From a virus: a DNA stretch of 38,505 bases. The stretch spans positions 1-38,505 of IMG/VR virus record IMGVR_UViG_3300032287_001537; one strand, given 5' to 3'. The notes beneath the pieces were generated by a model. The model saw nothing but the letters and a program-made list of their open reading frames with translations. It had not been told where the DNA came from and ran no database searches. This document shows, piece by piece, positions 1 to 38,505 of the stretch (positions are counted from its first letter, which is position 1; each line of letters opens with the position of its first letter). The translations under genes were made by a program, and so were the position numbers.

Positions 1-123
1 AGGTGAATATGAGCGCCAGTCTCTTTTGCAAAGTCCTGCAAGCGATTGCAAAACTGGCCTTGTGCTGGGTAATCCTCCTCTAGCTCCTCAATACGCATTA
101 GAGAATCAATCATGAAGTGCTGG
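1..123. repeat. Terminal direct repeat, left copy (circular-assembly overlap)
   Basis: Bases 1-123 are identical to 38383-38505. The repeat is coding (inside the primase-helicase) and both copies continue the same frame. This is what an assembler leaves when it closes a circular or circularly permuted genome. It does not look like a biological long terminal repeat, because it would split an essential gene. Confidence 0.95.
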
Positions 124-1478
124 CAGCCGTAGCGACGATAAGCAAACCAAAGCATTTCCATAAGTTCATCGCGCTTCATAGATCCAACCACATCGGCAAA
201 TACAAGGTATTCACCGCATCCGCGAACAAATGCGCGAGCTGTATCCTCATCAAGTTTGTTGCCTTGGTAAATTGTAGCCAGTCGGCGCAAAGTTGTTTCA
301 ACCTTCATTTCAAGTGATGCTTCAAAGATTGGCGTCTGATCTGCCAAGAGCTGACTTTTTAGAAAGTTGAGAACTGTGCTCTTTCCAGCTCCAGCAAATC
401 CACCCCAAACGGTTACTTCTCCTGGCCGAAACCAAAAGCCGTCATGCGGCCAACGCTTGCTCATAAATGGCAAAGTGAATGGTTCCTCTTTTGGTGTTAC
501 CTCGTAAACCAGCCTAGCTTCCATATCGGCAGCAGTTACCAATCGCTTTACCTTTGGCGTTGCTGCGTTAGCAATCCAATCGGAGGCATCTGTCGCAGTA
601 AAGCCGGCTAAAAGGCAATCGTTTGCATCCTTTTTTGGCATAGAAACCAGCAGGCACCGATGCTTTCCAAGTCGTCCGCTCACGTTCTCGGTGATCTTCC
701 GACCTGCATTGTCTTGATCAAAGGCCAAATAGATTGTGTCAAACGCAGCAAGATTGTCCCATTCGTAATCTACCCACGCACAACCACTGCCGTTTGGGAT
801 TGATAGAGCAGGCACGCCCCACTGATGCCATGTTGCTGCATCAATTTGACCTTCAGACAATAGCACTGTTTTGGCAGTGTAAGCCGCTTGTGATAAAGCC
901 TGCCATCCAAACAATGCCGGCGCGCAGTCTTTATCCTGCCAGACCTTCTTCTTGTCTCCTAGCGTTCGATAGGATCGGTTGATTAGTTCTCCCGTTGGCG
1001 AATAAGATGGAAAGACAATAGCTCCACGTTCAGGGCATCCTTCAATTTTAAACGCCTGCACTGTGCTATTTCTCAATCCGCGTTTGTCGCGAAGGTATGA
1101 CATGGCCCGTCCCGCTTCAGAAAGGGCACTAGAATCAATCTTTGGCGGCTTTGAGTATGATCGCACATCATAAGGTCTTACAACGTCTAAAATGCCTAAA
1201 TACGCCTTAGCCTGCTTTATTGCCTCAGCGGCAGTGATACCGCGAGACAAACGCCACAGGTCGAGCAGGTCACCTTTGTCGTCATTTGACCAATCGCGCC
1301 ACTGTCCTGCAAAAGTGCCGTGGATGCTGATCTTTAACGACTCACCAGGTGATCCGTCAATGTCACCGCAAAGCATCATGCCGTTGTAAACTTTTGCGCT
1401 AGGCAATAGTTGAGTGACAACAGACTGAGCTTGCGCTGCTAAACGCTCAGAGATTTCGCTGACTTTGAGTTCTACCAT
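1..1478 (-). CDS. Primase-helicase, N-terminal and central part (Twinkle/T7 gp4-like); runs off the window start
   Basis: This is the first 492 codons of a replicative primase-helicase that would prime and unwind DNA at the phage fork. The frame starts at an ATG at 1478, overlapping the end of the initiator gene, and stays open to base 1. Translated by eye it shows a short N-terminal region without a CxxC zinc motif, a TOPRIM core (E209 followed by G, then D254-Q-D256) and a RecA-like helicase core with Walker A (GAGKST, K366) and a Walker B-like segment (FMIDS, D458). The order TOPRIM then RecA-like ATPase, and the SIPNGSG segment after the TOPRIM glutamate, match the Twinkle/T7 gp4 family. 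Because the window ends repeat, the gene continues at 38382 and stops at 38106, giving 584 residues in the circular genome. Lack of a zinc domain makes primase activity less certain than helicase activity. Confidence 0.9.
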   Translation of the reverse strand, partial: MVELKVSEISERLAAQAQSVVTQLLPSAKVYNGMMLCGDIDGSPGESLKISIHGTFAGQWRDWSNDDKGDLLDLWRLSRGITAAEAIKQAKAYLGILDVVRPYDVRSYSKPPKIDSSALSEAGRAMSYLRDKRGLRNSTVQAFKIEGCPERGAIVFPSYSPTGELINRSYRTLGDKKKVWQDKDCAPALFGWQALSQAAYTAKTVLLSEGQIDAATWHQWGVPALSIPNGSGCAWVDYEWDNLAAFDTIYLAFDQDNAGRKITENVSGRLGKHRCLLVSMPKKDANDCLLAGFTATDASDWIANAATPKVKRLVTAADMEARLVYEVTPKEEPFTLPFMSKRWPHDGFWFRPGEVTVWGGFAGAGKSTVLNFLKSQLLADQTPIFEASLEMKVETTLRRLATIYQGNKLDEDTARAFVRGCGEYLVFADVVGSMKRDELMEMLWFAYRRYGCQHFMIDSLMRIEELEEDYPAQGQFCNRLQDFAKETGAHIH

Positions 1479-2509
1479 AACCCACCCTCCTCTGTTGGTG
1501 GCTCACCTTCGGCAAGGCGGCGCGCTTCTTCTTTTGCCGCTTTGTTGCGTAGCATTTTTTCCATGAGGTCTTCCTCTTCTGGCTCCTCTTTCGCCGGCGT
1601 AGGCCATGCATCTGACGCTGATGGTGTCTTTTGGCTCGGTAGGTAACCTTGAGCTTTCCATGCTCGCACTGTTGCGCGCCAATCCTTCATGGCCTTTCCG
1701 TTGTTCTGCCAGCCGTTGCCTTCCCATTTGTTCCACAGATATTCAGCGTCACGAGGAAATAACCCAGACTCGCGACAGAATTCTGTCAGTTCTTCAAAAC
1801 TTCCTCGCGCGTGTCTTTTCTTTTTCTTATCCTCTTCTTCTTCCTTATCCTTTTCTTGTTCTTGTAGGGTATCAATACCCTTTGCTAAGGCTTTGGATAA
1901 CCTTTCTTTTATCTCTATTATATCCAGTTTGGCAACAATACAAAAATCCTCAAGAGTCTTGTCGCCCTTCAAAAGGTTAAGTTTTGCATCCATTGATACC
2001 AAATTGGACGGCTTATTAGACCCACCTTTTGATCGTGGAACAACGTGATCAATTTCAATTTCATGAGGTAATAAAGATATTCCAGTATAAACGCACTTGC
2101 CGCCGTCACGAGCAATGATTGCGTCCCTGATTGGACCGTCAATTTTACTTTTAAAAAATCGGTTTTGTTCAATTTCATCCACATTTAAGCCATGTTTTTC
2201 TAAAGCCGAAAAAATTCCTTTATGAGGCTTGCATTCGCTGGATAGTTTACCGTATTGAAAAGCTATAAATTTTTTAATAATCCATTTATTTTCAAACAAA
2301 TGCTGAATCCTATCTCCTAATGCGGCTAAATCTGACTCTTTAATTTTTGAGCCTATATCAAAGCTAAAAAGCTCAGGATCAAACTCAAAAACTCCAGCTG
2401 GATCGCAAATATCACAAATAAGATGCCAAAGGCATTTTTGATGTATGCTAAGCCTGCGGAACCATATATCGCGCCATTTAGTAGTTTCTGTAAATCGTTT
2501 CATAGACAT
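1472..2509 (-). CDS. Replication initiator / helicase-loader-like protein with internal HNH domain
   Basis: The N-terminus (residues 1-100) resembles the winged-helix start of phage replication organisers: a KRFT...KW-RD-WFRRL opening, then a CDPAGVFEFD stretch. Residues about 128-185 form an HNH nuclease-like domain (IDHVVPRSKGG, D154-H155, N169, N178). The usual zinc cysteines are mostly absent (CVYTG and AKLN where CxxC pairs are common). A highly charged linker (about 215-232, E/D/K runs) leads to a C-terminal domain with WNKWEGNGW and MKDWRATVRAWK, as seen in phage initiator proteins. It lies directly before the primase-helicase, overlapping it by 7 bases, which fits an origin-binding or helicase-loading job. 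The start at 2509 has a GAGGG ribosome site six bases upstream; ATG 2503 is an alternative. The 5' two thirds of the gene is clearly AT-richer than its flanks, suggesting recent acquisition of that part. Confidence 0.7.
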   Translation of the reverse strand: MSMKRFTETTKWRDIWFRRLSIHQKCLWHLICDICDPAGVFEFDPELFSFDIGSKIKESDLAALGDRIQHLFENKWIIKKFIAFQYGKLSSECKPHKGIFSALEKHGLNVDEIEQNRFFKSKIDGPIRDAIIARDGGKCVYTGISLLPHEIEIDHVVPRSKGGSNKPSNLVSMDAKLNLLKGDKTLEDFCIVAKLDIIEIKERLSKALAKGIDTLQEQEKDKEEEEDKKKKRHARGSFEELTEFCRESGLFPRDAEYLWNKWEGNGWQNNGKAMKDWRATVRAWKAQGYLPSQKTPSASDAWPTPAKEEPEEEDLMEKMLRNKAAKEEARRLAEGEPPTEEGGLW

Positions 2510-2646
2510 AAAAAACCCTCAACACTGCCGCCAAGTTGGAACGTGCCCAATGAAAAAGCACCTTGGCGACAGAATTGAAGGATTGATGTGTTTATGATCA
2601 TTGTTGTAATGCCGCAGGGTTCCAAACCTGTTCTCGGCAATGGATG
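2500..2646 (-). other. Leader region with hairpin and a possible 33-codon ORF
   Basis: The gap between the methyltransferase and the initiator holds an inverted repeat in the transcribed strand (CGCCAAG ... CTTGGCG, with nested GTGC ... GCAC). It also holds a 33-codon open frame from ATG 2601 to a TGA at 2500-2502 that overlaps the second ATG of the initiator in an ATGA. The peptide would begin MIINTS and contain QGAFSLGTFQ. There is no good ribosome site for it. It may be a translated leader controlling the initiator or just a structured leader; I cannot decide from sequence alone. Confidence 0.3.
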
Positions 2647-3372
2647 CTATTTGGCGCTTACGGCCAAGCAAGCGGTTTCTGTTAATGTCCTCCATGCAAG
2701 TGCAACCACTCCTGGAACTTGTCCGTTTCCAATGGCGCTAAGTCTGTCCATTTGATGGGCCAACCCATGAGCCATTCTGTCCACTCCGGATTTATCCTTC
2801 CCCCAGCGTGAGTAGCTAAGGTCGGAGTATTTCTTCGCAATTCCGCCGGATAATTGCCTTCCTTTGAATTGTGTTTTGTCGGAGTGGGCAAAAATCCAGA
2901 TCCGGTTTCTAATGTGCTCTGCACCAACATCGCAAGCTCCGAGCACTCCCCATTTCGCATCATACCCCATCGCGGCCAAGTCTCCGAGAACTCGTCCAAG
3001 CCCTCTAGAAGTGAGAGCTGGCGAGTTTTCCACAAAGACGTGCTTTGGTTGTATTTCGCAAATGATTCGGGCCATATGATTCCATAATCCAGACCGCTCT
3101 CCATCGATTCCTGCGCCACGTCCGCTGACGGAAATGTCTTGGCAAGGGAAACCTCCGCAAACGATATCGACGTGCCCTTTCCATGGCTTTCCATCGAAGG
3201 TTGTGACATCGTCCCAAATTGGAAACTTTGGCAAGATCCCGTCTCGTTGTCGCTGCAACAAAACTTTTCTAGGGTAAGGTTCAATCTCGACAGCACAGAC
3301 GCAGGTATGTCCGAGAAGCATTCCGCCAAGGATTCCTCCTCCTGCTCCAGCAAATAGGTGTAGCTCATTCAC
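2647..3372 (-). CDS. DNA cytosine-C5 methyltransferase
   Basis: This 241-residue enzyme would transfer a methyl group from S-adenosylmethionine to C5 of cytosine, most likely shielding phage DNA from host restriction. Seen in order: motif I (LFAGAGGG, residues 6-13), motif IV with the catalytic cysteine (GGFPCQD, C77), motif VI (ENS, E115), the motif VIII region (HIRNRIW) and motif X (IGNGQVP). The target-recognition part between VIII and X is very short, so the enzyme is at the small end of the family. The start is a GTG at 3372 just after the upstream gene stops at 3383. A longer in-frame extension to 3696 only reads through that upstream gene and is rejected. An ATG at 3368 opens a second long frame over nearly the same bases (see the overlapping ORF). 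Confidence 0.9.
   Translation of the reverse strand: MNELHLFAGAGGGILGGMLLGHTCVCAVEIEPYPRKVLLQRQRDGILPKFPIWDDVTTFDGKPWKGHVDIVCGGFPCQDISVSGRGAGIDGERSGLWNHMARIICEIQPKHVFVENSPALTSRGLGRVLGDLAAMGYDAKWGVLGACDVGAEHIRNRIWIFAHSDKTQFKGRQLSGGIAKKYSDLSYSRWGKDKSGVDRMAHGLAHQMDRLSAIGNGQVPGVVALAWRTLTETACLAVSAK
2682..3368 (-). CDS. Overlapping 228-codon ORF inside the methyltransferase gene (coding status unproven)
   Basis: A second frame is open for 228 codons over almost the entire methyltransferase. Its ATG lies four bases after the methyltransferase GTG (GTGAATGAG) and it stops 35 bases before the methyltransferase does. The predicted product starts MSYTYLLEQ, has SETWPRWGMMRNGE near the middle, a GFLPTPT segment, and ends with NPEWTEWLMGWPIKWTDL and LETDKFQEWL. 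From memory, proteins with these same segments are annotated in many phages, where they seem to come from the equivalent frame of related methyltransferase genes. A conserved shadow frame could reflect only the conserved methyltransferase, or a genuine second product. No database was searched. Coding is possible but not demonstrated, hence the low confidence. Confidence 0.35.
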   Translation of the reverse strand: MSYTYLLEQEEESLAECFSDIPASVLSRLNLTLEKFCCSDNETGSCQSFQFGTMSQPSMESHGKGTSISFAEVSLAKTFPSADVAQESMESGLDYGIIWPESFAKYNQSTSLWKTRQLSLLEGLDEFSETWPRWGMMRNGECSELAMLVQSTLETGSGFLPTPTKHNSKEGNYPAELRRNTPTLATHAGGRINPEWTEWLMGWPIKWTDLAPLETDKFQEWLHLHGGH

Positions 3373-3382
3373 GTTAGTTTTA

Positions 3383-4021
3383 TTATTCTTTTTCAGACGT
3401 GTCGTAATGCCACGCCGACGAGTCCTCGGTCGTCCACTTTTTAAACGCCTCGCAATTCCACTCGTCCACATTGACCTTGTATTCAGGATGCACTGGAAAC
3501 GGCTTCGTGCAGTGACTTGGCTCATGCCATTTGAGCCTGTTGTTAGGCTGGATGGCAAACTCACCGCTATCAAGGCAAATGAAGTGTCCGCTCTTGTGCT
3601 CCTCTGGATGAATTGCGAGAGTAATATCGGCACCGTGCGTGTAGTCTGGGCCCCATTGCATTGTCCAGAGGTAGATTCCATCTGCCCACTTACCATCTTT
3701 CATCTTCACCGATACACGCAGGCCAGAGAGGAAGTTTAGTTCAACGATGGAGAAGTTAGCTGAGAACGAGTTCCATAACTGCAAGTGGTGAAACGGATGC
3801 TCATGCTCATGCTCGTAGTCATGCAGCGCATGGATCGGCAGCTTGTCACGCAGCGCACCGTTTTCGAGCAACACTTGGAACAAAGCGCATGAGCCTGGTA
3901 TTGATCTTACCGAGACGGCAACGCCTTTTTCGTATTGCCCTGCGTGCTCAGGATTGTTGGTCATGAACTCGCGTCTGACTAAGCACTTGAGTGGCGGAAT
4001 GGATGATTCGTGGAGTGGCAT
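3383..4021 (-). CDS. Conserved phage protein of unknown function (212 aa)
   Basis: I do not recognise a function. The product is soluble-looking, rich in His, Trp and acidic residues, with a histidine cluster (HDYEHEHEHPFHH, residues about 67-79) that could bind metal. There is no signal peptide or membrane segment. The start at 4021 has a GGA ribosome site and follows the preceding small gene directly (stop at 4023). It sits between small coiled-coil proteins and the methyltransferase in the DNA-metabolism operon, so an early role is likely. Confidence 0.75.
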   Translation of the reverse strand: MPLHESSIPPLKCLVRREFMTNNPEHAGQYEKGVAVSVRSIPGSCALFQVLLENGALRDKLPIHALHDYEHEHEHPFHHLQLWNSFSANFSIVELNFLSGLRVSVKMKDGKWADGIYLWTMQWGPDYTHGADITLAIHPEEHKSGHFICLDSGEFAIQPNNRLKWHEPSHCTKPFPVHPEYKVNVDEWNCEAFKKWTTEDSSAWHYDTSEKE

Positions 4022-4022
4022 C

Positions 4023-4211
4023 TTATTTCCTTATCGTTGTTTTCATTTTCTCAATTATGATAAGCGCGAGGCTGATGTCTGATTGCATTGATTTTATCTC
4101 GGTATTTGCTGCGTTGAGTTGGCTTTCTAAGTGTTTTGCTAAAATCCTCCAGTTGGAATCAGTTCTCATGCAGTGCAGAATAAATTCATCAGTTATTGGT
4201 GTGTCGCTCAT
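4023..4211 (-). CDS. Small coiled-coil protein (62 aa)
   Basis: A 62-residue protein beginning MSDTPITDEF, an opening seen in many small phage proteins of unknown role, followed by a heptad-like helix (LAKHLESQLNAANTEIKS) and a hydrophobic C-terminal helix. The ATG at 4211 forms an ATGA with the stop of the upstream gene and is preferred over the ATG six bases upstream. Its ESQLNAA helix resembles ERELNAA in the neighbouring 79-residue protein, so the two may be paralogues or partners. Confidence 0.7.
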   Translation of the reverse strand: MSDTPITDEFILHCMRTDSNWRILAKHLESQLNAANTEIKSMQSDISLALIIIEKMKTTIRK

Positions 4212-4447
4212 TTGCATTTGTTGTGTTCGTTAATTGGATAATCCCGCAAAAACTTAGTGGCTTCATCAACCGCATTAACCTCGTTGTCTCGGATCTCGCG
4301 GATGAGTTCTTTTGCTGCGTTGAGTTCGCGTTCCAGCTTATCGACCAGCGCACCAAAGTCGGCACGCTCTTGTGCGAGCAGATCATATTCTTTTTTCTCG
4401 ACGTATTCGACGAGCTTATCACCGTCCATTTGTAGGTAAGTTTTCAT
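4208..4447 (-). CDS. Small acidic coiled-coil protein (79 aa)
   Basis: Most of this protein is predicted helical, with heptad-like spacing from about residue 12 to 55 (KLVEYVEKKEYDLL, then KLERELNAAKELIREI). No enzyme motif is seen. It overlaps both neighbours by 4 bases (ATGA), so translation is coupled along the operon. Function unknown. Confidence 0.7.
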   Translation of the reverse strand: MKTYLQMDGDKLVEYVEKKEYDLLAQERADFGALVDKLERELNAAKELIREIRDNEVNAVDEATKFLRDYPINEHNKCK

Positions 4448-4671
4448 GCTGCTTTATATTTAGATTTCTTGGTGATCACCAGCGGGTAGTTAATATCCAA
4501 AGCCCACTTCCTCATGTCTTCGATGTTATACCCAACGCGGCGCTGTGCCTTTTCAATTGGGTAACCGTCGAGCATAATGGCGTTGGCTCGTTTTAATATT
4601 CTGCGTTTCTCATCGTTGGTTAGACTAGAATGGAGCGCATATTTTTTGCTGCCTGTTTCTGTTGTGTTCAT
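4444..4671 (-). CDS. Small basic protein with possible helix-turn-helix (75 aa)
   Basis: A basic 75-residue protein. Residues about 18-56 (DEKRRILKRANAIM, then PIEKAQRRVGYN) could form a helix-turn-helix, suggesting DNA binding, but no family is recognised. It lies 13 bases after the SSB-like gene and overlaps the next gene by 4 bases. Confidence 0.65.
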   Translation of the reverse strand: MNTTETGSKKYALHSSLTNDEKRRILKRANAIMLDGYPIEKAQRRVGYNIEDMRKWALDINYPLVITKKSKYKAA

Positions 4672-4684
4672 TGTTTGTTGGATA

Positions 4685-4987
4685 TCAGAAAGGAATCTCG
4701 GAATTGTCTTCGATGTCCTGGGCTTGTGGTTGTGCTCGCGGGATGTTGCGTGTTGTTTGCTGCGGCGGCGGTGCTTTTGCGCCGATGCGTTTACCGTTGC
4801 CGATGTAGGGCATCTTCACGCCGTTATCGCGATCCTCTTTGGTGCAGTCTTGCTTAACTGAGTAGTCATTGCCATAGGTGTCTGGCGACTCGTTCTCGTA
4901 AATTACAAGGTCAAGGTAAGTGCCCTTTGCGCCTTTATACAGGCGGGATTTATCAATCTTGGTTACGTCTAATTTAATTTTGATCAT
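4685..4987 (-). CDS. Single-stranded-DNA-binding-like protein with acidic tail
   Basis: A 100-residue protein whose N-terminal 60 residues look like one small beta-rich domain (KLDVTKIDKSRLYKG, TYLDLVIYENE). This is followed by a proline/glutamine-rich linker (APPPQQ to QPQAQ) and an acidic end (DIEDNSEIPF). Bacterial SSB proteins also have an OB fold, flexible linker and an acidic tip ending in a D-x-I-P-F-like peptide that recruits partners. Length and layout fit a minimal phage SSB acting with RecT, RusA and the primase-helicase in the same operon. The OB fold is inferred. Confidence 0.6.
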   Translation of the reverse strand: MIKIKLDVTKIDKSRLYKGAKGTYLDLVIYENESPDTYGNDYSVKQDCTKEDRDNGVKMPYIGNGKRIGAKAPPPQQTTRNIPRAQPQAQDIEDNSEIPF

Positions 4988-5054
4988 AGTGTTCTTCGTT
5001 GGTTGGATGCGCGGCCCCCAGTTCGGCTTTCAGTTTTTCTATTTGGTCTTTCAT
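4974..5054 (-). CDS. Tiny ORF, duplicated cassette member, copy 1 (26 aa)
   Basis: A 26-codon frame, MKDQIEKLKAELGAAHP and so on, whose ATG forms an ATGA with the stop of the 93-residue gene before it and whose end overlaps the SSB-like start. Its first 19 codons are repeated exactly in the second cassette copy at 5556-5633, where the ATGA coupling is also kept. That argues for real translation. It could be one short amphipathic helix. Function unknown. Confidence 0.5.
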   Translation of the reverse strand: MKDQIEKLKAELGAAHPTNEEHYDQN

Positions 5055-5086
5055 TTTTTATTTTTGGGTTCTGATACTGCGTTGAT
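4997..5086. repeat. Exact 90-bp direct repeat, copy 1 of a tandem duplication
   Basis: Identical to 5576-5665 at an offset of 579 bases. Weaker similarity continues through the adjoining 93-residue genes and into the following gene, so the whole 579-base unit is a tandem duplication. Confidence 0.95.
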
Positions 5087-5332
5087 GAGGTCAAGCCACT
5101 CTGCCTCGGACCTGAGTCCTTGGTGGAGGTGCAGGACGTTGCCGATCTTCTCGTAGGTCCAGCCTTTGAGTCTCTGGAATATGTCTCCACGCCTCAGCTT
5201 ATTTGCCACCATCACCACGCGGATTGTTTCGGTAAGCTGTACCTTGGCTGAGTCTCGAGATTGCCGAGCTTTGATGAGGGATTTCTCTTCGTCTTGGTAC
5301 TGTCTAAATTTCTGGAGAAGTTCTTGGTTCAT
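5051..5332 (-). CDS. Small phage protein, cassette copy 1 (93 aa)
   Basis: A basic, mostly helical 93-residue protein: coiled-coil-like N-terminus (MNQELLQKFRQYQDEEKS), a middle RRGDIFQRLKGWTYEKIGNV that looks like a helix-turn-helix of the type that reads DNA, and a C-terminus shared exactly (LINAVSEPKNKK) with the paralogue at 5630-5911. About two thirds of positions match between the two. The start overlaps the upstream stop in ATGA. A DNA-binding role is possible but not shown. Confidence 0.7.
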   Translation of the reverse strand: MNQELLQKFRQYQDEEKSLIKARQSRDSAKVQLTETIRVVMVANKLRRGDIFQRLKGWTYEKIGNVLHLHQGLRSEAEWLDLINAVSEPKNKK

Positions 5333-5559
5333 GATTTTACGGGGATGATATAGGTGACACCGAAAACTCGACCAGTGCAGTTCTCACGGGTCCCAAATTG
5401 TGGAGACCCATACTCAGGGCAGTTTGGGTTTTGAAATAATCGGCATCGGATCTTGTGCCGATTGGGTAGAGGGAACTCATCGGCGTAGAGCATACGCCAC
5501 CCATCTGGGACAAACGCTTCATCGGCGCATTGTGGGTTGTGGTAGGGTCGGGGTTTCAT
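5329..5559 (-). CDS. Small phage protein, full-length cassette copy (76 aa)
   Basis: A 76-residue protein starting MKPRPYHNPQCADEAF at ATG 5559, which forms an ATGA with the upstream tiny ORF; it also ends in ATGA with the next gene. It has three scattered cysteines (PQCAD, IRCRL, NPNCPEYG). Its last 36 residues correspond to a truncated second copy at 5908-6018. The frame can be extended upstream to 5673 but that only reads through the tiny ORF. Function unknown. Confidence 0.65.
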   Translation of the reverse strand: MKPRPYHNPQCADEAFVPDGWRMLYADEFPLPNRHKIRCRLFQNPNCPEYGSPQFGTRENCTGRVFGVTYIIPVKS

Positions 5560-5633
5560 GTGTGTATGTATTTCGCGTTGGTTGGATGCGCGGCCCCCAG
5601 TTCGGCTTTCAGTTTTTCTATTTGGTCTTTCAT
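5556..5633 (-). CDS. Tiny ORF, duplicated cassette member, copy 2 (25 aa)
   Basis: A second copy of the 26-codon ORF at 4974-5054: identical for 19 codons, then a different end (AKYIHT). It starts and stops with ATGA overlaps to both neighbours. Keeping start, frame and coupling in both copies supports translation. Function unknown. Confidence 0.5.
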   Translation of the reverse strand: MKDQIEKLKAELGAAHPTNAKYIHT

Positions 5634-5665
5634 TTTTTATTTTTGGGTTCTGATACTGCGTTGAT
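5576..5665. repeat. Exact 90-bp direct repeat, copy 2 of the tandem duplication
   Basis: Identical to 4997-5086. See that entry for extent. Confidence 0.95.
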
Positions 5666-5911
5666 AAGTTCAATCCATTCGGCTTCGGACTTGAGTCCTT
5701 GGTGGAGGTGCAGGACGTTGCCGATTTTCTCGTAGGTCCAGCCTCTGAGTCGCTTGAATATATCCCCGCGCCTCAACCCATTGGACTGCATCACTACGCG
5801 GATCGCCATGGTTAACTGCGTCTTAGCAAAGTCTCGATCCTGTCGGGCTTTGCGGAAGGTTTCCTCCTTGGCTTGGTATGCTCGGAATTTACGGACAAGT
5901 TCTTGGTTCAT
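5630..5911 (-). CDS. Small phage protein, cassette copy 2 (93 aa)
   Basis: Paralogue of the protein at 5051-5332 with the same length, a strongly conserved middle (RRGDIF, GWTYEKIGNVLHLHQGL) and an identical C-terminal dozen residues. Differences concentrate in the N-terminal helix (RKFRAYQAKEETFRK versus QKFRQYQDEEKSLIK). That suggests the DNA- or partner-contacting half is constrained while the helix diverged. It overlaps the neighbours by 4 bases on each side. Confidence 0.7.
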   Translation of the reverse strand: MNQELVRKFRAYQAKEETFRKARQDRDFAKTQLTMAIRVVMQSNGLRRGDIFKRLRGWTYEKIGNVLHLHQGLKSEAEWIELINAVSEPKNKK

Positions 5912-6018
5912 GATTTTACTGGGACGATGTATGTGATGCTGAAGATTCTGCCAGTGGCGTTCTCACGCATCCCAAATTGTATTGGCCCGTACTCAGGGCA
6001 GCTTGGTTTTTGGAACAT
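5908..6018 (-). CDS. Truncated copy of the 76-aa cassette protein (36 aa)
   Basis: A 36-codon frame starting MFQKPSCPEYG at ATG 6018 and ending in ATGA with the next gene. It corresponds to the last 36 residues of the 76-residue protein at 5329-5559 (FQNPNCPEYG there). The first 40 codons are missing. The bases are also read in a second frame as the end of the HTH gene at 5916-6293. It may be a working short version or a remnant. Confidence 0.45.
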   Translation of the reverse strand: MFQKPSCPEYGPIQFGMRENATGRIFSITYIVPVKS

Positions 6019-6293
6019 GGTTTGGTTGGTTTTGATGCTGCGTTATACAATGTCGTGACTACGTCTGGCGGTATGCAGTGCGTTGAGCTGCCGCATAGCC
6101 AATTAACGATCTGCGACATTGAAATTTTTGATGCCTCGGCTAGGCGTTTAAGAGTGATGGCATTGCGCGTCATCTCGGCTTTAATTAGCTTTGCTAGATG
6201 TCTGGACAAATTGTCCGCCTTTGCTGTTTCTTTCTTAGCTAACGCTCGCGACTTAGCTAATGCGCGGCGCATAGGTTGTATGTTGTCGTTCAT
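5916..6293 (-). CDS. HTH-type DNA-binding protein with chimeric C-terminus (125 aa)
   Basis: Residues 1-90 are basic at the start (alternating Ala/Lys/Arg) and contain a Cro/C1-like helix-turn-helix candidate: ITLKRLAEASKISMSQIVNWL at about 46-66. It might regulate the operon. The last 33 residues or so (from CSKNQAALS) are the frame-shifted reading of the truncated cassette copy at 5908-6018. The original C-terminus was therefore probably replaced when the duplication landed here. The start overlaps the RusA stop in ATGA. Confidence 0.6.
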   Translation of the reverse strand: MNDNIQPMRRALAKSRALAKKETAKADNLSRHLAKLIKAEMTRNAITLKRLAEASKISMSQIVNWLCGSSTHCIPPDVVTTLYNAASKPTKPCSKNQAALSTGQYNLGCVRTPLAESSASHTSSQ

Positions 6294-6655
6294 TCGCGGG
6301 TGATGGTGATTTCTACTCTCGGACGTTTTGCGTCTTTGTCGAACTCAGGGCGCTCAGGCCAGAGTGCTCGGTCATTGACGATGATACCTGCATCTGCGAT
6401 GCCATCCTCTGCTGCTTTAAGCGATGCCATGAAGTTGGATGGATCAGGAAATGCCTTGGTTTTGAAAAAGGCTTTGGCGTTCAGCTTGGCCTTTTCCCAC
6501 TGAGGTCTTGGCGACTCACCCAGTGCGACTAGTGATGCCGCATAAGCGTGCCGCCTGTAACGGCTAACATACTTTGCTTTTACTGCCCAGTGGCACCGAG
6601 CGTTTGGACTCAGCATGCGCGGCGGCAGGTCGATGACGATTGTAATTGAGGTCAT
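6290..6655 (-). CDS. rusA: RusA-like Holliday junction resolvase
   Basis: A 121-residue nuclease that would cut four-way junctions made by RecT annealing and replication. Visible are the N-terminal strand and PPRMLSPNAR, and the acidic core PDPSNFMASLKAAEDG then VNDR (D71, D84, D95). In RusA the corresponding segments are a D-x-D-N motif and a later aspartate; here the second acidic position of D-x-D reads S73. Length matches the family (about 120). It overlaps both neighbours by 4 bases in the recombination part of the operon. Confidence 0.85.
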   Translation of the reverse strand: MTSITIVIDLPPRMLSPNARCHWAVKAKYVSRYRRHAYAASLVALGESPRPQWEKAKLNAKAFFKTKAFPDPSNFMASLKAAEDGIADAGIIVNDRALWPERPEFDKDAKRPRVEITITRE

Positions 6656-6843
6656 GCGTTTTCAGCTTTGAACTTTTGAATTGCCGCGACTAACTCGTCT
6701 TCAAAAGTGAAATCCATATTTTCACAACAGTAGTCAATAATGCATTCGATGAGTCCAGTCGTTCCATGCTGGCGTTTGGTTTCGCGCATGACCTCAACAA
6801 AATTGAGTTCAATGCTTACATCGGTGGTGATTTGTTTGCTCAT
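6652..6843 (-). CDS. Small acidic protein of unknown function (63 aa)
   Basis: Not recognised. A 63-residue, acidic, probably helical protein with a C-C pair (DYCCENMDF). It is joined by ATGA overlaps to the genes on both sides, between the exonuclease group and RusA. Confidence 0.65.
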   Translation of the reverse strand: MSKQITTDVSIELNFVEVMRETKRQHGTTGLIECIIDYCCENMDFTFEDELVAAIQKFKAENA

Positions 6844-7070
6844 GGCTTCACCTCCCGCGCTTTAAGCATGGCGTCTGCCTGTGCATAAGCTTTGCCTGAT
6901 ACTTCTTTGAAGGTAGTTTCTGGCGCGCAATACAGGCTTCCGATAATTGCTGTCATAGCCTGTCCTGCGAACCAGTCGCGAAGAGTCATGCCTTGACTAC
7001 CTGAGGTATATTCGCTTGGCTGGCGAGGAAACGCTGGGCCACCGTCGTTTATTTGTTCTGGTGTGTTCAT
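6840..7070 (-). CDS. Conserved small phage protein (76 aa)
   Basis: It has the layout of a widespread small phage protein: an N-terminal NDGGPAFPR segment, then GMTLRDWFAGQAM, then a helix ending in ADAMLKAR. The family is common near recombination genes, but I know of no established function. Overlaps of 4 bases on each side place it in the same translational chain as the exonuclease. Confidence 0.75.
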   Translation of the reverse strand: MNTPEQINDGGPAFPRQPSEYTSGSQGMTLRDWFAGQAMTAIIGSLYCAPETTFKEVSGKAYAQADAMLKAREVKP

Positions 7071-8239
7071 GATTCAAGTTGGTTATTCTTAACAATTTCA
7101 AAGCTTCCTTTGCTGGTTTCGGTAGCGCCATGCAGCACCTCATCTACCAGGTTATCAAGTGCCTTGCCCTTGGCGTTTGTGCTCTGCTTGATCAGCGTCT
7201 TGACACTGCCGAGAGGGATAGAGCATTCAGCCGCAAACGCATCGCCAGTTACACCGTGCGCCGATAGTCGGCTAAACACGGTAGTGACATCCGAAACACT
7301 ACGCCGACCTTTGCGCTCGCGAAGAGAATAGCCATCGATCTCACCTGCTGCGATGCGCCGGCGCAATTCCACATCGTGCGCGACAAGGAACCACTCCATA
7401 AATTTGCGACCGCCTTCTTGGATGCGGATCAGCATCTCGTTGCTCATTGAGGTATGATCACCCATCCGTGCAAATATTTGTGCTTTGACTTGCTCGTCGG
7501 TGCCTGAGATCGACTCAGGGACAATGGCATCGGTAACTGATAGCGCAGCGGCTTGGAACGCTGGGCAAACCATTTTAGCACGGCACCATTTGCAATGATC
7601 GCCGGCTACCGCATCTGCTACATTTGCTCGCTCTGCCGCATTAAGCGTGCTGATTAATTTAGCCTCAGCCGCACGCAGCGTCTCAAGGTCGTATTGAGCC
7701 ACGGTAGGCTTGCCAGCCCAAGGCTGAACGATTGCCACCGTTGCCGATGTGATCGGCTTGTGGAGCGATACAAGCGCAGCTAGAGCCATAAGCTGGTGGT
7801 TATCGACTGCGTCAGCGGTGTCACCTCGACCAGTTTTGTAATCGATGATCAGCGCGTGGGTGCCGTCGATGATGATAAGATCGGCTTGACCAGTAAATCG
7901 CAGCGATTGTTGAGCTTTATTGCTAACAACGACTGCTCTGCCAAAGTGTGTCAGGCCAAGCCGCACCTCGGTTAGGGTGTCCACATCGGTGCCGGTGATA
8001 TGCTCCGCGATAAGGGCATCGGCCTGGTGCTTGCACATGTCGTGCGTCTGCTCCTCATCGGAGGATAGCGTGCTGATATCAGCCTCGTTAGCCAGCACCG
8101 CATGGATGCGTGTTCCTGATGCTGCTGCTGCGCTTTCTGTGTCTGCGATGCCGAGGGACATCTGATGGGACGGTGGGCACTCAACGAGGCGCTCAAATGC
8201 GCTTGCTGATGGCAGTCCGTGACGTGGGTCTGTGTTCAT
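7067..8239 (-). CDS. PD-(D/E)XK exonuclease with likely 4Fe-4S cluster (Cas4/RecB-like, DUF2800-type)
   Basis: This 390-residue nuclease would resect DNA ends to give the single strands that RecT loads on. Seen: an SASAFERLVECPPS start with C21, a GTRIHAVL helix (H46), E91, D120 in GQAD, and the D133-Y-K135 catalytic motif in IIDYKTG. Farther on are C216, C219 and C225 (CKWCRAKMVCP). One N-terminal cysteine plus three C-terminal ones in this spacing is the iron-sulfur arrangement of AddB/Cas4-type nucleases. It starts in TAATG with the recT stop, so the two are made together, like RecE/RecT. Confidence 0.85.
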   Translation of the reverse strand: MNTDPRHGLPSASAFERLVECPPSHQMSLGIADTESAAAASGTRIHAVLANEADISTLSSDEEQTHDMCKHQADALIAEHITGTDVDTLTEVRLGLTHFGRAVVVSNKAQQSLRFTGQADLIIIDGTHALIIDYKTGRGDTADAVDNHQLMALAALVSLHKPITSATVAIVQPWAGKPTVAQYDLETLRAAEAKLISTLNAAERANVADAVAGDHCKWCRAKMVCPAFQAAALSVTDAIVPESISGTDEQVKAQIFARMGDHTSMSNEMLIRIQEGGRKFMEWFLVAHDVELRRRIAAGEIDGYSLRERKGRRSVSDVTTVFSRLSAHGVTGDAFAAECSIPLGSVKTLIKQSTNAKGKALDNLVDEVLHGATETSKGSFEIVKNNQLES

Positions 8240-9126
8240 TATTTTGTTCCTTTCTTGGCAAGTTCGCTCAATGGGGCGAAGTTAGTGATGAGAAATTGCA
8301 GCAACTCCTGGCTGGCATCCTCAATCGGGTAGTAATCCTGTCCGCCTTCACCGTTGGCTTGTAGGGTTTCCAACATGGTTGACCACTTAATTCCGGCGGA
8401 ATCAATCCGGAAAAGTGCCTGTTCTAACAGAGGTTTAGCGGATAATTCTTCCGTCTCAAGGCGAGCGATCTCGGATTTGAAATAAGTTACAGGTGGAATA
8501 TCTTTCAATTCTTCCTGCTTTGGCTTATCAAAAAGCTTGCTGGTGCGTGCTGGCGTTACATCGCGCACAGCAACGTCTTGAGCCTCATCCGCTGTCATCA
8601 TGCCCAACGTGATATCGGGAGCGTAGAGCCTAGCGAAGAACGCAGCGGAGCGATATCTGAGCATCAACTCAGGCATCGTGATCCATTTGCTGCCTGATTT
8701 AGTGCTCCAGCCCTCGGCCTTAGCCATAGCAAGCGTGATCTTCGGCCCCTCAAGAATAGAGCCATCGTCCTTAGACTTAGCCCAGGCAATGCATGAGCGG
8801 TCAGCGGTGCCCTCGGCGCCTTCCATGCGGAATTGCAATGGCTCAAAACGGCCTGAGCTGTTAACCATCGCAATCAAGAACGTAGCTCGGAAGCTGGGGC
8901 GACCGTGAATGATGTCGATATTTTGCAAGACCATGAAAGGGTCTGCGCCGAGGCGTTTTGCAATGTTAATGCCGATGGCACAGTTTGCAATGTTGCCTTG
9001 AAAATCTTTAGGAACCAAGGTGCTTGCGCTGAACATTTTGGCCTGACGTTGCAGCATGTCGAATGCCGCAGCTTCGCGCTGGATCTCAATGTCGGTGGTA
9101 GTAGATGTGATGATTTCTGTGCTCAT
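8239..9126 (-). CDS. recT: RecT-family single-strand annealing protein
   Basis: A 295-residue recombinase expected to coat single-stranded DNA and anneal it to a complementary strand. Supporting segments are the helical N-terminus, an ANCAIGINIAKRLGADPF stretch, GRPSFRATFLIAMVNSSG, a charged middle (WAKSKDDGS) and RYRSAAFFARLYAPD. This order and the GMMTADEAQD segment are characteristic of RecT-type proteins. Its partner exonuclease follows in TAATG overlap, making a RecE/RecT-like pair. Confidence 0.85.
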   Translation of the reverse strand: MSTEIITSTTTDIEIQREAAAFDMLQRQAKMFSASTLVPKDFQGNIANCAIGINIAKRLGADPFMVLQNIDIIHGRPSFRATFLIAMVNSSGRFEPLQFRMEGAEGTADRSCIAWAKSKDDGSILEGPKITLAMAKAEGWSTKSGSKWITMPELMLRYRSAAFFARLYAPDITLGMMTADEAQDVAVRDVTPARTSKLFDKPKQEELKDIPPVTYFKSEIARLETEELSAKPLLEQALFRIDSAGIKWSTMLETLQANGEGGQDYYPIEDASQELLQFLITNFAPLSELAKKGTK

Positions 9127-9137
9127 GGGAGGTTGTG

Positions 9138-9305
9138 TTAGAGGAATGAAAGGCAGATGAAGAGAAGACCGAGCAGGATGCCGCCTACTATGGCCGAAAG
9201 GATTAAATGGAAGTTTGCCTTAATGGCTTGCTTTTCAGCGGCCAATCGGCGCTGACGAGGTGTAGTCTCGCGGCTTGTGTAATACTGTCTATGCGTGTAT
9301 TTCAT
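9138..9305 (-). CDS. Small single-span membrane protein (55 aa)
   Basis: A 55-codon frame: a basic N-terminal half (MKYTHRQYYTS, RQRRLAAEKQ) followed by one hydrophobic helix (LILSAIVGGILLGLLFICL) that ends the protein. It starts in TAATG with the upstream gene, and the stop lies 11 bases before recT. The topology would be N-in with a C-terminal anchor. Function unknown; its place in the early operon argues against a lysis role. Confidence 0.6.
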   Translation of the reverse strand: MKYTHRQYYTSRETTPRQRRLAAEKQAIKANFHLILSAIVGGILLGLLFICLSFL

Positions 9306-9637
9306 TATATGTCTTCGTTGTGGAGTTGTGCAATTGCAATGCGGACAACGTCCGTAGGAGTGTTGACCGAAAGGCTGATCTCATATGCCTGCATTTCATT
9401 CATCAGGCGGATGCCTGGACGAGTGCCATATTCGCAAGTTGTCATTACTCGGCTAACGTCAATGTAACAGTCGCCGTTGCAAAATCCAAGCACACTGCCG
9501 CAATTGATGTCAGCCGATCTGGTTTCATGTAACTGAAAACCGTTGTTGATTATATGGTTTAAAGCCAAACCAAACCATTGCTGTTGATCTGGTTTGATAA
9601 AATTGATCCAAGGGCGGAAGTCGTCGAGATTGATCAT
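9305..9637 (-). CDS. Hypothetical protein (110 aa)
   Basis: Not recognised. A soluble 110-residue protein beginning MINLDDFRPWINF with no membrane segment or clear motif. ATG 9637 is preferred because it follows the stop of the preceding gene by a few bases; the frame extends upstream to 9730 only by reading through that gene. Confidence 0.65.
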   Translation of the reverse strand: MINLDDFRPWINFIKPDQQQWFGLALNHIINNGFQLHETRSADINCGSVLGFCNGDCYIDVSRVMTTCEYGTRPGIRLMNEMQAYEISLSVNTPTDVVRIAIAQLHNEDI

Positions 9638-9641
9638 AGTA

Positions 9642-9836
9642 TTATTGGTAAATGGCAGTTTCAATGCGGGTGATGACCAAGGCGGCAGTATCCAAATCAG
9701 GAAAGTCATTCTTGAGTGCTCGTGCAGCACCTTTGTATGTCAGCACATATGGACGAATGACGGAATATGTCTTCTCAATATGAGCGTTGTATGACTCGCT
9801 GTAGCGAGTGGTGATGATTGTGTTTAGTATCTTCAT
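9642..9836 (-). CDS. Small hypothetical protein, first gene of the early operon (64 aa)
   Basis: Not recognised. A 64-residue protein with no clear motif. It is the first gene after an AT-rich gap, so it may lead the DNA-metabolism operon. Such positions often carry host-takeover proteins, but nothing here proves that. Confidence 0.6.
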   Translation of the reverse strand: MKILNTIITTRYSESYNAHIEKTYSVIRPYVLTYKGAARALKNDFPDLDTAALVITRIETAIYQ

Positions 9837-9933
9837 AGTGGTCGTTGTTATTGTTTATCTCTGACGACGCAATCAAAGCACAGTCCTCCCGCACTCGTCA
9901 AACTATTTCTTTTTATTTTGTCAAAAAAGTTAA
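9837..9933 (-). promoter_or_regulatory. AT-rich gap, candidate early promoter/operator region
   Basis: This is the longest clean gap between the lysis genes and the DNA-metabolism genes. Read on the minus strand it has two -35-like hexamers, TTGACA and TTGACG, 17 bases apart in an A-rich stretch, and an inverted repeat TGACGA ... TCGTCA. I do not see a strong -10 at the right distance, so the promoter call rests on position and composition. Confidence 0.35.
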
Positions 9934-10140
9934 TCACCCGTGCCGTTGCACCCATTTTGCTAGGGTGTCAGATAGCCGACAGGTGTCTCCGTCATTGTAA
10001 ACGCACGCACATTTTTCGTGCTCGCAGCATATCCAAGTCACACCGACTTCGCGATGCACCTGTAGCGTTGCGTCTTTGCGTTTGCGGCATCTAGCAGTCG
10101 CACAAAAATGCTCTGCAATGCGGTCAAAATCTGACTTCAT
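9934..10140 (-). CDS. Small cysteine-rich protein (68 aa)
   Basis: Not recognised. Six cysteines in 68 residues (FCATARC, ICCEHEKCAC, DTC) suggest zinc binding or disulfides. It lies just after the endolysin gene and before the AT-rich gap, so it is probably the last gene of the late transcript. Confidence 0.55.
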   Translation of the reverse strand: MKSDFDRIAEHFCATARCRKRKDATLQVHREVGVTWICCEHEKCACVYNDGDTCRLSDTLAKWVQRHG

Positions 10141-10146
10141 TGTTTG

Positions 10147-10647
10147 TTAGACTATCTTCTGGATGTCGTAGCCTTTAGCCTCCATGCGTGCGCGGACATC
10201 GGCTAGAGTAAGGCCAAACGTGATTTGGAAATGTGGAGTTTCCGCAAAAGTCTTCCAGTGTCCAGCCCATTCAATACCATTAGCCTCCGCGATGCGACCG
10301 ATCTCAATGTAAAGCTTGTCCGCCTCAGCCGGCTTTCGCTCATCAAGGTAAACACCGTTTCTAAATAGGCCAAGGTCAATCGCTAGACCGTAGTTATGCC
10401 ATGATGAACCTGGCCGAGCTTTGGTCACCCAGTTGTCAGGACCATATCCACCTTTGCGCCCAGGCTTAGTGCGCCCTTGAGCGTAAAGCGCGGCTTGTGC
10501 AGACCACGAACGCAGGCCAGAGATGACCTCGACGGTTACACCTTTCGGTGCTAGCATCAACTCTGCTTGGACGATAAACGGCTCAAGTTTAGCAAGTGCC
10601 TTTTTATTTAGACTGCCAAGGTTTTCAATGGTGCGTTTCGTTCTCAT
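10147..10647 (-). CDS. Endolysin, M15-family peptidoglycan peptidase
   Basis: A 166-residue zinc peptidase expected to cut peptide cross-links of peptidoglycan (L-alanyl-D-glutamate type) at lysis. Seen: SGLRSWSAQAALYAQGR at about 43-59, the metal ligands SSWHNYGLAIDL (H84, D91) and PHFQI (H139), all in the order of VanY/T5-endolysin relatives. There is no signal peptide, so it needs a holin to cross the inner membrane. Its start lies inside the end of the small membrane protein at 10625-10768. Confidence 0.9.
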   Translation of the reverse strand: MRTKRTIENLGSLNKKALAKLEPFIVQAELMLAPKGVTVEVISGLRSWSAQAALYAQGRTKPGRKGGYGPDNWVTKARPGSSWHNYGLAIDLGLFRNGVYLDERKPAEADKLYIEIGRIAEANGIEWAGHWKTFAETPHFQITFGLTLADVRARMEAKGYDIQKIV

Positions 10648-10768
10648 GTTTTCGTTTTCTTTCCTTCTCTGCTGCTAGATCGCAGCTAATAAACAGCGCA
10701 ATAATAGCAAGTAGTCCGAATGATACGAGCGCAAAGATGATGCCGCAAAAGATGCCGATGATGTCCAC
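10625..10768 (-). CDS. Small membrane protein overlapping the endolysin (47 aa, GTG start)
   Basis: A 47-codon frame starting with GTG at 10768 in TAGTG overlap with the phosphoesterase stop, nine or so bases after a strong GGGAGGG site. It has one long hydrophobic helix (IIGIFCGIIFALVSFGLLAIIALF) of about 25 residues, then a very basic and polar tail (AAEKERKRKHENE). The layout fits a holin-related, antiholin or other lysis-timing protein. Its position directly before the endolysin supports that, but no family is recognised. Confidence 0.6.
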   Translation of the reverse strand: MDIIGIFCGIIFALVSFGLLAIIALFISCDLAAEKERKRKHENETHH

Positions 10769-11751
10769 TAGTAAACCCTCCCGTTGATGATCTTGTGGTT
10801 AGTCACTTCATAGTTACCGTCCTCCTGCGTCTCGACCCATGCAAAACCGTGGTTCCAGCGATTGACTATAGCATAGTCTGGAGTGAGGTCGCAGAGGCAA
10901 CCAGTGCTCCAACATGACGAAAGCTTTTTGTTAAGCCCAGTCGATTCAGTATGCTCGCTAGTGCGATGCCAGTGACCACAGATCAATGACTCCTGCACCC
11001 GCATCCAAATGCCTCGCGCAGGGTTGACGGGTGACGACATGCCCTGAGGCAGTTCGTGCCCGTGGTAGATTGGCAGACTACCTAACCTAATGAGTGTCAG
11101 TGATGGCACCAACTCGATGTTGAGTTCATCGAACTTGAGCAACACTGGCAGTTCAAAGTCCGATACGCCGAGCAGCACTGGCGCATTCTTTACGAGAAAC
11201 ATCTCCATGCGTGCCTCATGATTGCCTATTTTGTAGAGGATGCGTGCGCTTGGGAACTGCTTGCGAAGATGAAACAGGAATTGGCGGATCGCATCCAACT
11301 CATCTGCGAGCGAGCGGCGCGGATCTTTATCGTGCCGGCTAACGCCATAGAAATCACCGATGTCCCCATTTAAAATGATGACGTCAGGCTTCTTCTTTTT
11401 GCCGTGGGCGATGGCAGCAGCAACTGCGACCTCGTCATGGTATGGAATGTGAATGTCGGAGAGGATCAGAACCTTTAAAGCACCGTCCAAAATGACAGGC
11501 TTGCGACTCCTAGAGAGAGTCTTCGGCATGACATTTTGCTGCCAACCAACAGGCTTAAACATCGACTTATCAGCTATGTGTGTGTTGCCCTCTTTGCCTT
11601 TTGCGCCTCTGATTCGACGGACCATATCGCGAGCAGAATCTACTGATAAAAACACTGTGGGCTGCTCCTTGTGCATCGCTTTTGCAAGCGTGCGGTTTTC
11701 CAAGTCGGGAAACCGTTCGATGAATTCTCTGGCGATTTCCGTTTTGGTCAT
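10768..11751 (-). CDS. Calcineurin-like metallophosphoesterase
   Basis: A 327-residue two-metal phosphoesterase. Motifs in order: LSDIH (D99, H101), NGDIGD (D130), IGNHE (N177-H178-E179), YHGHE and GHWH in the C-terminal third. The first 50 residues look like a separate helical, possibly DNA-binding unit (ENRTLAKAMHKEQPTV). Substrate is unknown: the family includes nucleases, nucleotide phosphatases and cyclic-nucleotide esterases. It sits between the spanins and the endolysin in the late operon, an odd place for a DNA-metabolism enzyme. Confidence 0.85.
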   Translation of the reverse strand: MTKTEIAREFIERFPDLENRTLAKAMHKEQPTVFLSVDSARDMVRRIRGAKGKEGNTHIADKSMFKPVGWQQNVMPKTLSRSRKPVILDGALKVLILSDIHIPYHDEVAVAAAIAHGKKKKPDVIILNGDIGDFYGVSRHDKDPRRSLADELDAIRQFLFHLRKQFPSARILYKIGNHEARMEMFLVKNAPVLLGVSDFELPVLLKFDELNIELVPSLTLIRLGSLPIYHGHELPQGMSSPVNPARGIWMRVQESLICGHWHRTSEHTESTGLNKKLSSCWSTGCLCDLTPDYAIVNRWNHGFAWVETQEDGNYEVTNHKIINGRVY

Positions 11752-11753
11752 GG

Positions 11754-12002
11754 TTATTTACCTCTCCCTATGGTTAGTGCGCGAGTAAATGCCGCTTGTG
11801 AATAAAGATGCTCGCCAGTGCCAGTCCAGACACCTTCGCCAAACTGATACTGCGTGCCCTTAAGGCTTGTCACAGAGGTCGGAGTGTATAGAGCCGACGA
11901 GTTTAGCAATGACTCTGCGCTCTCGGTCGAGGGCTTCGATTTGCAGGAGGGCAGACTCGTTAGCACCAACAGACAAACGAAGGATTTCGCGATCAATCTC
12001 AT
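11754..12002 (-). CDS. Outer-membrane spanin (o-spanin, Rz1-like lipoprotein)
   Basis: An 82-residue lipoprotein precursor: basic start (MRLIAKS), hydrophobic core (FVCLLVLTSL) and a lipobox ending in LPSC with the lipidated cysteine at position 20. The mature part is polar, Ser/Thr- and Gly-rich. The gene starts inside the i-spanin gene in another frame, the classic Rz/Rz1 arrangement. The ATG at 12002 was chosen because it gives a proper signal; the frame extends to 12056 with a start that would bury it. With the i-spanin it would fuse inner and outer membranes in the last step of lysis. Confidence 0.75.
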   Translation of the reverse strand: MRLIAKSFVCLLVLTSLPSCKSKPSTESAESLLNSSALYTPTSVTSLKGTQYQFGEGVWTGTGEHLYSQAAFTRALTIGRGK

Positions 12003-12084
12003 AGAGTCTTTGAAATGGTTTGGAAGCGTTGACTGCAAGCCAGACTCGCAAGGCAAGCTTCAGCAGTTCAACAATGCCGATCAT
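11860..12084 (-). CDS. Inner-membrane spanin (i-spanin, Rz-like)
   Basis: A 74-residue protein with an N-terminal hydrophobic helix (MIGIVELLKLALRVWLAV) followed by a charged helix suited to a periplasmic coiled coil (RLYEIDREILRLSV, LLQIEALDRERRVIAKL). It overlaps the o-spanin gene by 143 bases in another frame, and its start overlaps the holin stop. It is short compared with lambda Rz, so the pairing is inferred mainly from topology and gene order. Confidence 0.65.
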   Translation of the reverse strand: MIGIVELLKLALRVWLAVNASKPFQRLYEIDREILRLSVGANESALLQIEALDRERRVIAKLVGSIHSDLCDKP

Positions 12085-12257
12085 ACGCCAGTCTTGCCGC
12101 TATCCTTAGCCGCGAGCAATCCAAGGCCAACAAGCACGCCTGTGACGGCCTCAAGCTCATCCCTGTATTGCGGGAGCCAGGTTGATGTAACAACGACAAG
12201 GATGGCAATTGCACCAGCCAATGAGGTCTTCCAGTTTTTAATGATGTAGTCTTTCAT
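12081..12257 (-). CDS. Holin-like membrane protein (58 aa)
   Basis: A 58-residue protein beginning MKDYIIKNWKTSLAG, then a hydrophobic helix (AIAILVVVTSTWL), a short charged turn (PQYRDELE) and a second hydrophobic helix (AVTGVLVGLGLLAA) with a charged end. The KNWKTSLAG opening and two-helix layout match small phage holins that let endolysin through the inner membrane. The true start is ATG 12257, which makes an ATGA with the upstream gene; longer versions read through that gene. Confidence 0.7.
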   Translation of the reverse strand: MKDYIIKNWKTSLAGAIAILVVVTSTWLPQYRDELEAVTGVLVGLGLLAAKDSGKTGV

Positions 12258-12439
12258 TTGCGTAGGTTTTTGATTGCTGACAGACAGCCTAGGATACCAG
12301 CCAATGTCCCGACTGCGAGAGAACTTAGCTTCAACCAAACTTCAATCTCTGCCATGCTTGCAACAGTGCTAACGAAAGCGAGTAGTGAGCCAATAAACGG
12401 ATTCAAATGACTATCATTCATGGCAAGTCTGAGTGGCAT
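12254..12439 (-). CDS. Second small membrane protein, holin/antiholin candidate (61 aa)
   Basis: Two hydrophobic stretches (PFIGSLLAFVSTVA and LAVGTLAGILGCLSA) separated by a short polar loop, ending in a basic tail (IKNLRK). The size and topology are holin-like. It is coupled by ATGA to the holin-like gene, and such neighbours often form a holin/antiholin pair. ATG 12421 is an alternative start; neither has a clear ribosome site. Confidence 0.6.
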   Translation of the reverse strand: MPLRLAMNDSHLNPFIGSLLAFVSTVASMAEIEVWLKLSSLAVGTLAGILGCLSAIKNLRK

Positions 12440-12445
12440 AATTAG

Positions 12446-12613
12446 TTATTCGCTAGGATTACAAACGGAATTATCGTCTGGGATAAGCTCCTCGACTTTG
12501 GCCTTCACCACTTCAGCAGTGGCGCTAATGACTAGCTGATTGCCAGTCTGAGCGGCAGAAGCAAAGGCTTCGCAGAGTTTCAGGATTTCGATGCGTAGTT
12601 CGGATGGGTTCAT
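12446..12613 (-). CDS. Small hypothetical protein (55 aa)
   Basis: A 55-codon frame starting MNPSELRIEILKLCEAF at ATG 12613 in ATGA overlap with the gene before it. The product is a mostly amphipathic helical protein with an acidic C-terminus (ELIPDD). Function unknown. It lies between the tail-fibre accessory gene and the holin-like genes. Confidence 0.55.
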   Translation of the reverse strand: MNPSELRIEILKLCEAFASAAQTGNQLVISATAEVVKAKVEELIPDDNSVCNPSE

Positions 12614-12873
12614 GGTAGCTGGGCTTCGATTTGTGCGATGAGAGCTTGGCGTTCTTCGTATGGCAAAGCAGAGGCGGCAGTGCCAAGTCGAGTCAGTGAT
12701 GCAACGTATCGTTGATCAACCAAAGTCTGAATGTAAGGCTCAAGTTCAACTGTCTTTAAAAACTCGTCAGGTGTAATAGCTGACAAGTTAGAACCTGCAT
12801 TGTAAAGATCAACGCGCTCTTGCAATGCGTCAGACTGTTCTTGATTGAGGGTAAATGTAATTGAGATATTCAT
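12610..12873 (-). CDS. Small protein after the tail fibre (87 aa)
   Basis: Not recognised. An 87-residue, mildly acidic protein with a helical C-terminus (PYEERQALIAQIEAQLP). ATG 12873 lies just after the fibre gene stop; a TTG at 12888 gives five more residues. It may be a fibre accessory or chaperone, a guess based only on position. Confidence 0.55.
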   Translation of the reverse strand: MNISITFTLNQEQSDALQERVDLYNAGSNLSAITPDEFLKTVELEPYIQTLVDQRYVASLTRLGTAASALPYEERQALIAQIEAQLP

Positions 12874-12877
12874 GGGA

Positions 12878-13789
12878 TTAAGCGACAATGGTTAAGATTC
12901 CTGCGTTGCTGTAAACGTCTCCAGAGGACAAACCTGAGGATGATGTTGGAATACCTGCGAGGTTAATAACCTTTCGAGCGGCTACAACAGTGAGCACCGT
13001 GTTAAGCGTTCCGATAGCGGTTCCGCTTGTGCCGTTTGTGCCATAGACTCCAAGGCGAAGATTGCCACCTGTGCCCGTGCCTGTGCTGATTGATCCTGCA
13101 ATCGTTAACGTGTTGGTCGGGCTGTTGTTGGTATCCGTTCCAACACGTCCACCTGCTGCTGCAAATGTTTGACTTAACCAGCCTGAGACTGAAGAAGCTC
13201 CAAGCTGAAGAGTTGCTCCGGCGGCGCGATTTAAAAAAACGTCTGAAGATGATGGGGATGATCCTAATCCAAGCTGAGTAGTGCCAATTCCAGCCACCGC
13301 TGTGGTAGCATAAAGAAATATTCCAGATGAATGTGCAAAACTATAAGCCGATCCATTAGCGCGTAATTTTGGCCCATTGCCATCCGTTTCTAAAATATTT
13401 CCAGCAATGGAAGATTGGTTGGCTGTGTCAGCTAATTGAGGCGTTGTAATTCCTCCTGCTGAGGTGACTGCGAACTTAGACACACCATTTAACTGACAAT
13501 CAATTAACCGACCAGTAAACCCAGTTGCCGCATTGGCACCGATAAGCGTTCCAGCGGTTGACCATCCTGTCGAAGTCGTGCCCGTTGGCTCAACAATCAA
13601 AGTCGGCTTTGTGGTTGTTGCTGTGCCACCTGTGAACGTGGTGCCTGTTAGGCTCACAACTGGCGCAGAAGCAGCACCGTTTGTGCTGTTAATCAACGCA
13701 CCCGTGAGAGTGCCGCCAGCTAGAGGCAGTTTAGTCGCGTCTGTTCCGCCGCCACCTGCGCCAAATACTGAGATGAATGAGTTGGTCAT
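12878..13789 (-). CDS. Tail fibre / receptor-binding structural protein
   Basis: A 303-residue Gly/Ser/Thr/Ala-rich protein with short beta-type repeats. The LPLAGGTLTGAL segment near residue 20 is a common start of phage fibre shafts. The C-terminus (IPTSSSGLSSGDVYSN, then LTIVA) is a familiar end of phage fibre proteins. No enzyme or collagen repeat is seen. It follows the internal virion genes where T7-like phages carry their tail fibre, so it probably contacts the host surface. Confidence 0.75.
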   Translation of the reverse strand: MTNSFISVFGAGGGGTDATKLPLAGGTLTGALINSTNGAASAPVVSLTGTTFTGGTATTTKPTLIVEPTGTTSTGWSTAGTLIGANAATGFTGRLIDCQLNGVSKFAVTSAGGITTPQLADTANQSSIAGNILETDGNGPKLRANGSAYSFAHSSGIFLYATTAVAGIGTTQLGLGSSPSSSDVFLNRAAGATLQLGASSVSGWLSQTFAAAGGRVGTDTNNSPTNTLTIAGSISTGTGTGGNLRLGVYGTNGTSGTAIGTLNTVLTVVAARKVINLAGIPTSSSGLSSGDVYSNAGILTIVA

Positions 13790-13790
13790 A

Positions 13791-14051
13791 TTAGTTGTCG
13801 ATCACGATGGAAACGCCAGTGGTGCCAGAAGAAGATTTGATTCGGATTTCGTTGGCGTTAGCAACAACACTAACGCCAACGGAGCCACCAACAGGAATTG
13901 TAATTTCTTTATTTGAGCCAGAGTCGCCGGCCATCTCAATGAGGAGCGTGCCAGAGGTGCCGTTGAGGATGCTGACGCGAGTAGCAGGAATGTCCGCGAG
14001 CGCGACATAGCTAGCGGTTGCTGTTACAGATCGGAGTTGGGAAGCGGCCAT
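13791..14051 (-). CDS. Small beta-rich virion protein (86 aa)
   Basis: An 86-residue protein of alternating hydrophobic and small polar residues (VSILNGTSGTLLIEM, EITIPVGGSVGVSV), the pattern of a small beta sandwich. It is likely a tail or fibre-base component because it lies between the giant virion protein and the fibre. No family was recognised. Confidence 0.65.
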   Translation of the reverse strand: MAASQLRSVTATASYVALADIPATRVSILNGTSGTLLIEMAGDSGSNKEITIPVGGSVGVSVVANANEIRIKSSSGTTGVSIVIDN

Positions 14052-14103
14052 AATGCGGTATGTTGGTATTGATTATCAGATTTGCAACTCATTATTGAGA
14101 AAG
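14052..14103 (-). promoter_or_regulatory. Short gap with TGATTATCA palindrome and -10-like GATAAT
   Basis: The gap before the fibre genes contains the palindrome TGATTATCA (14070-14078). On the minus strand this also gives GATAAT as a possible -10 element. No -35 consensus sits at the right distance. The same palindrome core occurs at 35157-35165, and a close form at 38067-38075. Confidence 0.35.
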
Positions 14104-17100
14104 TCAGTCTTCTTCGTCTCCGTAGAACAGGGTGGTGGTATCCTTAAATACTCGGTCGGCTACACCTGGTGCAGCACCGGCTGGAGAAAGTGGAGTAGCA
14201 AGAGCGCCGCCGGCCTTCATGATTTCCCATGCTCCACCGAGGTAGTCTTCATCTTCCATTTTCTCTGGCAGCTTCTTGATGGATTCTATGAACTGGTCAG
14301 AGATGTCGACCAGAGGATTTGTGGATGATCTCCAATTGCGTGGCTTGTCCTGTTCCTCTCCTGTGATTTTCTCCGCAGCATAAGCGACCGCAGATGAGAT
14401 GAAGAACTCAGCCGCAGAGCCTAGCAAGAAGAACCCTTGCAAAGGCCCAACAAGTGCTGCGCGGATGAAGTTATCAACCTCCCACTCTTCGTCATCGTCT
14501 TTAAACATTGACCGAGTAACAGCATTTGCGACTTGGAACATTAGCCCAGGAATAACCCAATAGGCCAAAACCTTCCGTATCGTTTCCTCGTTGCTAGCAC
14601 CGCCACGCTTCCGTTTCATGATTGCTTCTCCAACAAGGCTTAGTTTCTGTTGAGGGTCAGAAGAGAACATTGACAGAAGGTTGAACACGCCGGTTGCATC
14701 ATTCTGCATTAGTGATCGGCCTGACCACTCACTTGGTTGACTCGTGCGCTTTACAACGATCGCCATTTCCCGTGCCGCGTATTTGTGAGCGGCTTCATCA
14801 CCAGCACCTGCTTTTTCAGCCTGAGCCAATCGATCTCCATACACCATTGCAGCAGAGTAAGATGTCAGCACGGCATCAGCATACTGAGTCGGCATCGACC
14901 CGTAGAGTAAGGCGTTCTCAACAAGTCGCAGGATTATGTTTTTAGATCTCCCAGGGTTTGCTAGAATGTCCCTAATTTCAGGAGTGCCTCCAAGCTCAAG
15001 TCGGTTCTGAATGCTGTCAGTGTCCCACATTCGACCCCAGTGCTGGATGCCTCTGGCAAATGCCGCCGGCCAATTTGGAATTGATATTTCACCCAGTGAA
15101 TAGAATATGCTTGAAAGCGTTTTGATTGACGTGCCGATGTTAAAGGCAAGCGCCTTGAGTGCTATGCCGGACTTTACGTTACGCATCATTTTCGATGCAT
15201 GCATAATCAATGCGCCCTTGCCTACGCCTCGCGACATTTCTAACTGCATCCACGAGGACAGTGCCTGCAACGCTTCGGATCCATGCTCTGACTTGATGGC
15301 ATTCTGAACGTCTGGGTTCAGCATGACGGCTTGAGTGTCGCGAAGATACTCAGCCATATTGATCCAGTAATCCATCTGCGCGAAGTGCGATTGATACACC
15401 GCCAATGCGCTTTCGATTCTCAGCGATGACGTTCTGCCTCGACGTGATTTCACAGCACCAGGGTTAACTGATTGTGATACAACGCCAGAGTTTAGAGGAT
15501 CAAGACTTGCTTGGTTGCCTTGATGATTCTTCAGCAAAGGAGCGTAGAACTGAATCTGTGGCATTCGAGTGTTGAACAGCTTCATGAATACCTCGTTGGC
15601 GGCATCGTATTCGTTCGCGTATTCCGCACCAAACCATGCCAGCCAGTTCTTGGCTTTGTCAGACATAAAATCCTCAAGCTCGGCCTGAGTGATATTGTCA
15701 TATCCATGGACAGTCTGTTGATCAAGGATGCCTGGTTGGCGCAATGCCATTGCCATGTAGACCGCTTCCATCTGCGACAATGGAATCTCAATGCGAGTGC
15801 CTTTGACCTTAACACGCTCAATGGTTAAGTTGCGCTTGCGTGATGTTGGCAGGTTAGACCATGCGTCCATTTCATCTTCCCACATACGAGCCTCCTCAGC
15901 AGAGTAACCAAATGTGGATGGAGATTTGATAATGCGCTCAACTTCCTCAACAGTTTTCGTGTCCTTTTCTCTGACCTCACCTTCCAGCTTGGTGACTCCA
16001 CTGCGCTGAACTCTGGTTTCCATCTTCTCTAGTTCGATGTCGAGGCGAATCTTCGACTTAGTGCCGTAGAGAGTCCGCATGAAATCACGCAGACCTTTCT
16101 TTCGAGCGGCTTGTCTAGTCTCAAACGCATTCACACCGAGGATCATTCGCTCATCAAAGTGGTCGGCAGTCTTGTTTGATTTACCAAACAGTGATGAGAG
16201 CAGGAATCGATGTGATCCTAGTTCGCGAAGCATTCCCTTCATCATGCCCTTCGTTGTGCCTTTGCCTTTGTCCTTGCCTCGTTGCACTGTCGCAGCATTA
16301 GCATCGCCAGCAAACGCATCAGCCTTCGCTTGCTCTACCATTTTGGCGACTTCAGCAGCACGAGCCTCGTCGAGCACCTTGCGAGCATCGCGACCCTGCT
16401 TCATCAGATCTTTAAGATACTCGTGCGCTACGTCCATTTCTTCTGCTGTGGTCTGCTTGCCATAGAGATCGCCAAAGATCTCAAGCAATTGACTTTTGGC
16501 AAATGCATCGGCGGCATCTTCTGAAGTCTGCGCTGATATGATTTCCGCCTCATAGCGTGCCGCTTCCTTGACGGTTTCTTCGTCCGACAGATTCGACATC
16601 GCGATGATCGTGTTCAACTCGTCCTGAACTGTGACAATAAACTTCGACTTCGGAATCTCGCCGGCTTTGCCTTTAACCGCAGCGGCTTCAAGCATCTTTT
16701 CGATTCGTTCGCCGTATCCTTTCTTGAGGTATTTCTCAATAGCCTTCTCAACCTTCGGCATGCGGTCTTCAATAAACCTAAGACGCGCTTCGTCGGATGA
16801 CAGTTTAGCCAATGTTGAAATGCTGCCGATTGTGCCACGAATCTCGGTAGGCATAGACGAAATGATAGCGTCATGCATCTGGATCCAGCCGTTGAGCTTG
16901 TCCTTCATCAGTGCCGCTTTCGCCTGTTCTGGAGTCGTCTCTTTCTCAAGCGACTTCTTGACCCAGTCAGGAGTCTTGTCGGTGACCTTGGCAAGTTTCT
17001 TGATTCGGCTTGCTTCCATCTCCGCAAGCTTGCGCTTTGCAGCACCAGGGCGACCGACATCATAGAGCGAATCAGCCGCTATCTTTTGAGCGCGTTTGAG

Positions 17101-20100
17101 CGCCATCACGCCAATCTTGAGCTTGGCTTCAGGTGATCCCTCAAAGATTGGCCGCAATGATTGCTCTATTCGTCCTGTGAAGTCTGATCTGGAGATTGAG
17201 AAAGTCGTGCCTTCCTGTAAAGGATTGGCTCCAACCTTTTTGAGTATCTCATCGCGTTCTTTAGCGGTAAGACCTAACGCTTCTAACCGTGCTTTAGAAG
17301 CTCCTGCAAGCTCGGCAACAATGGAATCACCACCTCTGGGAATCGATCCTCTATATCCTCCAACATTCCCTGAAGCACCGGCACCGTCAGTTCCGTCTGG
17401 CTGGTATTCAACATCGCTTTGAGAAGCTTGCGTTGATTCGGTCTCAATTTCTGGATTCGTTCTGTCGAAAATGCTTCCTGCATCCTCTTTTCCAAGTCTT
17501 TCGGGAGAGGCGGAAATTTGATTGGTGTCGAGTCCTTCATACCTCATTACTAAATCCATTGGTTTCGGATGTCTAGCTTTATCCCAACCTATTGAAGTCC
17601 ATTCAGCTTCCTGTGTTTCGCTAATTTCGGATGAACCTTTTGATTTAGATTCGACCTTCCATCCATGATTACCAAATAAAGAAGCAAGAACTCCAAGAGG
17701 CTTTTTATCTGTGATAACATTAGTTATCTTGACCATGTTTGCGCCTTCGGATAATGCCTTATGCATCATCACATCCATTGCGCCTTTCAATGCAAGCTCG
17801 TTTGAAATAGCATTGAACATTTCCATTGTTCCGTCTGCGTTCTTTTTGATTGCAAAGAAGATGGCAAAGCCAGGAAGTTTGTATATTTTTAAGGTATTAT
17901 TTTTAAGTGCTGCCTTAATTTCTGGTTCTGTCATTGACACTAAATTGGATGTCGCGACAGAGTTTTTTACCGCACGCATATAGCTTGCGATGTTCTTAGA
18001 CTTACCCTTCTGAGCTACTTCCCATTTATTATCTAAAGCTGAAATCATCATCAATGCACGATTTCGCGGAATGCTAAGTTTCTGCACATCGTTAATCGCG
18101 TTAAAGACTTTTGGAGTCAATTTCTGTAACTTCACACTCTCTGGAAGCTTTGCTTGCATGAGATAAGTCGGACTGCTGTCTGGTGAAGCTTGCTTCATTT
18201 CCCTGACCATATCAGGGAAAGCTACATTCATTGGCACTGGTTGACGCAGATGCGTTACGATTTCACCTGGTAGAACTGTGTCATAGGATAAATGCTCTGG
18301 CACTCCAAAGTCAGAGGCATTTAACGTGTCATCACGCAAACCGGCACGAAGTCTAGTGACATCAACCTTAATCACATTGAGCATACTGCCGCCAGTGATC
18401 ATGTCATATGAATCATCGCGACCTTGTCTGATTGCAGTCTCAACATCAGGCAAACCAAGAGCAATGCCGTCTTGCTTTTTCAGACGATTCATTACTTCTG
18501 CTCGTTCTGGATAGATTAGCGTTTTGACGTAGTCTTCCATCTCCTGAGCAGTCCACTGCTCTGGGAAATTCATCAGTCGATTCTCGGTTGGTTCCTCTGG
18601 CTTTTTTGGTTCTTCGTATTTATCAAGAGGTCTGAGTGGTTTATACTTTTTCCCAGCCTGATCTGCTGCCTCTCTTCTGACTGCTTCAACTGCGCTGCGC
18701 GTTTCTACTTTTTCTAAATACTTGGCTTTTAATTTTACCTTTTTCTCTTCCCAATTTGGTAATGTTTTTTCGTTGTATTTCTTGATGGCTTCATTAAGAG
18801 CGTTCTGCCCAGCCGCTTTCATCATTTTAGCAAGAGCAAGCTTCTGCGCGTCTGTTGGGTTTGAGGCTTCAACAGCATTCATGAACGACATGAACATGTT
18901 GTTGTTACTCTGATGTGCATCTTGGCTCATCGCAAACACAGCAACCAACGCCCACTCGTGACCATCAGTGTCTTTCCACACTCCTCCACGTTTGTCTAGG
19001 TATCCAAGAATGCCAGCAATAGCGCCACGCGCAGATCGCCAAGCAACGTCAGTTCCATAGTGTAGAAGCGGGTGAATTGGCCCACCTTCCCAAGGCACGC
19101 CAACGCCAGTTCCACCAGCCATAAGATCTGCCATGATAGGCAGAATAACTCGGTTAAGATATTCGCGATCTATTGTGGATGAAATGCCCAATTTATCAGC
19201 AAGGTCATTTGCTGACTCTTTTGTGTATCTTCCAAGTGAGAATGAAAGCGGCCCTGATTCACTAGTTTGTGAAACATCCACTCTCTGCCCATTCTCCTCA
19301 AGAATCTTCACAAGCGACTCGTCGAAGATGACGTAGTTGCTCGTGCCTTCACCTGCTGCGCGACTGCTGCCGTCGAGGTAGCGGATGCCTGGAATGCCGA
19401 GAGATGCGAGACGTTCGGAAGTAGTTTTGGACGCGGTCTGGTTATCCGCTGCGTTGTCACCATAAGACACAAACACTTCAATAGCCTTTTGCGGCCCTTC
19501 TGCAAAACTCACATCTACCTCTGCGCCAATGTTTTGTCCTTCCACGTTAAAGATGTTCCAACGTTTTCCATCCCACTCTGCGCGCATGCCCGCAGATGCT
19601 TTCATGCGATCGTATGCTTGCTTCCCTTCTAAGTTAATGTCATATCCTCGAAAAGCAACCCTCACCTTCTCACTCTGCTCACTCAGCGGCTTATCCCAGT
19701 CCAAGAAGTCTTCTTCATCGGGCAGGAGTTCGACGGTGTAGAGGTTGCCTAGTCCAATAATTTCTTTTAGATCGCCACTATCAAGAATAGCGTTAACCTC
19801 GCTTACCATGTCCTCTTCAATATCTTGAATCGACTTTTTACCTGCAAATACATCAAGAGCTAATGCTTCTGCTGAATTGTAATCAAGCAAGTTGCCATTT
19901 CCTGAAATCCATCCGTTGCTTGTATCGCTGTAAAAAGGATCATCCCAAAGTGTTCGAACGCGTTCACCTGCTGCGTTTGGATTTTCCGCAGATAATTTGC
20001 GACGATAATCTTCCGCTACCTTTCTCGCCTTAGCAAAGTAAAGTCCCCAACCAAATGCCTGCGCCCCTTCGCCAGTGCCGATCTTGGCCATGCGGAAACG

Positions 20101-23052
20101 ATCCACTTGATACGGCGTGCCGTGGTAAGCAGTGATCGAGAACGTGGTTGGCCCAACTAGCTGCGCCCCGTCTGGCATCTCAGTGATGTTGCTGGTGTCG
20201 GCAGGTTGTGCGCGGCCCATAGACATGGACACGCCGGCATCCGCAGCAATGCCTGTAGCGGTATCAACAACGGCATCTGCGTTGCGATTAGACACATTCA
20301 GACCAACGCTCTTTTCAAGCGCATCGATGAAGTCCTGGTTCATGCCATTGGCATCGTAAACCGCTTTGATCTGCGATGCTCGGTAAAGGATGTTGAGAGT
20401 CTTTTCGCCCACGAGGTCGATAGCGTCTTTGAGTTCCATGCCGGCAATGCTCGACTGGAGACTGCCTAGGTAAAGATTGAGTGGCATGTCTGAAGTGAAG
20501 GTCGGACGCTCAACGGCTTTAGCAGTCTGCACATAATACGATTTTGCGATGTGCGAGAATGCCTCAATGATTTCCATATTGGAAACCTGATCGTCGTCGG
20601 CAGTGGCAATCAAAGGCATGTGCTTTTGGCCCATTTGCATAGCTTGCGCCTCCATCTTCGCCTCGACATCTCTGATCTGTAAGATGAGCTTTGTTCGGCT
20701 CATCGGATCATTCATCAATCGCTTTACGCCGACCTCTGCGCTTTCCTCAATAAGGTCAAGAAGACTGCCGCCACTATAAAGTGTGATGACTCCAGTTGAA
20801 ATTCCCTCGCGTTGTTCAATTGAGTTTGTGCCTAAAATTCGATAGTTTTTATTATCCTTAACTTCAGATTCAAGGGTGGCATCTTCAAATGAAACATCCT
20901 CTGCGGCACCATCAATTTGGTCTGTCAGTTTAATGCGCTCATCTACCTGAGAAGCAGTTGATGGGAAAAGCTCAGTGAATGTCTTTGTGAACATATCAAA
21001 GTCCATCAAAGCAATATCAAGACCCTGCTTTTCTTGTAAGCTAATATTCATCGATGTGATGAATTCTTGCTCTGCTTTTCTAATGCTAGCTTGTCTATTT
21101 TTAACGTAAAGCATCTGCGCTTCATTCGCTTCACTGATGGAATTGAATTGTGCGCTGACACCTGAATCAACGACTTCGCCTTTTGATCCTTTTAAGATAG
21201 GAGTCGTAAACTGATACTTACCGTTGCCAAGGTTTGAAACAGTTCCAAGACCAAATTCTTTTTTGAGCTTGTTGTAATACTCAAGAGAGTTAGATGCTTG
21301 TGTATTAACCTTTTCTTCAGCTTCTTTAATCTGTTCTGGAGTTGCTTTGTTGGCTTTATCAAAACCTTGTCGAAACAGTTTATCGACCTCGTTATAATTA
21401 CCCTTTAATCCTTCGGCTGTAATTTGGTTGGCTAAATCAGGAGAAATGCCACTAGCGACCATGTAATCAGGCGAGGTCATTAGTGCTCGTGAATTTTTTA
21501 CGTCTGCAATGGAGATTCTGCCAGCCATTAGAAATGAGATAACAAGAGCAGGGCCAAACGTCTCCTTGGCAATGTCCGAGATCTTCGGCATACGCTCGTC
21601 CCAATCAGCCTTAGCAATACCACTCTCAATTGACCATTCAGTCTGCCACTCAGAAAGCAAATCTTGAGTGACAAGCGGTGTCACTGTCTGCATGATTTCT
21701 TCTGTGATCTCGGTGCCAGTGTTAAGTGAACCACGAATTGCCAAACGAATTGCAGCACTCTTGATGCTCGTGGTTGATGCTTTCAACCATTTGTCAATGA
21801 ATGGAATTTTGATCTTGCCTAGTGGTAGAGCATTAGAAAGAAACTCCTGCCCAGCCATGATCGGCGCAGCAACAAACGCAACTATCTCAGAGTTCTCAAG
21901 TGACGCGCCAGCATTAACAGCTTCAATTGTTGCTTCATCCCTAAACTGTCCTGTCATAATAGCAATTGATGCAGGGCCGTTAATAAATGTAGCAGTCATT
22001 AATGGTGCCATGCGTGCAATACCAATGCCGGTATCCTCCCACCAGTTATTGCCTTCAATCGGATTGATCTTGTTTTGAGCCATCATTCTGATTTGACCGG
22101 CTAACACCTGAAGATCTCGACGTTTTGTAGCCATTTCTGATGTTGCCTTTGCTAAACCTGGAAGGTTCATTGCAGATAGTCCCATCTCTAAGCCGCTATA
22201 TGCTAAAGACTCAGCCATATTGCTTGTCCCTGTTACTGCTTTTTCAATCTCGCGATCCATTGCAAGCATGATCTTTTCAAGATAAACACGCTTTTCTTTT
22301 GGCGCAGCAGCACCGATTTCACCGATGGCATTGATTGCAAGCAGACGTTCCTTTGGCGGCAATGGCAATAAGCTTTCTGCCACTTTCTCAAAAGCGGTGT
22401 AAGCGCCCTCCGCTTTTGTATCATAACCCTCAATAGTCTTTGCCGCCTGGTCAATGATGGTGCGATATGGCGCAAGCTTCTGCGTGTATTCCATGTGCAG
22501 ATCTTGAATCGACTGGTGATAGTCATCAATGCGACCGGCGACCGGCGAGCCAGTTAAGCCGACATCGAATTCACGCATTGCACTATCAGCGGTGAGATCT
22601 CGTGCCGCTGCGCCAAATGCAAAGTTGTGAGCATTGTCCTGCGCTTTGTAGTTCTCTCTGACAAGGTTGTAGAACTCGTCGTTGGTGACGTTCTTCTTTG
22701 GCAGTTTAAACACCTGCTGGGCATAGGCATCCTGATAAGCTGGAAGCGTTAGGCTAAAATAATCGACAGGCTTCTTTTCTTGGCGAGCAATCCAAGCAGT
22801 GTTGGCAGCACCTTTCTTGATGTTCGCTATATCTTCAGGTGCTGCTCCAAAGCCAGCCATGATGTCATCATTGATCTCGACGCCCTCGACTGTATCTGTC
22901 GTAAATGCTTTTTTAACGCCTTTATCAATCTTCAAATCTTCAGCTTTAAAATATTCATCAAGGGCAGTTGCCATCTTGAATTTTTGCATGTCAGGAATAG
23001 CTGGATCCTCAATGCCTAAAGCGAATTCCTTTGCCTGTGTTTCGTTAATCAT
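14104..23052 (-). CDS. Giant polyvalent internal virion protein with ADP-ribosyltransferase-like domain (2,982 aa)
   Basis: This takes up nearly a quarter of the genome and holds the place of T7 gp16, the ejection protein that leaves the capsid with the DNA. About residues 970-1250 look like the ADP-ribosyltransferase domain of phage polyvalent proteins: ITAYHGTPYQVDRF, GTGEGAQAFGWGLYFA, then GIRYLDGSSR and NYVIFD. A stretch near 750-770 (GGSLLDLIEESAEVG) resembles the degenerate metallopeptidase segment of such proteins. A region around 1,730-1,820 (VFNAISN-like strand, MDVMMHKALSEGANM, FGNHGWKV) could be a GNAT-like fold. The last 900 residues are long helices ending in hydrophobic segments (VIPGLMFQVANAV, VGPLQGFFLLGSA) that may enter the membrane. 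ART activity would modify host proteins on entry. The domain calls are from motif memory. Confidence 0.75.
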   Translation of the reverse strand: MINETQAKEFALGIEDPAIPDMQKFKMATALDEYFKAEDLKIDKGVKKAFTTDTVEGVEINDDIMAGFGAAPEDIANIKKGAANTAWIARQEKKPVDYFSLTLPAYQDAYAQQVFKLPKKNVTNDEFYNLVRENYKAQDNAHNFAFGAAARDLTADSAMREFDVGLTGSPVAGRIDDYHQSIQDLHMEYTQKLAPYRTIIDQAAKTIEGYDTKAEGAYTAFEKVAESLLPLPPKERLLAINAIGEIGAAAPKEKRVYLEKIMLAMDREIEKAVTGTSNMAESLAYSGLEMGLSAMNLPGLAKATSEMATKRRDLQVLAGQIRMMAQNKINPIEGNNWWEDTGIGIARMAPLMTATFINGPASIAIMTGQFRDEATIEAVNAGASLENSEIVAFVAAPIMAGQEFLSNALPLGKIKIPFIDKWLKASTTSIKSAAIRLAIRGSLNTGTEITEEIMQTVTPLVTQDLLSEWQTEWSIESGIAKADWDERMPKISDIAKETFGPALVISFLMAGRISIADVKNSRALMTSPDYMVASGISPDLANQITAEGLKGNYNEVDKLFRQGFDKANKATPEQIKEAEEKVNTQASNSLEYYNKLKKEFGLGTVSNLGNGKYQFTTPILKGSKGEVVDSGVSAQFNSISEANEAQMLYVKNRQASIRKAEQEFITSMNISLQEKQGLDIALMDFDMFTKTFTELFPSTASQVDERIKLTDQIDGAAEDVSFEDATLESEVKDNKNYRILGTNSIEQREGISTGVITLYSGGSLLDLIEESAEVGVKRLMNDPMSRTKLILQIRDVEAKMEAQAMQMGQKHMPLIATADDDQVSNMEIIEAFSHIAKSYYVQTAKAVERPTFTSDMPLNLYLGSLQSSIAGMELKDAIDLVGEKTLNILYRASQIKAVYDANGMNQDFIDALEKSVGLNVSNRNADAVVDTATGIAADAGVSMSMGRAQPADTSNITEMPDGAQLVGPTTFSITAYHGTPYQVDRFRMAKIGTGEGAQAFGWGLYFAKARKVAEDYRRKLSAENPNAAGERVRTLWDDPFYSDTSNGWISGNGNLLDYNSAEALALDVFAGKKSIQDIEEDMVSEVNAILDSGDLKEIIGLGNLYTVELLPDEEDFLDWDKPLSEQSEKVRVAFRGYDINLEGKQAYDRMKASAGMRAEWDGKRWNIFNVEGQNIGAEVDVSFAEGPQKAIEVFVSYGDNAADNQTASKTTSERLASLGIPGIRYLDGSSRAAGEGTSNYVIFDESLVKILEENGQRVDVSQTSESGPLSFSLGRYTKESANDLADKLGISSTIDREYLNRVILPIMADLMAGGTGVGVPWEGGPIHPLLHYGTDVAWRSARGAIAGILGYLDKRGGVWKDTDGHEWALVAVFAMSQDAHQSNNNMFMSFMNAVEASNPTDAQKLALAKMMKAAGQNALNEAIKKYNEKTLPNWEEKKVKLKAKYLEKVETRSAVEAVRREAADQAGKKYKPLRPLDKYEEPKKPEEPTENRLMNFPEQWTAQEMEDYVKTLIYPERAEVMNRLKKQDGIALGLPDVETAIRQGRDDSYDMITGGSMLNVIKVDVTRLRAGLRDDTLNASDFGVPEHLSYDTVLPGEIVTHLRQPVPMNVAFPDMVREMKQASPDSSPTYLMQAKLPESVKLQKLTPKVFNAINDVQKLSIPRNRALMMISALDNKWEVAQKGKSKNIASYMRAVKNSVATSNLVSMTEPEIKAALKNNTLKIYKLPGFAIFFAIKKNADGTMEMFNAISNELALKGAMDVMMHKALSEGANMVKITNVITDKKPLGVLASLFGNHGWKVESKSKGSSEISETQEAEWTSIGWDKARHPKPMDLVMRYEGLDTNQISASPERLGKEDAGSIFDRTNPEIETESTQASQSDVEYQPDGTDGAGASGNVGGYRGSIPRGGDSIVAELAGASKARLEALGLTAKERDEILKKVGANPLQEGTTFSISRSDFTGRIEQSLRPIFEGSPEAKLKIGVMALKRAQKIAADSLYDVGRPGAAKRKLAEMEASRIKKLAKVTDKTPDWVKKSLEKETTPEQAKAALMKDKLNGWIQMHDAIISSMPTEIRGTIGSISTLAKLSSDEARLRFIEDRMPKVEKAIEKYLKKGYGERIEKMLEAAAVKGKAGEIPKSKFIVTVQDELNTIIAMSNLSDEETVKEAARYEAEIISAQTSEDAADAFAKSQLLEIFGDLYGKQTTAEEMDVAHEYLKDLMKQGRDARKVLDEARAAEVAKMVEQAKADAFAGDANAATVQRGKDKGKGTTKGMMKGMLRELGSHRFLLSSLFGKSNKTADHFDERMILGVNAFETRQAARKKGLRDFMRTLYGTKSKIRLDIELEKMETRVQRSGVTKLEGEVREKDTKTVEEVERIIKSPSTFGYSAEEARMWEDEMDAWSNLPTSRKRNLTIERVKVKGTRIEIPLSQMEAVYMAMALRQPGILDQQTVHGYDNITQAELEDFMSDKAKNWLAWFGAEYANEYDAANEVFMKLFNTRMPQIQFYAPLLKNHQGNQASLDPLNSGVVSQSVNPGAVKSRRGRTSSLRIESALAVYQSHFAQMDYWINMAEYLRDTQAVMLNPDVQNAIKSEHGSEALQALSSWMQLEMSRGVGKGALIMHASKMMRNVKSGIALKALAFNIGTSIKTLSSIFYSLGEISIPNWPAAFARGIQHWGRMWDTDSIQNRLELGGTPEIRDILANPGRSKNIILRLVENALLYGSMPTQYADAVLTSYSAAMVYGDRLAQAEKAGAGDEAAHKYAAREMAIVVKRTSQPSEWSGRSLMQNDATGVFNLLSMFSSDPQQKLSLVGEAIMKRKRGGASNEETIRKVLAYWVIPGLMFQVANAVTRSMFKDDDEEWEVDNFIRAALVGPLQGFFLLGSAAEFFISSAVAYAAEKITGEEQDKPRNWRSSTNPLVDISDQFIESIKKLPEKMEDEDYLGGAWEIMKAGGALATPLSPAGAAPGVADRVFKDTTTLFYGDEED

Positions 23053-24671
23053 TTGGATTTAGTCGGTGAGTTTAATTCTTTCTCTTTAGCCAGCACTGTT
23101 GGAACAACCTGCCGCGCTCTATTCATCAGGTCTGCATAATTGCCAGATGGCGACTGTTGGTTGAACATAGATGCGTCTATGTCCCTTTCATCAGTAAGTC
23201 TTGCGGCACCAACCTTAATGCCTCGTGAAGCATATACGTCCATGTAGATTTTTTGCAATGCCGGCCAAGTCTGTCTTTCTGGCGGCAGTTTACTGTAGAT
23301 GTCTTCAATCTCCAATTCCATTTGATGCTGCTTCATCAAAGTGTCACTGCGCTTTTTGTAGTCTTCTGGTTTCTTGTCGTCACCTGGATCTCCAAAGAAC
23401 CCACCTTGACGTGATTCAGTTAACGTCTGATGAATTACGCTAGAATGCTTTGAATATCCATCTGGAGCACCTTTTTTTAAGGCTTCATTGAATTGATCGG
23501 TTAATGGCAATGTCATTGTTGGATCAAACTTTTTTAACCTAGCAATCAAGCTAGCGATTTCAATTTGACCAGTATTTTCAGGGTCTTGATTTTTATCGTA
23601 TGATCTGATTAAATTGGTAGCCCTTGAATAAATAATATCTGCCGATGATTTATCAGTAGGCGCAGGATTGATAAAGATTTTTTCAAGTTCTAACTGCTGA
23701 CTTTTATCCATATAAATGTAATATGGTTGCACTTGCTCGGCATTGTTAATTGAACCATTAAGAACCTTATCAACAATGTTTTTTTGCTCTCCTTTTTGAT
23801 AATCAATAAGAACATTTTCGGCCAAGTTTTTTAACTGGCTTCGATCTTCTTCTGAAATCTCTGGCAAGTAATTTCGATTTTCTAATTTTAAGATATGCTG
23901 TTTAGGATTGGCGTATCTTTGGTCTGAGTCTTCTCTGAAAAGTTTTGTTCTTTTATTGCCTTTAAGTGCCAATCCAAAATTAACTGGAGTTATTGCTCCT
24001 GCATCTAATGCTTCTTTTGCCTTGTCAGAAACCGTTGCAATTGCTTCTGGATCTCCTTTATTTGCAGCCTCCATTGTTGCAGTAAGATCTTGTCTCAAGT
24101 CTTGTTGTTTCTGTTGAGTTGTTTTGTTTAAAATTCCATCAATTTGAGTCCCAGGAAGGACTGATCGTGCTGCCTCTGCCGCAGCGGCAGCCTCGTCATA
24201 TTTTTTAGCAATAATCAAAGATTCGATTGAATTTATCACTCTAGCCTCAGACTGCTTGAACACATCAGCCTGCACACGAATCGACCCGTTAGTGCTCCAG
24301 TTGGAAAGCTTACTCTCTAGTTGCAGTCGAGCCTCTGGTGTAAGCGGCATCGACTTGGTATTCTCAATGACCTTTGTTGAGATCTCGCTCCACTTGTTAG
24401 CCCAGTTGGCATCATCGTTCATGCCTTCGGGTGACCTCTGGTAGTCGAGGAACTGCTTGTCGGCATCGTTCATCGACAGAGTGGCAGTCGTGACATTGCT
24501 AATGTCATCCGCCTTGTTCTTCATCTCAATCATCTTAAACCCAGCTTGGCCGATATTGGATAAGCCTTCACCGAGTGCTGCGTTGGTTACCGCAGGGAGA
24601 TTCGGCGTCTTGATCGTTGCGTTGCCTGTGGCTTGTGCCGTTGGGCTTTGAAGGATTGGTATGCGTGCCAT
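23049..24671 (-). CDS. Internal virion protein, T7 gp15-like position (540 aa)
   Basis: A long, mostly helical, charged protein with Lys/Glu/Gln/Asn-rich segments and an Ala-rich coiled-coil stretch (KKYDEAAAAAEAARSV, about 157-172). No catalytic motif is visible. Order and size match the gp15-type ejection protein that forms part of the channel across the periplasm. It overlaps the giant gene by 4 bases and follows the gp14-like gene by one base. The middle (23440-24240) is clearly AT-richer than the ends. Confidence 0.65.
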   Translation of the reverse strand: MARIPILQSPTAQATGNATIKTPNLPAVTNAALGEGLSNIGQAGFKMIEMKNKADDISNVTTATLSMNDADKQFLDYQRSPEGMNDDANWANKWSEISTKVIENTKSMPLTPEARLQLESKLSNWSTNGSIRVQADVFKQSEARVINSIESLIIAKKYDEAAAAAEAARSVLPGTQIDGILNKTTQQKQQDLRQDLTATMEAANKGDPEAIATVSDKAKEALDAGAITPVNFGLALKGNKRTKLFREDSDQRYANPKQHILKLENRNYLPEISEEDRSQLKNLAENVLIDYQKGEQKNIVDKVLNGSINNAEQVQPYYIYMDKSQQLELEKIFINPAPTDKSSADIIYSRATNLIRSYDKNQDPENTGQIEIASLIARLKKFDPTMTLPLTDQFNEALKKGAPDGYSKHSSVIHQTLTESRQGGFFGDPGDDKKPEDYKKRSDTLMKQHQMELEIEDIYSKLPPERQTWPALQKIYMDVYASRGIKVGAARLTDERDIDASMFNQQSPSGNYADLMNRARQVVPTVLAKEKELNSPTKSK

Positions 24672-24672
24672 A

Positions 24673-25257
24673 TTATTTAACCGTTGTTGGCTTTGTGGTA
24701 AATCCTGAATATGCGTTCATTGCAGTGCCAGCAACACTAGAAACCAATTGCCCAGCCGCTTGACTCTTAATCGCGGCGGATTGCTGCCTGCCCATGTCCA
24801 TAATTGACTGCCCTTCATAGGCCAATTGACGCTGAGAGAGATCTGCCATGTATTGCTGATCACTGAGTTCGATCTGCTGCTTGGCCCAGGTATCAGCCTC
24901 AAGCGACAGACTGCTTCCAGTTCCCATCATAGCACCACTTGAAGCCATGGCGGCTTGCTGTTGCGCCCTGAATCGCGCCTGCTCTGTTGCTGCTCGACGT
25001 TGGTTTTCCTGCTCCTGCTGCGCTTGCCTTTGCTGCTCCTGGGCGATAGCTTTGTTTTGAGCACTAGCATTGAGTTCTGCCTGCTTTGCTGCGGTCTGGG
25101 CCGATGCGTATGACATGCCTGCGCCAGCCAAAGAGGCTACTGCTGAGACTGCTAAAGCAATTTCAAGACCTGTATTACATGGCGGACGAGTGGCGCAATA
25201 ATCGCGCATTGGCCCACCTTCGTGTAGTGGCAGATAATCTAGATGTTCAGAGCGCAT
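24673..25257 (-). CDS. Internal virion protein, T7 gp14-like
   Basis: A hydrophobic, Ala-rich segment near the N-terminus (IALAVSAVASLAGAGMSYAS) is followed by a long Gln/Ala/Glu-rich coiled coil (KAIAQEQQRQAQQEQE and so on) and a small Gly/Ser/Ala-rich end. This layout is that of gp14-type proteins, which insert in the outer membrane during ejection. ATG 25257 is chosen, overlapping the previous gene by 11 bases. ATG 25299 or 25209 are alternatives, since no strong ribosome site settles it. Confidence 0.65.
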   Translation of the reverse strand: MRSEHLDYLPLHEGGPMRDYCATRPPCNTGLEIALAVSAVASLAGAGMSYASAQTAAKQAELNASAQNKAIAQEQQRQAQQEQENQRRAATEQARFRAQQQAAMASSGAMMGTGSSLSLEADTWAKQQIELSDQQYMADLSQRQLAYEGQSIMDMGRQQSAAIKSQAAGQLVSSVAGTAMNAYSGFTTKPTTVK

Positions 25258-25657
25258 AAGTGACTTGGATGGTTTTTCTTTCGCCAATATGCCAGCCATC
25301 TTTCTTGATAAGACGCGCTAATTCAGGACGGCAGAAATTACGCACTAGCTTATACTCTATTGGCTTGCCATTGCAATCTATCAAATTTGATAGAAACGAT
25401 TTCACTGTGCGCCAAAGCATTGACCACGCCTCCATGCTGTTTTTCAGTGCAGAATTAGGTCGGCTAAATAGATAATCAATAAACACAAATGGGCAATCGA
25501 ATACAAGGTAAACCCAGCACACCATTAGTGGGCCTTTTTCATCTTCAACAAGAAACCCGTTTGGACTAAGGAATTGCGGAATTAAAGTCAAATCACGAGC
25601 CTTTGCCCATTCGGCCACGGTATCGAAGTCATCTGGTGTATAGGCGCGGATGTTCAT
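25247..25657 (-). CDS. GNAT-like protein in the virion gene cluster (136 aa)
   Basis: The start MNIRAYTPDDFDTVAEWAK and the following strand FLVEDEKGPLMVCWVYLV are the first helix and strands expected of a GNAT acetyltransferase. The C-terminal half (EYKLVRNFCRPELARLIKKDGW) fits the last helix and strand. The acetyl-CoA loop is not clear, so it may be a non-enzymatic version. Related GNAT-like proteins sit between the tail tubular and internal virion genes of other podoviruses, roughly where T7 has gp13. ATG 25657 follows the upstream stop directly. Confidence 0.6.
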   Translation of the reverse strand: MNIRAYTPDDFDTVAEWAKARDLTLIPQFLSPNGFLVEDEKGPLMVCWVYLVFDCPFVFIDYLFSRPNSALKNSMEAWSMLWRTVKSFLSNLIDCNGKPIEYKLVRNFCRPELARLIKKDGWHIGERKTIQVTYAL

Positions 25658-25658
25658 G

Positions 25659-28600
25659 CTAGAGTCCAGCTCCTGATGTGCCGTCGATTTCGACATCCAA
25701 TATCATGCCGGTGAGATTGAATGGAAGTGGGTGCCGTGATGCGATCACGATGTCCAAGCAGTTGTTCCAGTCGTGATTGACTACGTCTGGCAGAGTCTGG
25801 CCGGTGACGTAGCCTGTCGTTGTTGCGCTCAGTGATGGTGAGATCGGGAACGCATCAATGTTCGTCGTGTTGATTCGGGTGCTGTAGGTGTAATTGGCAT
25901 CAGCCAATCGATTCCAGACCTGCCCGTAGAATGATCGGAATAAACGGAACGCCGCACGAGCGACCCTCCATTTACGCATTTGAGCAGTTCCATCGCGTAA
26001 CTGCACCTCGACCCTGTTTGGGATAATGTAAGCGGTGTATGGTAGTCCTACGTTCATTGGTGCTGCCACTGATGGTGTGGCAAAGGTTACAGTAGCATTG
26101 CCAAATTCATTTGCGGCTCCAGCAGTAGCCTCAATTGGTTCTCCTGACGATCCGACAGATGTGGTGCCAAGGATTAGTGATCTGCTTGTCAGGTTTGTAT
26201 TACCTGAAACATTAAAAATTGATGTCGTTGTTCCTGTCGGTGTCAGTATGCTGTAGCAATCACAGAAGAATCCAGCTTTGCCGGTAGCATGTTGGGTTGA
26301 TGATGCAGTCGCATAGTTAATGTCTGCCGATGTAACTGCGGCAATCATAACTGAGCCATCAATTGACTCAAGATTGCTAATAGTGTCATTTTTTCTACTT
26401 GTTAGAAAAATTAACGAATCCGCCGCAGTCGTTGTGCTGTAAAGCGTGCAAAGCGACAGAATCTTGTCTCCACTGAATGTGCGGTGAGAGTGCCAGGCTG
26501 TGACCGAATTCTCGCGATCATAGGTGAATCCACTCCATGAGCCATCAGCATGGACAAGCCACAAGACAGGGTCAGGCGACTGCGAATAGGTCATGTATTC
26601 AACAGGCGACCTGCTTGGTATGTGCTCTGCAAGAAGCGTCATATCTGGCGCAGAATAGCCATCCTTCTCAAAGACATACGCAAACTCACGCAAACGGTCG
26701 TCCCGCGTTAGCCAGAGTAAGGAATCGCCCGATAACACCGGCTGGAGATTCGACGAGCCATATCGGCTCCACCTGCGAAGGCGAACATTGGAAGGAGTCA
26801 ACGCCGAGTCGGTATCGCCGGTGTCCATTGTCCATTCCTCACCGCTCGTGCCGATAACCATTGTGCGTTTAAATGACGCTAGCCATTGAATCTCGTTCGT
26901 CTGAGTTGCTGCCAAAGTGACATCAAGGCCAGACGTATCAAATGCGCCTGGCAAGAAAGTATAAAAGTCGTCAGTTTGGCTTCCCCAAATTCGTGTCGGC
27001 TCAGTAGCCGTGGACGCAAAGAATAACCGCTGATCATGGAATGCCAACGTGCGAGGATAGCCACGATCTACTGAGAATGCCGCTTTACGGTAAATAGGGA
27101 AACTGCTTCCAAGCACTTCATTTGGAATCAATGAATCTGATGCTAGTTTTGGCACTCCAATAAATTGCCACGGGACAAATGCTGAATAGCTATTTATCAG
27201 GAATGGGACGTTTAGAATGCCACTTAAAGGCTCAATGGTCATCTGCGCGAGGCTAGACGCTGCGGTCGCGCGAATTGTGACTGCGCGATACCAAGCACCA
27301 GTATTTGGAGCCTTTCCAGTATAAACAATAGAACCTTCTTGAGCATGGTTAATATACCACTCGCGAACGCTTGAATAGTTTATCTGATCAAAAGATTCTT
27401 CAATGCGGACTACTGTTCCAACAGGAGCAGAACCAGTAAGCCATGTCGTTCTGAAGATGTATTCATCTTGAATGAATACAGAAGAACTTGTGATTGTTGC
27501 TAAAGTAGCACTTCCCATCAATTCATTGGCAAACCTTTTGATTGAAATCGGTGACAATAACCAGTTTGCTCCAATTTCGTTGGCACTAAACACGGTGCTG
27601 GAACTGCTGATAAGCCTGTAATCAGTAATTTGTAGACCAGTGCTTTTGTATTTTACCAAGACCCATGTTGGCGCAGTTCCATCAGGAGCGTTTGCGGCAT
27701 CTGCTGCCACATTGGAAATGGATACATAATTGCTGCCTTTGTATTCAACAATCACGCCGACTGGGTATGTCGCGCCAATGTTCCATGATGAACTGTATGT
27801 AGCCTCAGTCCAATCTGCTATTTTAAATATACCACCAGTTGACGGTGTCGCTGAATCATAAACAAATGTGCGAAGATATGAAGAATTAGTTTGAACATAC
27901 CAAGCACCAGTTCCTGCTGAGTAAGTGCCACCTAAAGTAGTAGCATACTGAAGTAAAAATGTATTAACACCATTGACTGTGACTAAACCTTGTCCATTGG
28001 CATTTGTAGCACCACCAACGCCATAAACTGTCACTGAATCACCAGTGCTTAATCCGTGACCGTTTGATGTTATTTGAACAAATCCTGTAACTAATGACGC
28101 TCCTGTAATTGCTTTAATAATCGGCAATGTGACGATATCACCAAGTGAGTAAGTATCGGCAAAGCCTTGACTCCAATTATCTGCATTGTATTGAATGCGT
28201 AGAGTGTCGCCATTCGATGTGGCATCTAAGACAGGCGCAAATTGAAACGGCACATTCTCAAATGTCCATGTGCCAGCACTTGTTCTCGTCAGTCTCTTTG
28301 GATGCTTTGTCGGACATGTTAAAAACATCACATTATTTAACTGAACAAAGTGCAGTAATGAAATTTCATCGGCGGTGTAATCAGTAGTTAGTGGTGACGA
28401 TGCATCTATAGTAAACACACCGGCTGAATACGAATAAATGACAATTGCATTAACTTTAAATCCAATGACATAGTTGACCGTAGTGCTGCGCCTAAATGGA
28501 ATGATTCGCAAAATATTAGCATAAATTCCAGCAGGAGTAACTCCAAAACGCATTCCTGGCCTTTTGAACGCTCCACCGTAAGACCTAACCATAAAGTTCT

Positions 28601-28712
28601 CAAGCATGCGGCACCCTGTCGCATACTTCTCGGCATCTGTTCTACCGTCCATAACAGGCGACATCTCGCCGCCATTGAAGATCGATTTGATCGTTTGAAT
28701 CTGTGAACTCAT
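25659..28712 (-). CDS. Tail tubular protein B (nozzle), T7 gp12-like
   Basis: A 1,017-residue tail component. The start is very characteristic: FNGGEMSPVMDGRTDAEKYATGC, then MLENFMVRSYGGAFKRPG. Residues about 200-270 form an inserted domain (NGHGLSTGDSVTVYGVGG, GTYSAGTGAWYV) resembling a module common in phage structural proteins. A conserved core around 540-700 has the GYPRTLAFHDQRLFFAST and SSNLQPVLSGDSLLWLTRD segments seen in this family. It would form the distal tail tube. It is much larger than T7 gp12. Sections from 27480 to 28500 look AT-richer than the rest. Starts in ATGA with the gp11-like stop. Confidence 0.9.
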   Translation of the reverse strand: MSSQIQTIKSIFNGGEMSPVMDGRTDAEKYATGCRMLENFMVRSYGGAFKRPGMRFGVTPAGIYANILRIIPFRRSTTVNYVIGFKVNAIVIYSYSAGVFTIDASSPLTTDYTADEISLLHFVQLNNVMFLTCPTKHPKRLTRTSAGTWTFENVPFQFAPVLDATSNGDTLRIQYNADNWSQGFADTYSLGDIVTLPIIKAITGASLVTGFVQITSNGHGLSTGDSVTVYGVGGATNANGQGLVTVNGVNTFLLQYATTLGGTYSAGTGAWYVQTNSSYLRTFVYDSATPSTGGIFKIADWTEATYSSSWNIGATYPVGVIVEYKGSNYVSISNVAADAANAPDGTAPTWVLVKYKSTGLQITDYRLISSSSTVFSANEIGANWLLSPISIKRFANELMGSATLATITSSSVFIQDEYIFRTTWLTGSAPVGTVVRIEESFDQINYSSVREWYINHAQEGSIVYTGKAPNTGAWYRAVTIRATAASSLAQMTIEPLSGILNVPFLINSYSAFVPWQFIGVPKLASDSLIPNEVLGSSFPIYRKAAFSVDRGYPRTLAFHDQRLFFASTATEPTRIWGSQTDDFYTFLPGAFDTSGLDVTLAATQTNEIQWLASFKRTMVIGTSGEEWTMDTGDTDSALTPSNVRLRRWSRYGSSNLQPVLSGDSLLWLTRDDRLREFAYVFEKDGYSAPDMTLLAEHIPSRSPVEYMTYSQSPDPVLWLVHADGSWSGFTYDRENSVTAWHSHRTFSGDKILSLCTLYSTTTAADSLIFLTSRKNDTISNLESIDGSVMIAAVTSADINYATASSTQHATGKAGFFCDCYSILTPTGTTTSIFNVSGNTNLTSRSLILGTTSVGSSGEPIEATAGAANEFGNATVTFATPSVAAPMNVGLPYTAYIIPNRVEVQLRDGTAQMRKWRVARAAFRLFRSFYGQVWNRLADANYTYSTRINTTNIDAFPISPSLSATTTGYVTGQTLPDVVNHDWNNCLDIVIASRHPLPFNLTGMILDVEIDGTSGAGL

Positions 28713-29566
28713 AAGGCGTATCCTCCGCGAGAAAGGACAGATTGCGAATCCTCAAACGGAGTGATTCGACGACCTTTGCCTTCATTGGAATCACGAGACT
28801 TCACGGGTGGTGCTGCTGCCTTCAGGAAGTATTGATGAAGCTCGGTAGCCCTGCCACTACTGCCGGCGGTATCGGAGGCGATGTAAGACGCGAGCAAATA
28901 GCTGAATGCGGTCACAAAATCGGCTGGGTATTTCGTGATGTCGGTGATGCGCTGAATGTATTTCAGGTTGATCGTCTCGTCGTCGCAAAGGATTACTCCT
29001 TTTTCGAGCAGGAAGTCTGAGCCATCATCCTCATTCTGTCCACCATCGGCATTGATGGAAAGCGGACGCAAGCAGTCGGTCGGCGGTGTGTGCTGGAAGT
29101 CATAAGCGAACTGAGGAATGCCAACGACTTTGCCTGTCGCCGCCGTGTAAGTGCCTGCAAACACCGAATCGTCGAGCGTAAAGTTGCTTGAATTAATTAC
29201 TGTGACATACCACTGACCATTGGCAACGGTTACGCCTTGCACATCCTTTACATAAACACGGTCTCCTGTGGTATAACCATGTCCAGCGTGCGTAATCTTG
29301 ATGAGTCCGCTTGCATCAGAAACAGATGCGCCTCCTGTAAGAGTGTGATAAGTGATCGTTTGACGTTTGCGATTGGTAGCAAAGTTCCACGGGTGCATTC
29401 GCAATGTCTCATCGAGTGCAGTGTAAATGGGCGTTCCAGCTTCGGGATTCCACCACTTACGGATGCTCGCAGCTTGCTGAGTGCTGTCTGTTGATAGTGC
29501 TGCCAATGCTCGTCCACCAAGGTGGGCAATTGCCAGATTTGCGATCTCGGTTGCTGTTGCTGCCAT
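28709..29566 (-). CDS. Tail tubular protein A (adaptor), T7 gp11-like
   Basis: A 285-residue adaptor expected to bind under the portal. Seen: IANLAIAHLGGRALAAL, then IRKWWNPEAGTPIYTALDE and MHPWNFAT, and near the end TAFSYLLASYIA with a helical tail, the usual tubular A pattern. Residues about 80-148 are an insert (HAGHGYTTGDRVYVKDVQG, then FAGTYTAATGKVV) like the one in the tubular B protein. ATG 29566 is preferred over a GTG at 29584. Confidence 0.85.
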   Translation of the reverse strand: MAATATEIANLAIAHLGGRALAALSTDSTQQAASIRKWWNPEAGTPIYTALDETLRMHPWNFATNRKRQTITYHTLTGGASVSDASGLIKITHAGHGYTTGDRVYVKDVQGVTVANGQWYVTVINSSNFTLDDSVFAGTYTAATGKVVGIPQFAYDFQHTPPTDCLRPLSINADGGQNEDDGSDFLLEKGVILCDDETINLKYIQRITDITKYPADFVTAFSYLLASYIASDTAGSSGRATELHQYFLKAAAPPVKSRDSNEGKGRRITPFEDSQSVLSRGGYAL

Positions 29567-29588
29567 AGTAGTGGGATAATACACAAAA

Positions 29589-29618
29589 AGCGGAGAAGTG
29601 CAACAGCACCGCTCCGCT
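29589..29618 (-). terminator. Rho-independent terminator before the tail genes
   Basis: In the minus-strand transcript AGCGGAG pairs with CTCCGCT around an inner GTGC-TGTT-GCAC hairpin, followed directly by a run of five T. It lies between the 158-residue structural gene and tubular protein A, so capsid transcripts may be trimmed here. Confidence 0.75.
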
Positions 29619-29635
29619 CTTTGGTTAGTTTAGGA

Positions 29636-30112
29636 TCAATTGTAGATCGAATATGTGATAGTCACATAAATCGTTCCAGCAAGTTCACCAGATGCCGATG
29701 CGCAGGTCAAAATAACAAGTGTGTTATCAGTAGTGGTGAGCACGGAAGAAGCGAGATCGCCACCAGTTACTAAGACAGTAGAACCAAAGCTAATGGAACC
29801 ACCAGCAGAAAGAGCAATGCCATCCGCATAACAATCTCCATTGCTAGACGTGCCTACATCAACAGTAAGCGTGCCGGTGCCTGGGTCAATCAGTTCAATG
29901 TAACTTAGGTTGCGATGAACCAACGCACCTTTAGGAAGGTAGCAAAGATTCAGTGTGTCATTGGTAGCTTCGGCATCAGTAAGTGTGTATGCCACACGAA
30001 TAGAGTGAAGAGTGCCACCGTTAAGTGGAGATTTGGTTGGACGTTCAGAACCGTCTGTGAGGGCGGAAAGTTGTCCGAGGTAGAATGTGTCTGTAGGAGT
30101 TAGTGCGGCCAT
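29636..30112 (-). CDS. Small beta-rich head protein (158 aa), decoration candidate
   Basis: A 158-residue, Thr/Ser/Gly-rich beta protein with HSIRVAYTLTDAEATNDTLNL and GTLTVDVGTSSNGDC segments, a pattern I associate with structural proteins found just downstream of major capsid genes in podoviruses. It is probably a head decoration or completion protein. It is bounded by a terminator downstream. No enzyme motif. Confidence 0.65.
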   Translation of the reverse strand: MAALTPTDTFYLGQLSALTDGSERPTKSPLNGGTLHSIRVAYTLTDAEATNDTLNLCYLPKGALVHRNLSYIELIDPGTGTLTVDVGTSSNGDCYADGIALSAGGSISFGSTVLVTGGDLASSVLTTTDNTLVILTCASASGELAGTIYVTITYSIYN

Positions 30113-30148
30113 AAGGGTATTTTATTGAGTGTTGAGCTTTAGTGAGGT

Positions 30149-30379
30149 TTAGATTGCTGGAATTGGAGAAGGTGAATTGGCGATGTTAATTGCATTGATT
30201 GCAGTAACAACACTAGAAACATCTAGGCCCCATGCGATTTGGCGGACAAAGCGGCGAAGTGCAACGACGTTGGTGTCGTTAATCACAAGCTCATCATCCG
30301 TTTCAGTCTCAAGGGTGGTGTTTTGCATTGTATTATGCCCAGGCGTAATACTGACTTGGTATGTGATGCGTTCAGCCAT
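30149..30379 (-). CDS. Small protein between capsid genes (76 aa)
   Basis: Not recognised. A 76-residue protein with a Thr-rich strand region (TTLETETDDELVIND) and a helical C-terminus. It starts shortly after the terminator that follows the capsid gene, suggesting partial read-through or a separate start. A minor head role is the likely guess. Confidence 0.55.
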   Translation of the reverse strand: MAERITYQVSITPGHNTMQNTTLETETDDELVINDTNVVALRRFVRQIAWGLDVSSVVTAINAINIANSPSPIPAI

Positions 30380-30395
30380 ATTGGTAGATTTAGAA

Positions 30396-30419
30396 AGAGG
30401 CGGCTTTTACACCGCCTCT
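30396..30419 (-). terminator. Terminator after the major capsid gene
   Basis: AGAGGCGG and CCGCCTCT pair perfectly over 8 bases with an 8-base loop, followed on the minus strand by TTCTAAAT. It sits 11 bases after the capsid stop at 30431. With the next terminator it would make the capsid message the most abundant. Confidence 0.75.
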
Positions 30420-30430
30420 CTCAATTCAGG

Positions 30431-31330
30431 TTAGGGAGTTTCGTCAGCGTAGATACGAACCACTTTTTCGTTCTCTGTGCGAACTGCACCGAGCATCATT
30501 GTGGAGCGGATCTGGAGGGCGTGGCGGCGGGTAGGCAAGATGTCCATTTGAACCTTGCGGTCGGACATTGCGAACTTGATTGCACTCTTGTGGAAGGCGA
30601 ACACAGAGCGGATGTCAGCGACCGAGGAAACGGTGCCGATTGGCAGGCGCTGCGAGGACAAGAACTTGAAGCCAAGGAAGGTGTCAAGTTGACCAGACAC
30701 AAGAGCTTTGACACTGCTGTAGTCTTCGCTGGTCACTTCCGTAGTGCGGAGGAGATCTTGAATCTGTTGAGCGCCACAAACGATCATGCGATCAGAGTTT
30801 GGAACTTCAGCCAGATCCATCAGGTATTTAGCCCGACGAAGTTTGCCAATGGTAAGACCGCTTTGTGCGCTCGTGCCGTTTTCCACATAGCTTGATGCGA
30901 TGGAATAGCTAGCGTTAAACGAATCAGATGTCGTGCCGTCTTCACCGATGTAGCGAGTAGCGTCAAAGGCGGAGATGATAACGTCATCGATTGCACGGTT
31001 GAATGCCATCGCATGGGATTGAACTTCGTCGCTCGTTGGAAGAACGATAGAACCGAGGAAGTGCTTGTCGAACTCGTCGAACACGGTGACTTTTTCCTTT
31101 GGCCTTTGAGTAAGCCAGTATTTTGAGCCATCGAACTCACCGTCTGGAGTGTCACCTTTGCGGGTGAGAACGTCCTGAGCTTCGGAGTCGTTGATAAGGT
31201 TGAAAGATTTCTTTTTGCCTGTGAAGTCGGCGCGGGTAACCGATGCAAGCAGGCGGGAATCCATCTGCTGGAGTGCCTGGGAGAATGAGCGTTCAAACTC
31301 AATTGGGTAAAATGTATCAATGGTAGCCAT
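30431..31330 (-). CDS. Major capsid protein
   Basis: A 299-residue shell protein. Segments that fit HK97-fold podovirus capsid proteins are the N-terminal FERSFSQALQQMDSRLL, the extended-loop-like VLTRKGDTPDGEF, the spine helix region FNRAIDDVIISAFDATRYIG, and the late CGAQQIQDLLRTTEVTSEDY. It is preceded by its own promoter and an approximately 150-base leader and followed by a terminator. It directly follows the scaffold gene, as expected. The fold call is by family memory. Confidence 0.85.
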   Translation of the reverse strand: MATIDTFYPIEFERSFSQALQQMDSRLLASVTRADFTGKKKSFNLINDSEAQDVLTRKGDTPDGEFDGSKYWLTQRPKEKVTVFDEFDKHFLGSIVLPTSDEVQSHAMAFNRAIDDVIISAFDATRYIGEDGTTSDSFNASYSIASSYVENGTSAQSGLTIGKLRRAKYLMDLAEVPNSDRMIVCGAQQIQDLLRTTEVTSEDYSSVKALVSGQLDTFLGFKFLSSQRLPIGTVSSVADIRSVFAFHKSAIKFAMSDRKVQMDILPTRRHALQIRSTMMLGAVRTENEKVVRIYADETP

Positions 31331-31478
31331 AATTGTGGTGAAATGAGGTAAGGTTGGATGACCTGCTCAGAGTGAACAGTGTCGGAAGTTGCTTGCTTCC
31401 AGTGCTCCTTGGTTGCCTTCAGATGAAGACCTTGTAGACCGGCTACCAGCTTGTCTATTGCTAGGGCTGATGGCGGAT

Positions 31479-31497
31479 ATTCTCATAAATGATAACC
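31479..31497 (-). promoter_or_regulatory. 19-bp motif shared with 35146-35164
   Basis: On the plus strand this reads ATTCTCAT-AAA-TGATAACC, matching ATTCTCAT-TTC-TGATAATC at 35146-35164 in 15 of 19 bases. Both copies lie in gaps before head genes. Here it covers the -10 element of the capsid promoter, so a regulator could block or help polymerase. Confidence 0.5.
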
Positions 31498-31517
31498 AAT
31501 GCAAGAACTTTTCTCAA
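31489..31517 (-). promoter_or_regulatory. Sigma70-type promoter of the major capsid gene
   Basis: On the minus strand TTGAGA (31517-31512) and TATCAT (31494-31489) are separated by exactly 17 bases; each matches consensus at five of six positions. It lies right after a terminator that ends the scaffold transcript, about 160 bases before the capsid ATG. It is the strongest promoter match I found in the window. Confidence 0.7.
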
Positions 31518-31543
31518 TTTTGATAATTTGGCTAATAAATGAA

Positions 31544-31573
31544 AAGGGTCAGGCCGATTAAGACCTGACCCTT
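31544..31573 (-). terminator. Terminator between scaffold and capsid genes
   Basis: A perfect 10-base stem (AAGGGTCAGG with CCTGACCCTT) and a 10-base loop, followed on the minus strand by TTTTCATTTATT. The A-rich other side could make it work weakly for plus-strand RNA too. It separates the portal-scaffold transcript from the capsid promoter. The remaining leader from 31331 to 31478 holds nothing else I can support. Confidence 0.8.
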
Positions 31574-31635
31574 GCTCATGTTGAGGACACTAGAGCTAGT
31601 GCAGAAACGCCGACACAACTCGGCACCTCAAATTG

Positions 31636-32460
31636 TTATGCAGTCGCGGCGGTATGTAGACGCTGAAGCTGGGCCAACGCAGCCTCTTGCTTCTCGGCAC
31701 CGTTCTTACCCTGGTAATCATCGCTCTTGCGGATCCGATCGGCTTGCTCTTGGTAAGTAGCGGTAGCATTGTCACTGCCAATCAGGCCCGAATCTTCACG
31801 CAGGAACTTATCAATCGCCAATGAGGCGCGGATAAACTCTGGATCGTTTGCTAGCTTGCTGCTCTTGATGTCGATACCGACCGCTAGCGCACCACGAGCA
31901 GCACGTTGCCAGTTGTTTGGCGCATCTACGCCCCACTCTGTGTTCATACTGTCAATGACGGCTTGAATCTGCTGCGCTTCCATTTCAGCCGATTTGGCAA
32001 TCATGCCGCCGAGGTTTTCATTACTGATATCAATCAGCTTATGCAGAGCCTCTGGCGGAATACCATACTCTGCCGCGATTGTCGCCGCTTTCGTTGCCGC
32101 ATCAGAGTTCCAGATCATGCCTTCTGGCAGATTGTCTGGTGCCTGAAGCCCGTAGTCTTCTGGTTTCTCAGGAGCGCCGGTGATTTTCCGCACCTCGGCT
32201 CGGTAAGCAGCAATCTGTTCTGGCGTTGCCTTCTCGCCTGGTATCTTGATCTCGCGCTTTTCGGAGAATGCCTTCTCAAGCGACTGATAAGATGCGCCAA
32301 GTTGATCGACCTTCGGCTCGCCTTTGGCTTCATCCCAGAACTTGGCTGGAATGTAGTCAGGACGAGTGACCGCTGATGGCGCAATGTCTGGCGTTGCCGG
32401 CGTTGGTGTGATCTGCGTGTCGAGTGCAGTCGTTTCTGTGGATGTTGTTTGTGTTTCCAT
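31636..32460 (-). CDS. Scaffolding / capsid assembly protein
   Basis: A 274-residue acidic, mostly helical protein: Thr/Pro-rich N-terminus, then RPDYIPAKFWDEAKGEPKVD, SYQSLEKAF, IPGEKATPEQIAAYR and KPEDYGLQAP, and a C-terminal coiled region with YQEQADRIRKSDDYQG. These are the usual landmarks of podovirus scaffold proteins, located as always between portal and capsid genes. It would guide capsid assembly and leave before packaging. ATG 32460 is chosen over an upstream TTG. Confidence 0.85.
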   Translation of the reverse strand: METQTTSTETTALDTQITPTPATPDIAPSAVTRPDYIPAKFWDEAKGEPKVDQLGASYQSLEKAFSEKREIKIPGEKATPEQIAAYRAEVRKITGAPEKPEDYGLQAPDNLPEGMIWNSDAATKAATIAAEYGIPPEALHKLIDISNENLGGMIAKSAEMEAQQIQAVIDSMNTEWGVDAPNNWQRAARGALAVGIDIKSSKLANDPEFIRASLAIDKFLREDSGLIGSDNATATYQEQADRIRKSDDYQGKNGAEKQEAALAQLQRLHTAATA

Positions 32461-32465
32461 GATGT

Positions 32466-32837
32466 TTATTTGACGTTGATTTCTTTCCAATGATTGAATT
32501 CACTTGGCCCGTAGGTATTCACGAATCGCATCTGGAATTGCTGTGGATTTTCCCAGTAGTTACCGAATGCGCTGGTGTCCCAACGTGATGGAGGCGGCGG
32601 CAGTTGAACTGACAAGGATTCCTTGACGGTTGGTTCTTCGACTGCTGGTTCTTCGGCTGGTTCCTCTTGTAGGGATCCAGTAATAACCACCTTTAGGTTT
32701 GGATTATCTGCGGCATCTCGGATTTGCCCGATGATTCTGCCACTGATTTTTTCGGATGCGTAGATGCCATCGTCGAGGATGCGACCGATAAGCTCGCCAT
32801 CTCGAAACACTTCGTTGTTTTCTGTGATGTTGATCAT
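32466..32837 (-). CDS. Small protein with Pro/Glu-rich linker (123 aa)
   Basis: The N-terminal half is a small domain (NEVFRDGELIGRILDDGIYAS, then GRIIGQIRDAADN), followed by an acidic Pro/Glu/Val linker (EEPAEEPAVEEPTVKE) and a C-terminal aromatic segment (WDTSAFGNYWENPQQF). Not recognised; probably a minor head or assembly protein given its place. ATG 32837 forms an ATGA with the gene before it; longer starts read through that gene. Confidence 0.55.
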   Translation of the reverse strand: MINITENNEVFRDGELIGRILDDGIYASEKISGRIIGQIRDAADNPNLKVVITGSLQEEPAEEPAVEEPTVKESLSVQLPPPPSRWDTSAFGNYWENPQQFQMRFVNTYGPSEFNHWKEINVK

Positions 32838-33121
32838 AGTTGTTCTGTTGGTTTCTCTGGTTTCTCGTCGTAACGGGAAAGGTATGTGTCGAGCAGCCAT
32901 CTGACATGCGCTTTGCTGCCATCAGATAACCCTGCTTTAATTGCATCGGTGCCGCTTGATTGGGTGAATACGGTAGCGAACACGCCTCCGCACGTTTGGT
33001 TCATCCACCTGAACACGAGTTGGAAATCTTCGTTGTTAAACAGGCGAATAACTGCGCCAATCAGCGATGGTTTTTCGTCTTCTCGCAGTGGAGCCAGCAG
33101 TTGTGTTATAGGTGCTTCCAT
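32834..33121 (-). CDS. Small head-region protein (95 aa)
   Basis: Not recognised. A 95-residue protein with a hydrophobic helical core (SLIGAVIRLFNNEDFQLVFRW) and a Lys/Pro/Glu-rich end. It lies between portal and scaffold. In podoviruses small proteins here are often assembly factors, but no motif proves it. Confidence 0.55.
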   Translation of the reverse strand: MEAPITQLLAPLREDEKPSLIGAVIRLFNNEDFQLVFRWMNQTCGGVFATVFTQSSGTDAIKAGLSDGSKAHVRWLLDTYLSRYDEKPEKPTEQL

Positions 33122-33131
33122 TTGGTTTTGA

Positions 33132-34826
33132 TCACATCATTGATTGGGCGACCTCTTTGGCTTTATCGACTCCGCCAATGTCCTTCACGGCACCGGCTAC
33201 CTGTTGCGCCATCATCATCTGCTGCTGCATTTGCTGCGCCTGAGCGCGACCTTGACGAATCGCATCGACTTCTTCTTGTGGGCGAAGGAATGACGGATCG
33301 ACGCCGGCAAGTCTTGAGCTTTCACGAATAAACCAGGATGGATTGACCTCATCGACGACTTCAGGGAATACCTGCGCCAGTGATGCGATCTTCTGCACCA
33401 TCGTATCAGCAGCACGCAGAGACAGACCACGCAGCGCCAATGCCAATCGATTGGTCATCGTGATGACTGGATTTGGAACCTGCACGAGGTTTGGCCCGAT
33501 CTGCTGAACCGCTTCACTCGGTGGAGGCGGAAGCATGCCATTCTCAGCCCATGACTCAAACAGGCGAATCATCATCGGCTGGATCGTGTCAGTGGTATCG
33601 CGATCAAACGCAGGACTGATGGCATCAAGCTTTTCACCTGCTAGTTGGCCGGCTTCAAATGCAGTCATCTCGCGATTGTTCGCGGCGTTCATTGAGAACA
33701 TCTGGAACATGTCGAGATGGCATCGGCGGCGGATCATCTCTTGACGCATCTTGACACGCTCTAATGCCATTGACCAATCGCCGCTGACGTTCAGAGGATA
33801 GATGGAATCAGGATTCAGGCCGGCGCCGTAGTAGTTCATCGCACGAGCAGATGTCTTCAACGTGCCTTCAAACGTGTCTGGCACCATCATCGGTGGGAAC
33901 ACTGTCTTCTCGGCGTAGACATCCATCATCTTCTGCATGAAGTTAAGCTGCCGTGACTCAGGAAGGATTGAGAAGCCTGGCCCGTAGCCCCACATGTCAC
34001 TGACATCTAGCGCATCCCATTTCAGGAAGCGTCCAACATGGAATGGGAACGAATCGAATCCGCTTTCTTGAACGATCTTCTGGCTTTGCTTCTCGACGTA
34101 TGCAGAGACAAATGCCTTCTTTTTGCCTGCTGCCATGCCCATGTCGTTGCCACGCTCACTAACAGGCCGAGGTTCAACGATGTGGATGAACGTAAACTTT
34201 TTGTCTGCGTTATTGTCTAGCGCCTCTCTGACCACTACCGGCAATTCATCCCTGCCAAACTTGCCTTCAGCTTGTCGAGCAGTCAGTTCAAACTCACGCA
34301 TGACGCAGTTTGCTGCACCGTTGTGATCGCAGTCGAACACATACGAACCGATCTTGATCTTCTCAAATCGCGTCTCGTTGTTTGGCGTTACTTGGGAGAA
34401 CATGCATGACGTTCCGAATCCCCAAAGATCGAACAAAGATTCGTGCCTTTCGGCGTAGAAGTTACTGTTGGCGATGTATTCCGACGAAAGCATTGAGCAC
34501 TCGCGAAGCCAGTTCTTGACTGCATCATTCTCGCGAAACTTTAGGATAGGCGTGAACTCCATCCATGGCTGAGTCTTATCGGTAGTCCATGCCATATAGC
34601 CAGCAACCGCACGTTCGATGGCATCCATGCCGGTGATATCGTAAAGACGAGCGTCACGCTGATTCGCAGGCGTGTAATCCTTTTGAGTGATTCCCGCTTT
34701 GCGGGTGAAGATGTGCTCCGCGATCTCCTGCCAGGCTGTGTCCCAAATGGCGCGGGAATCTCTAAGCGTGTTGTAACGCTTGAGCCATCCAGCAGTGCGG
34801 TCGTTGCCTTCGGTGTATTCGCTCAT
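33132..34826 (-). CDS. Portal protein (head-to-tail connector, T7 gp8-like)
   Basis: A 564-residue connector that forms the DNA gate at one capsid vertex. Supporting segments are LKRYNTLRDSRAIWDTAWQEIAEH, TGMDAIERAVAGYMAWTTD, PWMEF, LSSEYIANSNFYAE, then MWGYGPGFSILPESRQLN. This is the conserved core of the podovirus connector family. The C-terminus is Gln/Met-rich (AQQMQQQMMMAQQ). Length fits the family (about 500-560). It overlaps the proline-rich gene by 4 bases. Confidence 0.9.
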   Translation of the reverse strand: MSEYTEGNDRTAGWLKRYNTLRDSRAIWDTAWQEIAEHIFTRKAGITQKDYTPANQRDARLYDITGMDAIERAVAGYMAWTTDKTQPWMEFTPILKFRENDAVKNWLRECSMLSSEYIANSNFYAERHESLFDLWGFGTSCMFSQVTPNNETRFEKIKIGSYVFDCDHNGAANCVMREFELTARQAEGKFGRDELPVVVREALDNNADKKFTFIHIVEPRPVSERGNDMGMAAGKKKAFVSAYVEKQSQKIVQESGFDSFPFHVGRFLKWDALDVSDMWGYGPGFSILPESRQLNFMQKMMDVYAEKTVFPPMMVPDTFEGTLKTSARAMNYYGAGLNPDSIYPLNVSGDWSMALERVKMRQEMIRRRCHLDMFQMFSMNAANNREMTAFEAGQLAGEKLDAISPAFDRDTTDTIQPMMIRLFESWAENGMLPPPPSEAVQQIGPNLVQVPNPVITMTNRLALALRGLSLRAADTMVQKIASLAQVFPEVVDEVNPSWFIRESSRLAGVDPSFLRPQEEVDAIRQGRAQAQQMQQQMMMAQQVAGAVKDIGGVDKAKEVAQSMM

Positions 34827-35128
34827 TGTGCGGTTTCTTGTGTGAAGGCACTGATTTTACCTCTAACCTTATCCATTGCTGTTAATGCTGCCGGCCTTGG
34901 CTTTGCGTAGCCTTGGATGGGAGCGGAGATCTTAGGCGTAGCGATAGGCCCAGTGCCTGCACCGAGCGCAGTCTGAGCACCAAGCATGGCACTCTGCGGT
35001 GTAATGGTAGAGCGCAACCCTTGGCGACGACCTGCTGCCATCAGAGCCTGTTCACCTTGAGCCATGTCGGCGCGAACTGGTGCCGGCGGCGGCGGCGGCA
35101 TTTTGGGTTCTTTTGCTTTACCACCCAC
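34823..35128 (-). CDS. Small proline-rich protein upstream of the portal (101 aa, GTG start)
   Basis: It starts with GTG at 35128 preceded by a perfect AGGAGG at good spacing, which decides the start. The N-terminus is Gly/Lys then a proline run (MPPPPPAPV), followed by Ala/Gly-rich sequence with little predicted structure. Similar small proline-rich proteins lie before the portal gene in other podoviruses; the role is not known. Confidence 0.65.
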   Translation of the reverse strand: MGGKAKEPKMPPPPPAPVRADMAQGEQALMAAGRRQGLRSTITPQSAMLGAQTALGAGTGPIATPKISAPIQGYAKPRPAALTAMDKVRGKISAFTQETAQ

Positions 35129-35145
35129 AGGTTCCTCCTTTGTGA

Positions 35146-35165
35146 ATTCTCATTTCTGATAATCA
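35146..35165 (-). promoter_or_regulatory. Candidate operator and promoter region before the head operon
   Basis: It holds the second copy of the 19-base motif (15 of 19 matching 31479-31497), and within it the palindrome TGATAATCA (35157-35165). On the minus strand TTGCGC and GATTAT are 17 bases apart, a moderate promoter match just upstream of the proline-rich and portal genes. Confidence 0.45.
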
Positions 35166-35190
35166 TATCAAATCTGAGAAAGCGCAAGGA

Positions 35191-35517
35191 TTACTTTTTG
35201 CGGTAGATTCGGCGCAGTCGCTGGTAGTCAATCCAGTGGATTTCTCCGTTATGCTCTCGACAGAATCCCAGCCATTGACGCGTCTCTTTGCGTGGGTCGA
35301 TATCCAGAAACTCTGATATATTGCCTACGGCAAGCGTGATAAAAATCGCTTCTTGGTGACAATCCTCACCGAATTCGCGCACCGCATCGACTGCCAGGAT
35401 AAAACAGTCGGGCGAACTGTAGATGTAGCTGGAATCATCCATGTGCTCCAGCAATGTGCGGGTGAAGTCGAAACCGAGTTCAAAAGCGAGGTGCGAGGCG
35501 TGTTTTTGCGGTGTCAT
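35191..35517 (-). CDS. Hypothetical protein (108 aa)
   Basis: Not recognised. A 108-residue protein, mostly helical, acidic in the first half and basic at the end (RLRRIYRKK). It is one of three accessory genes between large terminase and portal. Confidence 0.6.
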   Translation of the reverse strand: MTPQKHASHLAFELGFDFTRTLLEHMDDSSYIYSSPDCFILAVDAVREFGEDCHQEAIFITLAVGNISEFLDIDPRKETRQWLGFCREHNGEIHWIDYQRLRRIYRKK

Positions 35518-35548
35518 AATCGTGGTAAACTGTGTATAATTGCGACTT

Positions 35549-35854
35549 TTAATTGAACTTGCGAGTATAAGTTGGCTTGCCGTTGGTCACCCGATAGACT
35601 CGCACGGCAGTCACCGAGCAATTCAGAATTCGGGCAATTTCGTGGTTGTTATATATCTGCCATGCCCTATCACAAATCTGTGGAAACTTTGCCCTTAGAA
35701 CCGATCGCTTTGCCTTGTCAGGCGCCCTTGGCAATCCTCTGGCCCGTCGAGCAGTCCGCACCGATTTGTCGCAGCATCCTAGCTGAGTTGCGATTGCTTC
35801 GTTCGTTTGATCCCAATTGGTTATGCCTGAAAAGTCGATTTTGTTGTGTTTCAT
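35549..35854 (-). CDS. Helix-turn-helix DNA-binding protein (101 aa)
   Basis: A basic protein with two HTH-like segments: NEAIATQLGCCDKSVRTARRARGL (about 18-41) and NHEIARILNCSVTAVRVYRVTNG (about 70-92). Both have the usual A-x-x-L-x-x-S/C-x-x-x-V pattern. It may regulate late genes or help packaging specificity. It overlaps the zinc-ribbon gene by 4 bases (ATGA). Confidence 0.65.
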   Translation of the reverse strand: MKHNKIDFSGITNWDQTNEAIATQLGCCDKSVRTARRARGLPRAPDKAKRSVLRAKFPQICDRAWQIYNNHEIARILNCSVTAVRVYRVTNGKPTYTRKFN

Positions 35855-36042
35855 GTCTGTGATTGATCAAAGAATTCCATCAATTCTTCCTCGGTGAATA
35901 CCGGCTCAATGTCACGTTCATGTTCAATACGCTTCCCGCATTCAGAACATTGGCAATTGCCTTGATCGTCTACAATCATTTCAAGATCGCAGCATTCAGG
36001 CACTTCGGGATATTCGGGTGGATCGTTCCAGTAGTCGTTCAT
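35851..36042 (-). CDS. Small zinc-ribbon-like protein (63 aa)
   Basis: A 63-residue acidic protein starting MNDYWNDPPEYPEVPECCD, with a second cysteine set CQCSECGK. The C-C plus C-x-C-x-x-C arrangement suggests one zinc site. Small proteins with this start and cysteine layout are common in phages; the function is unknown. ATG 36042 lies 2 bases after the terminase stop; ATG 36060 gives six more residues. Confidence 0.6.
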   Translation of the reverse strand: MNDYWNDPPEYPEVPECCDLEMIVDDQGNCQCSECGKRIEHERDIEPVFTEEELMEFFDQSQT

Positions 36043-36044
36043 AG

Positions 36045-37343
36045 TTAAGTCTGTTGCCATTCCTGTCGGCGTTTTGGCCCTTCGGCGTTAGGAGAGTGAA
36101 TCAATCCAAGACGGTCGGCTTCAGCCATCGTCCTGATACCATCGGCAACGTGCGAAGCCCAAGTGTGGAGCGGGACATTGCGGACGATGCCTGATGATGA
36201 ATCTGCTGCCATTTCGTAGGCTTTGATGCCCTTGACTCCAGTCTCGCACGCCGGCAATCGCCATTCAAAGCTCGGCATGAGTTCGCGAACGTAACCAATA
36301 CCTTGCCAATAGTCTGGAATGACCGGCACTACCACGATTGATTTAAACCCTGCTGCTCGTGCGTCAGTCTCAAACGTGACTCCGTTGCGCTGCGTCTGTC
36401 GTGCATCATGCGGCAGGTAATGTTTGCCATACGAATAGCCCTTGGCTTGCATATGGGCATACCGCTCGACGATGGTTAGATCCAGCCCGATGTCGCAGTC
36501 AATCCATCTCCACCGGCCAAACGCTAACCGCTGACCATACCAGACGACAGTGTTCCTCGGTCCACCGAGATCCCAAAATGTATGCACCGGCGATCTGCCA
36601 TCGACAGGGAACTCACCAATCCTGCTCTCTGTCAGCGCCTTACTCATCTCGCGACCGTAGATGGCATTCTCGTTACTAACCGAGAAATCACAGTAGAACT
36701 CCTGGCGGATGAGAGCATCACTCATGCCTGACTTGCGCTCCTCTTCGATCTGATCCAGCGAGATAGCGCCCGTGTCCTCTACGCTGAGAACCTGCGTGAA
36801 CCAAGTCGGATTATTCTTTACCGTTTTAAGCAGATCGAAGAAATGATTCTCGCCGCGCGGTGTGCCGTTGAACCAAGCAAAGCCTCCGTTTTCCGCAAGA
36901 ATTGGACGAGTGTAATCCCATGCGAGCGGGTTCTGGTTCTGATATTCCGAGAACACAACGCCGTAGTAGTTACCGCCGACCACGTCGAGATTGTCGGTGC
37001 CTAGAATCTGGATTGTTGAGCCGTTGATTAGCTCAATCCGCATATCAGTCTGGTTTGGTGGCTTCGCAAGCAGCTCCTTCGGGATGTGATCAATCACGCG
37101 CATACCGTTTGTCACGTCCACGTTCATCCAGAGGGCTTTGCGGCCTAGTGCAGCGGTCGGCATGTAATAGGCAAAATTGGCCTTTGTCTCTGCGGCGCGC
37201 GCCACTAATTTATTCAAGCATAATTTGTCCTTTCCTGCTCTTCGATGCCAAACCATCAAAACACGTTTATAATCATCCATCGCCCTCCATGCAGGGAGTT
37301 GATATGGGCGTGGGTCGTAACGATATGGCAGTTCAATAGTCAT
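36045..37343 (-). CDS. terL: Terminase large subunit
   Basis: The 432-residue motor that pumps DNA into the procapsid and cuts it. Seen: the adenine-binding YQLPAW near 14-19, Walker A (HRRAGKDK, K38), a Walker B-like strand with catalytic glutamate (YGVVFSEY, E133), coupling segment NGTPRG, and nuclease aspartates beginning at TFWDLGG (D258). It is a bit shorter than typical (450-550). The ATG at 37343 has no clear ribosome site; its leader is taken up by a tRNA-like element ending five bases before it. Confidence 0.9.
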   Translation of the reverse strand: MTIELPYRYDPRPYQLPAWRAMDDYKRVLMVWHRRAGKDKLCLNKLVARAAETKANFAYYMPTAALGRKALWMNVDVTNGMRVIDHIPKELLAKPPNQTDMRIELINGSTIQILGTDNLDVVGGNYYGVVFSEYQNQNPLAWDYTRPILAENGGFAWFNGTPRGENHFFDLLKTVKNNPTWFTQVLSVEDTGAISLDQIEEERKSGMSDALIRQEFYCDFSVSNENAIYGREMSKALTESRIGEFPVDGRSPVHTFWDLGGPRNTVVWYGQRLAFGRWRWIDCDIGLDLTIVERYAHMQAKGYSYGKHYLPHDARQTQRNGVTFETDARAAGFKSIVVVPVIPDYWQGIGYVRELMPSFEWRLPACETGVKGIKAYEMAADSSSGIVRNVPLHTWASHVADGIRTMAEADRLGLIHSPNAEGPKRRQEWQQT

Positions 37344-37347
37344 ATTT

Positions 37348-37419
37348 TGGTGAAGGTCGGCAGGATTTGCACCCGCATTTCAGAGAGAACTCTGGTCTTA
37401 CTATTAGATGACGACTTTC
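37348..37419 (-). tRNA. tRNA-like element, probably degenerate
   Basis: On the minus strand a 72-base segment has an acceptor-like pairing (GAAAGTC with GACCTTC, one mismatch), a short D-arm (GTC ... GAC), a good T-arm (GCGGG-TGCAAAT-CCTGC) and an encoded ACCA end. The anticodon arm is wrong: CAGAG pairs with CTCTG around a 4-base TTCT loop, so the arm has 14 bases, not 17, and no anticodon can be assigned. One extra C lies between T-arm and acceptor. It fills the gap between terminase small and large genes. It could be a decayed tRNA gene or a mimic; function as a decoding tRNA is unlikely. Confidence 0.4.
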
Positions 37420-37444
37420 GTAATGAAATAAATTTGCCTCGGTT

Positions 37445-37840
37445 TCATAGCTTGCGAATCACAATCTCAGTCACGCCGCTATGCTCAACCTTCTCAGGCG
37501 CATAATGGCCGGCACCTTTGCCGATCTCGCGCAGTGCTCCAGTAGCGGCTGAAAAGTCTTCAGATTCCTCAGCAGATGCGGCAATTCTAGCCAGTCGTTC
37601 AAGCCAAGCATCCTTCGATAAATCAAACTTTCGGTCAGCTTTTGCGGCCACTTTTGCTCGGAGTTCTGCAACCCTTAGCTTGACCTTATCGCTATTTAGC
37701 AGGCGTGAGCCATTCGCCTCAGCCACGGCATCGGAGACTCCATTCTCGCTTATAATTTCGTTATAAGCGCGAGAGGCTGGGCATCCAAGCGCAACGCTTT
37801 GTGCAAAAGATTCATGCTTAATGTTTTTTAGCGCAGGCAT
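37445..37840 (-). CDS. terS: Terminase small subunit
   Basis: A 131-residue DNA-recognition subunit of the packaging motor. The N-terminus (LKNIKHESFAQSVALGCPASRAYNEI) is the HTH region of the Terminase_2-type family, with the following GSRLLNSDKVKLRVAELRAKVA typical of its next helices. The C-terminal half is the oligomerisation part. ATG 37840 is chosen; a TTG at 37861 would add seven residues. It overlaps the upstream DUF551-like gene by 13 bases. Confidence 0.85.
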   Translation of the reverse strand: MPALKNIKHESFAQSVALGCPASRAYNEIISENGVSDAVAEANGSRLLNSDKVKLRVAELRAKVAAKADRKFDLSKDAWLERLARIAASAEESEDFSAATGALREIGKGAGHYAPEKVEHSGVTEIVIRKL

Positions 37841-38064
37841 AATTTCGGTAGTGGCATCCAATATTTTAATTCGTCCATTGTAGCTTGTTCATTCTCAAAC
37901 CAGTAATCCATTTTTTCGTTATGCATAGTCTGAGCGTTGAGAGCTACAGTTGACCATTTCTCATCATAATCATTCCAGACTGCGACAAGAGGCCAAGGGT
38001 AGCCAAAGTCACCGAGGATCACGGTGCCATCTTTGGGAGCGGTTTCAGGTAATTTCCATTTCAT
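37828..38064 (-). CDS. Small DUF551-like protein (78 aa)
   Basis: It has the tryptophan landmarks of the DUF551-type small phage proteins: ETAPKDGTVILGDFG near the start, AVWNDYDEKWS in the middle and a C-terminal YWMPLP. No function is established for such proteins. It is first in the packaging group, directly after the primase-helicase gap. Confidence 0.7.
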   Translation of the reverse strand: MKWKLPETAPKDGTVILGDFGYPWPLVAVWNDYDEKWSTVALNAQTMHNEKMDYWFENEQATMDELKYWMPLPKLCLR

Positions 38065-38105
38065 TATGATTATGATCGTAACTGCATCAGATTACATTTC
38101 AAGCT
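38065..38105 (-). promoter_or_regulatory. Gap before the packaging genes, candidate promoter
   Basis: A 41-base gap with CATAAT on the minus strand as a possible -10 and the near-palindrome TGATTATGA (38067-38075), close to TGATTATCA found before other structural genes. No convincing -35 is seen. Confidence 0.35.
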
Positions 38106-38505
38106 TCAATGCACTCGGTAGGTATAGCGGCGCGGGTCAAACTTCAATTTGAAGATGCCAGTCCATCCGGTCTCGCGCTGCTTTTCGACAATGATCTCTG
38201 CATCGTGCGTGTTTCGATCCTCTTCTTCTGTCAGCTTTCCATTCTTGCGAAGTTTTTCCTTGTCTGGATTACGGCACACAAGCAGCACATTGTCGGCGTT
38301 ATTAACAATTAAGCTTGAACCTTTAATACCATACATAGTTGGTCGTTCCATTGACTGCGAAGGTTTTGCGAGATGAGCAACAAGGTGAATATGAGCGCCA
38401 GTCTCTTTTGCAAAGTCCTGCAAGCGATTGCAAAACTGGCCTTGTGCTGGGTAATCCTCCTCTAGCTCCTCAATACGCATTAGAGAATCAATCATGAAGT
38501 GCTGG
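38106..38505 (-). CDS. Primase-helicase, C-terminal part (continuation of the gene at 1-1478)
   Basis: This frame enters from the window end and stops at 38106. Its first 123 bases duplicate window bases 1-123, and the reading frame matches exactly across the join, so it is the C-terminus of the primase-helicase and not a separate gene. Visible features are the Walker B-like aspartate (IDS), a VAHLAKP segment typical of the sensor motif of RecA-like hexameric helicases (H3), the SSLIVNNADN stretch (H4 region) and the basic tail. It is followed by a 41-base gap before the packaging genes, so the replication operon ends here. Taken alone this piece would be misread as a 129-residue ATPase starting at 38495. 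Confidence 0.9.
   Translation of the reverse strand, partial: QHFMIDSLMRIEELEEDYPAQGQFCNRLQDFAKETGAHIHLVAHLAKPSQSMERPTMYGIKGSSLIVNNADNVLLVCRNPDKEKLRKNGKLTEEEDRNTHDAEIIVEKQRETGWTGIFKLKFDPRRYTYRVH
38383..38505. repeat. Terminal direct repeat, right copy
   Basis: Exact 123-base copy of window bases 1-123. Removing one copy leaves a unit genome of 38,382 bp. Confidence 0.95.

Follow-up and report, generated by a model that had tools for sequence, protein, structure and literature searches.

One cytosine-5 DNA methyltransferase is very probably encoded as two polypeptides from the same DNA, in two reading frames, in the window studied here, which is the whole 38,505-nucleotide (38.5 kb) stretch of IMG/VR virus record IMGVR_UViG_3300032287_001537 and carries terminase, head-tail adaptor and tail genes. 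The original prediction had described two long overlapping frames with starts four bases apart, and these were confirmed on the minus strand (3372..2647 and 3368..2682); the shorter frame, here called beta, is +1 relative to the longer, alpha, and is nested entirely within it. We propose that alpha (frame 0) would provide the whole catalytic (large) domain, with motifs I-VIII and the C-terminal motif X helix, and that beta (+1) would provide the whole target-recognition (small) domain, with the TRD and motif IX. The features of the locus are as follows.

2647..3372, minus strand: alpha, C5-methyltransferase catalytic subunit; GTG start, 241 aa (PF00145, phmmer, AF2)
2682..3368, minus strand: beta, candidate TRD and motif IX subunit; ATG start, 228 aa and stop (phrog_1008, 2e-24)
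3363..3372, minus strand: double start GTGAATGAG, with the alpha GTG at 3372 and the beta ATG at 3368
3334..3366, minus strand: alpha motif I (ELHLFAGAGGG), by motif reading and alignment
3130..3156, minus strand: alpha motif IV with catalytic Cys77 (GGFPCQDIS), invariant in the alignment
3019..3036, minus strand: alpha motif VI (FVENSP), by motif reading
2890..2940, minus strand: alpha motif VII/VIII region (GACDVGAEHIRNRIWIF), with R155 and R157 invariant in the alignment
2737..2889, minus strand: alpha VIII-X spacer, with beta-type substitutions and pLDDT < 50 for residues 169-216
2692..2736, minus strand: alpha motif X (AIGNGQVPGVVALAW), with alpha-type substitutions and an ordered helix at 218-240
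3069..3368, minus strand: beta residues 1-100, with pLDDT of about 40 and alpha-type substitutions
2946..3065, minus strand: beta W-rich segment SFAKYNQSTSLWKTRQLSLLEGLDEFSETWPRWGMMRNGE, apparently doubly coded, with frozen four-fold sites and a predicted hairpin at 104-115
2799..2900, minus strand: beta TRD module (SGFLPTPTKHNSKEGNY...THAGG), a hypervariable module that is swapped and shuffled among relatives, with beta-type substitutions
2739..2798, minus strand: beta motif IX (RINPEWTEWLMGWPIKWTDL), whose L185 counterpart aligns to M.HhaI motif IX; predicted helix
2685..2738, minus strand: beta C-terminal tail (APLETDKFQEWLHLHGGH) over motif X, conserved in the beta alignment, with its first codons doubly constrained

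Directly upstream of alpha lies a gene for a 212-aa protein (3383-4021, minus strand) that matched phrog_3704, labelled ferredoxin, at 2e-51 and matched no Pfam family. Just downstream of the methyltransferase is a 345-aa protein with an HNH endonuclease domain (1472-2509, minus strand), which may be a homing endonuclease or else a replication-type protein into which an HNH has been inserted. Elsewhere on the minus strand a PD-(D/E)XK exonuclease (DUF2800; 7067-9126) adjoins a weak RecT match, the two being a phage recombination pair, and a 2982-aa protein (14104-23052) with ITAYHGTPYQVDRF...GWGLYFA, resembling an ADP-ribosyltransferase-like segment, is probably a multi-domain virion protein.

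The alpha chain carried the hallmarks of a C5-methyltransferase, namely motif I, PCQ in motif IV, EN in motif VI, RxR in motif VIII and GN in motif X. Its PF00145 match (1.3e-32) was limited to residues 3-170 and its phmmer match to M.HhaI (7e-15) extended over the N-terminal half, with motif X (AIGNGQVP) at residues 213-227, ~50 residues past motif VIII. The AF2 model of alpha took up a C5-methyltransferase fold (Z 18.9 against M.HhaI over 191 residues) and was disordered only at 169-216, the VIII-X spacer, which is the TRD and motif IX of beta read out of frame. The original prediction was therefore wrong to credit the methyltransferase frame with all core motifs, as the alpha chain has neither TRD nor motif IX (PF00145 ends at 170 and the VIII-X gap is not the constrained frame), both of which were found in the second frame.

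Beta matched phrog_1008, labelled DNA methyltransferase; no Pfam family was found in it, and a PDB search returned a chance match only (E 0.6). Across relatives, the beta modules between motifs VIII and IX begin with (L/W)PTPT. Among pairs in which alpha motifs I-VIII were 85-90% identical, 79% had TRDs below 45% identity while their motif IX block remained at 81%, and identical TRD modules reappeared at differing positions and copy numbers. This pattern of conserved, hypervariable and again conserved sequence, together with module exchange, argues that the beta module is the TRD. Up to 4-5 tandem PTP modules were seen in the +1 frame of L218, L223 and others, which suggests multispecific methyltransferases with several TRDs, as some Bacillus phages have.

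The window's NPEWTEWLMGWPIKWTD reads as motif IX, equivalent to LNPDWVEWLMGYPISWTD of a group of relatives (L185-L232) in which LNPDWVEWLMGYPISWTD...GNAVVP is in the alpha frame and PF00145 covers 2-321 of 324 positions. There, LNPDWVEWLMGYPISWTD aligned with M.HhaI motif IX LHPRECARVMGYPDSYK, an alignment weak alone, with motif X directly after it. Modelled alone by AF2, beta had a mean pLDDT of 52 and was ordered only in 100-117 and about 186-228; at this pLDDT the TRD fold is tentative, and it is by its motifs that beta would be the small domain. Residues 1-100 of beta are predicted to be mostly motifs I-VI read out of frame and disordered, and this region is missing or broken in the relatives of type B (architectures below) and in L082 and L083.

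An overprinted gene, which the original prediction had raised, would make beta a de novo protein with a function of its own, such as antirestriction or methyltransferase regulation. The beta ORF is indeed fully nested and lacks a Pfam family, and all the beta homologues examined sit over a methyltransferase. However, the constrained part of beta comprises the TRD and motif IX that alpha is missing, and in relatives of type C beta also has motif X, so that beta is not a protein unrelated to the function of the gene that houses it. We consider this explanation very unlikely: rather than a new gene laid upon an old one, the locus would hold one enzyme whose two domains are in alternating frames. 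The antirestriction guess found no support, and the guess of a methyltransferase partner, since beta has what alpha lacks, was supported.

To identify the constrained frame along the gene, we used the codon offset of the +1 overlap: the third position of an alpha codon is the second of a beta codon, and the first of alpha is the third of beta. The position that changes fastest therefore reveals the frame under constraint. We counted differences at each alpha codon position across 39 pairs sharing 90-99% identity and repeated the count in 37 disjoint pairs. Over motifs I-VIII the differences at alpha positions 1/2/3 were.044/.014/.142, the alpha pattern; over the VIII-X gap they were.130/.023/.031, the beta pattern; and over motif X they were.059/.055/.181, the alpha pattern again (39 pairs). 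The same three-part pattern was seen in the 37 disjoint pairs, and the constrained frame thus switches from alpha to beta and back to alpha along the gene. Codons -4 to -1 ahead of motif X were slow at every position (.125/.030/.059), which indicates a short doubly constrained stretch. Alpha four-fold sites over beta SLWKTRQLSLLEGLDEFSETWPRW differed at 0.05-0.08 in the disjoint pairs, versus 0.15-0.34 across most other parts of I-VIII, and this W-rich segment, which the original prediction had singled out, appears to be selected in both frames.

Both frames were also kept open where the other was the constrained one. Over motifs I-VIII, 2 beta-frame stops were seen versus 245 expected from synonymous shuffling of alpha, and over TRD-IX, 0 alpha-frame stops were seen versus 224 expected from synonymous shuffling of beta (92 non-redundant genes in each case). 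Of 95 loci retrieved with beta as the query, nearly all had an open +1 frame (median 2 stops, versus 16 in the +2 frame; codon-permutation p <= 0.01 in most), and so did 72 of the 73 distinct loci retrieved with alpha, whose selection did not depend on beta. The sequences and sequence pairs compared here share ancestry and the counts are not independent, so that it is the effect size and not a p-value that carries the argument. A chance ORF is ruled out by the open +1 frame and the depletion of stops across relatives, and both frames would appear to be translated throughout. Premature stops in the second frame and a lack of selection beyond that of alpha, the outcomes named beforehand as counting against it, were tested for and did not occur, bar single beta stops in L061, L121 and L177. 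The L177 copy, which comes from a prophage of E. coli PCP07014 and is annotated as a pseudogene, is interrupted in alpha and beta alike, by TGA (alpha) and TAG (beta) within 7 nt (2863-2869), through which both subunits would have been lost together.

These data bear directly on whether beta is an untranslated shadow, kept only through conservation of alpha. Residues 1-100 of beta do vary as alpha constraint alone predicts, stop avoidance excepted, and for these first ~100 residues the idea of a conserved shadow stands; over TRD-IX it falls, as beta is the constrained frame there and alpha is the shadow. With beta stops about 100-fold depleted over I-VIII as well, the shadow is the least probable of the explanations weighed here, and as a full account of beta it is rejected by the beta-type substitution pattern over TRD-IX.

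The double start was itself conserved. Asparagine at position 2 of alpha was encoded by AAT, never AAC, in 65/65 alpha-selected genes with Asn there and in 78/78 of the beta-selected set, which overlaps the alpha-selected one, compared with an AAT share among other alpha Asn codons of 43% (alpha-selected genes) and 35% (beta-selected set). As AAT at this codon creates the beta ATG, its strict use preserves the beta start. In a start-site survey of 120 genes, ATG, GTG or TTG stood at the alpha position in 110, and in the remaining 10 the alpha start must be upstream. A Shine-Dalgarno-like site was present in 65 of the 120, in 55 of these at 2-5 nt from the alpha start and hence 6-9 nt from the beta ATG; no clear site was found in this survey at the window's own start.

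The constrained segments follow one another (I-VIII, TRD-IX, X) as they would in an ordinary single-chain enzyme, which could instead point to programmed frameshifting, +1 after motif VIII and back before motif X, that would give a single polypeptide and no separate beta; L090 and L094, whose alpha begins in the beta frame, also fit such a fusion. But a fusion could tolerate stops in the +1 frame over I-VIII and in the alpha frame over TRD-IX, and stops were near absent in both; the beta ATG is strictly conserved, and alpha of type C ends soon after motif VIII. We therefore regard frameshifting as improbable, though less so than the overprinted gene or the shadow, and a fusion as the only product is rejected by stop avoidance in both frames. 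In L090 (2917-3651) and L094 (889-1935), from two Akkermansiaceae MAGs, the residues read in the beta frame are MNELALFAGAGGG, the remainder of alpha lies in the other frame, and there is an indel near a G run, which could be slippage, phase variation or assembly error.

Beta scans found 202 viral-contig relatives (80 kept), 67 phage records, 9 plasmid records and 8 genome contigs, and every relative examined had beta at +1 to an alpha-type methyltransferase. On this evidence hundreds of other phages and prophages appear to share the overlapping-frame design, and an E. coli DNA search added prophage members (L177/L178). The annotated frame is alpha in SG4 gp64 and E. coli PT62, and beta in Vibrio phage 1.291.O and Pseudomonas phage phPA-G. 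Three architectures were distinguished. In A, that of the window, motif IX is in +1 and motif X in frame 0; in B, motifs IX and X are both in frame 0 and the TRD is in a +1 ORF starting inside the gene, with the same frame switch in substitutions; in C, alpha stops soon after motif VIII and the TRD, IX and X are all on beta. In L185-L232 and L183, a group known from a Ca. Megaera plasmid as well as from viral contigs, the alpha frame includes motif IX, and only the TRD is left to a +1 ORF, which has about 130-180 aa and opens at an internal ATG.

Among the scored loci in which a TRD motif could be recognised, all had the TRD in +1 relative to I-VIII and none had it in frame 0. No single-frame relative with the same TRD was found in the viral contigs, genome contigs, phages and plasmids searched, in a search with family members as the only queries, by which a distant single-frame relative could be missed. 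In a tree of motifs I-VIII, B formed one group (support 98) and C was scattered, its well-supported branches requiring 8 or more changes (long branches being present), so that motif X has probably changed frame repeatedly. We infer that a frameshift after motif VIII gave rise to the layouts, and that in A and B a second frameshift later in the gene compensated for it.

Natural splitting of a methyltransferase between alternative frames is already known in principle from one restriction-modification enzyme. In M.EcoHK31I beta is read from an alternative frame within alpha and both chains are needed for activity; the window locus likewise has its small polypeptide in an alternative frame inside the large gene. 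The description in PMC3404938 assigns motifs I-VIII and X of M.EcoHK31I (YGGCCR; Lee, Kam, Shaw 1995) to its large polypeptide and IX to its small one, a motif layout matched by the window. A difference from M.EcoHK31I is that beta of the window starts 4 nt after alpha. The same description places the predicted TRD of M.EcoHK31I on the large subunit, whereas the selection pattern of the window puts the TRD on beta, which suggests that the M.EcoHK31I placement should be re-examined. Unlike M.EcoHK31I, the present arrangement is found in phages, and no cognate nuclease was recognised in the window.

In M.AquI (CYCGRG), again by the account in PMC3404938, catalytic motifs I-VIII are on one chain and IX-X on a small one. 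This division, with IX and X on beta, is shared by the type C relatives L096, L233, L238 and L256, but not by the window, where motif X is on alpha, motifs IX and X are not together on the small chain, and beta is fully nested. Alpha has the same catalytic fold and motifs as M.HhaI and other single-chain PF00145 enzymes; in M.HhaI, however, the TRD and motif IX lie between VIII and X in one chain, and in the window they are on a second, overlapping polypeptide. Artificially bisected M.HhaI (PMC3439449) and M.SssI (PMC3404938), split between motif VIII and the TRD, reassemble from fragments into active enzyme, but these are engineered and have separate, non-overlapping genes, where the window's overlap is natural. 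Splits matching the two domains were obtained with circularly permuted M.MpeI and M.SssI (PMC5944983); there the match needed circular permutation, whereas alpha of the window is the large domain as it stands. As the small domain of an ordinary chain lies between VIII and X, no single cut parts the domains, and two frames do.

For the two-chain enzyme we infer expression, complex formation, activity, a target sequence and a protective role along the following lines. Both chains would start from the adjacent start codons on one mRNA, and alpha and beta would fold on each other into one enzyme, in which the beta TRD would read the target and alpha would transfer the methyl group. The VIII-X part of alpha and the first ~100 residues of beta would be mainly out-of-frame spacer that must remain open. 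The likely use to the phage would be modification of its own DNA against host restriction, and exchange of the beta TRD would alter the target. We give roughly an even chance to a wider interpretation, in which this is an old and large superfamily of phage and prophage C5-methyltransferases, with the TRD permanently in +1, three architectures and motif X reframed repeatedly, of which M.EcoHK31I would be a member with its TRD on beta; double coding would turn a non-contiguous domain into a specificity subunit of its own that can be exchanged, with both subunits tied to one gene.

No account of the overlap in phages, of domain-wise frame switching or of a TRD in +1 was found in the openly accessible literature searched, and the spread among phages and the switching of selection between frames appear to be new. 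With one frame annotated per record, many entries named "DNA methyltransferase" or "hypothetical protein" would be half an enzyme; if so, cloning the annotated half by itself would yield inactive protein, and anyone predicting the target from alpha alone would be examining the wrong chain. For targeted-methylation tools, the family would offer natural, cleanly divided two-domain methyltransferases. The locus would be a very clear DNA-virus case of two overlapping frames alternating as the functional one, and what was a curiosity of one restriction-modification enzyme would become a widespread phage design.
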